Both the position numbers and the translations under genes were made by a program. DNA of 56,235 nucleotides from Clostridia bacterium (GTDB lineage: Bacteria > Bacillota > Clostridia > Oscillospirales > CAG-272), in contig JAFYOX010000031.1 of assembly GCA_017547755.1 (NCBI GenBank), positions 1-56,235 on the forward strand. The letters run 5' to 3'. The first letter of the stretch is position 1, and every line of letters starts with the position of its first letter. Below the pieces are notes generated by a model. That model had not been told where the DNA came from, did not search any database, and saw only the letters and a list, made by a program, of their open reading frames with translations. This document shows positions 1 through 56,235 of the stretch, piece after piece.

Positions 1-67
1 CCTCACGGCGGGTAATCCGCTTGCGGCTGCTGTATTCCAGATCGGTGAACGTTTGTTGGTTTTTCAT
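1..67 (-). CDS. Transposase N-terminus (partial, IS5-like)
   Basis: Only the first 22 codons lie in the window; the gene runs off the left edge. The visible residues begin MKNQQTFTDLEYSSRKR and continue ITRRE, an arrangement (T-F-[AT]-D then a basic stretch with TRRE) that I associate with the N-terminus of IS5-family transposases. A GGGAG Shine-Dalgarno lies about ten bases before the ATG at 67. The family assignment is from memory of the N-terminal pattern alone; no catalytic residue is visible. Its insertion probably truncated the gene whose remnant follows at 125-280. Confidence 0.5.
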   Translation of the reverse strand, partial: MKNQQTFTDLEYSSRKRITRRE

Positions 68-124
68 TTTCGTTTGTCTCCCTGTTGTGTTGATATGAAT
101 ATTATACCATATCTTTTTCGATAG

Positions 125-280
125 GGTGGAGTTAATCAGTATTTACTTAAGCACGAAGCCGGCACCCTCGGCTTTGAGCTGTCCTGCCCGATTTATCTGC
201 TTGAAAACCAGTACCGGCACATGACTGAGTACCTGCACGACCTTGAGGTCCGTGCGGAAATCGAGAAAATCACCCTGTAA
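125..280 (+). pseudogene. C-terminal remnant of an unknown gene
   Basis: An open frame without a start codon encodes about 51 residues ending in RAEIEKITL and a TAA at 278-280. It includes the segment GTLGFELSCPIYLLENQY, which reads like genuine protein (mixed hydrophobic and charged, no low complexity). The frame is closed upstream by a TAG at 122, next to the putative IS, so I read this as the 3' end of a gene cut by the insertion. I do not recognise the family. The codon use resembles the small genes that follow in the accessory element. Confidence 0.5.
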
Positions 281-551
281 CAAACCGTGTAACAGAGTTG
301 TAACAAACTTCTGGAATGTTACAGACCAAATGTAACGTGTTACAGTTCTGTTACAAAAATTGTTACGTTGATTTTCTTGCAAAACCTCTCGTTTTCTCGC
401 GTTATCTCCGTTTTTCTTTATGGTGTAACATTGTAACATATTTTCTATATAAATATATAAAATAAAGGATTTATAGGCGCGCACGTATGTATATACGCCT
501 ATAAACCCTTTATATGGGTATAATGTATAGGAATCCGTGTTACTTGTTACA
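276..551. repeat. Cluster of 12 TGTTACA/TGTAACA motifs (iteron-like)
   Basis: The 7-mer TGTAACA, or its reverse complement TGTTACA, occurs with at most one change at 276, 288, 299, 317, 331, 338, 349, 361, 424, 432, 538 and 545. Several neighbours are spaced 11-12 bases apart (276/288/299 and 338/349/361), that is, about one helical turn. The stretch has no credible gene, is AT-rich between 430 and 470, and contains the palindrome at 464-511. Such arrays are typical of replication-initiator or regulator binding sites; no Rep gene is visible in the window, so the origin reading is inference. Confidence 0.6.
464..511. repeat. Large palindrome inside the iteron-like region
   Basis: TTTATAGGCG at 470-479 is perfectly repeated in reverse complement at 496-505. 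Pairing continues outward as AAAGG/CCTTT (464-468 with 507-511) after one A-C mismatch, giving 15 of 16 paired positions around a 16-base loop. There is no T-run, so it does not look like a terminator. A cruciform or initiator site in a replication or transfer origin would fit, but this is inference. Confidence 0.55.
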
Positions 552-556
552 GAGAC

Positions 557-604
557 ACACAAAAAGCCCGCAGCAACGATGTACGTTCTACGGGCTTTTT
601 GTGT
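557..604. terminator. Bidirectional intrinsic terminator
   Basis: ACACAAAAAGCCCG (557-570) and CGGGCTTTTTGTGT (591-604) are perfect 14-base inverted repeats. Read on the minus strand the hairpin is followed by a T-rich run and lies 36 bases after the stop of the XRE repressor gene, so it probably ends that transcript; the symmetric A/T arms would also stop plus-strand transcription coming from the left. Confidence 0.75.
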
Positions 605-639
605 AGCCTTTATTTTCCTCTGACACTTTTTCATGTCGC

Positions 640-870
640 TCACAACTCTTCGCCTGTGTCGTTCATTATGAGTCTTGTTTCGTAGGTGCAGTTCAGCGCT
701 TCAGCTATGGTGCGGATTTCTTTTTCAGAAAAATTATCTCGTGATAATTTGTTAGATAGGTTCTGCCGGGAGGTCCCCAGCTTTTCGGCAAGGTGGACAA
801 TCGTGATCCCGCGCCGGTCCAACATCACCCTGATTTTTTCGCCGATAGATAGTGCCATACAGTGAATCAC
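640..870 (-). CDS. XRE/Cro-CI family transcriptional regulator
   Basis: A protein of 72-76 residues, nearly all one helix-turn-helix DNA-binding domain: the segment HLAEKLGTSRQNLSNKLSR has the XRE pattern (Q at the start of the recognition helix, followed by hydrophobic spacing). The start is either GTG at 870 or ATG at 858 (MALSIGEKIRVML); the Shine-Dalgarno AGAAAGG is too close to the former and rather far from the latter, so the start is unresolved. The gene is transcribed divergently from the element's long plus-strand operon. It is probably the element's repressor, controlling both promoters through the palindrome at 967-980. Confidence 0.85.
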   Translation of the reverse strand: MIHCMALSIGEKIRVMLDRRGITIVHLAEKLGTSRQNLSNKLSRDNFSEKEIRTIAEALNCTYETRLIMNDTGEEL

Positions 871-886
871 ATCCTTTCTGTTTTAG

Positions 887-915
887 ATTATACACTGTAA
901 AATGTCCTTTGTCAA
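887..915 (-). promoter_or_regulatory. Promoter of the XRE repressor gene
   Basis: On the minus strand a perfect TTGACA (915-910) is followed after 17 bases by a perfect TATAAT (892-887). The spacer contains ACACTGTAAAATGT, a loose match to the operator palindrome at 967-980, consistent with autoregulation. Confidence 0.8.
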
Positions 916-956
916 TAAAAGATAAAAAAATAAATTAAAAAGTTTCGCAAAACCTA

Positions 957-985
957 TTGACAAACGACACTAAATAGTGTACAAT
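957..985 (+). promoter_or_regulatory. Promoter of the plus-strand element operon
   Basis: TTGACA at 957-962, a 17-base spacer, then TACAAT at 980-985. This sits 55 bases before the first start codon (1040) of the run of plus-strand genes and should be the element's main early-type promoter. Confidence 0.8.
967..980. promoter_or_regulatory. Operator-like palindrome in the promoter spacer
   Basis: ACACTAAATAGTGT is a perfect 14-base palindrome filling most of the spacer between the -35 and -10 boxes and touching the first base of the -10 box. A bound dimer would block RNA polymerase. The divergent XRE protein is the obvious candidate ligand; binding is inferred, not shown. Confidence 0.65.
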
Positions 986-1039
986 GTCAATGTCGAAAGA
1001 CAAAGGAAACTAAAACACAATTTCAAAGGAGAAGATACC

Positions 1040-1306
1040 ATGAAGATTATCATTTCTGCCAGCGTTGAATTCAACACCCCTGAAGACGTTCTCGATTATG
1101 AAGCCCTCGACGTCAGCGAAACCCCCGAAGATGACGTGCCCCCGATCCTGAACGCGGTAAACTACAAGGTCGGTTACAAGCACATCGTCATCGAAACGGA
1201 CACCGGCAATGTTGTTTTCCTTCGTAAGGACACAAAGGGTATGGCGGTTGACGGTCAGCCCATCGTCCTTCGTGGTGACGGCTTCCAGCGTATCAACTGC
1301 GACTAA
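1040..1306 (+). CDS. Hypothetical small protein, first gene of the element operon
   Basis: Encodes 88 residues beginning MKIIISASVEFNTPEDVLDY. The ATG at 1040 is chosen because AAAGGAG lies at a normal distance upstream; longer frames lack a ribosome site. The N-terminus is a short beta-like stretch followed by an acidic segment; no signal peptide or membrane segment. I do not recognise the family. Its TAA stop (1304-1306) is immediately followed by copy 1 of the intercistronic RNA element. Confidence 0.7.
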   Translation: MKIIISASVEFNTPEDVLDYEALDVSETPEDDVPPILNAVNYKVGYKHIVIETDTGNVVFLRKDTKGMAVDGQPIVLRGDGFQRINCD

Positions 1307-1381
1307 TGCAGAGTGGCGGGGCTTCGGCCCTGTTAATGCACACGGCACAAGCCGTCCGGTCACAAGTCCGGGAGGAAGGAG
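1307..1381 (+). promoter_or_regulatory. Intercistronic structured RNA element, copy 1
   Basis: Directly after a stop codon. Outer stem UGCA (1307-1310) with UGCA (1337-1340); inner stem CGGGGC (1317-1322) with GCCCUG (1327-1332) capped by UUCG; an extra hairpin 1342-1346/1351-1355 unique to this copy; second stem CCGG (1356-1359) with CCGG (1368-1371) around the loop UCACAAGU. GUGG at 1313-1316 can pair with the loop UCAC at 1360-1363 (one G-U wobble). The Shine-Dalgarno GGAGGAAGGAG follows at once, with ATG at 1388. Confidence 0.7.
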
Positions 1382-1387
1382 ACATAA

Positions 1388-1654
1388 ATGAAACAGTTTA
1401 AGAAAGTAACTACTGTAAACCACAGAAATCGTGAGTTTTACATCCTTCAGGATGAAAATGGCTTCTGGGCGATTGAATCGAAGTGGTTCGACAAAAACGG
1501 GGTTCTCACCAAAGGTTTTAACGGCCTGACCGGAATGCTCAATCGTGTTGCAGGGGCCACAATCAAGGCTTGCAAAGCACTCATTGATTACGAGTATTAC
1601 GTGAACGAGTGCGGCATGGAAAAACTTGATGCGCTCAAGAAGGTTTACGGGTAA
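1388..1654 (+). CDS. Hypothetical protein
   Basis: Encodes 88 residues starting MKQFKKVTTVNHRNREFYIL. The strong purine-rich ribosome site ending RNA-element copy 1 fixes the start. The sequence is soluble-looking, basic at the N-terminus with a central FNGLTGML segment; no family recognised. The stop TAA (1652-1654) is two bases before the second copy of the RNA element, so the gene is sandwiched between two copies. Confidence 0.65.
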   Translation: MKQFKKVTTVNHRNREFYILQDENGFWAIESKWFDKNGVLTKGFNGLTGMLNRVAGATIKACKALIDYEYYVNECGMEKLDALKKVYG

Positions 1655-1656
1655 AT

Positions 1657-1722
1657 CGCAGAGTGACGGGGCACAGTCCCCGGTAATGCGGCGGCACGGT
1701 CACAAGCCCGTGCAGAAAGAGG
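1657..1722 (+). promoter_or_regulatory. Intercistronic structured RNA element, copy 2
   Basis: Outer stem CGCA (1657-1660) with UGCG (1687-1690); inner stem CGGGG (1667-1671) with CCCCG (1678-1682), a full compensatory exchange relative to CCGCC/GGCGG in copies 3-5; second stem GCACGG (1694-1699) with CCGUGC (1708-1713). GUGA at 1663-1666 is complementary to the loop UCAC at 1700-1703. AGAAAGAGG (1714-1722) is the ribosome site for the ATG at 1728. Confidence 0.75.
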
Positions 1723-1727
1723 CTAAC

Positions 1728-1964
1728 ATGGATAAGTTACATGAGCTCCATAGAATTCACCGTGAATTAGTTCAGATGGCAGAGCGTGAAGCCACCCACC
1801 TTTGGAGACTGGCAAGAAAAGCAGAGGAACACGGTGTCTCTCCCGACACCGTAGCAGCTATCAGAGAAGAAGCCGATTACTGCTACCGCATCCTGACAGC
1901 AAGTCCGGCACGGATGATCGAATGGGACTTTCAGTATAAAATGAAATACGCTTTCAAAGTGTGA
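1728..1964 (+). CDS. Hypothetical helical protein
   Basis: Encodes 78 residues starting MDKLHELHRIHRELVQMAER. The start at 1728 is set by the ribosome site at the end of RNA-element copy 2; an upstream frame extension to 1626 would translate through the RNA element and is rejected. The composition (many E, R, A, H; no proline in the first half) suggests a small all-helical protein. No family recognised. The downstream gene follows after 12 bases. Confidence 0.65.
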   Translation: MDKLHELHRIHRELVQMAEREATHLWRLARKAEEHGVSPDTVAAIREEADYCYRILTASPARMIEWDFQYKMKYAFKV

Positions 1965-1976
1965 AAGGAGCCAGAG

Positions 1977-2246
1977 ATGACACGTCATGAAGCGGCGCGA
2001 AAAGTGCGTGACTGTTTGGCACGGGGGTATCGTGTTGAATCCGAATCGATATACGAACGCAGTGCGATTCGCATATTGTCATCGAACACAGGTTACAAAT
2101 GGTTAGTTGAATATACTCCAAACGAAAAAGGTGAATTAACTGCGTCGGACGTAAGACTGTTCGATCCCCTCACTGAAGTTCTACGGGACAATTCAGCGGC
2201 GGGTAAGCTGATATCCTATAACGCCTTTCGGATAAACGCAGAGTGA
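1977..2246 (+). CDS. Hypothetical protein
   Basis: Encodes 89 residues starting MTRHEAARKVRDCLARGYRV, with an AAGGAG ribosome site overlapping the end of the previous gene. This junction has no RNA element. The stop codon is notable: it is the TGA inside the conserved GAGTGA of RNA-element copy 3, so the last codons are encoded by the element. No family recognised; soluble, mixed alpha/beta by eye. Confidence 0.65.
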   Translation: MTRHEAARKVRDCLARGYRVESESIYERSAIRILSSNTGYKWLVEYTPNEKGELTASDVRLFDPLTEVLRDNSAAGKLISYNAFRINAE

Positions 2247-2300
2247 CCGCCTACGGGCGGGTAATGCGGCAGCACGGTCACAAGCCCGTGCAGAAAGAGG
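2237..2300 (+). promoter_or_regulatory. Intercistronic structured RNA element, copy 3
   Basis: Outer stem CGCA (2237-2240) with UGCG (2265-2268); inner stem CCGCC (2247-2251) with GGCGG (2256-2260), loop UACG; second stem GCACGG (2272-2277) with CCGUGC (2286-2291). GUGA at 2243-2246, which is also the upstream stop codon region, can pair with UCAC at 2278-2281. The ribosome site AGAAAGAGG ends at 2300. Confidence 0.75.
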
Positions 2301-2309
2301 TTTTTGAAA

Positions 2310-2585
2310 ATGGATAAGACTAAACGCTTCGAGATGATTAAGGCAATGGAACTGATTGCCCGTCAGGTCAATGACGAATGTATCTTTGAACAGTGGTTGA
2401 TGTGTGGTGTTGCCGATGGTGACATCGACAAGAACACCACTCCCGACGAGTTGGAAGACTACATGGATGATGAGGATTTTGCAGAACTCATGAGTACCTT
2501 CATTCATGTTATCGCCTGTGCCGGTAAGCACGGCGGCCTGTACTGTGATGGCGTGGTAAGCAAGGCACCGGAGGATCAGATATGA
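2310..2585 (+). CDS. Hypothetical acidic protein
   Basis: Encodes 91 residues starting MDKTKRFEMIKAMELIARQV. The ATG at 2310 is preferred to a TTG at 2304 because it is nine bases from AGAGG, against three. It has a very acidic middle (TPDELEDYMDDEDFAEL). No family recognised. Its TGA overlaps the next start (ATGA at 2582-2585), implying translational coupling. Confidence 0.65.
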   Translation: MDKTKRFEMIKAMELIARQVNDECIFEQWLMCGVADGDIDKNTTPDELEDYMDDEDFAELMSTFIHVIACAGKHGGLYCDGVVSKAPEDQI

Positions 2586-2725
2586 AGAAGTATGAAATAA
2601 CCTACGATGACGGCTACAACTACAGCTACTTCAGAACTTACGCAAAGAACAAAAAAGAAGCCCGTAAGAATTTCAAAGAAGCGATGGGAAAGCGTTATAG
2701 GATCATCGAGATAGAGGAAATCTAA
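2582..2725 (+). CDS. Small hypothetical protein (47 aa)
   Basis: A 47-residue frame, MKKYEITYDDGYNYSYFRTY at the start and a basic middle (KNKKEARKNFKEAMGKRY), coupled to the preceding gene by an ATGA overlap. The codon use matches its neighbours, and the stop TAA sits one base before RNA-element copy 4, as in other true genes here; this positional rule supports it being real. The function is unknown. Confidence 0.6.
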   Translation: MKKYEITYDDGYNYSYFRTYAKNKKEARKNFKEAMGKRYRIIEIEEI

Positions 2726-2726
2726 T

Positions 2727-2790
2727 CGCAGAGTGACCGCCTACACAGGCGGGTAATGCGGCAGTACGGTCACAAGCCCGTGCAGAAAGG
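2727..2790 (+). promoter_or_regulatory. Intercistronic structured RNA element, copy 4
   Basis: Outer stem CGCA (2727-2730) with UGCG (2757-2760); inner stem CCGCC (2737-2741) with GGCGG (2748-2752) and a longer loop; second stem GUACGG (2764-2769) with CCGUGC (2778-2783), where a U-G wobble replaces the C-G of copies 2 and 3. GUGA 2733-2736 and UCAC 2770-2773 are kept. AGAAAGG (2784-2790) serves the ATG at 2798. Confidence 0.75.
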
Positions 2791-2797
2791 AAAAATT

Positions 2798-3445
2798 ATG
2801 AAGAAATATCTTGTCAAAACCGCTATCCCTTCTCGAAAGAACCGCTGGGAGGCAAGCGTAGATGAAAGAACCATTAAAGCGGAAAACTTTAACGGTATGT
2901 TGATAAAAGCAATAACCCCTGATGAACTTAGTGCGGGCGCAAGAATCTTTGAAATCGAAGAACTCGCTACTATGGTTAAATCGTTCTATTTCCCGCTCAC
3001 GGTTTACAATCATGACAATCTTTATTTCGGAGGCGAATCCAGCGAAAAACTCGATAGCGGAATTGCAGTGCGCTATCGGTCTTACATCGAACAGGCTTTT
3101 CAGAATTATCAAGGCAATGACAACATGGCTGAGTATTTCGATGAATACGACAGTAAAACAGCCTACAAAAAGATCAAGTGTGCAGAATGGAAGTTTGAAG
3201 AGGTCAATGGTTGTCTTTGGGGAAAAGTTAATGTAAGTCTCACCGAAAAACTTACCACAGACGAAACGGAAGAATTAAAAGACTGGATTTCCGGACAAAA
3301 TTCGGATGGTCTCGGAGAAGGCTTTGAGCAGCAGGAAATTCGCACATACAATCATACAATCTCGGTATCTTTTTGGAATCCCGACGACAACTACCGCATT
3401 TATGATGAGATCGAATTTGGAAACCTTAGATATAATCTGAATTGA
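2798..3445 (+). CDS. Hypothetical protein with conserved-looking C-terminal segment
   Basis: Encodes 215 residues; the start at 2798 (MKKYLVKTAIPSRKNRWEAS) is set by the ribosome site at the end of RNA-element copy 4. The C-terminal third contains LKDWISGQNSDGLGEGFEQQ followed by beta-type sequence (ISVSFWNPDDNYRIYDEIEF); I have a vague memory of this G-EGFEQ pattern in uncharacterised proteins of Clostridial mobile elements but cannot name a family. No membrane segment or catalytic motif is evident. The TGA stop is one base before RNA-element copy 5. Confidence 0.65.
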   Translation: MKKYLVKTAIPSRKNRWEASVDERTIKAENFNGMLIKAITPDELSAGARIFEIEELATMVKSFYFPLTVYNHDNLYFGGESSEKLDSGIAVRYRSYIEQAFQNYQGNDNMAEYFDEYDSKTAYKKIKCAEWKFEEVNGCLWGKVNVSLTEKLTTDETEELKDWISGQNSDGLGEGFEQQEIRTYNHTISVSFWNPDDNYRIYDEIEFGNLRYNLN

Positions 3446-3446
3446 T

Positions 3447-3510
3447 CGCAGAGTGACCGCCTACGGGCGGGTAATGCGGGATGCCGGTCACAACCCCGGC
3501 AAGAAGGAGG
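3447..3510 (+). promoter_or_regulatory. Intercistronic structured RNA element, copy 5
   Basis: Outer stem CGCA (3447-3450) with UGCG (3475-3478); inner stem CCGCC (3457-3461) with GGCGG (3466-3470); second stem GCCGG (3483-3487) with CCGGC (3496-3500), a compensated change relative to copies 2-4, around UCACAACC. GUGA 3453-3456 and UCAC 3488-3491 are conserved. AAGAAGGAGG (3501-3510) is the ribosome site for the ATG at 3517. Confidence 0.75.
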
Positions 3511-3516
3511 TAACGC

Positions 3517-3927
3517 ATGAACATATCAAATGAACGGCTGAGAAGCCTTTGCATCAAGCATCAGTGGTTCACCGAAGGGACTTGTGAACAGTATGACAAG
3601 CTGTTCTATGCCAACACACACGGCGCACCCGTTGAGGAAATTGTAACAATGGTCTGGCTGTGCAGCGACGCTGAAACGTGGTGCCGGCGCAACATCAAAT
3701 CCATTCTCGAAACCGAAGGTGACAGCTCTGCTTACAAACATGAAGTCTGGTGTGTTGATCGCGGTAATAACTTCAACGGTATGATCGACTGCCGCCTTTT
3801 CGCTGATTACGAACCGGCGAAGGAATATTATGACGGGATCGGTGAAGATTCCTACCGACGAATCTACTCAGCTCCTGATATCTGGAACTATCTTGAAAGA
3901 ACATGGAAGGAGGGTGAAACCCTATGA
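3517..3927 (+). CDS. Hypothetical protein
   Basis: Encodes 136 residues starting MNISNERLRSLCIKHQWFTE, with a strong AAGGAGG ribosome site. It contains several Trp and Cys residues (VWLCSDAETWCRRN) without a recognisable metal-binding spacing. Its end overlaps the methyltransferase start by four bases (ATGA at 3924-3927), so the two are probably co-translated. No family recognised; it may be a partner of the methyltransferase, which is inference from coupling only. Confidence 0.65.
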   Translation: MNISNERLRSLCIKHQWFTEGTCEQYDKLFYANTHGAPVEEIVTMVWLCSDAETWCRRNIKSILETEGDSSAYKHEVWCVDRGNNFNGMIDCRLFADYEPAKEYYDGIGEDSYRRIYSAPDIWNYLERTWKEGETL

Positions 3928-5723
3928 ATAAAGCTGTTGTCCATTACGCAGAGGGCGGGGAGGAATTCTACCCCACCCCTGCCGCTCTTATTGATCGTAT
4001 GCTTTCCGGCATTGACTGGCGCATGATCCGCAATATCCTTGAACCCAGTGCGGGTAAAGGTGATATCGTACTTCACATTCTCCGCAAGAACTACCGTGAC
4101 CGTTACGGCGACAGAGAAAACCGTTTCGGGGGTATCTCTGTAGACTGCATCGAACTCGATCCGCACCTGACAAGCATTCTTAAATACAACTTCAGCCGTG
4201 AAAAAGCTCTGATCTTCCAGCCCACCATTGATAAGTACCGGGAAATGGATTACCGGAAAGTTACACCGGAGATGCAGCGGGAACAGGACACGGCCCTGCG
4301 TGAAAAGCACATCTGTGAAAGTGAAGCAGTCCATGTGGTATTCGATGACTTTCTTCAGTATGAGCCCTTCAAAGAATATGACCTAATCGTGATGAACCCG
4401 CCTTTCTCCAACGGATGTACTCACCTGCTCAAGGCACTGGACATTCAAAAGCGCGGCGGTTCCATCGTGTGTCTGCTGAACGCGGAAACGATACGCAACC
4501 CCTACACGCAGCAGCGGAAAGAGCTTCGCCGGCTGCTGGACCGTTACGGTGCGTCCATCGAATATATCGAAAACGCTTTCGTTCATGCTGAACGCCAGAC
4601 TGATGTTGAAGTGGCACTTATCAAAGTGTGCATCCCGACTGTGGCAGAGGAAAGCGACTTCTACGAGCGAATGAAAAAGGCTGAAAAACTGGATGACGAA
4701 TACGGAGCGAACCCCTCTCTTGAGTTGGACGTTACCGACTACATCAAATCCGCAGTAGCCCACTTCAGAGTGGAAACGAAAGCAGGGCTTGAACTGATCC
4801 GACAATTCAGAGCATTTCAGCCGTACATGAAGAAAGAACTGAATCCGAAAAGCCCTTACGGGAACGACTGCATTCTCCGTCTGACCGATTCAAGTGATCG
4901 CGGATATGATAGCGTTTCGGTGAACAGCTATCTTGAAAAGACCCGGCTCAAATATTGGAGCGCACTGCTTTCCAATCCGAAGTTTATCGGCAAGCTGACA
5001 AGCAAGCTGCAAAGCGAATACCGCGAAAAGGTTGACCGCCTGAAGGATTACGACTTCAACGAATATAACATTCAGGTACTTTCCGTAGAGATCATGGCAC
5101 AGGTCAGAACGGGCATAGAGGATGAAATAATCGCTATGTTCGACCGTCTGACCGCGGACCATACGTGGTCCCCTGAGTGCGCCAACAATCGTCATTACTA
5201 CGACGGTTGGGCAACCAATAAGGCTTGGAAGGTAAACAAGAAAGTCATCATCCCGTGTTACGGTCTGTATGACGAATATGACGGTCTGCCTCGGAAGTAT
5301 AAGGCGGTCGAAGTCCTGTCTGATATCGAGAAGATTTTCAACTTCTTTGATGGGCACATGACCGCTGACGTTGATCTGGGATCGCGGATTGAGGATTACT
5401 TCAGCCGCCGTGAAACTAAAAACGTTCCGTGTAAGTTCTTTACTGCGACTTTCTACAAGAAAGGCACCGTACATATCACTTTCACCTGCCCGGAACTGTT
5501 AGAGCGTTTCAACATCTATGCTGCCCAAAACAGGGGTTGGCTGCCGCCGTCCTACGGAAAGAAGAAGTATGCTGACATGAACCCCGGCGAAAAGAAAGTT
5601 GTGGATTCTTTTCAGGGTGAAAAGCAGTACGCAAAAGTTTTGAGCAACACCAACTACTATCTTGCTTCGCCTGTCCGTGTTGATACCATGCCGCTTTTGG
5701 CCGGAGGAATGAATGAATCGTAA
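3924..5723 (+). CDS. Adenine-specific DNA methyltransferase with DUF4942-like C-terminus
   Basis: Encodes 599 residues. The N-terminal half is an N6-adenine methyltransferase: FYPTP at 15-19, AdoMet-binding motif I EPSAGKGDI at 40-48, an acidic motif II (CIELDP, 75-80), DDF at about 141-143 and the catalytic NPPF motif IV in DLIVMNPPF (153-161). It would transfer a methyl group from AdoMet to adenine N6 in DNA. The C-terminal part, with TNKAWKVNKKVIIP and later FYKKGTVHITF, matches my memory of the DUF4942 domain seen in plasmid and phage methyltransferases. No restriction endonuclease or specificity subunit is nearby, so it is probably an orphan enzyme that protects or regulates the element. 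It is coupled to the gene upstream. Confidence 0.85.
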   Translation: MNKAVVHYAEGGEEFYPTPAALIDRMLSGIDWRMIRNILEPSAGKGDIVLHILRKNYRDRYGDRENRFGGISVDCIELDPHLTSILKYNFSREKALIFQPTIDKYREMDYRKVTPEMQREQDTALREKHICESEAVHVVFDDFLQYEPFKEYDLIVMNPPFSNGCTHLLKALDIQKRGGSIVCLLNAETIRNPYTQQRKELRRLLDRYGASIEYIENAFVHAERQTDVEVALIKVCIPTVAEESDFYERMKKAEKLDDEYGANPSLELDVTDYIKSAVAHFRVETKAGLELIRQFRAFQPYMKKELNPKSPYGNDCILRLTDSSDRGYDSVSVNSYLEKTRLKYWSALLSNPKFIGKLTSKLQSEYREKVDRLKDYDFNEYNIQVLSVEIMAQVRTGIEDEIIAMFDRLTADHTWSPECANNRHYYDGWATNKAWKVNKKVIIPCYGLYDEYDGLPRKYKAVEVLSDIEKIFNFFDGHMTADVDLGSRIEDYFSRRETKNVPCKFFTATFYKKGTVHITFTCPELLERFNIYAAQNRGWLPPSYGKKKYADMNPGEKKVVDSFQGEKQYAKVLSNTNYYLASPVRVDTMPLLAGGMNES

Positions 5724-5892
5724 ATTGAACACAATAAAACTTGACGTTGCAAAAGCTATGAAAGCTCTCGGCTACAAAGCTGAGAGCAGCAACGTTCGCA
5801 TTGTTGAAGTATCTTACAACCGCTATCGGGTGTTCCATAACGGGCACCCTGTAGGCATTTGGGACGTACAGCGTAATACGTTCGTGGATTAG
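5713..5892 (+). CDS. Small hypothetical protein (59 aa)
   Basis: A 59-residue frame, MNRKLNTIKLDVAKAMKALG at the start, overlaps the 3' end of the methyltransferase gene by 11 bases and has GGAGG five bases before its ATG. The C-terminal half (RVFHNGHPVGIWDVQRNTFV) looks like a small beta domain. The overlap and ribosome site support a real, translationally coupled gene; the function is unknown. Confidence 0.6.
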   Translation: MNRKLNTIKLDVAKAMKALGYKAESSNVRIVEVSYNRYRVFHNGHPVGIWDVQRNTFVD

Positions 5893-5905
5893 AGGGGGGG
5901 GAACC

Positions 5906-6292
5906 TTGAAAGCAAAAATACCGTTTGAAAAGCGCAACCCGAAAGCGGCAGCCGCGTCTAAAGCCGAAATTCAAAAACAGCTTATCGAGACAAACGCGGA
6001 ATATGAACTTGAGGTGGATGCGCTTTTCCTTTGGGTGCTACACACGCATCCTAAGTACCGGCTCGGACTCAGCAGGATCAAAGAGCTTTATGAAGAGGTC
6101 TTTCGTATGCGGAAAGAAATCTATGAATTCTACAAGGCTGATCCTAAATTGAACAAACACCGGAAATCGGGAGAGCTGAAGAGCGACAATAAGCAAACCG
6201 CTTATTGGATTTCGATTAGCAAGCTGTTAGACTACGGTTTCGACATCAAAGCAGAATTTGAACGTCTGGATAAAAAATACAAGTTGGACTGA
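5906..6292 (+). CDS. Hypothetical protein
   Basis: Encodes 128 residues from a TTG start (MKAKIPFEKRNPKAAAASKA) behind the purine run AGAGGGGGGGGAA. It is strongly helical and charged (EIQKQLIETNAEYELEVDAL, then many K, E, R) with no membrane segment, possibly a small coiled-coil or DNA-associated protein. No family recognised. The macro-domain gene follows within 15 bases. Confidence 0.65.
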   Translation: MKAKIPFEKRNPKAAAASKAEIQKQLIETNAEYELEVDALFLWVLHTHPKYRLGLSRIKELYEEVFRMRKEIYEFYKADPKLNKHRKSGELKSDNKQTAYWISISKLLDYGFDIKAEFERLDKKYKLD

Positions 6293-6307
6293 TTGGAGGA
6301 CTCAACA

Positions 6308-6784
6308 ATGGTACGTGAAACAACAGGTGACCTTCTCACCTTCGACGCAAATTTGATTTGTCATCAGGTAAACTATTACGGTGTGATGGGCGGCGGGATC
6401 GCCGCCTCCATCCGTGAAAAGATGTTGCCGGAAGAACAGTACGCGAGATATGTTCAATATTGCGCTAACAACGGAAGGAACGCATTAGGCGGCATTCTGT
6501 ATTTACCGACGTATGACGGCGATACGGTTATCGCCAACCTTTTCAGTCAGGACGATTTTACCACGAACTACTCAGCATTACAGGGGTGTCTTAGGAACGT
6601 GGAATTGCTGGCCAGTGCTATGGGCTGGACTGTAGCACTGCCGGGGAACATGGGGTGTGGAATCGCTGATGGCGACTGGGGCACAGTGCGCGATATCATT
6701 CAGGATATTTTCGCAGAATCTCCTGTGGAGCTGACCATCGTTTACTGGTACGCTGATCGTCCCGGCAAGTTACGGGCAAATTAA
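6308..6784 (+). CDS. Macro-domain protein (ADP-ribose binding/hydrolase-like)
   Basis: Encodes 158 residues. The start at 6308 has GGAGG eight bases upstream; a TTG at 6293 is less likely. The macro-domain signature is clear: GDLL at 7-10, ICHQVNYYGVMGGGIA (17-32, the ADP-ribose contacting Asn and glycine loop) and LPGNMGCGIADGDW at 111-124 (the second phosphate-binding loop). It is closest by eye to the Poa1/ADP-ribose-1''-phosphate phosphatase type with a GDL motif. The family binds or removes ADP-ribose from proteins, nucleic acids or metabolites. It is the last gene of the element's operon, which raises a role in defence, counter-defence or NAD/ADP-ribose signalling; no toxin partner (e.g. 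ADP-ribosyltransferase) is visible beside it. Confidence 0.85.
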   Translation: MVRETTGDLLTFDANLICHQVNYYGVMGGGIAASIREKMLPEEQYARYVQYCANNGRNALGGILYLPTYDGDTVIANLFSQDDFTTNYSALQGCLRNVELLASAMGWTVALPGNMGCGIADGDWGTVRDIIQDIFAESPVELTIVYWYADRPGKLRAN

Positions 6785-6838
6785 AAGACCTGAATAGCAT
6801 CAATAATAACATCAAGAATAGTATCAATTTTGCTGTTA

Positions 6839-6878
6839 AACCGCAAAAATTGGCGTTTTAGTACCGTTTTTTGCGGTT
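6839..6878 (+). terminator. Terminator of the element operon
   Basis: AACCGCAAAAA (6839-6849) pairs with TTTTTGCGGTT (6868-6878). It lies 55 bases after the macro-domain stop, and the T-rich right arm continues into TTTT, consistent with a plus-strand intrinsic terminator. Confidence 0.6.
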
Positions 6879-6908
6879 TTTCTGCATTTTCAGCAAATTA
6901 CAGGCAAA

Positions 6909-6960
6909 TTAAAATAAGATTGCCGGGAGGCTTAATAACCTTCCGGCAATCTTATTTTAA
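6909..6960. terminator. Strong hairpin terminator, probably of ssrA
   Basis: TTAAAATAAGATTGCCGG (6909-6926) and CCGGCAATCTTATTTTAA (6943-6960) are perfect 18-base inverted repeats. Read on the minus strand it starts about 50 bases after the mature tmRNA 3' end and leaves a TTATTTTAAT tail, so it probably terminates the tmRNA transcript; it could act in both directions. Confidence 0.65.
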
Positions 6961-7011
6961 TCTGGAACACATGACCGAACCACCTTATACGGGGTTCGTA
7001 TGTGTGTGTTA

Positions 7012-7394
7012 TGGTGGAGACGGCGGGAGTCGAACCCGCGTCCGAAAACCGATTCATGCAACTTTCTCCGGGTGCAGACCGTCTTTTGTGTTTCCCGCCA
7101 GCAGCCCCGGCGGTCAGGGTATGCTGGTCGGTAGCCCTTTCGTGCGTGACGGATGCAAGAGCGAACTCACCGTTCACGGACGCCACTCATTTGATGCCGT
7201 GGTCAAATCAGGACGCACTCCCATTCGGGACATTTCGGGGCCGTGGCACTCCCCGAACGGACAGCTGCCTTAGTTAGGCAGCAACTAACATTTCGTCGTT
7301 AGCGTTTAATTTAAAAATAGGGATTATTATAGAGATTCCCCATCTCTACCCGCTTATCGCACTGCACAATCCCCGTCGAAACCTTTACGTCCCC
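7012..7394 (-). ncRNA. ssrA: tmRNA (transfer-messenger RNA)
   Basis: The mature 5' end reads GGGGACGTAAAGGTTTCGAC (from 7394) and the 3' end carries the tRNA-like T-arm GGTTCGACTCCCGCC and acceptor GTCTCCACCA ending at 7012; GGGGAC pairs with GTCTCC (one G-U). The tag frame at 7303-7274 encodes A-N-D-E-M-L-V-A-A then TAA, matching the usual A..xLAA-type degradation tag. tmRNA with SmpB rescues ribosomes stalled on broken mRNAs and tags the peptide for proteolysis. smpB lies 1.3 kb upstream. The 3' end faces the mobile element, and tmRNA 3' ends are classic integrase attachment sites. Confidence 0.93.
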
Positions 7395-7412
7395 ATGAAA
7401 AGGGAAGTTTTC

Positions 7413-7476
7413 GCGGGAACCTTTTTTAAGGAAAAAGGGTTCCCGCACCCTCCCAAAAACCTTTTTGAAAAAGGTA
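7413..7476. repeat. Dispersed hairpin repeat (solo copy in the ssrA leader)
   Basis: GCGGGAACC...GGGTTCCCGC (7413-7446), then a second small hairpin ACCTTTTTGAAAAAGGT at 7459-7475, a family member of the hairpin repeats listed elsewhere (G/C arms followed inward by T- and A-runs). The adjoining GGGTGCAAATTTGCAGTAC resembles the interior of the 224-bp composite units. It lies between the ssrA promoter (7514-7542) and the mature tmRNA 5' end, so it is transcribed in the tmRNA precursor. Confidence 0.6.
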
Positions 7477-7513
7477 TAAAGCAAAGTTGGGTGCAAATTT
7501 GCAGTACTTTTAT

Positions 7514-7542
7514 ATTATACACGATTTTTGCCCTGTTTACAA
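7514..7542 (-). promoter_or_regulatory. Promoter of ssrA
   Basis: On the minus strand TTGTAA (7542-7537), a 17-base spacer and TATAAT (7519-7514). The nearest downstream gene is tmRNA, whose mature 5' end is about 110 bases further; the intervening leader contains the hairpin repeat and would be removed by RNase P. Confidence 0.7.
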
Positions 7543-7547
7543 GGGGA

Positions 7548-8432
7548 TTAATCGTTTTTTAATAAATCCTTTACGTTTACACCGTCGATCGTGAGGCCGT
7601 CGATGTCGCAGTTTTCGATTTTCACGTTCTTCAGCGTGCAGTTTCTGAACGTCGTGCCGGTGAGGTCGGGATTGTCGAATTCCGCGTTGATCATCGCCAC
7701 GCAGCCGAATTTCGTATCGTTCATGCACAGACCGCCGAAGCTCGAACCGGCGAACGTGATATCCGTGAATTTTGCGTTCTTCAGACAGATGTTGTTGAAA
7801 ACTGCATTGCCGAGGTAGAGGTCGTCAAATACCGCACCGGGAAGGTAGGATTTCCGGAGCTCGAACGGCTTCTTTTCCTCTTCATCCGCTTCCGCAGGAA
7901 CATCGTCCGGCAGTTCGCCGATGATATCGATCACGTCTTCCATCGGCTTGCGGTCACGCAGCGGAACTTCCGTTTCCACCGTGCCGATCGCCGCCAGAGC
8001 CACGGGACGGTACCGTTCGGACAGATTCAGCATCTTCCGGCAGGCATTTTCGTCGAACGCACCGACGAAGCATCCGCCGAATCCCATGTCCGCCGCCGCA
8101 AGAAGGATGTTGTTCATCGCGCAGGCGGTGTCCTGGATCGCAAACAGATCGCGTCCGCGGTCACCGAAACGGGTTTCCACCCCTTCACGGTCGGTCGAAA
8201 CGACGATCACAACGGCGGAATTTCGGATCCATTCCTGCCGGCAGACCTCCGGACAGAGTTTGCCGACCGCTTCCGCACCGCAGAGCACGGTAAAATGCCA
8301 CGACTGCATATTGCAGGCGTTCGGCGCACGGGTCGCCGCCGTGAGGATATAGTCTAACTGGGATCTCGTCATCGTACCGCCGGTAAACGAACGGTAACTG
8401 CGCCGTTTCATCAGTAATTCCCGGAATTCCAT
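7548..8432 (-). CDS. Nitroreductase-family protein fused to pentapeptide-like repeats
   Basis: Encodes 294 residues; AGGAGG precedes the ATG at 8432. Residues 1-170 are a nitroreductase-like FMN domain: RRSYRSFTGG near the start, APNACNMQSWHFTVL (about 36-50, substrate/flavin pocket) and AMNNILLAAADMGFGGCFVG (about 105-124). An acidic linker (about 178-187) leads to a C-terminal array from about 195 to 285 with A(D/N)F-like five-residue steps (AVFDDLYLGNAVFNNICL, then TFRNCTLKNVKIENCDIDG), i.e. pentapeptide-repeat beta-helix. The family reduces nitro compounds, quinones or flavins with NAD(P)H. The added beta-helix is unusual and may mediate protein contacts. It stands alone between the tmRNA promoter and a 224-bp repeat. 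Confidence 0.85.
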   Translation of the reverse strand: MEFRELLMKRRSYRSFTGGTMTRSQLDYILTAATRAPNACNMQSWHFTVLCGAEAVGKLCPEVCRQEWIRNSAVVIVVSTDREGVETRFGDRGRDLFAIQDTACAMNNILLAAADMGFGGCFVGAFDENACRKMLNLSERYRPVALAAIGTVETEVPLRDRKPMEDVIDIIGELPDDVPAEADEEEKKPFELRKSYLPGAVFDDLYLGNAVFNNICLKNAKFTDITFAGSSFGGLCMNDTKFGCVAMINAEFDNPDLTGTTFRNCTLKNVKIENCDIDGLTIDGVNVKDLLKND

Positions 8433-8463
8433 GGTGTCCTCCTTGTTTTATTAAATATTTTTC

Positions 8464-8687
8464 TTGGGGAAGGAACTTTTTGAAAAAAGTTCCTTCCCCA
8501 AACCCCATCTTCAAAAACTTTCAAACGATTTGGACAGACAATATGCAGTGCAGACTTGGAATACAAAACCGATCGTACAGTCAATATAATCCTGTCACTG
8601 CAAATCTGCACCTGCTTCATCCTCTATAATCGTTTAAAGTTTTTTGAAAGGGGTTTAGGGAAAACTTTTTCAAAAAAAAGTTTTCCA
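8464..8687. repeat. 224-bp composite repeat with terminal hairpins (copy 1)
   Basis: Starts with a hairpin TTGGGGAAGGAAC...GTTCCTTCCCCAA (8464-8501) and ends with GGGAAAAC...GTTTTCC (8659-8687), in opposite orientation: the first is followed by CTTCAAAAACTTT, the second preceded by AAAGTTTTTTGAA. The interior contains GTGCAGA...TCTGCAC inverted segments and GGAATACAAAA. A second unit of exactly the same length and layout is at 19201-19424. It resembles a non-autonomous dispersed element (MITE- or BIME-like) placed between the smpB and nitroreductase genes. Confidence 0.65.
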
Positions 8688-8696
8688 AAAAGAACT

Positions 8697-9185
8697 TCAA
8701 TCCTCATAATCGCGTCTGCCGCGGGACTTTGTCACACGCTCGATTTCACGGCTTGCTTCCGCCTTGGCGTCGGATTCACGCTTATCCCAGAGCTTTTTCC
8801 CCTTGCACAGTCCCACTTCCATCTTGACGTTGGAGCCGGAGAAGTACAGCGAGAGCGGAACGAGCGTGTAGCTGTCACGGGTCACGTACTGCTGGAGTTT
8901 GAGGATCTCCTTCTTGTGCATGAGCAGCTTCTTGTCGCGCATGGGGTCACGGTTGAAGATGTTTCCCTTTTCGTACGGCGAAATATGCACGCCGAGCGCG
9001 AACATTTCCCCGTCGATCACGCGGCAGTACGAATCCTTCAGGTTCACCTGCCCGTTCCGGAGACTCTTTACTTCCGTCCCGAACAGCGCGATCCCCGCTT
9101 CATACGTATCTTCCACAAAATAATCATGCCGCGCCTTCCGGTTGACAGCGATGATCTTCCGTCCTGTATTTTTGTTTTCAGCCAT
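8697..9185 (-). CDS. smpB: SsrA-binding protein SmpB
   Basis: Encodes 162 residues, the usual length. Recognisable blocks are NRKARHDYFVEDTYEAGIAL near the N-terminus, GTEVKSLRNGQVNLKDSYCR (36-55), ALGVHISPYEKGN and the C-terminal basic tail GKKLWDKRE that normally becomes helical in the ribosome. It binds tmRNA's tRNA-like domain and delivers it to stalled ribosomes. ssrA lies downstream on the same strand, a common pairing. The gene sits 20 bases downstream of the ACT-domain gene and may share its transcript. Confidence 0.96.
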   Translation of the reverse strand: MAENKNTGRKIIAVNRKARHDYFVEDTYEAGIALFGTEVKSLRNGQVNLKDSYCRVIDGEMFALGVHISPYEKGNIFNRDPMRDKKLLMHKKEILKLQQYVTRDSYTLVPLSLYFSGSNVKMEVGLCKGKKLWDKRESDAKAEASREIERVTKSRGRRDYED

Positions 9186-9205
9186 AATCGTTCCTTCGTT
9201 ATAAC

Positions 9206-9685
9206 TTACAGTACAATATCAAAATTTTCATAAAGCGCATCCGTTGCGCGTTCGGCGTCCGCGGTGCGGATCAGCATAGAGATCTTGATCTCACTGGTGG
9301 AGATGTTGATGATCTGCACGCCTGCGTCCCAGAGACAGCGGAAGACCTTCGCCGCAACGCCCGGCTTTCCCTGCATTCCGACGCCCGATACCATCAGCTT
9401 GACAGCATCCGTATCGATCTCGATTTCCGTATCGGGAGAATCCGCGAATTCCTTTTCCAGAACTTCTCTGGTACGCTGGGCGTCCACCTGATGCACGGTG
9501 AAAATGATGTCGCCGCTGATGTGACCGGTCGAGGTCTGGAGGATGATGTCCACGTCCACGCCGGCTTCCGCCAGAGCGTTGAACGTGTAGTACGCAATAC
9601 CCATCTTCACGGGCGGATTCTTTATGTAGACAATCGCAATGTTGTCGTCGCGGCTGATAACGCTTACGCCGATTCCTGCATCCAT
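9206..9685 (-). CDS. Free-standing tandem ACT-domain protein (aspartokinase regulatory-like)
   Basis: Encodes 159 residues comprising two ACT domains and nothing else. The first starts at VISRDDNIAIVYIKNPP and includes AEAGVDVDIILQTS; the second contains KLMVSGVGMQGKPGVAAKVF and AGVQIINISTSEIKISMLI, which are the hallmark segments of the C-terminal regulatory half of aspartokinase (LysC), where threonine or lysine binds. There is no kinase domain. It lies near hom on the same strand. It may act as a separate regulatory subunit or amino-acid sensor for the aspartate pathway, as the small LysC subunit does in Bacillus; that function is inference. Confidence 0.85.
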   Translation of the reverse strand: MDAGIGVSVISRDDNIAIVYIKNPPVKMGIAYYTFNALAEAGVDVDIILQTSTGHISGDIIFTVHQVDAQRTREVLEKEFADSPDTEIEIDTDAVKLMVSGVGMQGKPGVAAKVFRCLWDAGVQIINISTSEIKISMLIRTADAERATDALYENFDIVL

Positions 9686-9718
9686 AGAGTTAGTTTCTCC
9701 TTAAAATCAATTGTTCAG

Positions 9719-10357
9719 TTAAATAAAATACAAAAAATACGAATAAATCACACCGCCGATGCCGATGACAAAGAAAGTATATGCGGCACTTTTCCGGACC
9801 ACCGTCGAAAAATACGTCGGTGACGGCTCCCAATCATACCATAACCGGAATTTCAGCGTATCGAGCCACCAGACAACCTTCGGGATCAGCAGAAGCGGTG
9901 CCGCACCGAGGCATGCCGCCAGTCCCAACAGCGCCGCCGTCGCCGCATTTTCCAGCTGAGAACGCCGGTCATACCACGCCTGCGGAATCTCCGCATCATA
10001 TAATTCGCCCGTTTCCGGATCAAATGCGGTCGCGGTAATGACTGCACCGCCGACGGTGGTGATCGAAACATAATCCGGCACCTGTTTTACAAGCCTCGAC
10101 TTTTCCACACCGACCAGATTCAGCATCACGACCGCCGCAATCACGCCGAGAATGCACAATATCCCCATGATCTTTTCGGGAATACTCACGTAAAAATCCT
10201 GCGTCCTCTCCGCCATTCCGTCAAGCCGGTCGTCGAGCGCAGCTTCCGCCCGCTCTTCTTCGGATTCCGTCATCGGCCGTCCGAGCACCGTTCCGCAGTC
10301 CAGACAAACCGTCCGGTCGTCACTCTGCACCGCACCGCATTTCTTACATTTTTTCAT
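9719..10357 (-). CDS. Zinc-ribbon membrane protein of unknown function
   Basis: The start at 10357 (MKKCKKCGAVQSDDRTVCLD) is preferred because a longer frame would run through the hairpin repeat at 10452-10481. The 212-residue protein has a short N-terminal zinc ribbon (CKKCG, then CLDCG 13 residues later), a charged linker and about four hydrophobic segments (IMGILCILGVIAAVVMLNLV; AALLGLAACLGAAPLLLI; a C-terminal one AYTFFVIGIGGVIYSYFLYF). Proteins of this kind are common and uncharacterised in Clostridia. It sits between hom and the ACT-domain gene. Confidence 0.7.
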   Translation of the reverse strand: MKKCKKCGAVQSDDRTVCLDCGTVLGRPMTESEEERAEAALDDRLDGMAERTQDFYVSIPEKIMGILCILGVIAAVVMLNLVGVEKSRLVKQVPDYVSITTVGGAVITATAFDPETGELYDAEIPQAWYDRRSQLENAATAALLGLAACLGAAPLLLIPKVVWWLDTLKFRLWYDWEPSPTYFSTVVRKSAAYTFFVIGIGGVIYSYFLYFI

Positions 10358-10404
10358 GGCATCCACAGCAGCCTTGCACTGCACTCTGTTTTTCTGTTCG
10401 TTTA

Positions 10405-10490
10405 AAAGTTTTTGAAGTGGGGGTTCGGCTCCGACTTGCTTCCGCAAGTCGGGAGAAACTTTTTTTAAAAAGTTTCTCCCCAATTATTTT
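10405..10490. repeat. Dispersed hairpin repeat (solo copy)
   Basis: The leader AAAAGTTTTTGAAGTGGGGG is followed by an extra small hairpin (CCGACTTGC...GCAAGTCGG) and the main hairpin GGGAGAAAC...GTTTCTCCC (10452-10481). It lies just downstream of hom and upstream of the zinc-ribbon gene. Confidence 0.65.
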
Positions 10491-10493
10491 TTC

Positions 10494-11708
10494 TTAGCCC
10501 AGAACCCGGATCACGGATTCGATGCCTGCGAACTGTGCGCGGAGTTTGTCGGTTTCGGGCTTGGTGAGCTTGCCGGTGATCAGTTCGACAACGCCCGCTT
10601 CGTCAGAGAGAACTTCCGTACCGTCGCAGTATGCGGAAACCGCTTCGCAGAGTTCCACACGGCTTTCAGACGCACGGATGTAGCAGCGGAATCCGACTTC
10701 GTCAAACGGCTTCACACAGCCTTCCGCCTTTTCGAAGACCGGAACACGTTCCGCCTTCGCCGCACCGGACAGGACCGCACATACGTCCGCGACCACAGCG
10801 CCCGCCGTGGGAAGACGACCCGCACCGCGTCCGTAGAACATGACGTCGCCGCAGACCGGGCTGGTGACGGAAATGCCGTTGTATACATCCGAAATATGGG
10901 ACAGCGGGCAGGACCACGGCACGAACATCGGGCAGACCTGCGCCTGAATCATATCTCCGTCAAATGCGGCGCCTGCGATCAGTTTGACCGCACCGCCCCA
11001 TTTTTCCGCCGCACGGATATCTTCCACGCTCACGTTGCGGAGCGTTTCCGTGTAAACATCGGTGTCGGAAACGAGCTTGCCGGACGCAAGCGCGGTCAGG
11101 ATCATGATCTTGCGCTTCGCATCGATGCCGTCGATGTCCGCGGAAGGATCGCGTTCCGCATAGCCGAGTACCTGCGCTTCCGCGAGGACGTCGTCAAACG
11201 TCCGGTTTTCGGTGCGCATCTTGGTTAATATATAGTTCGTTGTACCGTTGAGTATGCCGTTTACCGCAGAAATACGGTCGCCGGCCAGCGCGGTATTGAA
11301 GCCGCGGATCACCGGGATGCCGCCGCCGACGCTTGCTTCAAACATGTACTGCACGCCGTTTTCGCGCGCGCACGCGAGAAGTTCCGCGCCGAAATTCGCA
11401 ACAACTTCCTTGTTGGAGGTCACTACGGATTTGCCCGCCTTCATGCAGGAGACCGAATATTCGAACGCTGGATGGGAGCCGCCCATCGTTTCGCAGACCA
11501 GCTCCACGGATTCGTCCGCAAGGATCGGATCGATCGTATGTACCACACGGTCCGCATAGGGAGAATCCGGGAAATCGCGCAGGTCAAGAATATATTTCAC
11601 ACACACGTCATCGCCCACAGTTCCGCGGATCTTCGCACAGTTCTCTTCAATGACGGTCGTAATGCCGCCGCCTACCACACCGTAACCAATGACAGCAATG
11701 TTTTTCAT
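10494..11708 (-). CDS. hom: Homoserine dehydrogenase
   Basis: The start at 11708 (MKNIAVIGYGVVGGG) is chosen as the Rossmann fold begins there; the frame extends further upstream without homology-like sequence. The 404-residue protein has the NAD(P)-binding GYGVVGGG, SNKEVVANFG, GGGIPVIRGFNTALAGD, NGILNGTTNYILTKM and the catalytic-domain PSADIDGIDAKRKIMIL. It reduces aspartate semialdehyde to homoserine for threonine and methionine synthesis. The C-terminal 90 residues include an ACT-like region (ESRVELCEAVSAYCDGTEVL), normal for Gram-positive enzymes. The neighbouring free ACT protein fits amino-acid feedback control. Confidence 0.95.
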   Translation of the reverse strand: MKNIAVIGYGVVGGGITTVIEENCAKIRGTVGDDVCVKYILDLRDFPDSPYADRVVHTIDPILADESVELVCETMGGSHPAFEYSVSCMKAGKSVVTSNKEVVANFGAELLACARENGVQYMFEASVGGGIPVIRGFNTALAGDRISAVNGILNGTTNYILTKMRTENRTFDDVLAEAQVLGYAERDPSADIDGIDAKRKIMILTALASGKLVSDTDVYTETLRNVSVEDIRAAEKWGGAVKLIAGAAFDGDMIQAQVCPMFVPWSCPLSHISDVYNGISVTSPVCGDVMFYGRGAGRLPTAGAVVADVCAVLSGAAKAERVPVFEKAEGCVKPFDEVGFRCYIRASESRVELCEAVSAYCDGTEVLSDEAGVVELITGKLTKPETDKLRAQFAGIESVIRVLG

Positions 11709-11905
11709 ATCGTATCTACCGTTCTCCGTCCGTTCGCCGATTCGTTCATTTGCGGCGGAAACCTGCGGCCGGAGAAGCTTCCTTTCTGTATCCACTTAGG
11801 AATTTCCTATTATTCACTATAGTTTTATCTTATCGCAGTACGGATTGTAAAACCATGATAGTATATCATATCACAGTGCACCGGAAATTACAAGGTATTT
11901 CCATG

Positions 11906-11955
11906 AAAAAAGCGGCCTCTTCCGCCGGAAATCCCGCAGATAAGACCGCTTTTTG
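11906..11955 (-). terminator. Terminator of the XRE-TPR regulator gene
   Basis: AGCGG (11911-11915) and CCGCT (11946-11950) flanked by A6 and T5 runs, with additional pairing CTCTT/AAGA inside. On the minus strand the hairpin is followed by TTTTTT, just past the stop at 11962. Confidence 0.6.
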
Positions 11956-11961
11956 TCCTGT

Positions 11962-13119
11962 TTATTCAATTCCCGCGATTTTCTCTTTCAGCGCGAGATA
12001 CCGCGGATGTTCCGAAAGCAGCGCGAATTCCTCCCCGCCGATCAGGTTCCGCAGACGGTTTCCGAGGTACGAGTATTCCGCGTCCCCGTCGAAGCCGTAG
12101 CCGAACGAACAGTCGCGGAGAAGCGGGATGTCGAGTTCTTTCTTCTTATTGTAGTCCTTCGCCTGTGCAAAGAGGAAATCCACGCCCTGTTCCAGCAGAT
12201 CGAGTGCCGCTTCCGGCTGACCGAGCTTCATGTGACATCGCGCCGGAATCCCATACAAAGGATATGCGTTATGCGTAAACGGCGGACGATATTTTTCCTC
12301 CCGGTACAGCGCATTTATCATATCCCGTGCAAAATCATAGCAGTACAGCGCGTCCGCATATTTTTCTTCCTTTAAGTACAGATTTCCCTGCATCATCGCC
12401 TGATGACCGAGCTGATCCGCCAGTTCCCGGATGTTCCGGCACTGCTGCTGCCGCTGTTTTTCCGTCTCTCCTGCGGAATAATACAGATCCGCCTTCCGGA
12501 TTCCGCGGATATCATACAGTTCGCCGGGAAATGTGTCCGCCAGCTCATGTGCCTTCTTCCAGTTTTTCCGACGGACGTGAATCTCCATCAGTCTCCGTTT
12601 TGCCGACAGCACATCATCAATGGACGTACTGTACCTGATGACCAGTTCCGCCCAGCGGATGATCTCCTCCGTGAGGCTGTCGAGCCCTTCCTGTCCGATA
12701 AGTTCTCGCAGTTCCCTCTCGTTGCATCCGAGTACCATCTCCGCAAACGCCATCGCGTTGAGCATAATGGTCGGGTTGTTCGGGTATAACCGGATCATTT
12801 CGCGGTATTTGTCGAGGATCACCAGCGCAGTCGGTCCTTCTTCCCCGTCCGGACAGTTGTCCGACATCCGGAACACTTCCGCCAGAAGTTCCCGCACTTC
12901 TTCCTCCTGATCCGTGCCGCATCGTCCGAACAATGCATCTGTCGTCACGCCGAACAGGTTCGCCAGCGGCACGACCTGCGAAATGTCCGGCATACTCGTA
13001 TCGTTCTCCCACCTGGACACCGCCGGTGCGGAAATATTCAACTGTTCCGCCAGTTCCTCCTGCGTGAGATCTTTCTCCTTCCGCAGACGCCTGATGATCT
13101 GTCCCATTGATTCTGCCAT
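11962..13119 (-). CDS. XRE-family regulator with TPR-like C-terminal repeats
   Basis: The start at 13119 (MAESMGQIIRRLRKEKDLTQ) has GGAGG upstream. The 385-residue protein has an N-terminal XRE helix-turn-helix (LTQEELAEQLNISAPAVSRW, about residues 18-37) and then about 290 residues of helical repeat sequence with TPR-like spacing (for example GNLYLKEEKYADALYCYDFA and HMKLGQPEAALDLLEQGVDF). This architecture resembles Rgg/PlcR-type or Clostridial regulators that sense peptides through the repeat domain, but no specific ligand can be proposed. It is a single-gene unit bounded by its own terminator and the palindrome at 13206-13230. Confidence 0.85.
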   Translation of the reverse strand: MAESMGQIIRRLRKEKDLTQEELAEQLNISAPAVSRWENDTSMPDISQVVPLANLFGVTTDALFGRCGTDQEEEVRELLAEVFRMSDNCPDGEEGPTALVILDKYREMIRLYPNNPTIMLNAMAFAEMVLGCNERELRELIGQEGLDSLTEEIIRWAELVIRYSTSIDDVLSAKRRLMEIHVRRKNWKKAHELADTFPGELYDIRGIRKADLYYSAGETEKQRQQQCRNIRELADQLGHQAMMQGNLYLKEEKYADALYCYDFARDMINALYREEKYRPPFTHNAYPLYGIPARCHMKLGQPEAALDLLEQGVDFLFAQAKDYNKKKELDIPLLRDCSFGYGFDGDAEYSYLGNRLRNLIGGEEFALLSEHPRYLALKEKIAGIE

Positions 13120-13205
13120 AATGTCCTCCACTTTTCTGATTTCCGGTACCGTTATATACAGTATACCGCAGTTTCCGCCGGATCGGAAGACCTTCAAGCG
13201 AAACA

Positions 13206-13230
13206 GAAACTTAACTGACGGTTAAGTTTC
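13206..13230. promoter_or_regulatory. Operator-like palindrome upstream of the XRE-TPR gene
   Basis: GAAACTTAAC (13206-13215) and GTTAAGTTTC (13221-13230) are perfect 10-base inverted repeats with a 5-base spacer, about 87 bases upstream of the regulator's start. No T-run follows, so an operator (possibly autoregulatory) is more likely than a terminator. Confidence 0.5.
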
Positions 13231-13231
13231 C

Positions 13232-13273
13232 AAAAAACAAAGGATTTCCAGAATCAGTGCATCCGGAAATCCT
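13232..13273 (-). terminator. Terminator of mrnC
   Basis: AGGATTTCC (13241-13249) pairs with GGAAATCCT (13265-13273). On the minus strand it follows the mrnC stop within five bases and is followed by TTTGTTTTTT. Confidence 0.75.
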
Positions 13274-13277
13274 CGGT

Positions 13278-13697
13278 TTATTCGTTTGTTTCGGCGGATT
13301 CTTCCGCAAAGGCAAGTTCAAACAGCTCGCGCAGACGTTCCTGCTGTCCCGTCAGATGGAGCCACCCGAACAGGGCTTCCAGTCCCGTTGCACGGCGGTA
13401 CTGTGCCACCGTACTGCGCTTCGGAATGCTCGAATGTCCGATGTTGCGTCCGCGCTTGTACGCTTCTTCTTCTTCCGGCGTCAGATGCGGCAGAAGTTTT
13501 TCGATCACGTCGGACTGCACATGCGCGGTCACGTATTTCAGCGCCTCCACGCTCGGCTTCAGACAGCCCTGCCGCACGAGATACTCCCGTACCAGCAGTT
13601 CATACACACAGTCCCCGAGATACGCCAGATTCGCGGCAGATACCGCACCGGCCTCCTTCTCCGTCATTGAATTGTTTTTCTGATTTGCAGTGTCCAT
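13278..13697 (-). CDS. mrnC: Mini-ribonuclease 3
   Basis: Encodes 139 residues, the typical size of this RNase III-like enzyme without a dsRNA-binding domain. It contains NLAYLGDCVYELLVREYLV (metal-binding Asp in YLGD) and KRGRNIGHSSIPKRS followed by YRRATGLEALFGWLHL, the second active-site block. It matures 23S rRNA ends in Firmicutes. It stands alone here (it often sits by cysS), with a hairpin repeat upstream and a terminator downstream. Confidence 0.93.
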   Translation of the reverse strand: MDTANQKNNSMTEKEAGAVSAANLAYLGDCVYELLVREYLVRQGCLKPSVEALKYVTAHVQSDVIEKLLPHLTPEEEEAYKRGRNIGHSSIPKRSTVAQYRRATGLEALFGWLHLTGQQERLRELFELAFAEESAETNE

Positions 13698-13710
13698 ATT
13701 TTTCTTTCCA

Positions 13711-13769
13711 GTTGAAAAGTTTTTGAAGTGGGGTTCGGGGAGGAACTTTTCTCAAAAAGTTCCTCCCCG
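13711..13769. repeat. Dispersed hairpin repeat (solo copy)
   Basis: The leader AAAAGTTTTTGAAGTGGGG precedes the hairpin CGGGGAGGAAC...GTTCCTCCCCG (13736-13769). It lies in the gap between the transglutaminase gene stop (13784) and mrnC start. Confidence 0.65.
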
Positions 13770-13783
13770 AGAATTTTATTCCC

Positions 13784-16700
13784 TTAAATTACATCCATGA
13801 AGTATCTCATTCTCAGCTTCTGCATTGCAGGGAGACCTGCGTAGATGGAGCTGATGATTTCGTGGAGATATTCGGCAAGGGTGGTCAGTTCACGGAAGGT
13901 GAGCGTACCGCCGAATTCTTCCTTTTCGATAATATTCATGATGTCGGTGATCTTGTGCTTCGAGATGTCGGCGTAGTCGGCCGCGATGCGGAGCGCGTAT
14001 TCCGTCGGAAGTTCGCCCGTTTCATGCGGACAGCCGAGACCGTCGAAGATGTCGAAGATGCAGTCGGTGATATCACGCGCATACTTGTGAACGTCGGTCT
14101 GACCGTCGTAGAAGCGGCGTTCATCCTTCGCTTCTTCGATCAGCTTGCGGCGTTTTGCCATCGCACGGGATGCACGGATCTTCAGGATCGTCCAGGTGAT
14201 GGAGAGCGCGAGCATTACGAATACCACAACGCCGATCGCAATGAAGAGCGTAGTGTAGTCCACTTCATCTTCGCCGAAGTCGACCATAACGATGTTTTCT
14301 TCCGGAAGGGTTTCTTCCTTGACGGTGACCTTGCTCTGGTCAATGCCGGAAGAGCTGCTGCCGGAGGAAGAGAGATCTTCAAGGTCGTACATTTCTTCAC
14401 AGTAGGAAGGAGTACATTCGTAGGTCACCCAGCCGATCGCCGGATAGTAAACTTCAACCCAGGAGTGAGCGTCATAGTCGCGCACGCTGGTACGGTAGGT
14501 CGATACCGCCGCCGGGTCGTAGGTACGGTTCCAGTTTGCGGCGATGTAACCTTCGTCGTAACGGACCGCGAAGCCGAGTTCACGGAGAAGCGCTACCGCA
14601 GAGGTCGCAAAGTGTACGCAGTAACCCTGCTTTACTTCGAAGAGGAACGCTTCCAGATTGGTGTCGGAATCCACATGGTCCACCATGATCGGATTGCCCG
14701 CTTCGTCGAGAACGACGTTGCCGTCTTCGTCGAGAAGTTCTACCTGTACGCATTCCGGATCGAGCGTGTACTCATAGTTGTAGCGGAGGTGGTTGATAAC
14801 CGCCATAACCGCGTTGTGACGCGGGATAACATTGCCCTCGGTATCGGTGAACCAGGAGTCATAGACGTTGCCGTAACGTTCTTCCGCAGACAGACGCTTG
14901 AGCTGGTTTTCGTTCATGTTTTCCTGCTTGGACTTGTCATGAACGTACTTTTCGCCCTGTACGATGCCCGCATCCGCGAGGATCTGATCGGCAAGTTCCG
15001 CGATCGCATCGCTGCCGAAGGTCGTACGGTAGGTTTCTTCCGTGTAGTCACGGTAGTTCAGTTCCTTTTCGTACGAATTGTGGAACGTCTTCCGTTCCGC
15101 ACTCGTCATGGCGAGATAGTTTTCCACAAAGTACGGCGCAGCCTTCGGCTTGTAGCCGATTTCCGCAACGTCTTCGTTGAATTCTTCGATGAGGAACGAC
15201 AGGTCGCTGCCGGCAAACTTCATTTCGCCGAGCGGCGTTTCGTAGGTGTATTCGCGTTCTTCGTCATAAAGGATATTGCCCGCGATTTCTTCGTTGATGA
15301 TGTCAATGGTATCCGCGTAGACCTTCGCAAGGTTGTAGTATTCAATGGAGCCTTCAAAGTTTTCCGCCAGACCTTCCGCCTTCAGAACCGGGTTGAACGA
15401 AGACGTGGAGTACGACGTGCCTTCGCCGAAGAAACGGGAGGAATAGATACCGTCGTAGAATGCGGAATACTTCTTTTCCGTATGTTCGATGGAACCGAAG
15501 TCCATGATGCCGAGACCGGCGTTCATGACCGACGGAACGAACAGGATCTTGCTCGTTCCGCTCACACGGTTGACGTGGAGCTGGAAGACACGGAAGCCGT
15601 AGTCGTCAAGGTTGCGGTACTGGTCGACCTTGGTGACATCGAGAGAAGTCGGATAAACGTACTTGTTGAAGAAGTACGTGATGTTGTCCGGCGTATAGGA
15701 TGCGCCGAAACGTTCACGGTACGCAAGAACTTCATCGGAGTCCGCAGACGTCCAGTGGTCGGATTCCATATCGTAATCCGTACCGATCCAGCTTCTCATG
15801 TAAACCGGAGCCGCGTAACCGGATTCCACGGAAAACAGCTTCTGTCCGGTGTAGCGGGGAGTTTCGAAGGTGATATTTCTCGGATTCAGTTCGGCAACAC
15901 CGCCGTACATGGCGAGGGAGTTGAGGTCCACGTCGTCGCCCATGAGGTACGCGGTGACGTAGGTACGCACGAGCTGCATCCGGTTGTTGATGAAGTCGAT
16001 GATCGGGAAGTTCTTCTGTACGGCCGCCATCGGGATAGCGATAGAGAGGAACGCGATGATCATTGCCATGACGCCGGCGTAACCGCCCGCTGCCACGGTC
16101 TTGAACTTCGTGACCTTTGCCGCGTGAACGTCCTTGTTCGCTTCCTTCTTCGCCGCACGCGCCGCAGACTTTGCATCTGCCTTTGCCTGCTTCAGAGCGG
16201 CTGCATCGTCGGGATTCTTCGACTTTTTGACTGCAGCAGCCTTGGCGCGGAGCTTTCCCGCTTCTTCCTTTTTCGCAAGACGTGCCGCAGCCTTTTCTTC
16301 CTTTGCCGCACGCTTTGCTTCCTTTTTCTGCTGCTTTTCGTACTTGATACGTGCTTCTTCCGCTTTCGCGGCGTCTTCCTTTTCCTTCTTATCCTTTGTA
16401 AAGACGGCCTGACGTGCCTTCTTTGCCGCGGAACGGGGGAGACCGCCTTCGATCGCGGTATTGTAAGCCGCCGCCGCACTGTTCTTCAGCGCGAGCTTTG
16501 CAGCCTTTGCCGCCTTCTTTGCGTCCTTCTTTGCCTTCTTTGCGGCCTTTTTCGCGTCCTTCTTTGCCTTTCTTGCCGCAAAGAAGCCGCCGTAGATGCC
16601 GTCAAAGATGTACAGCGCGACCGCGCCGCAGATGAAGATGAGCGCAAGGGCGAGACCCTTGTTGGTACGGGTCAGGTTGAACATGAACACGGGAACCATG

Positions 16701-17371
16701 TACACCGCGCAGGTGATCGCCACGGGAGCCGCGTATACCCGTCTCGACATTGCGTAGCCGAGCACGATGCCGGTCACGACAATGATCGCCGCGACGGCGA
16801 ACTTTACGAGAAGCTCTTCATCGTAGGAATACGGTTCCTCGGAGACGTACTGCATATAGGTGGTGTAGCCCGCATCCGCCATATTGGTGAGAAGAAGATC
16901 AAAGAACCGGCGGAACGATTCCTTCACAAACCCGATCGGGTCGGCGTAGGAGCCGAACATATACGCCGCAATGCCGCCGGCAAGCACCAGCGGGGACAGA
17001 ATCCGCGCGATCTTGTGCAGGGACAATCCCATCATCACGATGGTGATGACCGCACTCCACAGGATCACGAAGGAAGTGTCCATCACGATGGAGTCCGCGC
17101 GGGCATCGTTCAGAATCACAAGCTTCGCAGCATCGCCGAAGAACAGCATCATGCCGCAGATACCCATGAAGAGAACGAGCGCACGGAAGACCAGGCCGAC
17201 CGCGGTGTACGCCGTCGTCATTTCCCGTGACGGCGAAACCGTCACCGGAGGCAGAGTAGCCGACGCGCGCAGCTTGGCTTTTTTCTTCTGCGCCGCATCA
17301 ATCTTCTGCTCCAGAGAACTGGTTTTCTTCCGCTTCTTACCCTTCCCCGGATTTTTCATAAATTTATTCAT
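13784..17371 (-). CDS. Transglutaminase-like membrane protein (TgpA/DUF4129 type)
   Basis: Encodes 1195 residues. After a Lys-rich N-terminus there are about six hydrophobic segments up to residue 255, then a 150-residue Lys/Ala-rich low-complexity stretch (about 260-420, runs of KKAKKDAKKAA), another membrane segment near 435, a large extracytoplasmic region, and a transglutaminase core with Cys in QGYCVHFATSAVALLRE (about 913), His in DYDAHSWVEVYYP (about 967) and the third position in TYECTPSY (about 987). A final membrane helix (TTLFIAIGVVVFVMLALSI, about 1040) precedes a cytoplasmic DUF4129-like tail. Downstream partner of the DUF58 and MoxR genes; such trios are thought to act in envelope or protein-complex assembly. 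The Lys/Ala block is unusual for the family. Confidence 0.88.
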   Translation of the reverse strand: MNKFMKNPGKGKKRKKTSSLEQKIDAAQKKKAKLRASATLPPVTVSPSREMTTAYTAVGLVFRALVLFMGICGMMLFFGDAAKLVILNDARADSIVMDTSFVILWSAVITIVMMGLSLHKIARILSPLVLAGGIAAYMFGSYADPIGFVKESFRRFFDLLLTNMADAGYTTYMQYVSEEPYSYDEELLVKFAVAAIIVVTGIVLGYAMSRRVYAAPVAITCAVYMVPVFMFNLTRTNKGLALALIFICGAVALYIFDGIYGGFFAARKAKKDAKKAAKKAKKDAKKAAKAAKLALKNSAAAAYNTAIEGGLPRSAAKKARQAVFTKDKKEKEDAAKAEEARIKYEKQQKKEAKRAAKEEKAAARLAKKEEAGKLRAKAAAVKKSKNPDDAAALKQAKADAKSAARAAKKEANKDVHAAKVTKFKTVAAGGYAGVMAMIIAFLSIAIPMAAVQKNFPIIDFINNRMQLVRTYVTAYLMGDDVDLNSLAMYGGVAELNPRNITFETPRYTGQKLFSVESGYAAPVYMRSWIGTDYDMESDHWTSADSDEVLAYRERFGASYTPDNITYFFNKYVYPTSLDVTKVDQYRNLDDYGFRVFQLHVNRVSGTSKILFVPSVMNAGLGIMDFGSIEHTEKKYSAFYDGIYSSRFFGEGTSYSTSSFNPVLKAEGLAENFEGSIEYYNLAKVYADTIDIINEEIAGNILYDEEREYTYETPLGEMKFAGSDLSFLIEEFNEDVAEIGYKPKAAPYFVENYLAMTSAERKTFHNSYEKELNYRDYTEETYRTTFGSDAIAELADQILADAGIVQGEKYVHDKSKQENMNENQLKRLSAEERYGNVYDSWFTDTEGNVIPRHNAVMAVINHLRYNYEYTLDPECVQVELLDEDGNVVLDEAGNPIMVDHVDSDTNLEAFLFEVKQGYCVHFATSAVALLRELGFAVRYDEGYIAANWNRTYDPAAVSTYRTSVRDYDAHSWVEVYYPAIGWVTYECTPSYCEEMYDLEDLSSSGSSSSGIDQSKVTVKEETLPEENIVMVDFGEDEVDYTTLFIAIGVVVFVMLALSITWTILKIRASRAMAKRRKLIEEAKDERRFYDGQTDVHKYARDITDCIFDIFDGLGCPHETGELPTEYALRIAADYADISKHKITDIMNIIEKEEFGGTLTFRELTTLAEYLHEIISSIYAGLPAMQKLRMRYFMDVI

Positions 17372-17406
17372 AAATACGATTTCCTTAATTAAAATGTTTG
17401 GGAAAC

Positions 17407-17438
17407 CGGGGGGAACTTTTTATAGAAGCTCCTCCCCG
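17407..17438. repeat. Degenerate dispersed hairpin repeat
   Basis: An imperfect hairpin GGGGGGAACTT...AAGCTCCTCCCC between the DUF58 and transglutaminase genes, recognisably the same family as the other hairpin repeats but with mismatches in the stem. Confidence 0.5.
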
Positions 17439-17453
17439 AGAAACTTGATTTCC

Positions 17454-19166
17454 TCAGTTCATGATCTTGCGGATCGTATAATTGCCGTTTTCGTCCTTGA
17501 CTGCCTTGAGTTCGGTGAGATCAACACCGTCCTGTGCAAGACGGAGACGGCACATTTCGACGTATTCCCGGCGGATCTTGATGTCTTCGTAGCGGTCTTC
17601 GGGGTTGAACACGAGAAGTTCCGCAACGCATCCGGTACCGGCGCCGCCGAACAGACCGGGGATCGCGCTGTACTGGTTCAGCGAGAGCGGGTCAATGTTG
17701 GAGGTGCAGATACGGATGGTGACATTGAGAGATTCCTGGATCAGCAGGAGAAGGTCGGTGATGCTGGTCTTTTCGGGAGCCGACGGAGCGGTCGAGAAGA
17801 CGGAATAGATGCTGTCGAAATCTTCGGGACAGGTCAGTTCCACGGCAACGATGCCGGCGTCGGAACGGGAGTCGTTCCAGATCAGGGTGACCTGATGTCC
17901 GCTGCGCAGTTCGTTGAGCGTTGCTGCCATTGCCATTTCCACAACGCCGTCCGCGCAGAATTCGTCCATATCGGGAGCAAATTCCGGCCTGATGATGCCG
18001 CCGATGGCAAGCTGTGCCTTGGTTTCGTCGTCACGGCGCTTCTTTTCGGCAGCGATCGCTTCTTCCGCAAGGACTTCCGCGCTCTTCTGCTCTTCCGTGA
18101 CAGCTGCCTTCTTTTTGCCGAACAGGGGTTTCTTTTCCTTTTTCTCCTTCTTCGGAGCCTTGTTGTCCGCCGCGTCGATCATTGCATCGATCGCCGCCGC
18201 GTCAGCAGCGCCCGTACCGGTCATACCGTTCTTGAGACGTCCTGCCTGCTTGCGCGCCGCTTTTTCTGCGGCAAGTGCCGCCTTGTCGGGCTTGGCTGCC
18301 TTCAGCTTGACGTTCTTGGGTCTCTGCTGCTTGCGCTTTGCTTCGCGCTCTGCTTTTTCACGTTCCAGACGAGCTTCTTCGTCCTCGAATACTTCCGGCG
18401 GAATCGCACGGGAGAAGTCGCAGAGAATATATACGCTCTGGGAAGTGTTGGTATTGAAGTCCTTGACCATCAGCGTGCCTCCGGGTGACTTCGAAGAAAG
18501 GTTCCAGTGAATGCTCTTGAGAGAGTCGCCCGGAACGTATTCGCGGATGTTGCCGATTTCCGCCTTTTCCGTGGAGAACACGAGCTTTGCGGAATCGTTC
18601 GGGATATCGGTCGCGGAGGTCGCCATCTTCATGTTCATGTTCAGCTTGCGCGGGAACACGAGGACGTTGTTGTAAATGTCAACGTCGAGACGGATGGAGA
18701 ACAGTCCGAGGAAGTCGCTGATATAGAGACAGCGGACACCGATTTCGTAGGTACCGCGGTATTTGAAGCTGGTCGTATGGTTGACGATATAACTGCCCAT
18801 CGGCGCAAGGCTCATCGTCATCGACTGCTCCGTACAGCGGACGCCGTCCGGCTGCGGAACACTGATGATCGCCTCGATGAACGGATACGCGAAGGGCGAC
18901 GCGTTGATGATGCGCAGTTCATACTCGACCGGCTGCAGCTTTTCCACCTTCGTGATGTCCGATCCGACGTAAATACGGATCAGTGCCTTGCCCACCAGCA
19001 CGTAGATGATGGACACGATCGGCATCAGCACAAGGAACCAGAAAAGCACCGCCGACGCCTTTGCACGAAGCGCCTGCGTAAACACCAGCGCAAATACCAG
19101 CAAACACGCATACCAAACCGCCGACTTCGTAAACTTGACCAGTGGTTTTCTATTATAGTTATCCAT
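17454..19166 (-). CDS. DUF58 domain membrane protein
   Basis: Encodes 570 residues. Two N-terminal hydrophobic segments (AVWYACLLVFALVFTQAL; AVLFWFLVLMPIVSIIYVLV) precede an extracytoplasmic-type beta region. The DUF58 signature IREYVPGDSLKSIHWNLSSK is at about 207-226, followed by VYILCDFS. A charged Lys/Ala/Glu-rich insertion (about 250-375) separates this from the C-terminal vWA-like part. It lies between a MoxR ATPase gene upstream and a transglutaminase gene downstream, the standard MoxR-DUF58-transglutaminase layout; DUF58 proteins are presumed substrates or partners of the MoxR chaperone. Confidence 0.9.
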   Translation of the reverse strand: MDNYNRKPLVKFTKSAVWYACLLVFALVFTQALRAKASAVLFWFLVLMPIVSIIYVLVGKALIRIYVGSDITKVEKLQPVEYELRIINASPFAYPFIEAIISVPQPDGVRCTEQSMTMSLAPMGSYIVNHTTSFKYRGTYEIGVRCLYISDFLGLFSIRLDVDIYNNVLVFPRKLNMNMKMATSATDIPNDSAKLVFSTEKAEIGNIREYVPGDSLKSIHWNLSSKSPGGTLMVKDFNTNTSQSVYILCDFSRAIPPEVFEDEEARLEREKAEREAKRKQQRPKNVKLKAAKPDKAALAAEKAARKQAGRLKNGMTGTGAADAAAIDAMIDAADNKAPKKEKKEKKPLFGKKKAAVTEEQKSAEVLAEEAIAAEKKRRDDETKAQLAIGGIIRPEFAPDMDEFCADGVVEMAMAATLNELRSGHQVTLIWNDSRSDAGIVAVELTCPEDFDSIYSVFSTAPSAPEKTSITDLLLLIQESLNVTIRICTSNIDPLSLNQYSAIPGLFGGAGTGCVAELLVFNPEDRYEDIKIRREYVEMCRLRLAQDGVDLTELKAVKDENGNYTIRKIMN

Positions 19167-19200
19167 GTTTTCCCGTTTCTTTAGTATAGATTTTTATTTC

Positions 19201-19424
19201 CCGGGGAAGAAACTTTTTGGAAAAAGTTTCTTCCCCGGACCCTATCTTCAAAAACTTTTCAACGCTATGAACAAATAAGGCTGGGTGCAGATCCAGAATA
19301 CCAAATGTTCTGTCAGATGACAAAATTTCAAGTTCAAACGCTCTGCACTTCCTGTATCACCCCATATGTTTAAAGTTTTTGGGAAGGGGTTCGGGGAAAC
19401 CTTTTTTGCAAAAAGGTTTCCCCG
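19201..19424. repeat. 224-bp composite repeat with terminal hairpins (copy 2)
   Basis: Begins with hairpin CCGGGGAAGAAAC...GTTTCTTCCCCGG (19201-19238) and ends with CGGGGAAACC...GGTTTCCCCG (19392-19424), in opposite orientation, with interior GGTGCAGATCCAGAATAC and CTCTGCAC. Length and layout equal copy 1 at 8464-8687, though the interior has diverged. It separates the MoxR and DUF58 genes, so any operon must read through it. Confidence 0.65.
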
Positions 19425-19434
19425 AGAATCCCCA

Positions 19435-20409
19435 TTATCTCTTGGTCTTGTAAGGAACTTCAACAGTACGGAGGATTTCGGCGAGAATATCGTTCTGGGA
19501 TTCGCGGTTGAGGCGGGCTTCCTGGGAAAGAACGATACGGTGTGCGATACCGGGAGTGAATACGAATGCGATATCTTCGGGAAGAACGTAGTCACGGCCG
19601 CGGAGGAACGCATATGCCTGAGAAAGTCTCATGAGAAGAAGGGATGCACGCGGAGACGCACCGAGAGAGAGCTTGGTGGACTTACGGGTCGCGTGAATAA
19701 GCTGAACAATGTAGCGGCAGATCTCGGGTTCGAGAGCAACGTTCTGAACGGCTGCACGGATGCCGCGGATGGTTTCAACGCTGGTGATCGGGCTGACCTT
19801 ATCGAGCGGGTTGACGCCGCGGCGGTCGGAAAGAATGTTGATTTCTTCTTCTTCGGACGGGTAACCCATGGAAAGACGCATTGCGAAACGGTCGAGCTGT
19901 GCTTCCGGGAGCGGATAGGTACCGACGTAACCGGTCGGGTTCTGGGTCGCGATAACCATGAACGGGTCGGGAACGCGGTAGGTGGTACCGTCAACGGTAA
20001 CCTTCGCTTCTTCCATCGCTTCGAGAAGCGCAGACTGGGTCTTCGGAGAAGCACGGTTGATTTCGTCTGCGAGGAGGATATTGGTCATAACGAGACCTTC
20101 ACGGAATTCGAATTCTTCCTTCTGACGGTTGTATACGTTGAAGCCGGTGATGTCGGATGCCATGACGTCGGGGGTAAACTGTGCACGGTTGAAGTCGAGA
20201 CCTGCCGCCTTGGAAAGAGCTGCCGCAACGGTGGTCTTACCGGTACCCGGTACGTCTTCGATGAGAACGTGACCGCCGGAAAGCATTGCCGTAACGAGAA
20301 GAACGATCTCGTTGTGCTTACCGATGACAACCTTTTCCACTTCCGCGATCAGCGCCTGCGCGGCTTTGTAAAAAGTTTCGTTTACTTCAATTCTGTTTTC
20401 GTTTGCCAT
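19435..20409 (-). CDS. MoxR-family AAA+ ATPase
   Basis: The start at 20409 (MANENRIEVNETFYKAAQAL) is chosen because the MoxR domain begins directly after it; the frame extends upstream through non-conserved sequence. The 324-residue protein has Walker A in EDVPGTGKTT (51-60), Walker B ILLADEINRASPKTQSALLE (111-130) and the sensor block MVIATQNPTGYVGTYPLPEA. MoxR ATPases are chaperone-like and act with vWA/DUF58 partners; here DUF58 and transglutaminase genes follow on the same strand. Confidence 0.94.
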   Translation of the reverse strand: MANENRIEVNETFYKAAQALIAEVEKVVIGKHNEIVLLVTAMLSGGHVLIEDVPGTGKTTVAAALSKAAGLDFNRAQFTPDVMASDITGFNVYNRQKEEFEFREGLVMTNILLADEINRASPKTQSALLEAMEEAKVTVDGTTYRVPDPFMVIATQNPTGYVGTYPLPEAQLDRFAMRLSMGYPSEEEEINILSDRRGVNPLDKVSPITSVETIRGIRAAVQNVALEPEICRYIVQLIHATRKSTKLSLGASPRASLLLMRLSQAYAFLRGRDYVLPEDIAFVFTPGIAHRIVLSQEARLNRESQNDILAEILRTVEVPYKTKR

Positions 20410-20599
20410 ATTTTTTTCTGCGGTATTGACCGCTGCCTCCAAATAAATTAGAATCCTTCGATTCCTCGGAACGTCAAGTGTAGTCTGACATTCTATCTTT
20501 ACCAAATATTTTATCATAGTTTTTTTATAAATACAATACTGTCCTTATAAAAAGTATGTATTTTTGTCACTATTGCCAACAAATTTTTTTCGAATTTTG

Positions 20600-20628
20600 T
20601 TGTATTGCATAATATTTTGTGCTATACT
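20600..20628 (+). promoter_or_regulatory. Promoter of the glpA-like operon
   Basis: TTGTAT (20600-20605), a 17-base spacer, TATACT (20623-20628). The leader to the start codon at 20698 includes GGTCTC (20644-20649) and its complement GAGACC (20666-20671), which can form a hairpin just before the ribosome site CAGGAGA. Confidence 0.6.
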
Positions 20629-20697
20629 AAAGTGAATAAGAATGGTCTCGGTACCACTTTCCGCCAGAGACCGTCAGACACAGGAGATTGAAACCTT

Positions 20698-22152
20698 ATG
20701 ATCTACGACGTACTGATTATCGGTGCAGGCTGTACCGGCGTCATGACCGCCCGTCTGCTTTCGACCAAGAAATGCTCTGTAGCAGTGGTTGAAGCCGGAT
20801 GCGACGTTGCCATGGGCGCGACCTGTGCCAACTCCGCTATCATTCACGCAGGCTACGACGCAAAGCCCGGTACCCTCAAGGCAAAGCTCAACGTACAGGG
20901 CAACAAACTCATGAAAGTCCTCGCAAAGCAGCTCGACGTTCCGCTGAAAGAATGCGGTTCCCACGTTGTCGGCTTCAGCGAAGAGGATATGAAGCACCTC
21001 CGCGAGCTCTATGACCGCGGTGTTGCCAACGGTGTTCCGGATATGCGCATCATCGGTCAGGAAGAACTCCGCCGCATGGAACCGAACATCTCTCCCGATG
21101 CGGTCGGCTCTCTCTGGGCTCCGTCCGCCGGCATTACCTGCCCCTACGGTCTCACCATCGCCGCTGCGGACAACGCAGTTACCAACGGCGTTCATTTCTA
21201 CTTCAACTTCAAAGTGATCGGCGCTTCCAGAGCCGGTGATGTCTACTATATCTCCAACGGTACGGATACCATTGCCGCACGCTACATCGTCAACTGCGCC
21301 GGCGTCAACTCCGCACACGTTGCCGGCCTTCTCGGCGAAAACGATTTCCCGATCACCATCATTCCGCGCCGCGGCGAATACATCGTCCTCGACAAGGTCT
21401 GCGGCAAGATGGCAAACGCTACCCTCTTCGTCTGCCCGTCCGAACGCGGCAAGGGTATCCTTGTCAGCCCGACCGTGGACGGCAACCTCCTGATCGGCCC
21501 GAACGCATACCCGATCGAAGAAGCCGACGACCGCAGCACCACCGCTCCCGGTCTTGATGAAATCACCACCGGTGCGCACCTTCTCATGCCGAACGTCAAC
21601 ACCAGAATGGCGATCACTTCCTTCGCCGGTGTACGTGCGACCCCGAACATTTACGACTTCTATCTCAAGAATTCCGAACAGCTCCCGAACGTCGTTCACG
21701 CCGTCGGTGTGGAATCCCCCGGATTCGCATCTTCTCCGGCAACCGCGGAATATCTGGTCGGTCTTCTCTCCGACGCCGGTCTTGAACTCGAAGACCGTGA
21801 CGATTACATCCCCACCCGCCGTGCGGACGGCAACCACAAGCAGTTCCACAATATGACCGAAGAGGAAAAGGCGGAAATCTGCCGCACGAATCCCGCATAC
21901 GGACGTATCGTCTGCCGCTGTGAAACCGTTACCGAAGGCGACATCATCGACGCCATCCACGGTCCGATCCCCGCAACCACCATCGACATGATCAAGAAGC
22001 GTCTCCGTGCCGGCATGGGCCGCTGCCAGGGCGGTTTCTGCTCCCCGAGAGTCGCCGACCTGATCGCACGCGAAACCAAGAAGGCACTCGACACCGTAAC
22101 CAAGTGCGGCGGCGGTTCGTGGCTTGTTGAAAAGAGAAAAGGAGAGAACTGA
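20698..22152 (+). CDS. FAD-dependent oxidoreductase, GlpA-like with BFD [2Fe-2S] domain
   Basis: Encodes 484 residues. An N-terminal FAD-binding motif (VLIIGAGCTGVMTARLLS, 5-22), a DAO-type fold through about 370, and a C-terminal bacterioferredoxin-associated [2Fe-2S] domain with CRC (in GRIVCRCETVTEGDII) and GRCQGGFC. This is the architecture of anaerobic glycerol-3-phosphate dehydrogenase subunit A and of related 2-hydroxyglutarate/glycerol-phosphate oxidoreductases in Clostridia. It is followed within two bases by a GlpB-like flavoprotein and then DUF1667, the standard three-gene unit. Substrate glycerol-3-phosphate is likely but not proven; no glycerol transporter or kinase gene is adjacent. 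Confidence 0.88.
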   Translation: MIYDVLIIGAGCTGVMTARLLSTKKCSVAVVEAGCDVAMGATCANSAIIHAGYDAKPGTLKAKLNVQGNKLMKVLAKQLDVPLKECGSHVVGFSEEDMKHLRELYDRGVANGVPDMRIIGQEELRRMEPNISPDAVGSLWAPSAGITCPYGLTIAAADNAVTNGVHFYFNFKVIGASRAGDVYYISNGTDTIAARYIVNCAGVNSAHVAGLLGENDFPITIIPRRGEYIVLDKVCGKMANATLFVCPSERGKGILVSPTVDGNLLIGPNAYPIEEADDRSTTAPGLDEITTGAHLLMPNVNTRMAITSFAGVRATPNIYDFYLKNSEQLPNVVHAVGVESPGFASSPATAEYLVGLLSDAGLELEDRDDYIPTRRADGNHKQFHNMTEEEKAEICRTNPAYGRIVCRCETVTEGDIIDAIHGPIPATTIDMIKKRLRAGMGRCQGGFCSPRVADLIARETKKALDTVTKCGGGSWLVEKRKGEN

Positions 22153-22154
22153 GT

Positions 22155-23450
22155 ATGCACAAGAAATTAATCGTCATCGGCGGCGGTCCGGCAGGGCTTG
22201 CAGCCGCATGTGCCGCCGTCAAGCGCGGTCTTTCTCCCGACGACGTTCTCGTTCTCGAACGTGACAGCGAACCGGGCGGTATCCTGAACCAGTGCATCCA
22301 CGCCGGTTTCGGTCTCCACCGTTTCGGTGAAGAACTCTCCGGTCCCGAATATGCCGGCCGCTATGTACAGATGACACGTGAAGCGGGCATTCCGATCATG
22401 ACCAACTGCATGGTTCTCGGTCTGACGAACGACCGTCAGGTTACCTTCGTTTCCCCCGAACTCGGCTACGTCACCGCATCCGCAGACGCCGTCATCCTCG
22501 CTATGGGATGCCGCGAACGTACCCGCGGTGCGCTGAACATTCCGGGCACCCGTCCGGCAGGCGTTTATACCGCCGGCTGCGCACAGAGATATATTAATAT
22601 TGAAGGCTTCATGCCCGGCAACCGTGTGGTCATCCTCGGTTCCGGTGACATCGGCCTGATCATGGCACGCCGCATGACCCTCGAAGGCGCGAAGGTTCTG
22701 ACCGTCTGCGAGCTCATGCCCTATTCCGGCGGCCTTGCAAGAAACATCGTACAGTGTCTCGATGACTTCGGCATTCCGCTCCGTCTGTCCCACACCGTTA
22801 CCGAGATCCACGGTAAGGAACGTGTGACCGGCGTCACCATCGCAAAGGTGGATGAAGCGAACGGCAGACGTCCGATCCCGGGCACCGAAGAATACATCGA
22901 ATGCGATACCCTGCTCCTCTCCGTCGGTCTGATTCCGGAAAACGAACTGACCACGGGCGCAGGCATCTCCCTCGACCGCATGACCAACGGTGCTGCCGTC
23001 AACCAGTTCCGCGAAACCGAAGCGGACGGCATCTACGCCTGCGGCAACGTTCTGCACGTGCACGACCTCGTTGACTTCGTTTCCGAAGAAGCGGACATCG
23101 CAGGTACCCACGCGGCAGCGAAGATCCTCGGCGAAACCGAAAAGACCGTCAAGTCTCTGGAAGTTGCGACCGGCTTCGGCGTACGCTACACCGTTCCGGA
23201 ACGTATCGACATCACCGAAACCGCTGAATCCGTCCGCGTATTCTTCCGTGTAACCGACGTTTACAAGAAGGTCCAGCTCGTGATCGAAACCGAATCCGGC
23301 GAAGTGATCGTGAAGAAGGCAAAGAGCGCGGTTGCACCCGGCGAAATGGAATCCCTCGAAATTCCGGCGGACAAGATCGCAGCTCTCGCAGCGTCCGAAG
23401 ACAAGAAGATCACCGTATATTTACGCGAACTCGGAGGTAACGGCAAATGA
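22155..23450 (+). CDS. NAD(P)/FAD-dependent oxidoreductase, GlpB-like
   Basis: Encodes 431 residues. FAD site VIGGGPAGLAAACAAVKRG (7-25), a second dinucleotide site VVILGSGDIGLIMARRMTLE (about 157-176), and GIYACGNVLHVHDLVDFVSE near 290-310 closing the flavin site. It belongs to the pyridine nucleotide-disulfide oxidoreductase superfamily without a redox-active CxxC at the usual position. Two bases after the GlpA-like gene and overlapping the DUF1667 gene by four bases, so all three should be co-translated as one complex passing electrons between substrate, FeS centre and NAD(P). Confidence 0.88.
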   Translation: MHKKLIVIGGGPAGLAAACAAVKRGLSPDDVLVLERDSEPGGILNQCIHAGFGLHRFGEELSGPEYAGRYVQMTREAGIPIMTNCMVLGLTNDRQVTFVSPELGYVTASADAVILAMGCRERTRGALNIPGTRPAGVYTAGCAQRYINIEGFMPGNRVVILGSGDIGLIMARRMTLEGAKVLTVCELMPYSGGLARNIVQCLDDFGIPLRLSHTVTEIHGKERVTGVTIAKVDEANGRRPIPGTEEYIECDTLLLSVGLIPENELTTGAGISLDRMTNGAAVNQFRETEADGIYACGNVLHVHDLVDFVSEEADIAGTHAAAKILGETEKTVKSLEVATGFGVRYTVPERIDITETAESVRVFFRVTDVYKKVQLVIETESGEVIVKKAKSAVAPGEMESLEIPADKIAALAASEDKKITVYLRELGGNGK

Positions 23451-23812
23451 TTACAAAGGAATTAACCTGTGTCGTCTGCCCGGCAGGCTGCAAAGTCCTC
23501 GTAACGCTTGACGAAAACAATCAGGTCATCGACGTAACCGGTCAGACCTGTCCGCGCGGCAAGAAGTACGCGGAAAGCGAAGTCACCAACCCCGTCCGTA
23601 CACTCACCTCGACCGTGACCGTACAGACCAAGGACGGCGCAAAGATGCTCCCCGTCCGTACCGACAAGCCGATCCCGCGCCCGACCCTCTTCGAAGCGAT
23701 GCAGATCGTCCGCAAGACAATCGTCACCGCTCCCGTAAAGACCGGCGACGTTGTTGTGGAAAACTTCATCGAAGAAGGCACGAACCTCATCGCGTGCAAG
23801 GATTTTGAATAA
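23447..23812 (+). CDS. DUF1667 domain protein
   Basis: Encodes 121 residues. N-terminal CVVCPAGCKVLVT and then GQTCPRGKKYAESE give four cysteines in CxxC-type spacing, the DUF1667 hallmark, probably ligating an iron-sulfur cluster. The ATGA overlap with the preceding gene supports a tight operon. In Firmicutes this protein regularly follows the GlpA/GlpB-like pair and may replace GlpC as the electron-transfer subunit; that role is inferred from context. Confidence 0.88.
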   Translation: MITKELTCVVCPAGCKVLVTLDENNQVIDVTGQTCPRGKKYAESEVTNPVRTLTSTVTVQTKDGAKMLPVRTDKPIPRPTLFEAMQIVRKTIVTAPVKTGDVVVENFIEEGTNLIACKDFE

Positions 23813-23827
23813 TTGAATAAAAGTTTG

Positions 23828-23886
23828 CAGGGGGAAAAACTTTTTGAAAAAAGTTTTTCCCCCTGTCCCCCCTTTTCAAAAACTTT
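23828..23886. repeat. Dispersed hairpin repeat (solo copy), glp operon end
   Basis: Hairpin CAGGGGGAAAAAC...GTTTTTCCCCCTG (23828-23865) then the family tail CCCCCCTTTTCAAAAACTTT. It lies 16 bases after the DUF1667 stop, between convergent genes, and could act as a bidirectional terminator. Confidence 0.65.
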
Positions 23887-23922
23887 CGGACTGGAAAAGG
23901 GGATTTTTTGTTTTTTGAAAAC

Positions 23923-24840
23923 TTACAGTTGTTTCTTCGCCATCATATAATAGGTACAGATTTTGTAGCCGGAATAGCCGTAGAGAACATCGAGTCCGGT
24001 GTAGGTATAGCCGAGGTAGGCGTCGGTCAGACCGGACTTTTTGAGATATCCGGTGCCGATTTTCACCATGTTGACGGCGATATGACGTCCGCGGTGGCTG
24101 TGACGGACGGTCGTGCAGCCGACGCTTCCGATGCCCTTCCCTTCCGTTTCCGTACAGACGATCAACGTTCCGCAGACTTCCGCACCGTCGAGGGCGATCA
24201 GGACACGTTCGCCGTATTCGCCGGTGTATTTTGTTTCGTCCAGATAATATTTCGTGAAATTCTCATGCGCGTCGTCCGTGCATTTTTTTATTTCCGGAAT
24301 ATCTTCGACCGATGCGAACCGATAGAGGATTCCGTCGACGGTATCGCCGACACACGGGGAATCCACCGTAAATTCCGCCAGCAGAAACCGCATATCGAAG
24401 CAGTCGCAGCCGTCCCAGCCGTGGACATACCCGCGTTTCCGGAAAAATTCCGCCGCATCCGACGTCAGTCCGGGATACAGATTTTCAACGCCGCGTTCCG
24501 CAAAGCCGTCTTCCGGATAAAACGGCGCGGACGTCGGAACTCCCGGCGCAAGATACGTTTCGCCCGCACCGATGGCAATTTCCGGATAACCGGCATCGCG
24601 TACGGCCTTTTCTGCCTGTGTGAGCAGACCGGAACCGATGCCGCGGCCGCGGTATTCTTCGTCCACGCAAAGCAGATATACCGCATTTTTATGAACAACG
24701 CACACGCCGGTCAGCGTACCGCTTTCCGTACGGTTTTCAAAAATCCGGTTGTCCGGATTTCCAAGGATATCCAGAACCTTCCGCTCTTCCCTTACAGTAA
24801 ACGGAAAATTCCGCCGAAAAAGATCATACAATTCCTTCAT
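23923..24840 (-). CDS. Double-GNAT acetyltransferase-like protein
   Basis: Encodes 305 residues. The first GNAT domain has the acetyl-CoA loop in VDEEYRGRGIGSGLLTQAEK (about 59-78). The second, from about 175, has VGCTTVRHSHRGRHIAVNMV (about 244-263) and ends in a LYGYSGYKICTYYM segment typical of domain ends. Tandem GNAT proteins usually keep one active site; the R/Q-x-x-G-x-G/A loop is complete in the first domain and altered (HRGRHI) in the second. The substrate is unknown. It is bounded by hairpin repeats on both sides. Confidence 0.85.
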   Translation of the reverse strand: MKELYDLFRRNFPFTVREERKVLDILGNPDNRIFENRTESGTLTGVCVVHKNAVYLLCVDEEYRGRGIGSGLLTQAEKAVRDAGYPEIAIGAGETYLAPGVPTSAPFYPEDGFAERGVENLYPGLTSDAAEFFRKRGYVHGWDGCDCFDMRFLLAEFTVDSPCVGDTVDGILYRFASVEDIPEIKKCTDDAHENFTKYYLDETKYTGEYGERVLIALDGAEVCGTLIVCTETEGKGIGSVGCTTVRHSHRGRHIAVNMVKIGTGYLKKSGLTDAYLGYTYTGLDVLYGYSGYKICTYYMMAKKQL

Positions 24841-24901
24841 AACTTCCCATCAGTTATATAAAAAATCCCCTTCCCGCATCGAAAAGGGTTTGGAAAAGGT
24901 A

Positions 24902-24934
24902 TGGGGAACCCTTTTTCAGGAAAAGGGTTCCCCA
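24902..24934. repeat. Dispersed hairpin repeat (solo copy)
   Basis: TGGGGAACCC...GGGTTCCCCA between ftsZ stop (24951) and the GNAT gene start; on the minus strand it can terminate the ftsZ transcript. Confidence 0.65.
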
Positions 24935-24950
24935 CAAAAAATTCATTCAA

Positions 24951-26159
24951 TCAGTTTCTCTTCTGACCGTTCTTGTTCATGTTGAGCATCTTGATGATTT
25001 CGTTGAAATCATCTTCGGAGATCGGAGCGTCGTCGTCCTTTTCTTCTTCTTCAACGATGGGCTGAACGGGCTTCTTCACTGCAGGCTTCGGCTGTTCAAC
25101 AACCTTTACTTCCGGCTTTGCAGCAGCGGGAGTCTTCTTGCCGTAAGCAAGCGGACGGATCGCGGATTCTGCCTTCTTATTGAAAGCGGCGTCCACTTCG
25201 TTCTTGTTTTCGAAACCGGTCGCAATGATGGTGATCTTCATGGTATCTTCCAGAGACGGGTCGAATGCCGCACCCCAGATAACGGTCGCATCTTCCGCCG
25301 CTTCATCGGAAATGAGAGAGGAAGCCGCTTCGATTTCTTCGAGAGCGATGTCGGGAGATACGGTTACGCTGATAAGTACGCCCTTTGCACCGGAAATGGT
25401 GGTTTCGAGCAGGGGGCTGTGGATTGCGCTTCTTGCAGCATCTTCCGCCATACCCTTACCGGAGCCTTCGCCCATACCCATGTGTGCGTAGCCGGCATCC
25501 TTCATGATTGCGGTAACGTCCGCAAAGTCAAGGTTGATGTATTCCGGTACGTTGATGAGTTCGGTGATGCTCTGTACACCGTGGCAGAGAACGTCGTCCG
25601 CAAACTGGAACGCGTTCATGAGAGTAATCTTTTCTTCGAGTTCCTTGAGTCTTTCATTCGGGATGATGATGAGAGAGTCAACGTACTGCTTCAGATTTTC
25701 GATCCCTGCTTCCGCCTGGTCCATTCTCTTCTTGCGTTCGAAATTGAACGGCTTGGTTACGATACCGACGGTCAGAATGCCCATTTCCTGAGCGAGACGT
25801 GCAACAACGGGAGCCGCACCGGTACCGGTACCGCCGCCCATGCCGGCTGCAATAAAGACCATATCGGCACCTTCCAGTGCCTGCTTGATTTCTTCGCTGC
25901 TTTCTTCTGCCGCAGCCGCACCCAGATCGGGATTGGAACCTGCACCCTTGCCCTTTGCGCAGCGTTCGCCGATGGCGATCTGTCTTGCAGCGCTGGACTT
26001 CATAAGTGCCTGCGTATCGGTGTTGATTGCGATGAATTCAACGCCGCGCACACCCGTATTGACCATACGGTTCAGAGCGTTGTTACCGCCGCCGCCGACA
26101 CCTACAACCTTTATATTTACACCACTTTCATAGTTTGTATCTTCAAGTTCAAACGGCAT
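24951..26159 (-). CDS. ftsZ: Cell division GTPase FtsZ
   Basis: Encodes 402 residues; AAGGAGGG precedes the ATG. Tubulin-like GTPase features: [15 protein letters not shown] (18-32), the signature GGGTGTG (108-114), and the T7-loop region [16 protein letters not shown] variable linker rich in K, P and E follows, then the C-terminal tail [20 protein letters not shown], which has the charged/hydrophobic pattern for binding FtsA/SepF-type partners. It polymerises into the Z-ring. It has its own promoter (26243-26271) and is the last gene of the division cluster; no ftsA precedes it. Confidence 0.97.
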
Positions 26160-26242
26160 TCCTGTGCCCTCCTTGTCCGATGATTGTCTTATAGAAATTT
26201 AGGCAAACCATTACCCATGATAAAAACATTATACTACGTTAT

Positions 26243-26271
26243 ATAATACATGATGGACGATGAATTTGCAA
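26243..26271 (-). promoter_or_regulatory. Promoter of ftsZ
   Basis: On the minus strand TTGCAA (26271-26266), a 17-base spacer and TATTAT (26248-26243), about 85 bases before the ATG. A second possible -10 (TATAAT) lies a few bases further downstream. Confidence 0.65.
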
Positions 26272-26345
26272 GAGTTTTTTTGAAAATAATTATGAATTTT
26301 GTGTGTTTCCTGCCGTTTTCGGGCAGACTTCGCGGATTTCCGGCC

Positions 26346-27587
26346 TCAATCGACGATCAGGCGCATATCGTAGCGCACGCTCGCCTCGCCGACCTCGGTC
26401 AGATTGATATTGGCAGGGATTTCTCTGTCAAAGCCGCTGCTTCCGATGGTTTTGTATGCCATGCGGAGCTTGAGGGCACTTTCCTTTTCACTGCCAAGCT
26501 GAAGGATGTACATTCCGTCGCAGATGAACTTCACGTTCCGCTCGTCGGAAACATCGATCTTGTCAATGCGGCCTTCCGCATACAGCGAAGAGGATTCCGC
26601 CGCTGCAAGAACACTGCGTACGTAACGCTGACTACGCTCTTCCGCAAAGGTGAGGACCCGTCCCGCCACGGATCCCTTCACGGCGGGCAGGACCAGCTTT
26701 GTCAGCCCGTCCGCTTCCGCAAGATCCGCATCCGTATAGCCGAGAACGCGCAGTCCGGAGGACAGAACGGCCGTTTCACCGTAGATGTCCGCGTAATACA
26801 CCGGCGTATCGTCGGTCAGAACGATGTCCACCGCATTCGGCACGGTCCGGGAGATCTGCGCCGATTTCAGCTGCGGACAGTGGAACAGGATCAGTTCCTC
26901 CGCCTGCCCGGCATGGAACGAATAGAGGTTGTCCCCCACTTCAAAGCCGGCGGCACCGACGATCTCGTCGGCGGTATAGAGCTCGGAGCCCTCCACTTCG
27001 ACATCCGCGATCACGAAAAAGGCAAAGTAGACAAAACCGATGAACAGCACCGTCACCAGAAGCATCAGGAACGCCGTGACAATGGCATGGCGGTTTTCGG
27101 TAAATTTCTTATGAGCAATGGCCTGCCGTCTGGCGATATCCTTGTCATTCTTCTTCCGGGAATCCAGACTTTCAAACATCTGGGCAACAAACAGTTCCAT
27201 CCGCATGCGAAGCGAACGCTCACGCACAGCGGCACCGCCACCGGTGACACCGGCAGGACGGTAGATATATTCGTTCCCCGCATCGTCCGTATAGGTCGTG
27301 CATTCCGTATCTTCCGACCACGCGGATCTTGCCGCGGTACTCTGCCGTGCGGGATGCTCACGGAAATACTCTTCCGCGCGCTTCCGCTGGCTTTCCGCGA
27401 ATTCTTTTCCGAGCGGACGCTCGGTCCGGCGGTTCGGCTGTGCATCCGGCGTTTCCAGAACACCGGGACCGTATTCCTGCAGGATCTGCCGCGTTTTGGA
27501 TTCTTTTTTGCAGACGCGGTCGTAGATGTACAGAATGTCCTGCTGCGTCTGCACTGCCTGAAGCTGCTGATTCTGCTGCATATTCAC
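26346..27587 (-). CDS. ftsQ: Cell division protein FtsQ/DivIB
   Basis: Encodes 413 residues. The long charged cytoplasmic N-terminus (about 175 residues, with basic SRKKNDKDIARRQAIAHKKF near the membrane) is followed by one transmembrane helix (AIVTAFLMLLVTVLFIGFVY) and a POTRA domain beginning ADVEVEGSELYTADEIVGAA. The remainder is the extracytoplasmic beta domain. FtsQ/DivIB links the divisome with FtsL and FtsB/DivIC. Position between murG and ftsZ is canonical. The cytoplasmic extension is much longer than in most homologues. Confidence 0.88.
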   Translation of the reverse strand: MNMQQNQQLQAVQTQQDILYIYDRVCKKESKTRQILQEYGPGVLETPDAQPNRRTERPLGKEFAESQRKRAEEYFREHPARQSTAARSAWSEDTECTTYTDDAGNEYIYRPAGVTGGGAAVRERSLRMRMELFVAQMFESLDSRKKNDKDIARRQAIAHKKFTENRHAIVTAFLMLLVTVLFIGFVYFAFFVIADVEVEGSELYTADEIVGAAGFEVGDNLYSFHAGQAEELILFHCPQLKSAQISRTVPNAVDIVLTDDTPVYYADIYGETAVLSSGLRVLGYTDADLAEADGLTKLVLPAVKGSVAGRVLTFAEERSQRYVRSVLAAAESSSLYAEGRIDKIDVSDERNVKFICDGMYILQLGSEKESALKLRMAYKTIGSSGFDREIPANINLTEVGEASVRYDMRLIVD

Positions 27588-27622
27588 CCTCCTTCCGGGG
27601 AATTTATCGTGAATTCCAGATT

Positions 27623-28750
27623 TTATTTCTTTGCAAGTCTGCAGAGATCGTTGTAGATCAGCTTATTCGAATCCGGCACCGCAAACTGCCTGATCTTTTC
27701 GCCCATTTCCGCGCGGATCGCCTCACCGTCGGGACCGAGAAGACGTTCCACTTCCGCGATGAGGGGCTTTGCGCCGTCGGTCAGTTCCTTTTCTTCGAAG
27801 AGAGCCGCCGCACCTGCGTCGTAAAGAACCTTTGCGTTCTTGTACTGGTGATTTTCCGCAACGTTCGGGGACGGAATGAAGATCGCCGATTTGCCGGTGA
27901 TCGCAAGTTCCGATACGGTCATCGCGCCGGCGCGGTTGATAGTAAGATCCGCCGCCGCCATCTTCACGGGCATATCGAAAATGTATTCGCAGAGTTCGAT
28001 GTTTTCGTACTTGTCAAGACCCATTTCCTTGAACTGGCTCGTGCAGAGTTCGAGTTCGATGGAACCGGTCGCGTGGATGTGGTAAACTTCGGGATGCTTT
28101 GCCGTGAATTCACGCATCAAACAGAGAACCGCGTCGTTGACCTTTTCCGCGCCCATGCTTCCGGCGTAGGAAAGGATGATGTACTTGTATTTATCGGGGA
28201 TGCCGAGTTTCTTTCTCGCTTCTTCCCGGGACATGGAGGAGAATCCGCCCATGACCGGATTGCCGACCTGCATCAGCTTCGCACGGTCGCAGGTAAGGGT
28301 TTCCCCGGTTTTTTCAAAGTTGAGGTAGATGCGGTCGACGCACTTCTGGAGCATCTTCACGGCAACGCCGGCGATAGCGTTGGATTCGTGGAGCGCCGTG
28401 GGGATTCCCATGGATGCCGCCGCCTTGACGATCGGCCAGGAAACGTAGCCGCCGGTGCCGACCACAAGGTCGGGCTTGAATTCCCTGATGATCTTTCTCG
28501 CCTTGATGGGAGACGTCAGCGCAAGATACGCCGCCTTGATGTTGGACGGAGACAGGCTGCGCTTGATGCCACGCACTTCCACGTGGTACATGGGATAGCC
28601 GGCTTTCGGCACAAGCTTGTTTTCAATGCCGCGCCTGGTACCTGCGTAGGCAATGACGGCGTCGGGATCGTTCTGCTTGATGGTATTTGCAATGGCGAGT
28701 GCGGGATTGACGTGTCCGCCGGTACCGCCGCCGGTCATTAAAACTCTCAT
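27623..28750 (-). CDS. murG: UDP-GlcNAc transferase MurG
   Basis: Encodes 375 residues. GGGTGGHVNPALA at 7-19 is the N-terminal glycine-rich lipid I-binding loop; LHESNAIAG (about 124-132) and INRAGAMTVSELAITGKSAI (about 283-302) with FIPSPNVAENHQYKNA form the UDP-GlcNAc site. It adds GlcNAc to lipid I to make lipid II on the inner membrane face. It lies 21 bases after ftsW. Confidence 0.96.
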   Translation of the reverse strand: MRVLMTGGGTGGHVNPALAIANTIKQNDPDAVIAYAGTRRGIENKLVPKAGYPMYHVEVRGIKRSLSPSNIKAAYLALTSPIKARKIIREFKPDLVVGTGGYVSWPIVKAAASMGIPTALHESNAIAGVAVKMLQKCVDRIYLNFEKTGETLTCDRAKLMQVGNPVMGGFSSMSREEARKKLGIPDKYKYIILSYAGSMGAEKVNDAVLCLMREFTAKHPEVYHIHATGSIELELCTSQFKEMGLDKYENIELCEYIFDMPVKMAAADLTINRAGAMTVSELAITGKSAIFIPSPNVAENHQYKNAKVLYDAGAAALFEEKELTDGAKPLIAEVERLLGPDGEAIRAEMGEKIRQFAVPDSNKLIYNDLCRLAKK

Positions 28751-28771
28751 AGAAAATCTCCCGGAGTGAAT

Positions 28772-30142
28772 TTATTTTTTACGAAGTTCGGATTTTTTAC
28801 GGTAATACTGTTTGGAGATCGCAAGAAGGATCCCCATTTCGAAGAGAAGTACGACAAGTGAGGAGCCGCCGTAGGAGAAGAACGGCAGGGTGATCCCGGT
28901 ATTCGGGAACATATCCGCCACGACGCACATATTGAAGAACGCCTGGATCCCTACGTGGGTCGTGATGCCGAACGCGGTCAGCATGGTGAATTTATCCGGC
29001 GCTCGCAGAGCGATGACATAGCCGCGCCACATAAACAGGAGGAAGCAGAGGATCAGCGCGAGTGCGCCGAGGAATCCCCATTCTTCGCACCATACGGCGA
29101 AAATAAAGTCCGTATGCGCCGCCGTGAGGTAACTGAACTTCTGCCGGCTTTCCCCGAGACCGACGCCGAACAGGCCGCCCGACCCGATGGCATAAATGCT
29201 CTGGGTGGTCTGATAAAGTTCGTCGAGCTTGTCGGCATTTTCGTCGAGCTTGGTCGTGATACGCTTGAGCGCGTAGGGGTTCAGTGCCAGAAATCCGCCG
29301 ATCGCCGCAGCTGCCAGCGGGATCCCGGTGGCAAACAGCCACTTCAGTTTGCATCCGCCGACGATCAGCATCAGCAGACCGATCATCCCGACGATGATGG
29401 TACCGGAGAGATGTTTCCCGACAAGGACGAGAACACACGCTCCGCCGAGGATCGCGATCGGATAAATGGTATTCCACTTGTACTGCTCTTTGAACGGCTG
29501 ACGGAGATTGTTCATCCGCTTTTCGTATTTGTCAAAATACCACGCGATCATCAGTATGATCGCCAGTTTCATGACTTCCGAGGGCTGTATGTTGACCGGC
29601 CCGAGGTCGATCCACCGTTTGGTGACCCCTTCGGAGGTCCCGATGAACAGAGCGGCAATCAGCAGGACCGCCGCAAGCACATATGCCGCGATCGGAGCCC
29701 AGCGCCGCCAGAAGCTGATCGGCACCTTGACGACCACCGTCATGGCGGCCAGCCCCAGCAGAACATAGCCGATCTGGCTGCGGATATACGTCATGCCGTC
29801 GCCGGTTTTGCGGACGGCTTCGGGATAACTTGCGCTGAAAACGGCAATGCTTCCGAACGCCACAAGAACCAGAATAATTGTGAGCATCGCGCCGTCGATA
29901 CCGCCGCGGACACGGACGATATCTTCCTGCCAGTTGGCTTCCGCAAGGGCAAGCTCCTGTGATCTGGCGCGTTTTTTCTCCTGCTTTGCAAGTCTTTTCT
30001 CCGTGTCCGCACGGACCATCGCCTGTGTCCGGGCACCGTCCGCCGGTTTCCGCACACTGCCGGAAGACTTTGTGACGGAGTTTTTTACCTGTTCCGGTCT
30101 CCGGCGTGCGTGAGTGGCACGTTTTCGGTTGTCGTTATTCAT
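28772..30142 (-). CDS. ftsW: Lipid II polymerase/flippase-family protein FtsW
   Basis: The start at 30142 (MNNDNRKRATHARRR) is chosen because AAGGAG is eight bases upstream; a GTG at 30151 would be too close. The 456-residue SEDS protein has a basic cytoplasmic extension of about 80 residues, then ten hydrophobic segments, with KRWIDLGPVNIQPSEVMKLA (the conserved SEDS loop), AHTDFIFAVWCEEWGFLGA and the C-terminal FFSYGGSSLVVLLFEMGILL. FtsW polymerises septal peptidoglycan with its cognate PBP. MurD, normally between mraY and ftsW, is missing here. Confidence 0.95.
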   Translation of the reverse strand: MNNDNRKRATHARRRPEQVKNSVTKSSGSVRKPADGARTQAMVRADTEKRLAKQEKKRARSQELALAEANWQEDIVRVRGGIDGAMLTIILVLVAFGSIAVFSASYPEAVRKTGDGMTYIRSQIGYVLLGLAAMTVVVKVPISFWRRWAPIAAYVLAAVLLIAALFIGTSEGVTKRWIDLGPVNIQPSEVMKLAIILMIAWYFDKYEKRMNNLRQPFKEQYKWNTIYPIAILGGACVLVLVGKHLSGTIIVGMIGLLMLIVGGCKLKWLFATGIPLAAAAIGGFLALNPYALKRITTKLDENADKLDELYQTTQSIYAIGSGGLFGVGLGESRQKFSYLTAAHTDFIFAVWCEEWGFLGALALILCFLLFMWRGYVIALRAPDKFTMLTAFGITTHVGIQAFFNMCVVADMFPNTGITLPFFSYGGSSLVVLLFEMGILLAISKQYYRKKSELRKK

Positions 30143-30196
30143 TTCACGCACTCCTTTTTCTTCCGGATTCAGGGACCGGGGATATGGAAAGGCTTT

Positions 30197-31204
30197 TTAT
30201 TTCAGTCCGAAGAGGATGCAGAGAACTGCCATCACCGCGGTCACAGCGGACGCAACGACGACGATCTTGATCTCGGACCAGCCGCATTTTTCGAAATGAT
30301 GATGGATGGGCGCCATCTTGAAGAGACGCTTGCCGTGGGTGAGCTTGAAATAGCCGACCTGCAGGATAACGGATGCGGTTTCGATGATGTATACGAGACC
30401 GAAGACGATCACAAGAAGGGGATTATCCAGCATGAAGGCGCCGCCTACAACGAGACCGCCGAGGAAGAGAGAACCGGTGTCGCCCATGAAGACTCTTGCC
30501 GGGTAAAAGTTGTACACAAGGAAGCCCGCGCACGCGCCGATCATCACCGCGCCGAGAAGGATCACGGAACCGTCGGGTTCGGCGAGACCGTTCATATAGC
30601 CTGCGGCGGTGAAGAAGAGACCGACAACGAGGGTAACGCTGGAGCAGAGACCGTCGATGCCGTCGGTCAGATTGACCGCGTTGTCAACACCGGTCAAAAG
30701 AAGGATGGCAATGAGGTAGTAGAAGATGCCGAAATCGAGTTCAGCACCGACAAAGGGGATGTAGATCGTGGTATCCACGCCGCAGACAAGGGTCATGCCG
30801 AGAAGATAGAGCGCACCGGAAACGAGCTGGAGCAGGAACTTCTGCGGTGCCGTAAGACCTTCGTTCTGCTTTTTGCGCAGCTTTGCGGCGTCGTCCACAC
30901 AGCCGATGAGACCGTTCACTACGCCGAGCGCGAGCGTGAACATAAAGGGGAGCGTGGAGCGGATGCCGTCGGTGAGCGCGAGATAGATCGATGCGGCAAC
31001 ACCGGCGATCACGACCGCGAAAATGAAGGCGAGGCCGCCCATCGTGGGGGTACCTTCCTTGCTCTTATGCCAGCGCGGACCGATGTCGAGAATGGTCTGG
31101 CCCATCTTCCGGCTCTTGAGGATCGGAATCAGTTTGCGGGATACGAGAACGGTGATCCCGAAGGTGGCGAGAAGCGCCGCGATATACATCAAGTTATAAT
31201 TCAT
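30197..31204 (-). CDS. mraY: Phospho-N-acetylmuramoyl-pentapeptide transferase MraY
   Basis: Encodes 335 residues with about ten membrane segments. Catalytic and Mg2+ motifs visible: GCVDDAAKLRKKQNEG (DDxxK), NAVNLTDGIDGLCSS and the C-terminal MAPIHHHFEKCGWSE (HHH). It transfers phospho-MurNAc-pentapeptide to undecaprenyl phosphate, producing lipid I. It lies after murF and before ftsW. Confidence 0.97.
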   Translation of the reverse strand: MNYNLMYIAALLATFGITVLVSRKLIPILKSRKMGQTILDIGPRWHKSKEGTPTMGGLAFIFAVVIAGVAASIYLALTDGIRSTLPFMFTLALGVVNGLIGCVDDAAKLRKKQNEGLTAPQKFLLQLVSGALYLLGMTLVCGVDTTIYIPFVGAELDFGIFYYLIAILLLTGVDNAVNLTDGIDGLCSSVTLVVGLFFTAAGYMNGLAEPDGSVILLGAVMIGACAGFLVYNFYPARVFMGDTGSLFLGGLVVGGAFMLDNPLLVIVFGLVYIIETASVILQVGYFKLTHGKRLFKMAPIHHHFEKCGWSEIKIVVVASAVTAVMAVLCILFGLK

Positions 31205-31309
31205 TTGTTTTGCACCTGAGCTTTTTTTGATTTTTCTGATAGAGTTTACTCACAGAGAACGAAGCGTTTTTTCTTCCGCATAGCGGGAGAGTTTCGGATC
31301 CGGCTTATA

Positions 31310-32770
31310 TCAACCGCGTCTTTTCTTGGTTTTGCGCTTCTTCATGCATTCGATGATGCGTTCCGCCTGGATTCCGCGGCTCGCCTTGACAAGCAGGACA
31401 TCGCCGGGCGTGAGCGTATCGAGAATCATGTTCGCCATGCTCTGCGGATCGCGCGTATCCACCGATACAAACACGTTTTCCGCGCGGATTCCCTTCTTGA
31501 TCGCCGCTTCCGCGATGATATCCGCCATCTGACCGTAGCAGAACAGCTTCTGTACCTGCATCTGCGCCGCGTACTGACCGAGCTGGTCGTGCATCAGACG
31601 GGAATATTCACCGAGTTCGAGCATATCGCCGAGAAGTGCCGCCGCCTGCGTTCCCTTCTTCGATGCCATGGAGACCAGCACGTCGATCGCCGCACGCATG
31701 GATTCGGGGCTTGCGTTGTAGCAGTCGTCGATGACGGTGATGCCGCCGACATCGTAAACGTTCAGGCGCTTATCCGCACCGACAAAGGATTTCAGACCGC
31801 GGCGGATCTGTTCGTCCGTCATGCCGAGAAGCACGCCGACCGAGTACGCCGAGAGAGAGTTGTAAACATTGTGCTTGCCGAGCGCAGGAACTTCCACGTT
31901 CGTGATCGCCTTGTTGGAGTAAATGAGGTCGTAGACGATACTGTCGTTCTTCTGACGGATGTTGACCGCACGGAAATCGCCGCAGCGGTTGTAGACGCTC
32001 ATGATCTTCGGCTTGGGTTCGAGCCGTTCGTACTGTTCGAACAGGAGGGGTTCATCCGCATTGAGCAGGAGAACGCCGTCTTCCTTCAGACCGAGGCGGA
32101 TCTCCATCTTCGCGCGGCAGATATTTTCGCGGGTGCCGAGGGACGCCAGATGGGAGGTACCGATGTTGGTGACGATCGCAATGTCGGGGCATACGATCTT
32201 CGTCATATGTTCGATCTCACCGAGCGCGCTCATCCCCATTTCGAGGACGGACACTTCGTCATCGGGCGAGAGATCGAAAATGGTCAGCGGAAGACCGATC
32301 TCGCTGTTGAGGTTGCCCTTGGTCTTGTGCGTTTTGAACGCGGCGGACGCAACGGCATAGACGAATTCCTTCGTCGTGGTCTTGCCGACGCTGCCGGTGA
32401 TGGCGATGAACTTCGCCCTGGAGAATCCGCGGTAATATGCCGCCAGCGTTCCCATCGCCTGCACGGTATCGGGAACCACAACGGCGCAGAACGGCTTTTC
32501 GGCTGCCATAGCCTTTGCTTCGTCCGGAACACGGTTGCAGAGGAAGCAGCGGGAACCGGCTTCAATCGCGGCGGGAAGGAAATCGTTGCCGTCGGCACGC
32601 TGTCCCTTGATGGCACAGAAGAGAACGCCGTCGCCGGTTTCTCTGGAATCGTGAGTAACGAAACGGATCTCTTCTCCGGAACTGCAGTTTCCGCAGATTT
32701 CCAGCGTACCGCCGGTGACTTCCGCAATTTCTGCGGGAGTCAGTGTTTTCAGTTTCAGTTCAACGCTCAT
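31310..32770 (-). CDS. murF: UDP-MurNAc-tripeptide--D-Ala-D-Ala ligase MurF
   Basis: Encodes 486 residues; GGAGG precedes the ATG. ATP-binding loop ITGSVGKTTTKEF (about 124-136), the Mur-ligase central block IVTNIGTSHLASLGTRENIC and the C-terminal domain with DDCYNASPESMRAAIDVL. It adds D-Ala-D-Ala to the UDP-MurNAc-tripeptide. It directly follows murE in the cluster. Confidence 0.95.
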   Translation of the reverse strand: MSVELKLKTLTPAEIAEVTGGTLEICGNCSSGEEIRFVTHDSRETGDGVLFCAIKGQRADGNDFLPAAIEAGSRCFLCNRVPDEAKAMAAEKPFCAVVVPDTVQAMGTLAAYYRGFSRAKFIAITGSVGKTTTKEFVYAVASAAFKTHKTKGNLNSEIGLPLTIFDLSPDDEVSVLEMGMSALGEIEHMTKIVCPDIAIVTNIGTSHLASLGTRENICRAKMEIRLGLKEDGVLLLNADEPLLFEQYERLEPKPKIMSVYNRCGDFRAVNIRQKNDSIVYDLIYSNKAITNVEVPALGKHNVYNSLSAYSVGVLLGMTDEQIRRGLKSFVGADKRLNVYDVGGITVIDDCYNASPESMRAAIDVLVSMASKKGTQAAALLGDMLELGEYSRLMHDQLGQYAAQMQVQKLFCYGQMADIIAEAAIKKGIRAENVFVSVDTRDPQSMANMILDTLTPGDVLLVKASRGIQAERIIECMKKRKTKKRRG

Positions 32771-32826
32771 TTATACCTCCGTCTGCACGCCGCGCTGGGT
32801 GTACAAATCAAATTGCTTGAAATTTT

Positions 32827-34335
32827 TTAAGTTGAATTTTTATTGCGCACCGCATCGAGAACGATCTGTTCCTCATCAAACGGATGCCGTCCGTCGGCGG
32901 TGATTTCGTATTTTTCATGTCCTTTTCCGGCAAGGAGGATCAGATCCCCTTCCCGGGCTTCGTTCACGGCATACCGGATGGCCTCTCTGCGGTCCGGAAT
33001 GACCGCGTGCGGTCCGGACCGGTCAAGTCCGTGCACGATCTCGTCAAGGATCCGTGCGGGATCCTCTGTCCGCGGATTGTCTCCCGTGACAATCACGAGA
33101 TCCGCGTATTTCTGTGCCGCTTCCGCCATTTTCGGACGTTTTGTCCGGTCGCGGTCGCCGCCGCATCCGAACAGGACGATCAGCCGGTTCCGCCGGATCT
33201 CCGAAAGTGCGGACAGTGCCGCCGTCAGCGCGTCGGGCGTGTGGGCGTAATCGATGAAGACGTCCGCACCGAACGCACAGTCCTTCGGAAACCGCACCCG
33301 GCACAGCCGTCCGTCCACGCCGGGCATCCCGGCGAGAGCTTCCTTGACCGTCAGGGGATCGATCCCGAGCCGGATGGCACAGAGGGCCGCCTGCATCGTA
33401 TTGAACACCGAATGCTGTCCGATCAGGGGCGTACGGATCCGGAACACGGCTTCGTCGGAGAAATAGACGTACTCCATTCCGTCCGCACCGAGCGAGGTAC
33501 GCCGGATGGCGCACACATCGGTTCCGGCGATCCGTGCGGGATCGCACGAACAGGTCAGCACCGTTTTTTCCGGAAACATTTCCGGCAGGCGGGACATATA
33601 CGGATCGTCGGCATTGGTGATGCCGAATTTCGCCGATTCCATCAGTCTTGCCTTGGCGGCGAAATATTCTTCCATCGTCCCGTGACAGTCGAGATGTTCG
33701 GGAGAAAGATTTGTAAAGATCGCCGCATCCGGGCAGATCGCGTCCGTTTTGTGCAGAGCCAGCGCCTGCGACGACGCTTCGTAAATCAGCGTATCGCATC
33801 CGCGCTTCCGCATTTCCGCCGCCGCACCGAAGAAATACTCCGGATCGGGCGTGGTCATTGCACCTGCCAGATCGGCAACGGACGAACCGCCCTGTCCGCC
33901 GAGCGGGACCGGATCGTTTCCGGCAAGGGCGGAGATCGTCGTGATGACGCCGGTCTGCCTGCCCGCCGAACGGAAGATCTGCCGCAGGGCAAATACCACG
34001 GAGGTCTTCCCTGCCGTCCCGGTGACGGCGATTTTCGTCATGCCGTCGGTCGGCCGTCCGGTGAAATTGTACCAGACCTGCGATTCCGTTTTCCTTGCGG
34101 ATGCAGTCAGAAGAATTTCCGGAACTCCGTCCGCCGGAGTTTCGCCGATCACGCAGACCGCGCCGTTTTCGACCGCCTGTCTGGCATGCCAGTGACCGTC
34201 GTGACGGCCTCCGCGCAGGCAGAGGAAGAGAAAACCGGGGCGCACCCGTCTGGAATCGGACGCAATGCCGGAAATTTCAATTTCCGGCCGGTCGGTACGG
34301 ACATCCGTACCGCGTAAAATCTCGCCAAGTTTCAT
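32827..34335 (-). CDS. murE: UDP-MurNAc-dipeptide--diamino acid ligase MurE
   Basis: Encodes 502 residues; GGAGG precedes the ATG. Features: ISGIASDSRRVRPGFLFLCL at the N-terminal UDP site, ATP loop VTGTAGKTSVVFAL (about 104-117), FTNLSPEHLDCHGTMEEYFA, and GDNPRTEDPARILDEI near 405-420. DNPR is the motif associated with meso-diaminopimelate as substrate (established for MurE), so the peptidoglycan is probably DAP-type. The C-terminus is intact (AGKGHEKYE). Confidence 0.95.
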   Translation of the reverse strand: MKLGEILRGTDVRTDRPEIEISGIASDSRRVRPGFLFLCLRGGRHDGHWHARQAVENGAVCVIGETPADGVPEILLTASARKTESQVWYNFTGRPTDGMTKIAVTGTAGKTSVVFALRQIFRSAGRQTGVITTISALAGNDPVPLGGQGGSSVADLAGAMTTPDPEYFFGAAAEMRKRGCDTLIYEASSQALALHKTDAICPDAAIFTNLSPEHLDCHGTMEEYFAAKARLMESAKFGITNADDPYMSRLPEMFPEKTVLTCSCDPARIAGTDVCAIRRTSLGADGMEYVYFSDEAVFRIRTPLIGQHSVFNTMQAALCAIRLGIDPLTVKEALAGMPGVDGRLCRVRFPKDCAFGADVFIDYAHTPDALTAALSALSEIRRNRLIVLFGCGGDRDRTKRPKMAEAAQKYADLVIVTGDNPRTEDPARILDEIVHGLDRSGPHAVIPDRREAIRYAVNEAREGDLILLAGKGHEKYEITADGRHPFDEEQIVLDAVRNKNST

Positions 34336-34398
34336 AGAATTTCCTCCGGATAAAAAGTGAAAGTATCTTTGGAAATCCTATATTTTTATTTTGTCCGG

Positions 34399-36795
34399 TC
34401 AGTCCGTACCGTCCATGTGACGGAGTTCGATCTCAACGATCGTACCTCTGGTCACGTAGGTTCCGGCTTCGGGGAACTGACGGACGACCGTTGCGGTCGT
34501 ACCGTTCGTCGAGCCGGTGAACGTAACGTTCAGACCGACGGAAATTGCCGCATTGTTTGCGTTGTAGGCGTTCATGCCCATGAGATCGGGAACCTGTACG
34601 TTCGCCTGCGGGGTCTCGCTGCCGGTGTACAGCAGGAGCAGACCCGTGTCACTCGAAATGGTCATGCCCGCTTCGGGAATCTGCGCCGTGATGACGTCGC
34701 CGTCCCCGATGATTTCATAGTCGAATTCGCGCCATTCGAGATCCGCCTGCGCGTTTTCCACGCTTGCACCCACGTAGTTCGACAGATTGATGTCGAGCTT
34801 TGCCAGCTCTTCCGTCGTATACTGCGGTTCCACGCCGATGTACGGCAGAACGTATCCCATCAGGTTCGAAATATACGGAGCCGCGACCACGCTTCCGTAG
34901 ACCGCGCTCTTGAGCGGTTTGTCAACGACGATCAGCGCGGATACCTGCGGGTCGTCCGCCGGAGCGTATGCCACAGTGGAGCCGACACGGTAAGGCGTAT
35001 TGCCGTATTCGTCGAATTCGTCCCGTTTTTCGGAAGTCCCCGTCTTTGCCGCCACGCGGTAGCCCTTTACGTAAGCATTGACCGCGCCGCCGTCCGTCGC
35101 AACCCCTTCTTCAAGAATGTCCGTCACGGTCTCGCAGACTTCCGTGCTGACCACCTGACGGAGCTGTTCCGTCTCGTAGGTCTGTATCACGTTGCCGTCG
35201 TCGTCCGTGATGGAGCCGAGCAGATGGGGTGTGAGCAGATAGCCGCCGTTTGCGACCGCGGAGATCCCGCGGATCTGCTGGATCGGGGTCGTCTTGAACG
35301 TCTGACCGAAGGAATATACCGCCAGAGAGACGTTCGAGAAATTCGCGTAGGAGGCATAAATGCCGGAAACTTCGCCGGGCAGGTCAACGCCCGTCTTGTT
35401 CATATAGCCGAACGCATCGAAATACCGGTAGAACTTTTCACGTCCGACACGCTGTGCGATGGTCATCAGCACCGGGTTGCAGGACTGCTGCAGACCTCTG
35501 CGGAAGGTCACACTGCCGTGACCGCTGTGGTCGTGGCAGCTGATCGGCTTCGACCATCCTTCGACCACCAGGCTGCCGCCGCAGTAGAACATTTCGGTCG
35601 GCGTGACTTCCCTCTCTTCGAGAGCCATAGACGTTGTGATGATCTTGAAAGTCGAACCGGGTTCGTAGGTCTCCGTGATCGCCTTGTTGTTCCACATCTG
35701 GTACATCAGTTCGGTGTATCTCGTTTTGTATTCTTCCGTACCTTCCTTCAGACCTTCCTCTTCGAGAAGGGACATCGAGTATTCGTCGATCGTGTACGGA
35801 TCGTTCAGGTCAAAGGACGGATAGGTCGCCATCGCAAGGACCGCACCGGTGTTCACGTCCATGACGATCCCGGTAACACGTCCTGCGGCACCTGATTCCC
35901 AGAAGGTCTTCTCAAGCTGATTTTCCAGCTCGTACTGTATGTAGATATCCAGTGTCGTAACGATGTTGTAGCCGTCGGACGCCTCAATGTACCGTTCGTA
36001 CGCGAACGGCATATCGTTTTTGCGTCCGTCCTGTGCAAGGACGTAGCGTCCCGACGTTCCTTCGAGGATGTTGTTGTAGTACGCTTCAAGCCCGTAGATG
36101 CCCACGCCTTCGGAATTGGTAAAGCCGATGACATGGCACGCAAGCTCCCCTTTCGGGTAGTAGCGCTTGGAGGAAGCCTCAAAGTAGATCTCCTGCTTGA
36201 GACCGCATTCCGCGATAAACGCCTTGATCCGGTCGGCAAGATCGGATTCGATGTTCTTTTTCACCATCTCCCAGTAGCGCTTTTCCTTGGCACACGATTC
36301 CCGCAGCTTCTCCCGATCGATCTCCAGGTAGGCGGAAAGCACGCGCGTGATCGTATCGACCACGTCGTCGCTGTCACAGTAGATGCCGTAATCCTCGTCG
36401 GAGTAGACGTAGAGGTTTTTCGACGCTTCTTCCTGTTCTTCCGGCGTCAGTTCGCGGAATTCCCTGCTCTTCAGGTATTCTTCCCGCTCTCTCACGCTCT
36501 TTTTGTCCTTCTCCACGCGGTTGATGATATCCTGCGGTGACAGAAGGACGTTGTACACCGTTTTGTTGGTTGCCAGAATATTGCCATTGCGGTCGGTGAT
36601 CGTGCCGCGTTCCGGTGTGACTTCGGTCTGGATGGTCAGCTGATTCAGCACCTTGGTCTGATAGTAGTCATACATTTCCAGCTGATATTCCGCCAGACGT
36701 CCGATAATAAGACCCGCCAGCGCGATAAAAAATCCGAAGATCACGAACATCTTGATCGCCGCCGACCGTTCGGTCCTGTTTTTGATCCTGTTCAT
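34399..36795 (-). CDS. PASTA-containing class B penicillin-binding protein (SpoVD/FtsI type)
   Basis: Encodes 798 residues. One N-terminal membrane helix (AIKMFVIFGFFIALAGLIIG), a dimerisation domain, and a transpeptidase domain with the nucleophile motif GSTFKIITTSMALEE (SxxK at about 383), the SxN-position SCN in RGLQQSCNPVLMTIA and KTGTSEK at about 582. Two C-terminal PASTA domains (about 668-798, including QVPDLMGMNAYNANNAAISV) are typical of Firmicute SpoVD/PBP2X. It cross-links septal or spore peptidoglycan together with FtsW. Only one such gene lies in this cluster, so it may serve vegetative division. Confidence 0.93.
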   Translation of the reverse strand: MNRIKNRTERSAAIKMFVIFGFFIALAGLIIGRLAEYQLEMYDYYQTKVLNQLTIQTEVTPERGTITDRNGNILATNKTVYNVLLSPQDIINRVEKDKKSVREREEYLKSREFRELTPEEQEEASKNLYVYSDEDYGIYCDSDDVVDTITRVLSAYLEIDREKLRESCAKEKRYWEMVKKNIESDLADRIKAFIAECGLKQEIYFEASSKRYYPKGELACHVIGFTNSEGVGIYGLEAYYNNILEGTSGRYVLAQDGRKNDMPFAYERYIEASDGYNIVTTLDIYIQYELENQLEKTFWESGAAGRVTGIVMDVNTGAVLAMATYPSFDLNDPYTIDEYSMSLLEEEGLKEGTEEYKTRYTELMYQMWNNKAITETYEPGSTFKIITTSMALEEREVTPTEMFYCGGSLVVEGWSKPISCHDHSGHGSVTFRRGLQQSCNPVLMTIAQRVGREKFYRYFDAFGYMNKTGVDLPGEVSGIYASYANFSNVSLAVYSFGQTFKTTPIQQIRGISAVANGGYLLTPHLLGSITDDDGNVIQTYETEQLRQVVSTEVCETVTDILEEGVATDGGAVNAYVKGYRVAAKTGTSEKRDEFDEYGNTPYRVGSTVAYAPADDPQVSALIVVDKPLKSAVYGSVVAAPYISNLMGYVLPYIGVEPQYTTEELAKLDINLSNYVGASVENAQADLEWREFDYEIIGDGDVITAQIPEAGMTISSDTGLLLLYTGSETPQANVQVPDLMGMNAYNANNAAISVGLNVTFTGSTNGTTATVVRQFPEAGTYVTRGTIVEIELRHMDGTD

Positions 36796-36966
36796 AAATT
36801 CCTGTTTAAAATCAATTCATCACGGAGGACTTTCAGAAAGTCCCCTGCCTGTTCAGCCTGCACACTGAAAGTATATTTCACCGCAGGCGCGGATATTCGA
36901 AAACTAACGGGCTGTCCCGCATCCCTGCGTAACAGTCCCGTTTTTTCTCTGGTTATTGGGTCGTTT
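36796..36966. other. Non-coding gap between ftsL and the PBP gene with two hairpins
   Basis: 171 bases with no credible gene inside the otherwise tight division operon. GGACTTT-CAG-AAAGTCC (36827-36843) lies just before the PBP ribosome site. AACGGGCTGT (36906-36915) pairs, with one mismatch/bulge, with ACAGTCCCGTT (36932-36942); its T6 run is on the plus strand, and on the minus strand only TTTT follows, so it could be a weak attenuator for the PBP and downstream genes. Confidence 0.45.
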
Positions 36967-37917
36967 TTATCTGAAATAGTCGAACAGGCTGCCCAGCGAA
37001 GACCAGATGGAGGACAGAAGCACACCGTGAGCAGCATCGGTATCCGCCGTTTCGTCTTCGATGATGTCAATGCGCTCGCCGTCGGACAGCGAGATGTATT
37101 TTCTCTGCACCGCGTCTTCCTTGACCATGCCGAGATCCTCGGTCGCGATCCGTTCGATGACGCGGATGTCATTCTTTTCTTCGAGTTCCAGTTCCAGCTC
37201 CGCCGCCTGGTCACGGAGTGCGGCAAGGTCAGCCTCCAGTCCGGCGATCTCACTCGTCGTCTGGTAGATTTCGGAGAAGCTGAGGACGATGCTCATGATC
37301 ATCATCGTTCCGATCACGATCAGAACAGCGGACATGGGCTTCATCCGTCTTCCTTCCGCCCGGACTTCGGTGATCTCACCGCCGTCAGATGCGGGCTGAG
37401 GACGTTTCATGGTATTTGTCTTTTTCTTTTTTGCTTTTGCTGAGGTCTTCACGTTCTTTTTCTTTCGGGAATTCTGTGCGGGCTTTTCGTTTTTCTGCGC
37501 CGTGCTGCGCATTTCGGAACGTTTTGCGTTTTTGCCGGCTCCGGAAGTTTTTCCGGAACCGGAAGTAATTCCGGAACCGGATGCAGCTGCGGCTGTTCCC
37601 TGCTTCTGCGGTTCTGCGGGACGTGTCCGCGTACCCGCCGGGTTCGCCGTCCGTGCGGGAGTTTCCGCATAGGCCGGGTACGCATATGCGGGACGGTATC
37701 CCGGCGCGCTGTTCTGCGCCTTCGCCGGCTGACGTCCTGCACTGCTGCGGAAATCAAGTTCGGAGCAGTTTTCGGACGGATCGCCGCCCATCTGCGCCTT
37801 GCGTACAAGCTCGGACGTGGACGAAGCGCGCATTCCGCTCACTGCCGCGCCGCGTCCGCTGAAGCGGTTTTTCATTTTGTCTGCCAGAGCATAGTCCGGC
37901 CGATTTCCGTACGTCAT
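36967..37917 (-). CDS. ftsL: FtsL-like division protein with long Pro/Ala-rich N-terminus
   Basis: Encodes 316 residues. The first 190 are disordered and rich in P, A, G, K (for example the tract KNEKPAQNSRKKKNVKTSAK), then a transmembrane helix (MSAVLIVIGTMMIMSIVLSF) and an extracytoplasmic coiled coil (SEIAGLEADLAALRDQAAEL) ending in ERIATEDLGMVKEDAVQRKY, the pattern of FtsL/septum formation initiators. Position between rsmH and the PBP gene is the canonical ftsL slot. Normal FtsL is about 100-130 residues, so the cytoplasmic extension is unusual. AAGGAGG fixes the start. Confidence 0.82.
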   Translation of the reverse strand: MTYGNRPDYALADKMKNRFSGRGAAVSGMRASSTSELVRKAQMGGDPSENCSELDFRSSAGRQPAKAQNSAPGYRPAYAYPAYAETPARTANPAGTRTRPAEPQKQGTAAAASGSGITSGSGKTSGAGKNAKRSEMRSTAQKNEKPAQNSRKKKNVKTSAKAKKKKTNTMKRPQPASDGGEITEVRAEGRRMKPMSAVLIVIGTMMIMSIVLSFSEIYQTTSEIAGLEADLAALRDQAAELELELEEKNDIRVIERIATEDLGMVKEDAVQRKYISLSDGERIDIIEDETADTDAAHGVLLSSIWSSLGSLFDYFR

Positions 37918-37962
37918 GTCGTGCTTCCTCCTTTTCCGTGATCGTTCGCTGTGTTGTTTGAA

Positions 37963-38904
37963 TTAAAGTTTTTCCGCCGTGCGGAGCTTCGCGCTGTGGG
38001 AGCGCGAGTTGTATTTCAGTTCTTCCTCCGAGGGAAGGATCGGTTTCTTTGACAGAGTTTTGATGACCGGCTTGCCGCCGCATACGCAGACCGGGAATTC
38101 CGGCGGGCAGGTACATCCGGTGGACAGGGACTTGAAGACATCCTTGGTGATGCGGTCTTCGAGAGAATGGAACGTGATCACCGCCAGACGTCCGCCCGGA
38201 TTGAGGCGTGCCGTCGCTTCGCGGATCGAAGGTTCGATGGCGTCAAGTTCGCCGTTTGTCTCGATGCGCAGAGCCTGGAACGTGCGGCGGGCGGGATGCT
38301 GTGCTTCCTTCATGCGCTGTGCTTTCGGGATCGCCTGTGCAATGATGTCCGCAAGTTCAATGGTGGTCTCGATGGGCTTGGCGTCACGCTTTTCGACAAT
38401 TGCCGCCGCAACGCGTCCTGCGAACCGTTCTTCGCCGTAATCACGGATGATCCGGCGCAGCTCGTCCTCGGAATAGGTGTTCACGATATCTCCCGCGGAA
38501 AGACCGCCCGTGCGGTCCATGCGCATATCCAGCGGGGCTTCTTCCCCGGTGTAGGAGAAGCCGCGTTCCGTCGTATCGATCTGGTGCGAGGAAACGCCGA
38601 GATCCCAGAGGACGCCGTCCACTTTTTCCACGCCGATCATGTCGAGCGCGGCGCCGATGTTACGGAAATTCGTCTTGACAATTTCCCATTTTCCGGCATA
38701 GGGAGCGAGACGTGCGGAACACGCGGCAATGGCATCGTCGTCACGGTCAAGGCAGATCAGACGGGAGCCTTCCGGCAGACGTTTTGCGATTTCGGACGAG
38801 TGACCGCCGCCGCCGGCCGTACAGTCCACGTAGATCCCGCCGCGTTCCGGTGCGAGTGCCTCGATCACCTCATTCAGCAGGACGGGGATATGTGAAAATT
38901 CCAT
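37963..38904 (-). CDS. rsmH: 16S rRNA (cytosine1402-N4)-methyltransferase
   Basis: Encodes 313 residues, normal length. Starts MEFSHIPVLLNEVIEALAPE; AdoMet motif YVDCTAGGGGHSSEIAKRLP (about 25-44), DGVLWDLGVSSHQID (about 95-109), and HPARRTFQALRIETNGEL in the catalytic region. It methylates C1402 in the 16S decoding centre. It is the first gene of the division cluster and has its own consensus promoter at 39001-39029; mraZ, usually upstream, is absent. Confidence 0.97.
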   Translation of the reverse strand: MEFSHIPVLLNEVIEALAPERGGIYVDCTAGGGGHSSEIAKRLPEGSRLICLDRDDDAIAACSARLAPYAGKWEIVKTNFRNIGAALDMIGVEKVDGVLWDLGVSSHQIDTTERGFSYTGEEAPLDMRMDRTGGLSAGDIVNTYSEDELRRIIRDYGEERFAGRVAAAIVEKRDAKPIETTIELADIIAQAIPKAQRMKEAQHPARRTFQALRIETNGELDAIEPSIREATARLNPGGRLAVITFHSLEDRITKDVFKSLSTGCTCPPEFPVCVCGGKPVIKTLSKKPILPSEEELKYNSRSHSAKLRTAEKL

Positions 38905-39366
38905 AATTCTCCTGAGTATGTTTTATATACTTTCCACCCGTTTCCGTGTCTCAGAGGACACATGCGGATGATATTCCACTTTAAATAATCTTGTTTAATA
39001 ATTATATACTATAGATTTTATAATTGCAAGTGGTTTGGGCAAAAAAACCGGCAGATTCTTTGATGAAAAACTGACTTTTTCACGGCTTTCCCGTCATTTC
39101 CGGCACCGTCCGACAACGGTTTTTCACGTTCTGCGCCGGGGTACGACAAAACGTGTGCTTTTTCCATTTTCCGCCGTTTCCGACACTCTTCCGCGTTCTC
39201 CGCGCGGCATCTGTCGATTTTCCAGTATTTCCCTCGCGGATTCTTCCGGATACGTCAAACGTCGTCTGTCGTCATACTGCGTTTTGTTCTCAGTTTTTTA
39301 TCCGTATATTTACATATTATTCTTTTGTAATTCATAAAGTTTTTACATTTTGCGCCGTTTTTTCCG
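38905..39366. other. Intergenic region upstream of the division cluster
   Basis: About 460 bases without a supportable gene on either strand. It holds the rsmH promoter at 39001-39029; the part from 39030 to 39340 is T-rich on the plus strand with only short frames and no ribosome site. No trace of mraZ or of repeated MraZ-box-like direct repeats was seen. Confidence 0.5.
39001..39029 (-). promoter_or_regulatory. Promoter of the division/cell-wall cluster
   Basis: On the minus strand TTGCAA (39029-39024), a 17-base spacer and a perfect TATAAT (39006-39001), about 97 bases before the rsmH ATG. It has the same -35 hexamer as the ftsZ promoter. Confidence 0.75.
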
Positions 39367-39405
39367 CAAAAAAAGAGCCGCACAGACCGTTTCCGGCCTG
39401 TGCGG
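39367..39405 (-). terminator. Terminator of the gat operon
   Basis: CCGCACAG (39378-39385) pairs with CTGTGCGG (39398-39405); on the minus strand a long T-run follows (39374-39367). It lies 15 bases after the gatB stop. Confidence 0.8.
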
Positions 39406-39419
39406 ACTCCGTTATTCCG

Positions 39420-40877
39420 TTAAATTTCCTCTTCGCCGAGCGCCTCTTCCACCACACGGTCGATGAGCTGTTCGGTCAGAATGGGGTCCGCGCCGCCGGA
39501 GGTCGCGCGCATGACGTGTCCCATGAGCTGTTTTTTCGCGGAGAGCTTGCCCCGGCGGATGTCCGCCAGAACCTTTCCGTTCGCCGCAAGTGCCTCGCGC
39601 ACGACCGGAAGAAGGACGGATTCGTCCGTGATCTTGATCATCCGTTCTTTTTCGGCAATTGTCTTCGGATCCCCGCCGCGCTCTTTTGTCAGATGCAGAA
39701 GACGCTTCGCGTTGCCGCTGACGATCTTTCCGTCCCCGAGAAGGGTGCTGACCGCGCCGACTGCCGCCGGATCCAGATAAATTTCCGCGCATTCTTCCCC
39801 GACAACGGGCAGGATCTCGCCCACAAAGAGGTTCGCGCAGATCACCTTATAGTCCGTATGTGCCGCACAGTCCTCGAAATACTGCGCCAGACGGGGCGTC
39901 TGGACGAGCTGTTCGGCGGTATCACGCCGCAGACCGTACGTTCCGCACAGTTCTTCCACCCGTTCTTCCGGCATTTTCGGCATCCGTCTGCGGATACCGT
40001 CGATGTATTCCTCGCTCAGGCAGAGCGGCGGAAGGTTCGGTTCCGCAAAATAGCGGTAGTCCACCGTCGTTTCCTTTTTCCGCATTTTTTCCGTGATCCC
40101 CCGGTCTTCGTTGTACCGCCGGGTCTCGGATTCGATCACGCCGCCTTCCGAAAGGATCTTCGCCTGCCGTGCGATCTCGTATTCCAGCGCACGTCCGACG
40201 TAGTTCACGGAATTGAGGTTCTTGATCTCGCACTTGACGCCGAATTCCGTACTTCCCTGCGGGCGCACGGAAACGTTCACGTCGCACCGGAGCGAGCCTT
40301 CGTTCATGCGGCAGTCGGACACGCCGATGTACAGAAGAATCCGGCGGAGAGAGTTCAGATACGCCTTCGCTTCTTCCGGTGTCCGCATATCCGGTTCGCT
40401 GACGATCTCGATCAGCGGTACGCCGCAGCGGTTACAGTCGATCTCGGTGACGTCCCCGCGGTGGATGAGTTTTCCGGCATCTTCTTCCATGTGGATGCGT
40501 GTCAGACGGATCTGCTTCTTCCCTGCCTCCGTTTCGATCGGCACAAAGCCGCCCAGACAGATCGGACAGTCGTTCTGGGTGATCTGATACCCCTTCGGCA
40601 GATCAGGGTAGAAATAATTCTTGCGGTCAAACCACGACGTCCGCTGGAGCGTGCAGTTCAGCGCAAGTCCCGCGCGCACGGCGTATTCCACCGCAGTCTC
40701 ATCGAGCACCGGAAGCGCGCCCGGCATCCCGAGACAGGTCGGGCAGACCTGCGTATTCGGCTCCGCACCGAAGGATGCCGGACAGGTGCAGAAAATCTTC
40801 CGTCCGGTCCGGAGTTCCACGTGCACTTCCAGACCGATGACCGCCTCATAGCCGCTTACAGACATCTTTTCAGACAT
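39420..40877 (-). CDS. gatB: Asp/Glu-tRNA amidotransferase subunit B
   Basis: Encodes 485 residues, full length. Starts with GYEAVIGLEVHVELRTG; KNYFYPDLPKGYQITQND and HMEEDAGKLIH form the kinase-like active site; the C-terminal YqeY-like helical domain ends in MGHVMRATSGGADPIL. It phosphorylates and amidates Glu-tRNA(Gln)/Asp-tRNA(Asn) using ammonia from GatA. It overlaps gatA by eight bases. Confidence 0.97.
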   Translation of the reverse strand: MSEKMSVSGYEAVIGLEVHVELRTGRKIFCTCPASFGAEPNTQVCPTCLGMPGALPVLDETAVEYAVRAGLALNCTLQRTSWFDRKNYFYPDLPKGYQITQNDCPICLGGFVPIETEAGKKQIRLTRIHMEEDAGKLIHRGDVTEIDCNRCGVPLIEIVSEPDMRTPEEAKAYLNSLRRILLYIGVSDCRMNEGSLRCDVNVSVRPQGSTEFGVKCEIKNLNSVNYVGRALEYEIARQAKILSEGGVIESETRRYNEDRGITEKMRKKETTVDYRYFAEPNLPPLCLSEEYIDGIRRRMPKMPEERVEELCGTYGLRRDTAEQLVQTPRLAQYFEDCAAHTDYKVICANLFVGEILPVVGEECAEIYLDPAAVGAVSTLLGDGKIVSGNAKRLLHLTKERGGDPKTIAEKERMIKITDESVLLPVVREALAANGKVLADIRRGKLSAKKQLMGHVMRATSGGADPILTEQLIDRVVEEALGEEEI

Positions 40878-42336
40878 TTCCGGTCTCCTCCTTTACGAAT
40901 TCCTTCAATTCCGCTTCCGCAGCAAACGCGGCGCGGTACAGCATCTTTTCCGACAGACGGTCTCCCATAAGCATCACCCCGACGGGAAGCTTTCCGTCAC
41001 CGCCGGCAGGCAGGCTGATCGCCGGACAACCGGTCAGATTTCCGATCACGGTGAACCGGTCACTGCCGTACATTGCCGTGGGATCTTCGTTGAAACTGCC
41101 CAAGTCAAATGCCGTACCGCCGGCGGTCGGCATGAGCATAATGTCGATTTTTCCAAACAAATCGTAAATCCTGCGGCAGACTTCCGCCTGTGCCGCCTTG
41201 ATGCGGCGGTAATAATCTCCCGTGAGAACGGACGTCAGCGCGTAGGTTCCCGTGAGGATGCGCCGTTTTACTTCGTCACCGAAGCCGCCGCTGCGTGAAT
41301 TCTTCATTATATTAGTAATATGGACGCCGTCTTCCTTGTTCCCGTAGCGGATGCCGTCGTACCGCGCCAGATTCGACGACGCTTCCGCCGCGGAAACGGT
41401 GAGATAAATTTCCACCGCTTCCCCGAGCCAGGGAACGTCCACCGTCACGATCTCCGCACCCAGCTTCCGCAGAATCTCCGCCGTCCGCTGTACACAGCGC
41501 ACCACGGCCGCATCCGCAAAGGCTTCGTAGCCGTTCACGAGAGCGATCTTCAGACCGCGTACGCCGCCGTCGATCCCTTCGGTGTACTTCGTTCCCGCAA
41601 GGTCGAGCGTCGTCATATCGCGGCGGTCACGTCCGGCGAGGATCTCCAGAACATACGCGCTGTCCGTGACATCCCGCGTGATCGGGCATACCGTGTCCAG
41701 AGAAGACGCAAATTCCGTCAGACCGTACCGTGAGACTGCACCGTAGGTCGGCTTCATCGCGCAGACACCGCAGAACGCAGCCGGCTGACGTGCCGATCCG
41801 CCGGTATCGGACGCAAGCGCCCATGCCGCCGACGGAAGCGCCACCGCAGCTGCAGAACCGCCGGACGAGCCGCCCGGAGATTTTGTATGGTCAAGAGGAT
41901 TGCGCGTGGGGCCGTATACAGACTTCTCACAGCTCGATCCCATGGCAAATTCGTCAAGGTTGGTCTTGCCGAGAAGAACGCCGCCCGCGTTCACAGAGCG
42001 TTCGTACGCCGCCGCGCTGTACGGCGGAACAAATCCGCGCAGGATCTCCGACGCACAGGTCATCGGTACCCCTTCCGCCGCGAAATTGTCCTTGACGGCA
42101 AACGGTACCCCGGCAAGCGCGGGAAGCTCTCCTGCCGCGATGCGTTCGTCCGCACGACGAGCCTGTGCGGCGGCAAGATCGTAGGTTTTCGTGATATATG
42201 CGTTGACTTCGCCGTCCGTGGCTTCCACAGACGCGATGTACGCCTCCAGAACATCGGAAGCGGACAGCTCCCGTTTCTGCACCGCGTCCGCAATGCCGCG
42301 GACGCTGAGAGAGAGGATATCCTTACCGTTCATCAT
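40870..42336 (-). CDS. gatA: Asp/Glu-tRNA amidotransferase subunit A
   Basis: Encodes 488 residues. Amidase-signature catalytic triad visible: Lys in PFAVKDNFAAEG, Ser pair in SPGGSSGGSAAAVALPSAAW and DTGGSARQPAAFCGV. It releases ammonia from glutamine for GatB. Start overlaps the gatC stop; the operon order C-A-B is standard. Confidence 0.97.
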   Translation of the reverse strand: MMNGKDILSLSVRGIADAVQKRELSASDVLEAYIASVEATDGEVNAYITKTYDLAAAQARRADERIAAGELPALAGVPFAVKDNFAAEGVPMTCASEILRGFVPPYSAAAYERSVNAGGVLLGKTNLDEFAMGSSCEKSVYGPTRNPLDHTKSPGGSSGGSAAAVALPSAAWALASDTGGSARQPAAFCGVCAMKPTYGAVSRYGLTEFASSLDTVCPITRDVTDSAYVLEILAGRDRRDMTTLDLAGTKYTEGIDGGVRGLKIALVNGYEAFADAAVVRCVQRTAEILRKLGAEIVTVDVPWLGEAVEIYLTVSAAEASSNLARYDGIRYGNKEDGVHITNIMKNSRSGGFGDEVKRRILTGTYALTSVLTGDYYRRIKAAQAEVCRRIYDLFGKIDIMLMPTAGGTAFDLGSFNEDPTAMYGSDRFTVIGNLTGCPAISLPAGGDGKLPVGVMLMGDRLSEKMLYRAAFAAEAELKEFVKEETGNV

Positions 42337-42635
42337 GCGTCACCTCCGCCGACTACACGCGGCACCGTCATCCGTTCCGCAGGAACGGAAACACCGCTGC
42401 CGGTGATCTCATGCCGGATCCGGACAGCCGCTGTCTCATCCGCCGGTACGGCGGGATCGGTTTCCGGAACCATCCGCAGCCATGCGGCATCGGGCTTTGC
42501 GGGAGCTGTCTGAAGCTCCGCCACAGCTTCCGCCGCACGTCCGATCATGAAAGCGATCTTCGCCAGATCGGGTGCAAGCAGGGTAAGATCCGCTTCATCC
42601 AGCATCATGGCTTCCAAAAGTGCTTTTTCATCCAT
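42333..42635 (-). CDS. gatC: Asp/Glu-tRNA amidotransferase subunit C
   Basis: Encodes 100 residues. The N-terminal half (DLTLLAPDLAKIAFMIGRAA) has the GatC helical pattern; the sequence is divergent, so the call relies partly on the position 4 bases upstream of, and overlapping, gatA. GatC stabilises the GatAB complex. nfo ends 11 bases upstream on the same strand. Confidence 0.85.
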   Translation of the reverse strand: MDEKALLEAMMLDEADLTLLAPDLAKIAFMIGRAAEAVAELQTAPAKPDAAWLRMVPETDPAVPADETAAVRIRHEITGSGVSVPAERMTVPRVVGGGDA

Positions 42636-42646
42636 AACGGTACCCC

Positions 42647-43504
42647 TTATTTCTGTTCGTTTTCCGTATAAACGCCGCGCAGAAGCCGGATCTCGTTCCC
42701 GTAACCTTCCAGTTCGTTCGGGGTTTCAAGATAAAACGGCAGTTCACGGAGGTACGGATGATTGAGGATCTTCGTGATGGCTTCAAGACCGATGTGGCCT
42801 TCGCCGATCTTCGCGTGACGGTCCTTGCGGGATGCGGGCGGATTCATGGAATCATTGAGATGCACCGCGCGGATGCGGTCGATGCCGACGATGCGGTCGA
42901 ATTCCCGCAGAACGCCGTCGAGATCCCCGATCAGGTCATATCCTGCGTCGCTGACGTGGCAGGTATCGAAGCATACGCCGACGTTTCCGCGCAGACCTTC
43001 GTCCACACGGTCGATGATCTGCCGCAGTTCTTCAAAGGAGCGGCCGAGCTCCGTTCCCTTTCCCGCCATCGTTTCTAGCAGGACGGTCGTGTGCATACCG
43101 TCCCAGAGGACCTGATCGAGCATCGACGCAATAAAGTTCACACCCGCTTCCACGCCCTGTCCGGTATGACAGCCCGGATGGAAATTGTACAGCGATCCCG
43201 GCAGAGCTTCAAGGAACAGCAGTTCGTCGTGCATGGAATCGCGGGAGTAGCGGCGCACCTCCTCGTTCGCGGAACAGGGATTGTATGTATACGGTGCGTG
43301 CGCGAGCGGCATCGTCATTCCGCGTTCCGTCAGGAACACGCGGAGCGCTTCGACATCCGCCGGATCCGGCTTTTTGAAATTCCGGTTTCCTCCCTTCGGA
43401 TTTTTCGTGAAATACTGAAATGTGTCCCCGTTCACGGAAGCGATCCGCTCTCCCATGGAGAGATATCCGCCTTCCGTCGACAGGTGACATCCGATCTTCA
43501 ACAT
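42647..43504 (-). CDS. nfo: Endonuclease IV (AP endonuclease)
   Basis: The start at 43504 (MLKIGCHLSTEGGYLSMGER) is taken as the TIM-barrel begins there. The 285-residue protein has zinc-ligand segments LAHAPYTYNPCS, YNFHPGCHTGQG, LLETMAGKGTELG, VGVCFDTCHVSDAGYD and IRAVHLNDSMNPPASRKDRH ending GEGHIGLEA, all hallmark endonuclease IV motifs. It cleaves abasic sites in DNA repair. It is probably co-transcribed with gatCAB and divergent from the YihY gene, with only 33 bases between. Confidence 0.95.
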   Translation of the reverse strand: MLKIGCHLSTEGGYLSMGERIASVNGDTFQYFTKNPKGGNRNFKKPDPADVEALRVFLTERGMTMPLAHAPYTYNPCSANEEVRRYSRDSMHDELLFLEALPGSLYNFHPGCHTGQGVEAGVNFIASMLDQVLWDGMHTTVLLETMAGKGTELGRSFEELRQIIDRVDEGLRGNVGVCFDTCHVSDAGYDLIGDLDGVLREFDRIVGIDRIRAVHLNDSMNPPASRKDRHAKIGEGHIGLEAITKILNHPYLRELPFYLETPNELEGYGNEIRLLRGVYTENEQK

Positions 43505-43537
43505 AATTCCGTCTCCTTTGGAATATAATATCTGTAA

Positions 43538-44413
43538 ATGACTGTATTGGATAATGAGGTATCTTGCTTGAAATCCCGGGTTTACGGACTCCGCGCGGTC
43601 ATTGCGCACGCACGGAAGATCCTTTCGCAGATCGCCGACGACAAAGTCACGGTCTATGCCGCACAGGCATCGTTTTTCGTCATCATCTCGGCGATCCCCT
43701 TTCTGTCGCTTCTGATCTCCATCGCCGGGCTGGTCATTCCGGCGGATCTTCCGGGGCTTGTCATCGACCTTCCTCTTCCGGAAGGCTTTGCCGCCCTGTT
43801 CCGCACGCTGTCCGCGGAACTCCGTTCCGCGCCGAATGTACCGCTTCTGTCCGTTTCCGCCGTCACCACGCTGTGGAGTGCCTCACGCGGAATCTCCGCG
43901 ATCCGCAGCGGACTGGAGCGCGTCTACCGCGCCGGACGCAGCCGGGGATTTTTCGCACACCGGCTCAAATCCCTTGTCAGTACGCTCGTCTTCATCGCGG
44001 TCATCACCGCGGCGGTGACGCTGATGCTGTTCGGAGATTCGATGGGAAAGTGGCTGCGCATCACAGAAATTTCGGATGCGTTCTTCCGTCTGCGCACGCC
44101 GATCTTCACAGCCGCGCTGTGCCTGCTTTTCACGTTTATGTATTCGTCCACCGCCAGACGCAGCAGCCGTATAAAAAGCGGCTTTCTGCCGCATTTTCCG
44201 GGTGCCGTCTTCGCCTCCGTCGGCTGGACGATGTTTTCGTACGGATATTCCCTCTACATCACGCATTTCCCGAGTGCTTCCTATATTTACGGAAGCCTCG
44301 CCGCCGTCTGCCTGATCATGCTCTGGCTCTATTTCTGCATGATCATTCTCCTGCTCGGAGCAGAGGTAAACAAAATTTTTGCGGAGAAAAATTCTTGGGG
44401 AAAACTTTCGTAA
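43538..44413 (+). CDS. YihY/BrkB-family inner membrane protein
   Basis: Encodes 291 residues with about six hydrophobic segments. Family features: AAQASFFVIISAIPFLSLLI near the start (usual A-A-L-A-Y-Y/S-F pattern), SVSAVTTLWSASRGISAIRSGLERVY, GFLPHFPGAVFASVGWTMFS and the C-terminal YGSLAAVCLIMLWLYFCMII. Often mis-annotated as RNase BN; the molecular function is not established. The last residues (NSWGKLS) are encoded within the hairpin repeat at 44397-44426, suggesting a repeat insertion replaced the original 3' end. Confidence 0.88.
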   Translation: MTVLDNEVSCLKSRVYGLRAVIAHARKILSQIADDKVTVYAAQASFFVIISAIPFLSLLISIAGLVIPADLPGLVIDLPLPEGFAALFRTLSAELRSAPNVPLLSVSAVTTLWSASRGISAIRSGLERVYRAGRSRGFFAHRLKSLVSTLVFIAVITAAVTLMLFGDSMGKWLRITEISDAFFRLRTPIFTAALCLLFTFMYSSTARRSSRIKSGFLPHFPGAVFASVGWTMFSYGYSLYITHFPSASYIYGSLAAVCLIMLWLYFCMIILLLGAEVNKIFAEKNSWGKLS

Positions 44414-44426
44414 AAAAGTTTTCCCC
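44397..44426. repeat. Dispersed hairpin repeat overlapping a gene end
   Basis: GGGGAAAACTT (44397-44407) pairs with AAGTTTTCCCC (44416-44426). The YihY stop codon (44411-44413) lies in its loop and mltG, convergent, ends at 44446; it can terminate both genes. Confidence 0.65.
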
Positions 44427-44445
44427 GAGAAATTCATTTTTGACC

Positions 44446-45993
44446 TTACGGCGTTCCTTCGGGAACATCGCCGGTGTTCTGCTGGCTTCCCTGTCTGTCC
44501 TGTGCAATGTAGCCGTCATGTTCGGCCTTGGTCGCCGAGTAGACAGTTCTGCCCAGGCTGGACATATAATAGAAATAGTAGTAATCGCTCGAAACGGGGG
44601 ACAGCGCCGCCAGCATCGCGCTGGCACTGGGATTCGCAATGGGTCCCGGCGGAAGTCCTTCGTACATATACGTGTTGTAAAGGGTCTGATACTGCAGATC
44701 CTCCGGGGTGACCGTCTTCGGACGTTCGCCCTTGTCGTGCGCGATGATATAGAGAACCGTCGCGTCACTTTCCATGCGCGGGAACGCCCACGGATTGTTC
44801 AGTCGGTTGTGGAAAACGGACGATACCCAGAAGAATTCCGACGGAGACGCCGCTTCCTTTTCGATCATCGACGCCAGCGTGATCATCTGGTCGACCGAAT
44901 AGCCGAGTGCCGCGCACTGGTCGCGGTATTCTCTCGTGAAGATCTGGTTGAACCGCTTCAGAAGCTTATTGATGACCGTAACTTCACTGGAGTTCTTGTA
45001 GAATTCGTACGTATCCGGGAACAGATAGCCGTCCAGACGATACAGACGGTTTTCCATCCGTCCGCTCGCTTCCAGTTCGTCGATGAACCAGTAATCGAAG
45101 TCGTAATTCTGGATGACATCCACATATCCTTCCCGCGTACCGATGCCGTTGGCTACCATCAGGTTGATGATCTCATCCGTCGAATAACCTTCGGGGATCG
45201 TGATCGTCGCGGTACCGCTGATCGGCTTTTCCTTGAATTCCGCAAGCAGATCATCGTAGTTCATCATCGGCTTTATGGAATAGGTTCCGGCGAGGAATTC
45301 CCCGTTGTCGTTCTCCGCAACGGCGTACAGCTTGAAGATCGTCGGATATTTGATGATATCGTTCATATACAGGATCTCCGATACCTCATCAAGCGTCGCG
45401 TATTCGGGAATGGTGACTTCCACCACTTCGTCCGATTTCACGAATGCGTAGATATCGTTCGCTACGGCGATCACCGCGATCGAAAGAAAGACCGATACGA
45501 CCAGGATAAAAATTATATACACGACTGCCTTGATAACGCTGACAACGGTATTGCCGCCTTCATCGCTTCCGGCATATTTCCGTTCCCGTTTTTCCGCTTT
45601 CTTTGCCTGCGGCTTTGCTGCGGGTACGGCGGGCGTCTTGGAAAGCTCCGTTGTTTTTGTCCGCGTCAGACCGTCTTCCGGGAATTTCCGCTGGATCGGC
45701 TGTACCGGCTGTGCGGGTCTTGCCGGAGGTACATTCCGCTGTACCTGCGCCTGCACCGGACGTGCGGCACCGGCAGGATTCACGTTCTGCGGACGTGCGG
45801 TCTGCGCAGGCATTCCCGTCCGCGCCGGTGACGGCGGAACGGCGCGGTTTCCGGCAGCATTCTGCGGCAGATTCTGCCGCATTCCGTTCGGCGATCCGGG
45901 ATTCTGCGGACGTACCGGCGGACGGTTTCCGGAGATATTCCGGTTCGGCTCCGGCTGTCTGCCGGAATTGTTGTAGTTATCCGTAAAAATCAC
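44446..45993 (-). CDS. mltG: Endolytic murein transglycosylase MltG
   Basis: Encodes 515 residues from a GTG start that has GGAGAG rather close upstream, so the start is uncertain. A Pro/Gln/Asn/Arg-rich cytoplasmic region (about 150 residues, e.g. RNVPPARPAQPVQPIQRKFP) precedes one membrane helix (AVVYIIFILVVSVFLSIAVI) and a LysM-like then YceG catalytic domain: RLDGYLFPDTYEFYKN, ITLASMIEKEAASPSEF (catalytic Glu) and FHNRLNNPWAFPRMESDATV. It cleaves nascent glycan strands near the membrane to set their length. The proline-rich extension is longer than usual. Confidence 0.92.
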   Translation of the reverse strand: MIFTDNYNNSGRQPEPNRNISGNRPPVRPQNPGSPNGMRQNLPQNAAGNRAVPPSPARTGMPAQTARPQNVNPAGAARPVQAQVQRNVPPARPAQPVQPIQRKFPEDGLTRTKTTELSKTPAVPAAKPQAKKAEKRERKYAGSDEGGNTVVSVIKAVVYIIFILVVSVFLSIAVIAVANDIYAFVKSDEVVEVTIPEYATLDEVSEILYMNDIIKYPTIFKLYAVAENDNGEFLAGTYSIKPMMNYDDLLAEFKEKPISGTATITIPEGYSTDEIINLMVANGIGTREGYVDVIQNYDFDYWFIDELEASGRMENRLYRLDGYLFPDTYEFYKNSSEVTVINKLLKRFNQIFTREYRDQCAALGYSVDQMITLASMIEKEAASPSEFFWVSSVFHNRLNNPWAFPRMESDATVLYIIAHDKGERPKTVTPEDLQYQTLYNTYMYEGLPPGPIANPSASAMLAALSPVSSDYYYFYYMSSLGRTVYSATKAEHDGYIAQDRQGSQQNTGDVPEGTP

Positions 45994-46014
45994 CTCTCCT
46001 GTTCTGGGGTCGGT

Positions 46015-46959
46015 TTACAGATCCTTCAGCGTCACAACGACAAAGAGGATCACAAGAAGTAAAAATGTCGGGGTAAGAAATGCGTCGGCGATGCGCACGA
46101 AAATGCTGCGCTTCCGGTCGGGATGACTGACGTATTCGGACGGTACGTTCGCCTGTGCCATGTCCCGGTAGATGCCGGATGCCTCAAAGCACATCAGCAT
46201 GGCCGACAGGATCGCCGCCGCGGCAAACAGGATCATCAGCAGCGTCATACTCACGTTCTGCTTGTCCACAATGCTCAGCACGTATTTCTCAAGCAGAAGG
46301 ACCGCCGTATTGTTCAGCGCATGGATCAGGGCGGACGCCGCCACGGACCGCGTGGTATACACGGTCAGCGCGAGTACAATGCCGGAAAACAGGTACACGG
46401 GAAACCGCGCCAGACTGAAATGGGACATTGCAAACATCAGCGCAGACGCCGTCACCGCGATCGCGGCACCGTACCGCTCATATTCGCCGATCACGATCCC
46501 GCGGAACAGGAATTCTTCCGTTGCCGCAGGAAGGAGTGCGAACGCAAGGACCAGATACACGCCGTCGAAAAAGCGCTGGTTCATCGCAAAGGAGGCATAA
46601 TCCGCCGACGCTGATGCGGCAAACGCGCCGGGGATCAGCGTATACATCAGAATGCTCAGCAGCATAACGCCCGAGATCAGAAAAACCGATGTATGGAAAA
46701 GATACAGAAAATGCGACGAGCGGAACATCCGCAGGCGCACCTTCGGTGCGAACTCCCGTCCGCGGATCTTATAGTAGAAGACCGCCGGGACGGCGTAGGT
46801 CACAAGCTGGATCACGACGACCGCAAGATAGGGATTTTCGTTCAGACCGAGCGTTTCCGGGGAAAGGAACCGTGCCGCCAGAATGGCGAGGAACACCACA
46901 AGAACCAGCACCGGCGTGAACATCGTCGCTTTGGGTTTGACTCGTTCCGGCAAAATCAC
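46015..46959 (-). CDS. CPBP-family intramembrane protease-like protein
   Basis: Encodes 314 residues with about eight hydrophobic segments. The CPBP/Abi signature is present: EEFLFRGIVIGEYERYG (EExxxR), FAMSHFSLARFPVYLFSGI (FxxxH) and ALIHALNNTAVLL (HxxxN). The family includes CAAX-type prenyl-processing proteases and bacteriocin self-immunity proteins; the substrate here is unknown. The GTG start (46959) overlaps the end of the cyclo-ligase gene. Confidence 0.88.
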   Translation of the reverse strand: MILPERVKPKATMFTPVLVLVVFLAILAARFLSPETLGLNENPYLAVVVIQLVTYAVPAVFYYKIRGREFAPKVRLRMFRSSHFLYLFHTSVFLISGVMLLSILMYTLIPGAFAASASADYASFAMNQRFFDGVYLVLAFALLPAATEEFLFRGIVIGEYERYGAAIAVTASALMFAMSHFSLARFPVYLFSGIVLALTVYTTRSVAASALIHALNNTAVLLLEKYVLSIVDKQNVSMTLLMILFAAAAILSAMLMCFEASGIYRDMAQANVPSEYVSHPDRKRSIFVRIADAFLTPTFLLLVILFVVVTLKDL

Positions 46960-47564
46960 GCCTTTCCGGGATGTGTCTTCTTCGGATCTTTCGTGACACG
47001 GACTCCCTTTTCGGTAAGCAGAATATCCACGGACACGTCAAAACGTCCGCGCGGAACTTCGTTCAGGATGTAATCGGAGTAGACTACCCCGATGGTACAG
47101 CCGGAAAATGCGGAGAGATAACGGTCATAGAAGCCCTTGCCGTAGCCGAGACGGTAACCGGCCTTGTCGTAGACCAGCCCCGGAACAAAACAGACGGCTC
47201 CGCCGGTATCGCGCTGTGCGTCGTATACGGGGTTTTCCTCCGGCGGTTCGCAGATGCCGTATGAATCGGGCTTCAGCTCGTCGAGGGACTTGACTTCGTG
47301 ATATTTCATGGTGTGCGTCTTCTTGTCACACCGCGGGAAGAGAACCTTCTTGCCCTTCGCGAATGCGGCTTCGGCAATGGCGTTTACGTCGATCTCATCG
47401 GACGTTGCGGCATAAAGAAGCACGTATTCCGCATAGCGGAAACTGACGAGGTTTTCCGCGACCGCACAGATGGCGGCGTCACGCTTCTGCTTTTCTTCCG
47501 CAGACATCTGACGGCGGATCTCTTTGTATTCCTCACGGATATCGTCTTTCTGTTTCTTGATCAT
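46956..47564 (-). CDS. 5-formyltetrahydrofolate cyclo-ligase
   Basis: Encodes 202 residues. KQKDDIREEYKEIRRQMS at the N-terminus, VLFPRCDKKTHTMKYHEV in the middle and the signature GYRLGYGKGFYDRYLS plus GVVYSDYILNEVPRGRFDVS at the end. It converts 5-formyl-THF to 5,10-methenyl-THF with ATP. It overlaps the DJ-1-like gene by four bases (ATGA) and precedes the CPBP gene, forming a tight three-gene unit. Confidence 0.94.
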   Translation of the reverse strand: MIKKQKDDIREEYKEIRRQMSAEEKQKRDAAICAVAENLVSFRYAEYVLLYAATSDEIDVNAIAEAAFAKGKKVLFPRCDKKTHTMKYHEVKSLDELKPDSYGICEPPEENPVYDAQRDTGGAVCFVPGLVYDKAGYRLGYGKGFYDRYLSAFSGCTIGVVYSDYILNEVPRGRFDVSVDILLTEKGVRVTKDPKKTHPGKA

Positions 47565-48118
47565 TTCGCAAATACGGCAGAAGCGATTTTTTCCGCTGCC
47601 GGTTCTCCTTTCAGGATTGCTGTAAGTGCCAGACCGAATTCCACGGCAGCACCCATTCCGCAGGACGTGATCATCGTTCCGTCCGTTTCGACACGGCCGG
47701 CGGTGTATTCCGCACCGTCGAGATACTGTTCGAAACCGGGATAGCAGGTGGCACGGCGGCCCTTCAGCAGACCGCGCTTTCCGGGGATCATCGGAGCTGC
47801 ACAGATGGACGCAATATACGCACCTTCCGCGACGGCCTTGTCAAGGAAGAACTGCACGGTAGCGGACGCTTCGAGATTCGCCGCACCGGGCATACCGCCG
47901 GGAAGAATGATCATTTCGATTTTTTCCGTTTCCGCGAGAGCAAGCGCCTCTTCTTCGGTCAGGTCGGCGGTCACGGGGATGTTGTGCGCGCCGTTTACGA
48001 CGGTGCCGCCTCCCGTGATGGCTGCGGTACAGATGTCAAGTCCCGCACGGCGGAGAATGTCCACAGGTGCGAGCGCTTCGATCTCCTCAAAACCGGGAGC
48101 TAAAAATTCCAGTATCAT
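47561..48118 (-). CDS. DJ-1/PfpI-family protein
   Basis: Encodes 185 residues, the class I glutamine-amidotransferase fold. LAPGFEEIEALAPVDILRRA at the N-terminus with the conserved Glu, MIILPGGMPGAANLEA, and the nucleophile Cys in YIASICAAPMIPGKRGLLKG. It is closest to YajL/ThiJ-type; possible deglycase or chaperone activity is debated. It is the first gene of the operon with the folate cyclo-ligase; an extended -10 element (TGGTATAAT) lies at 48188-48180 upstream. Confidence 0.92.
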   Translation of the reverse strand: MILEFLAPGFEEIEALAPVDILRRAGLDICTAAITGGGTVVNGAHNIPVTADLTEEEALALAETEKIEMIILPGGMPGAANLEASATVQFFLDKAVAEGAYIASICAAPMIPGKRGLLKGRRATCYPGFEQYLDGAEYTAGRVETDGTMITSCGMGAAVEFGLALTAILKGEPAAEKIASAVFAK

Positions 48119-48179
48119 ACTCTGTCTCCATTATCACATTATCACACAAAGATTCTTTATGCCTTATATTATAAACACT

Positions 48180-48188
48180 ATTATACCA
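48180..48188 (-). promoter_or_regulatory. Extended -10 promoter of the DJ-1-like operon
   Basis: Minus-strand TGGTATAAT with the TG extension; no good -35 hexamer at the normal distance. It is 62 bases before the ATG of the DJ-1-like gene. The rest of the 48119-48275 gap shows no gene. Confidence 0.45.
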
Positions 48189-48275
48189 TTATTACGCAGA
48201 AAAGCGGTTAACAATCCATAAACAATCTTGCATTTTCATTTATATTTTACAGTTTCTGTGCATTTCCGGCACGTT

Positions 48276-48947
48276 TTACAGGAGATCCGCAATCGCTTCG
48301 CGGATCCGTCCGGCGATTTCGTCGCGGGAATACGGTTCCGTCATTCCCTCTCCGGCACATTCGACCACCGTCCAGCCGCACTTTCCGGCAACGTAATGCG
48401 CAGCTTCGCGGCAGCGCTTCAGATATCCCGTATCCTTTTCGTGGATATCGAGGCTCACGCCGGTTTCGGAACTGCGGCGGTACACCAGCGATTCGGAAAC
48501 CGATTCCGGCATATCGAGAAGAAGCACGCGGTCGGGCGCCGGAAGACCGAGACGGGTGAATTCGAAATCCCACAGCCAGTCAAGGAACGTATCCCATTCC
48601 TCTTCGGGAAGCTTGGAGATCTGGTGATACGCATTCGCCGTCGTGTAGCGGTTGGCGATCACGTAGGTGTCGGGGTCTTCGTAGTCCGCCTTCCAGCCGT
48701 TGATGTAGCTGACATAGCGGTCGGCGGCAAAAAACATGGATGCCGCATAAGCTCCCGTATCGTCCGGACGTTCGCCGAGACCGCCATTGAGATACAGCTC
48801 GACCAGCGCCGCGCCGGGAGTTCCGTACGCCGGGAAGTCGATCATGCAGACCGCTTTTCCGGCAGCTTCAAGATATTCCCGCAGAAGAGCGGTCTGGGTA
48901 CCCTTTCCGCTTCCGTCGAGACCTTCCAATACAATAAATCTGCTCAT
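48276..48947 (-). CDS. tmk: Thymidylate kinase
   Basis: Encodes 223 residues. P-loop VLEGLDGSGKGTQTALLREY (7-26), FFAADRYVSYINGW, NRYTTANAYHQISKLPEEEW (DRY-position shows N-R-Y), DRVLLLDMPESVSESLVYRR. It phosphorylates dTMP to dTDP. The DR(Y/F) motif is NRY here, a variant I associate with a Clostridial subgroup; the overall pattern still fits Tmk. Confidence 0.88.
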   Translation of the reverse strand: MSRFIVLEGLDGSGKGTQTALLREYLEAAGKAVCMIDFPAYGTPGAALVELYLNGGLGERPDDTGAYAASMFFAADRYVSYINGWKADYEDPDTYVIANRYTTANAYHQISKLPEEEWDTFLDWLWDFEFTRLGLPAPDRVLLLDMPESVSESLVYRRSSETGVSLDIHEKDTGYLKRCREAAHYVAGKCGWTVVECAGEGMTEPYSRDEIAGRIREAIADLL

Positions 48948-48957
48948 TGAATCTTTC

Positions 48958-48994
48958 CCCGGAGAAGTCCTTTTCCATAAAGGGTTTCTCCGGG
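48958..48994. repeat. Dispersed hairpin repeat (solo copy)
   Basis: CCCGGAGAA...TTTCTCCGGG between ftsK stop (49011) and tmk start; same family, shorter arms. Confidence 0.55.
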
Positions 48995-49010
48995 TGTTTC
49001 CTCCATTCCA

Positions 49011-52000
49011 TCAATCAAACGGTACTTCGTCTTTCAGCACCATTTCCATGTACTGCTGCTTGGTGATCAGTACTTTCCGGGGTTTCTGACCTTCAGGTGC
49101 GCTGACGTAGCCAAGGTTTTCCATGGCGTCGATCAGCTTCGCGGCACGGCCGTAGCCGAGCGAGAGTTTCCGCTGGATCAGGGACGTCGAGATCTTTCCG
49201 GAATCCACGGCGAGTTCGATCGCCGCCTTCAGCATCGGATCGTCTCCTTCGCCGTCGTCTTCTCCGGAACCGGAAGCCATACCGCCGGCAAATCCGCCGC
49301 CCTTCTTTCCCGCACCGCATTTCGCCGCTTCTTCCTCGATCTGCTTGAGCACTTCTTCGGAATACGCGCCGTTCACGGCGGGATTCATATTCTTAATGTA
49401 CGAAACGACCTTTTCCACGTCCTCTTCGGAGATGAACGCGCCCTGTACACGGGTCGGCGTCATCGCGCCGATCGGCGAGAAGAGCATGTCACCCTTCCCG
49501 ATCAGGGCTTCCGCGCCCGCTTTGTCGAGAATAACGCGGGAGTCCACCTGTCCGGATACCGCAAACGCGATTCTGGACGGAACATTCGCCTTGATGAGAC
49601 CGGTAATGACGTTGACAGACGGTCTCTGCGTACCGATGATGAGGTGCATGCCGGCCGCTCTTGCCTTCTGCGCGATACGGCAGATGGAGTCTTCGACTTC
49701 ATCCGGCGCAGTCATCATGAAGTCCGCCAATTCGTCGATGATGATGACGATGCGGTTCATGAATTCGTAATCCGGGTCGTCCTTGGTGATCTTGTTGTAT
49801 GCGTTGATGTCGCGCACGCCGACCGCCTCGATCAGACCGAAGCGGCGCTCCATTTCGGCAACGGCCCATGCAAGAGAGCCGGCAGCCTTCTTCGGGTCAC
49901 TGATGACCGGAGAGAGCAGGTGCGGGATTCCGTTGTAAATATTGAGTTCGACCTTCTTCGGGTCGATGAGAATGAGCTTGACCTCTTCCGGCGACGCCTT
50001 GTAGAGGATACTCATGATGATCGAGTTGATGCAGACCGACTTCCCGGAACCGGTGGTACCGGCGATCAGCAGATGCGGGAATTTCGCGATATCGAAATAC
50101 ACCGCTTCACCCGCAACGTCTTCGCCGAGACAGATGGTAAGCTTACTCTTCGCACTCACGAAGCGTTCTCCGCAGAGAAGCGTCCGCAGATGTACGGTCG
50201 ACTGGTTCTTGTTCGGCACTTCGATGCCGACCGCGGACTTTCCGGGGATCGGCGCTTCGATACGTACCCCCTTGGTTGCGAGGTTCAGCGCGATGTCGTC
50301 CACCAGATTCGTGATGGAGCGCACACGGGTACCGCGTTCCAGCAGGAGCTCGTACCGCGTGATCGTCGGGCCGCGCGAGATATTCTCGATCTTGGTCTTG
50401 ACGTTGAAGCTTTCGAGCGTTTCCACGAGCTTGCGCGCGTTGTCCTGCAGTTCTTCCTTGATGTCGTCGTCACCGGTGGAGGTGTCTTCCGTCAGCAGTT
50501 CGACCGGCGGATACTTGTAGTCCGGGACAGCCACCTTTTCCTTCGGCGCTTCCCTGGTGGAGGCATCGGCGATCACGCCGCGCTTGACGTCAAGGGACGC
50601 ATTATTGTTCTGACGATACGCTTCGGACAGCTTATCCAACAGTTCGGCATCCTCGGGATTCACAAAAATATCGGATACGTCGTACTCTCCGTCTTCCGAT
50701 ACGCCGGAGACTTCCGCCGCCAGCTTCACGCTGTCGGTCGTGTCTGCGTCCTGCTTCCGTTCCTTTGCCGCCGGTACGGGAGCACGTACGGGTTCGTCTT
50801 CGATGAGGAAATCGTCCTCGGGACCTTCGCCGTAGACGGGCTCCTCGGAGAACAGACCTTCCAGAAGTTCTTCCGGAGGAAGAGTCTCTTCCGGATCCGG
50901 TCGGAATTCCGTCATATCTTCCGGAACGGACTGATCTTCGATCACTTCACCCGTTTCGGTATCCACCGTGACCACGGTTTCCGGTCGTACCGTCTTCTTC
51001 GGCGCCGTCGTTTCGCAGATTCCTTCGGTACGGCGGCTCTTTTCGATGCGTTCCCGCGTCCGGCGCATGACTTCATCAAAAATACGCTCATCCACAGTAC
51101 CGTCCTCCGTCTTCGCATTTTTCTTCGCGGCAGATCCGTGAGCAGGAGTCTTCTTTTCCGCTTCCGTTTCCGGTTCCGGAAGTTCTTCTTCCGGGGACTG
51201 ACCGAGGATCTGTCCGCCCGCAACGATGGTTTCTTCAAATCCGGCGTAATTCTCCGGAACAGCCGGTTCTTCCGCCGGGATCGGCGGGATCGTTCCGTCG
51301 GGGATCTGATCGTCCGGCTGGACAATGCGGCGCCGCTTTACGCGGTACACCGTCGGTGCCGGCGTCATGACCGTACCATTGCCCGGATTCTGCATCGCCG
51401 GCGGATTCTGCGCTTCCATTTCGCGCTGCTGCCGTCTCTTTTCGCGGAGATACCGGAGATATTCTTCTTCGCGCACGCGCCGTTCTTCCATCCGTGTGGA
51501 ATTCTGCTGCTCGGCACGGCGGTCACGCCGCTTGTCGTGCGCCACTTTGATCTTGTACGCCATATAGATGCACGCGCCGCGCGGTGTCAGTCCGGCGATG
51601 TACAGGATCAGAAGCGCCATTGCGGCAAACAGGAGGATAAGGGAACATACCTTACCGAATCCGCGGACAAGAAGTTCGCCGAGCAGACCGCCGAAGAAGC
51701 CGCCGCCCACAAAATTCTGTCCGTCCGCAAAGTGGATCCCCGGCGAGAGCACCGAATCGCCGCCGCCGAGAATGTGAAGGAGCATCGCAAGAAGGAGATA
51801 TACCACGCTCATACAGACCGAACGTGAGACAAAGGCACCGTCCTCGGTGTCGCGCCGCCAGGTCAGCGCACGGACAAAGAGGCATACGGGAAGCAGATAC
51901 GCGGCTCCGGAAAACAGTCCGGCAAGAATGCCTCGGATGCCTCCGCCGATCTTTCCTTCTCCCGCCACGATGCAGACCGCGAGCAGGAGGGCAAGCAGTG

Positions 52001-52220
52001 CAGCAAAATACGGGGTGAGCTGAGAGAAAAATCCTTCTTCCTGCGGCACATCCCGTTCGTCGCGGACGGGTGCTTCCTTTTTCTTCGCGGGAGCCTTTGC
52101 TGCGGATTCCTTCTCTTTTTTCGGGGCCGTTTTGGTCTTTTCCTTCGCTTTTGCCCCGGCAGCGGAGGTGGATTTCGATTTGTTTCCGGATTTTTTCGTA
52201 TTGTTTTTCGTCTGCGCCAT
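49011..52220 (-). CDS. DNA translocase FtsK/SpoIIIE
   Basis: The start at 52220 (MAQTKNNTKKSGNKSKSTSA) has AAAGGA upstream. The 1069-residue protein has a basic N-terminus, about four membrane segments (for example YFAALLALLLAVCIVAGEGK), a long acidic Pro/Glu-rich linker (about 240-560), and the RecA-like motor with Walker A IAGTTGSGKSVCINSIIMSI (about 720), Walker B IVIIIDELADFMMTAPDEVE (about 828) and the C-terminal winged-helix gamma domain ISTSLIQRKLSLGYGRAAKL, which reads KOPS/SRS sequences. It pumps DNA through the division septum or into the forespore. Divergent from the Gfo/Idh gene. Confidence 0.95.
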   Translation of the reverse strand: MAQTKNNTKKSGNKSKSTSAAGAKAKEKTKTAPKKEKESAAKAPAKKKEAPVRDERDVPQEEGFFSQLTPYFAALLALLLAVCIVAGEGKIGGGIRGILAGLFSGAAYLLPVCLFVRALTWRRDTEDGAFVSRSVCMSVVYLLLAMLLHILGGGDSVLSPGIHFADGQNFVGGGFFGGLLGELLVRGFGKVCSLILLFAAMALLILYIAGLTPRGACIYMAYKIKVAHDKRRDRRAEQQNSTRMEERRVREEEYLRYLREKRRQQREMEAQNPPAMQNPGNGTVMTPAPTVYRVKRRRIVQPDDQIPDGTIPPIPAEEPAVPENYAGFEETIVAGGQILGQSPEEELPEPETEAEKKTPAHGSAAKKNAKTEDGTVDERIFDEVMRRTRERIEKSRRTEGICETTAPKKTVRPETVVTVDTETGEVIEDQSVPEDMTEFRPDPEETLPPEELLEGLFSEEPVYGEGPEDDFLIEDEPVRAPVPAAKERKQDADTTDSVKLAAEVSGVSEDGEYDVSDIFVNPEDAELLDKLSEAYRQNNNASLDVKRGVIADASTREAPKEKVAVPDYKYPPVELLTEDTSTGDDDIKEELQDNARKLVETLESFNVKTKIENISRGPTITRYELLLERGTRVRSITNLVDDIALNLATKGVRIEAPIPGKSAVGIEVPNKNQSTVHLRTLLCGERFVSAKSKLTICLGEDVAGEAVYFDIAKFPHLLIAGTTGSGKSVCINSIIMSILYKASPEEVKLILIDPKKVELNIYNGIPHLLSPVISDPKKAAGSLAWAVAEMERRFGLIEAVGVRDINAYNKITKDDPDYEFMNRIVIIIDELADFMMTAPDEVEDSICRIAQKARAAGMHLIIGTQRPSVNVITGLIKANVPSRIAFAVSGQVDSRVILDKAGAEALIGKGDMLFSPIGAMTPTRVQGAFISEEDVEKVVSYIKNMNPAVNGAYSEEVLKQIEEEAAKCGAGKKGGGFAGGMASGSGEDDGEGDDPMLKAAIELAVDSGKISTSLIQRKLSLGYGRAAKLIDAMENLGYVSAPEGQKPRKVLITKQQYMEMVLKDEVPFD

Positions 52221-52367
52221 TTCGTTTCCTTTCCGGACCAATGTTTGATAACTGTTATATTCTGTATTTTTTCGGATCCCGCGTTCACGGAATCGCCTGC
52301 ATACTTTTCTTCAGAACCGCCCTGCATGACGGTCCGTCCTTCCGGGGAGGATATCCCTCCATATTAT

Positions 52368-52396
52368 ATTTTATCATGTCCGGCAGGAAAATACAA
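52368..52396 (-). promoter_or_regulatory. Promoter of ftsK/spoIIIE
   Basis: On the minus strand TTGTAT (52396-52391), a 17-base spacer, TAAAAT (52373-52368), about 148 bases before the start codon. Confidence 0.5.
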
Positions 52397-52439
52397 GGTG
52401 AAAAAAGGAGAATCGGCACCCGAAATCCCGCTTTTTTTA

Positions 52440-52467
52440 TTGACATCGCGTAAATCTATGATATAAT
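52440..52467 (+). promoter_or_regulatory. Promoter of the Gfo/Idh oxidoreductase gene
   Basis: TTGACA (52440-52445), a 16-base spacer, TATAAT (52462-52467): both hexamers perfect, so this should be a strong vegetative promoter. It is 63 bases before the ATG at 52531. Confidence 0.8.
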
Positions 52468-52530
52468 ATTTGTAGACGGATTCCAAAAATCCGAAAAATC
52501 GACAAAAGTTATACAACAGTGAGGTATCCA

Positions 52531-53751
52531 ATGGAAAATTTCAGAGTCGGCGTGATCGGTCTCGGCGGACGCGGCATGGGTCATGTTCACGGCATCCTGA
52601 CCGAACGTGATGACGTCATCGTTACCGCAGTATGCGACGTATACGAAGACCGCATTGAAAGAGCACAGAAGCTCTGCAAGGACAAGAAGGACTGGGATGT
52701 TGCCGGTACCACCAATTACCGCGAACTCATCGAACGCGACGACGTCGATGTTGTTTTCGTGTTCTCCGCATGGGAAAACCACTTCCCGGCTGCGATCTAC
52801 GCGATGAACTGCGGCAAGCAGGTAGCTATGGAAGTCGGCGGCGCATACTCTCTTGACGACTGCTGGGAACTTGTACGCGCATACGAACGCACCGGCATCC
52901 ACTGCATGATGCTCGAAAACTGCTGCTATGACCGCAACGAAATGATGGTCATGCGCATGGTACGCGAAGGCATCTTCGGCAAGATCGTACACTGTGAAGG
53001 CGGCTACCAGCACGACCTCCGCGAAGAAATCTCGATGGGTGCGGAAAACCGTCACTATCGTCTCCGCAACTACCAGAACCGCTGCTGCGAAAACTACCCG
53101 ACCCATGAACTCGGCCCGATCGCAAAGATCCTCGACATCAACCGCGGCAACCGCATGGTTACCCTCTCCTCCATGGCTTCCGGCGCCTTCGGTCTGAACG
53201 ACTACGCGCAGAAGAAGGAAAAGGTCAACCCCGAATTCAAGACCTACCGCTTCGCACAGGGCGACATCGTCAAGACCAACATCAAGTGCGCGAACGGCGA
53301 ACTCATCACCCTTACCCTTGACACCACTCTTCCCCGCAACTACTCCAGAAACTTCACCGTACGCGGTACCAACGGCTACTTCAGCGAAAACTGCAACGGC
53401 GTTTACCTCGAAGGCGTACACGGCGAATGGGGTCACGAATTCTACAACAACGTCAAGGAATACCGTGAACAGTACGAACATCCGGTATGGCACAAGTTCG
53501 AAATCGAAGGCGTAAAGGGCGGTCACGGCGGTATGGACTGGCTCGTATTCGACGCATACTTCGAAGCACTCAAGACCGGCGACGTTCCGCCGATCGATAC
53601 CTTCGACACCGCGGCATGGGCAGCGATCACTCCTCTGTCCGAACTCTCCATCATGAACGGCGGTCAGCCCGTGGAAATCCCGGACTTCACCCGCGGCATG
53701 TGGACTCACCGCACCGACAAGAACCACGGCTTCTACGCTCTGGACAAGTAA
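52531..53751 (+). CDS. Gfo/Idh/MocA-family oxidoreductase
   Basis: The start at 52531 (MENFRVGVIGLGGRGMGHVH) is used; a GTG 12 bases upstream overlaps the ribosome site. The 406-residue protein has the NAD(P) fold VGVIGLGGRGMGHVHG (6-21), AVCDVYEDRIERAQ, and the family's EVGGAYSLDDCWELVRAYER (usual E-K-P position is E-V-G). The C-terminal substrate domain has GGHGGMDWLVFDAYFEALKT. Such proteins oxidise or epimerise sugars or act as NAD-dependent glycosidases (GH109-like); the GGHGGMD motif suggests the GH109-type group, with moderate confidence. A GH3 glycosidase gene follows. Confidence 0.85.
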   Translation: MENFRVGVIGLGGRGMGHVHGILTERDDVIVTAVCDVYEDRIERAQKLCKDKKDWDVAGTTNYRELIERDDVDVVFVFSAWENHFPAAIYAMNCGKQVAMEVGGAYSLDDCWELVRAYERTGIHCMMLENCCYDRNEMMVMRMVREGIFGKIVHCEGGYQHDLREEISMGAENRHYRLRNYQNRCCENYPTHELGPIAKILDINRGNRMVTLSSMASGAFGLNDYAQKKEKVNPEFKTYRFAQGDIVKTNIKCANGELITLTLDTTLPRNYSRNFTVRGTNGYFSENCNGVYLEGVHGEWGHEFYNNVKEYREQYEHPVWHKFEIEGVKGGHGGMDWLVFDAYFEALKTGDVPPIDTFDTAAWAAITPLSELSIMNGGQPVEIPDFTRGMWTHRTDKNHGFYALDK

Positions 53752-53778
53752 TTCAAATCAAATCCAATAAAGTTTTGT

Positions 53779-53810
53779 GGGGAGGAACTTTTCCTGAAAA
53801 GTTCCTCCCC
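53779..53810. repeat. Dispersed hairpin repeat (solo copy)
   Basis: GGGGAGGAACTTTT...AAAAGTTCCTCCCC, 28 bases after the oxidoreductase stop and before the GH3 gene; it may separate the two transcripts. Confidence 0.65.
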
Positions 53811-53895
53811 TGAGACTTCCATAGGAAGTCTCAGCCACTCTTCAATAGCTTTTGAAATATTAATTATCATACAACATACAACGGAGAAATTCCAC

Positions 53896-56079
53896 ATGGC
53901 TGAAAAGACACCCAAAAATCGTGCGGAAGAACTGCTTCCGCAGCTGTCCCTGGAAGAAAAGCTGTATCAGCTTTCCTGTCAGATGATTTTTTCTGTCGGC
54001 GAAGACTACGAACAGGAACGGAATCCCATGCAGGGAAACTACCGCAATCCCGGTCACTTCATGCACGCCGGAAAAGACGTTCCCGCAACTCCCGAAGAAG
54101 TCACCGAGCGCATCAACCGCGATGTTCAGCTGAGCATGGAAGCTCAGCCGCACGCGATCCCTCCGATGGAACACGGCGAAGCTCTGCACGGCGCACAGTG
54201 GGGTATGGCGACCTGCTTCCCGCAGCCGATCGGCATGGCATCCATGTTTGACGATGAAATGGCGGCAAAAATTGCGGACATCATCGGGAAGGAATGCGCG
54301 GTCGTCGGCGTACATCAGGCGCTGACCCCGGTCGTCAACATTGCACGCGACTGCCGCTGGGGCCGCACCATCGAAACGTTCGGCGAAGACGTACTGGTCA
54401 GCTCCAGAATGGGAGCCGCGATCTGCCGCGGTCTTCAAAACAACGGCGTCATCGCCACGCCGAAGCATTATGCGGACAACTATTCCTACGGCGGACGTGA
54501 CTCCAACGTTTCCGACACCTCCGAACGCACTATGCGCGAAGTATACCTGAAGCCGTTCGAACACTGCTTCAAGGACGGCGGCGCAATGTCCGTCATGGCG
54601 GCATACAACAGCTGGGAAGGTATTCCCTGTTCCGCAAACGAACGGCTTCTGACCGAAATTCTCCGCGGTGAATGGGGCTTCGAAGGCTTCGTTGTCTCCG
54701 ACTACGGCGGAGTGGAAGGCGTCTGCGGAGCACATAGACTGGTGGATACCGACTGGAAGGCACACGCGCTCTGTCTGAAAGCGGGTCTGGACATCAATCT
54801 TCCGTTCAATTCCTTTGAAAAACTGAAAACCGCTTACGACGAAGGCTGGATCACCGAAGAAGACATCGACCGCGCCGTTCTGCGTCTGCTGACTGCCAAG
54901 TTCAGCGTCGGACTGTTCGACCGTCCGTTCGCGGATCCGGAAGCCGCAGGACGTCTGGTACGCTGTGCGGAACACAAGCAGGTCGCGCTGGAATCGGCAC
55001 GCGAATCCATGGTCCTGCTGAAGAACGAAGGAGTCCTTCCCTTCTGCCGTGAAAAGATCAAAACCATCGCCGTTTTCGGTGCCGGTGCGGATGTGATCCC
55101 GGTCGGCAAAAACTACTCCGGTCCGTACGGCAAGGAATGGACCGCGGAAGACGCAAAAACTCCCCTTCAGGTACTCCGCGAATATCTGGACGGCTATGCG
55201 GAAGTCATTTTTGCGGATGACGACCGGATCGAAGAAATCGCCGCAAAATGCGATGCCGCTCTCTATATGACCACCGTTGTGGAAGGCGAAGGTATGGACC
55301 GTTCCGACATCCGTCTTCCCGCGTACACCCGTAAGGTGCAGAAGGACGACAGCGCGGTCATCGTCGGCAAATTCGAAATCGACGTCAAGACCGACCAGGA
55401 AGAAAGCATCCGCCGGATGACCAGAGCCAACCCCAACGCGGCAGTCATCCTTCTCAACGGCGCGCCGGTCGATATGCGCGGCTGGATCGACGGCTGCGGT
55501 GCGATCCTGGAAGCATGGTATCCGGGCGAACAGGGCGCACAGGCGATCTGTGAAATTCTTTTCGGCGAAGTCAACCCGAGCGCGAAGCTTCCCATCACCT
55601 TCCCGCGCAGCGTCGGTCAGCTCCCGCTGTTCTACTGCGCAAAGCCTTCCGGACGCGGCTACGGCTACGTGGAAAACGACGGTTCTCCGCTGTATCCGTT
55701 CGGCTACGGTCTGAGCTACACCACCTTTGCGCTGGACAACTTCACCTGCAAGTCCTGCGGCGATCATCTGACGATCTCGCTGACGGTGGAAAACACCGGC
55801 GATATGGACGGTGCGGAAGTCGTACAGATCTACCTCTCCGGCAGAAACTGCGACGTCGTCATGCCGCGCATCGAACTGAAGGCATACAAGCGTGCCTCTG
55901 TGCGTGCAGGCGAAAAGATGACCGTCACCGTGGATGTGCCGAAGGAAGCGTTCTTCTATTACGACCGCAAGATGGTTTACGGTATGCACAACGGCGATTA
56001 TACCGTATCGGTCGGCACCTCCTGCGCGGATCTTCATCACAAGTTTGAAGTCAGAGTCCGCGACGGAAAGCTGCTGTAA
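53896..56079 (+). CDS. Glycoside hydrolase family 3 beta-glycosidase
   Basis: Encodes 727 residues; GGAG precedes the ATG. No signal peptide, so cytoplasmic. The N-terminal barrel includes ALTPVVNIARDCRWGRTIET (residues about 139-158), ATPKHYADN (the KH motif) and the nucleophile Asp in FVVSDYGGVEGV (about 269). The second alpha/beta domain follows (ESMVLLKNEGVLPF onwards) and a fibronectin III-like domain closes the protein (FGYGLSYTTFALDNF to the end). It hydrolyses beta-linked gluco- or xylo-oligosaccharides taken up by the cell. It follows the Gfo/Idh gene, hinting at a glycan-use locus. Confidence 0.93.
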   Translation: MAEKTPKNRAEELLPQLSLEEKLYQLSCQMIFSVGEDYEQERNPMQGNYRNPGHFMHAGKDVPATPEEVTERINRDVQLSMEAQPHAIPPMEHGEALHGAQWGMATCFPQPIGMASMFDDEMAAKIADIIGKECAVVGVHQALTPVVNIARDCRWGRTIETFGEDVLVSSRMGAAICRGLQNNGVIATPKHYADNYSYGGRDSNVSDTSERTMREVYLKPFEHCFKDGGAMSVMAAYNSWEGIPCSANERLLTEILRGEWGFEGFVVSDYGGVEGVCGAHRLVDTDWKAHALCLKAGLDINLPFNSFEKLKTAYDEGWITEEDIDRAVLRLLTAKFSVGLFDRPFADPEAAGRLVRCAEHKQVALESARESMVLLKNEGVLPFCREKIKTIAVFGAGADVIPVGKNYSGPYGKEWTAEDAKTPLQVLREYLDGYAEVIFADDDRIEEIAAKCDAALYMTTVVEGEGMDRSDIRLPAYTRKVQKDDSAVIVGKFEIDVKTDQEESIRRMTRANPNAAVILLNGAPVDMRGWIDGCGAILEAWYPGEQGAQAICEILFGEVNPSAKLPITFPRSVGQLPLFYCAKPSGRGYGYVENDGSPLYPFGYGLSYTTFALDNFTCKSCGDHLTISLTVENTGDMDGAEVVQIYLSGRNCDVVMPRIELKAYKRASVRAGEKMTVTVDVPKEAFFYYDRKMVYGMHNGDYTVSVGTSCADLHHKFEVRVRDGKLL

Positions 56080-56095
56080 GTTTATAAAAAACAAT

Positions 56096-56113
56096 GGGAC
56101 TGTCGCAAGTCCG
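56096..56113. mobile_element. Putative IS terminal inverted repeat
   Basis: GGGACTGTCGCAAGTCCG starts 17 bases after the GH3 stop. It has the GGGACTGTCGC form I associate with ends of IS elements (IS1182-like) in Clostridia, and is followed inward by a terminator and a transposase-like reading frame end. The other end of the element is outside the window, so this is tentative. Confidence 0.4.
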
Positions 56114-56138
56114 AATGAAGTACAGAAAAAAAGCAAAA

Positions 56139-56188
56139 AGCGCACAAAGCCAAGGGTGGAGTAAAATCCATCCTTTTTGTGTGCTCCA
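56139..56188 (-). terminator. Terminator of a minus-strand gene entering from the right
   Basis: AGCGCACAAAG... and its near complement ...TTTTTGTGTGCT flank an inner GGTGGA/TCCATCC pairing. On the minus strand the hairpin is followed by TTTTTGCTTTTTTT. It sits 19 bases beyond a minus-strand stop codon at 56207-56209. Confidence 0.6.
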
Positions 56189-56206
56189 AGGAATATTCAG
56201 ATCAAA

Positions 56207-56235
56207 TCAAGCAACCTCAATCTCAAATAAAGCTA
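56207..56235 (-). CDS. C-terminal fragment of a gene cut by the window edge
   Basis: Only nine codons are visible, reading A-L-F-E-I-E-V-A then TGA on the minus strand. Nothing can be said about the protein itself; position just inside a putative IS end and before a terminator suggests a transposase. Confidence 0.3.

Follow-up and report, generated by a model that had tools for sequence, protein, structure and literature searches.

What is the short motif that recurs at five gene junctions near the start of a 56,235-nucleotide contig from a Clostridia bacterium (JAFYOX010000031.1; this whole stretch is referred to as the window), and what might it do there? An initial annotation, made from the sequence alone, had described a structured RNA, acting in cis and with stems that covary, that belonged to no recognized family. 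Its five copies were placed correctly to the base, and at the same places all five match the Rfam family RF02684 (Twister-P5 self-cleaving ribozyme), with scores of 53.2-61.7 bits against a curated cut-off of 37.6 (E = 2.8e-8 to 1.8e-10, search over the whole window). An unknown RNA family is therefore rejected: the elements are Twister-P5 ribozymes, a known family, and are predicted to self-cleave. A whole-genome search of the window's own genome (75% complete) returned no RF02684 match beyond these five.

Each copy aligns to the full length of the model (1-58), with stems P1, P2 and P4 and with P1 closed by a hairpin (the P5 permutation). The CGCA/UGCG stem is P2, the inner stem is P1, GAGUGA/GUAA form the internal loop L1, and the hairpin with the UCACAA loop is P4/L4; the GUGA:UCAC pseudoknot that had been proposed is the twister pseudoknot T1. 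Across 55 aligned sequences, standard pairs occupy 93.6% of cells in P2, 89.4% in P1 and 94.1% in P4, and the covariation score of the proposed structure is 0.467, versus 0.117 for shuffled alignments, which bears out the covarying stems. Complementarity at the second pseudoknot, T2, is seen in the five window copies (judged by eye), and at least 162 of 204 combinations fit it simply in a count made without a control (GGC/GC 70, GGG/CC 38, AC/GT 37, GGA/TC 9, AGC/GC 8). Twister chemistry and the cut site are established knowledge. The U-A step, which is the cut site in other twisters according to the available part of a review, is present in all five window copies together with the conserved loop bases. 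Compared with RF02684 there is no structural difference, the sequence, P1/P2/P4, T1 and the U-A step all being the same.

The elements probably sit in the early operon of a prophage-like region, and one promoter likely drives this operon, opposite a CI/Cro-type repressor gene (Table 1). The candidate promoter is plausible because of its position and the divergent arrangement, the number of promoter-like sites in the region itself being near chance (10 vs. 7.8). Three junctions (g3/g4, g5/g6 and g8/g9) have no element; the two genes there are separated by 12 nt or share 4 nt. Within the host family, relatives of g1 and g5 were each found in 1 of 390 genomes, only the window's own, and relatives of g8 in 3 of 390, own included; no relatives of g9 were found among viral contigs by the search patterns used. 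A search for an attachment-site copy for the prophage-like element gave none that is convincing, the best being a 28-nt match at 82%, and the amidase of L151 was not found in the window's own genome (75% complete).

Table 1. Features of the putative early operon and its surroundings (window coordinates).
Feature	Position	Strand	Evidence
CI/Cro-type helix-turn-helix repressor, pointing away from operon	640..870	-	Pfam HTH_26 3.9e-8, Phage_CI_repr 1.9e-4
Facing promoter-like TTGACA-17-TATAAT	915-887	-	
Candidate operon promoter TTGACA-17-TACAAT	957..985	+	consensus match 11/12
g1, small gene; stop codon immediately abuts element 1	1040..1306	+	ORF; relative in L151, 88%
Twister-P5 ribozyme 1	1307..1371	+	RF02684 53.2 bits; predicted cut 1334/1335 by homology
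g2, small gene	1388..1654	+	ORF; no family above cut-off
Twister-P5 ribozyme 2	1657..1711	+	RF02684 58.1 bits; predicted cut 1684/1685 by homology
g3, small gene	1728..1964	+	ORF; no family above cut-off
g4, small gene; TGA stop within element 3 (GAG-TGA)	1977..2246	+	ORF
Twister-P5 ribozyme 3	2237..2289	+	RF02684 60.1 bits; predicted cut 2262/2263 by homology
g5, small gene	2310..2585	+	relatives in L085, L225, L226
g6, small gene; 4-nt overlap with g5	2582..2725	+	ORF
Twister-P5 ribozyme 4	2727..2781	+	RF02684 61.7 bits; predicted cut 2754/2755 by homology
g7	2798..3445	+	matches, mostly ~residues 59-209, in 33/395 family genomes, own included
Twister-P5 ribozyme 5	3447..3499	+	RF02684 58.4 bits; predicted cut 3472/3473 by homology
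g8; 4-nt overlap with g9	3517..3927	+	ORF; relative in L188
g9, DUF4942 / DNA methyltransferase-like	3924..5723	+	Pfam DUF4942 4.1e-31; several PHROGs DNA methyltransferase families

Such twisters occur far outside simple recent duplication, the matches listed coming from 182 loci, window included. The viral scan yielded at least 120 stretches, and cmsearch at E ≤0.001 gave 283 matches (5+10+72+97+99; the second figure counts 10 of 11 listed rows). We used 282 of them, window included, dropping L108:11905 (26.4 bits); L039 (a repeat of L006), L058 (of L007) and L001-L005 (of the window) were left out. For the placement analysis, 21 of the 282 twisters were set aside as too near a locus end, leaving 261 usable ones (254 non-redundant, the loci including near-identical ones and ones from a shared contig). 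Among the matches listed, 213 of these 261 have the stop of an upstream ORF at -60..+13 (defined by 40 open codons, not a proven gene) and a Shine-Dalgarno and start codon just downstream; random positions on the same strand averaged 22, and the antisense strand gave 11 of 261. The initial annotation was right that the elements lie between genes and end shortly ahead of the ribosome site. The stop lies within -5..+7 of the element for 164 of 233 non-redundant stops, versus 17.7% at random positions, and 48 of the 49 listed loci having two or more twisters carry them on one common strand. One viral contig record (L167) has 20 twisters and another (L116) has 15, 12 of which are above the cut-off, while the isolated phage Tunturi_4, whose host is a distant Acidobacteriota, has four, each lying between annotated genes. 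No twister was found at 29 loci with g7 relatives (L190-L218, ~1.5 kb on each side) or at three with g8 relatives (L188, L223, L224), nor any ribozyme at L226, which has a g5 relative, so those genes do not need the cutting.

Pairing at T1 is kept across these copies. GCAGAG, TAATGC and most of the P4 loop were set in the search pattern, and their constancy among its hits proves nothing. The T1 base not set by the pattern shows pairing in 203 of the 204 distinct sequences (TA 145, GC 40, CG 12, AT 5, GT 1). The T1 counts that follow, like the neighbor-gene and half-by-half comparisons below, used 281 twisters, one opposite-strand twister in L142 being left out when the loci were brought into a common orientation. 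T1 pairs in 264 of the 267 model hits that were readable, mixed rows included (14 of the 281 were unreadable by script); two of the three failures (L080, L131) reflect a shortened 5' match that shifts the count, and one (L112) is real. Of 66 model hits outside the pattern, 57 retain GAG and 56 retain TAATG. The four copies of Tunturi_4 use TA, GC, TA and AT. Where the T1 types within a row are mixed, 70 of the 88 cross pairs between neighboring copies match; of the 18 mismatches, two are due to shifted counts and another two represent one pair that recurs in near-identical loci. Copies mostly match themselves while neighbors often do not match each other, so single copies are being kept foldable.

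We think it fairly probable that self-cleaving twisters in one early-operon transcript divide the message and thereby uncouple small phage genes. Each twister would fold during transcription and cut between the U and A of the internal loop, 43-53 nt upstream of the next start codon, yielding mRNAs of one or two genes (g1; g2; g3+g4; g5+g6; g7; g8 onward). The upstream piece would have a stable P1 hairpin at its end, finished by a 2',3'-cyclic phosphate, and the downstream piece would begin with a 5'-OH leader that contains the P4 hairpin and a ribosome site of its own. The cut would require no host nuclease, and its likely use would be to make small, exchangeable phage genes independent in decay and translation. 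The long rows, the fixed register with stop codon and ribosome site, and the foldable copies point to such intercistronic processing. Another ribozyme class at comparable places in two related operons speaks for it too. In L225, a type II hammerhead (69.1 bits) lies one gene downstream of the g5 relative and before the ribosome site of the next gene. In L085, the g5 relative stands in a row of five twisters, one of them below the Rfam cut-off, and the first gene of the row is preceded by a hammerhead-II match that is weaker (31.9 bits, against a cut-off of 37). On the other side, not every junction has a ribozyme, and among 33 loci scanned against Rfam cut-offs no other ribozyme class was found besides that in L225.

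Cutting might instead lower expression, the 5'-OH ends serving as RNase J entry points and the row acting as a brake or gradient on the early genes. In B. subtilis, a Gram-positive precedent, the 5'-OH end made by the glmS ribozyme exposes the message to RNase J1 (available part of PMC3997798), and a full RNase J is encoded in the window's own genome (637.8 bits), so cutting could reduce expression instead of freeing it. We regard this as unlikely: a P4 hairpin and ribosome site follow every predicted cut, and the same placement is seen in Tunturi_4 with its distant host. Of 14 control genomes, 9 also score above the cut-off of the RNase J model, so the presence of this enzyme in the host says little. 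It is less likely still that the twisters serve mainly as ~55-nt joints at which phages gain, lose or swap gene modules through homologous recombination, with cleavage secondary. This reading draws on L151, where g1, one twister and g7 follow each other without g2-g6 and the twister is chimeric, its left half closest to copy 1 (91%; 73-79% to the others) and its right half to copy 4 (90%; 56-85% to the others). The row in L085 has a g5 relative, and no relative of other window genes was found there. At junctions where just one of two homologous genes has a twister, the neighbor differs in 73 of 75 cases, compared with 275 of 388 where neither does and 22 of 34 where both do (crude gene calls, pairs not independent). 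When only the upstream gene is conserved (9 pairs), however, similarity is not higher in the left half (median percentiles 0.79 for the left and 0.94 for the right), and when only the downstream gene is conserved (12 pairs), both halves are alike (0.95, 0.99); these half-by-half values also rest on crude gene calls, which missed g1 of the window. For T1 to be retained in mixed rows, folding must be under selection. With one clear chimera and no clear pattern from the half-by-half comparison, a recombination joint as a general rule was set aside.

Modules between two twisters could also be sealed by RtcB into circular mRNAs, a reading that we consider highly improbable. Ends with 5'-OH and 2',3'-cyclic phosphate are RtcB substrates and are used in twister-flanked synthetic circles (available part of PMC9013764), and RtcB is present in the host genome; it is, however, also present in 9 of 14 control genomes, and neighbors often have no possible shared T1, given the 18 mismatched cross pairs. 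Circularization via hybrid ends of neighboring copies was rejected because only 70 of the 88 match. Poorer still are the chances of an element that does not cleave, such as the operator, riboswitch or reinitiation element first suggested. Stop codons at or inside the element and a ribosome site after it would suit such a role, but the copies match a catalytic family in full and keep the cut step, and the ribosome site is not clearly hidden. In a fold model without pseudoknots or ligands, the computed probability that the Shine-Dalgarno is unpaired (uncut/cut) is 0.37/0.65, 0.49/0.50, 0.39/0.51, 0.64/0.60 and 0.98/0.98 for copies 1-5; there is no consistent sign of hiding, and control of translation through a binding operator or a switch appears neither needed nor supported.

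The glmS ribozyme is known as a single-copy element. It resembles the present twisters in cleaving itself ahead of a coding region and leaving a 5'-OH, but it is of a different class and metabolite-triggered. Perreault 2011 (PMC3088659, available part) described hammerheads clustered in polycistronic RNAs, some phage-linked, and reported that three tandem arrangements gave the expected cleavage products. Several self-cleaving ribozymes per transcript and the phage link are thus shared, whereas the ribozyme class differs and the largest row in that part of the paper is a triple; the present row has five, and one record among the matches listed has as many as 20. The available part of PMC10085705 already noted that bacterial hammerheads and twisters are enriched in one another's vicinity and around Mu-like phage genes; here one class forms long same-strand rows in register with the stop codon and ribosome site. 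Both papers, in these parts, call it unknown what purpose clustered self-cleaving ribozymes serve in bacteria and phages. The ribozyme itself is already known, but five in a row at the junctions of one operon is a context not described in the available Twister-P5 literature, and no paper on twister rows of this kind was found in the open-access PMC literature (Roth 2014 and Weinberg 2015, outside it, may describe part). The main text of a phage ribozyme paper (PMC10879173) contains neither 'twister' nor 'hammerhead'. The rows offer a way to ask what phages use ribozymes for, with test systems that include a cultured phage-host pair (Tunturi_4).

A broader proposal is a general phage device in which rows of at most ~20 self-cleaving ribozymes of any class split one early transcript into many mRNAs, act as module joints and release inner modules whose 5'-OH and 2',3'-cyclic phosphate ends the host RtcB could join, giving long-lived circular mRNAs; we hold this to be very unlikely.

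Scanned against 4227 Rfam families, the window yielded RF02684 (Twister-P5) at all five motifs, with alignments spanning the full-length model, and a tmRNA as the sole further match above the cut-off. The coordinates in the initial annotation agreed exactly on re-inspection; the family had not been recognized there. A search of the own genome found no Twister-P5 copies beyond the window's five, and matches at E <= 0.001 occurred in 4 of the 98 genomes searched (own counted), above the cut-off in 3 of these. Since the ribozyme itself is already known, its clustering and phage link are known in outline (passages of PMC3088659 and PMC10085705), and long same-class rows with this register did not turn up in the open-access papers searched (a set without the original twister description and its sequel), we file the five as additional RF02684 members whose interest would rest in context rather than motif.

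Within the row, the stops of operon genes g1, g2, g6 and g7 lie 0-2 nt upstream of an element, and the g4 stop falls within one (GAG-TGA). By homology, the cut is predicted at the U/A step preceding AUGC, giving putative pieces 1335-1684, 1685-2262, 2263-2754, 2755-3472 and then onward; the predicted 5' leaders ahead of the following ATG measure 53, 43, 47, 43 and 44 nt. At the ribozyme-free junctions in or just after the row (g3/g4, g5/g6, g8/g9), genes nearly touch or overlap.

A search pattern built from the Rfam consensus was scanned over genomes of species and viral contigs, matching 59 and at least 120 stretches, respectively; a model built from 55 sequences gave 283 matches (282 used) at E <= 0.001 in the loci searched, covering 182 loci including the window. 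An upstream ORF stop together with a downstream Shine-Dalgarno and start accompanied 213 of 261 twisters, compared with 22 (mean) at random same-strand positions and 11 antisense. The downstream criterion alone discriminates well (234 vs. 51 random and 18 antisense) and the upstream stop by itself poorly (239/261, with a random mean of 101 and 154 on the antisense strand); stops fell within -5..+7 of the element in 164 of 233 cases (17.7% by chance). Forty-nine loci carry two or more twisters, 48 of them on a single strand. Whole-record searches gave matches in 14 of 16 records, with totals of 20, 15, 7, 7, 6, 6 and fewer in the rest. The two richest, behind loci L167 (20/20 above the cut-off) and L116 (12/15), are single viral contigs; in the former, twisters lie close to both contig ends and would form a single row if the genome were circular or permuted. 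Tunturi_4, a phage isolated on an acidobacterium, has four twisters in gaps between annotated genes, and the main text of its paper lacks the words ribozyme and twister. Variant arrangements include a 119-nt match with a long insert in stem P1 (L098:1874-1992, -), twisters 3' of a terminator-like GGGGCTTTTTTGAGC with internal TGA (L025, L031, L042, L049, L053; Desulfosporosinus), and, on L179 (-), two full twisters (775-846 and 134-203) each followed closely by an incomplete repeat of the twister 3' half that resembles a recombination scar.

The base of T1 (the pseudoknot between loops L1 and L4) left free in the search pattern pairs in 203 of 204 cases, and in 264 of 267 readable model hits (14/281 were unreadable to the script); of the three failures, two are due to shortened matches and only that in L112 is genuine. 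Among neighbouring copies, 18 of 88 pairs could not cross-match for T1, of which at least two have the same technical cause and two belong to near-identical loci. Tunturi_4 has three neighbour pairs, each made of differing copies, yet every copy matches itself. Without selection acting on the fold of each single copy, such self-matching amid differing neighbours would be difficult to account for.

According to review passages, cleavage by small ribozymes of this type yields a 2',3'-cyclic phosphate and a 5'-OH. We take module separation to be the probable main effect of cutting. Less probably, cut ends might be acted on by RNase J as a brake on expression (described for ribozyme-cut message in passages of PMC3997798), or sealed by RtcB (as in twister-flanked circles, in excerpts of PMC9013764); both proteins are present in the own genome. 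Hammerheads at like places suggest, from sequence, that the cutting is what counts. In viral contig L225, where no twister was found, a g5 relative is followed by an ORF (6295-6483), a type II hammerhead and the next ORF's ribosome site. In L085 a g5 relative lies inside a five-twister row with a hammerhead-II match ahead of its first gene, and this operon may possibly hold two ribozyme classes. Against this emphasis on cutting, of 33 loci scanned at Rfam cut-offs, all 32 apart from L225 lacked another class, and no ribozyme was found in L226, where a g5 relative is present. The L225 g5 relative ends with a short stretch resembling the hammerhead's first bases, perhaps a scar.

Twisters might alternatively be joints for module exchange. 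The related viral contig L151 retains the repressor (by eye; 78% DNA identity over the stretch), g1 (88%) and g7 (67%), with an amidase gene further left. It connects g1 to g7 via a single twister that resembles copy 1 in its left half and copy 4 in its right, the outcome predicted for a loss or gain of g2-g6 by way of twisters. A wider general test, however, gave no clear support for exchange.

Features in the window and in related loci
Feature	Location	Strand	Remarks
CI/Cro-type repressor gene	window, left 7 kb	-	
tmRNA gene	window 7012-7394	-	adjoins end of element; follows macro-domain gene
SmpB-like ORF	window 8697-9185	-	resemblance judged by eye
Reverse transcriptase	L151:3-1001	+	RVT_1, 1e-10; further left, upstream of amidase
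Type II hammerhead	L225:6468-6533	+	69.1 bits; overlaps end of preceding ORF
Hammerhead-II match	L085:5245-5304	-	below Rfam cut-off; CGAAAC, GUC, CUGAUGA present by eye

The window spans one entire contig, and its leftmost 7 kb resemble the terminal part of a prophage or of a related element. A likely facing promoter pair comes after the repressor; next are small genes without known function, then those for a DUF4942/methyltransferase-like and a macro-domain protein. tmRNA genes are frequent integration sites; no attachment repeat for the element was found. Between element and tmRNA, a microRNA model matches both strands of an inverted repeat (6904-6967) with scores well under its cut-off; this repeat is more likely a terminator hairpin.
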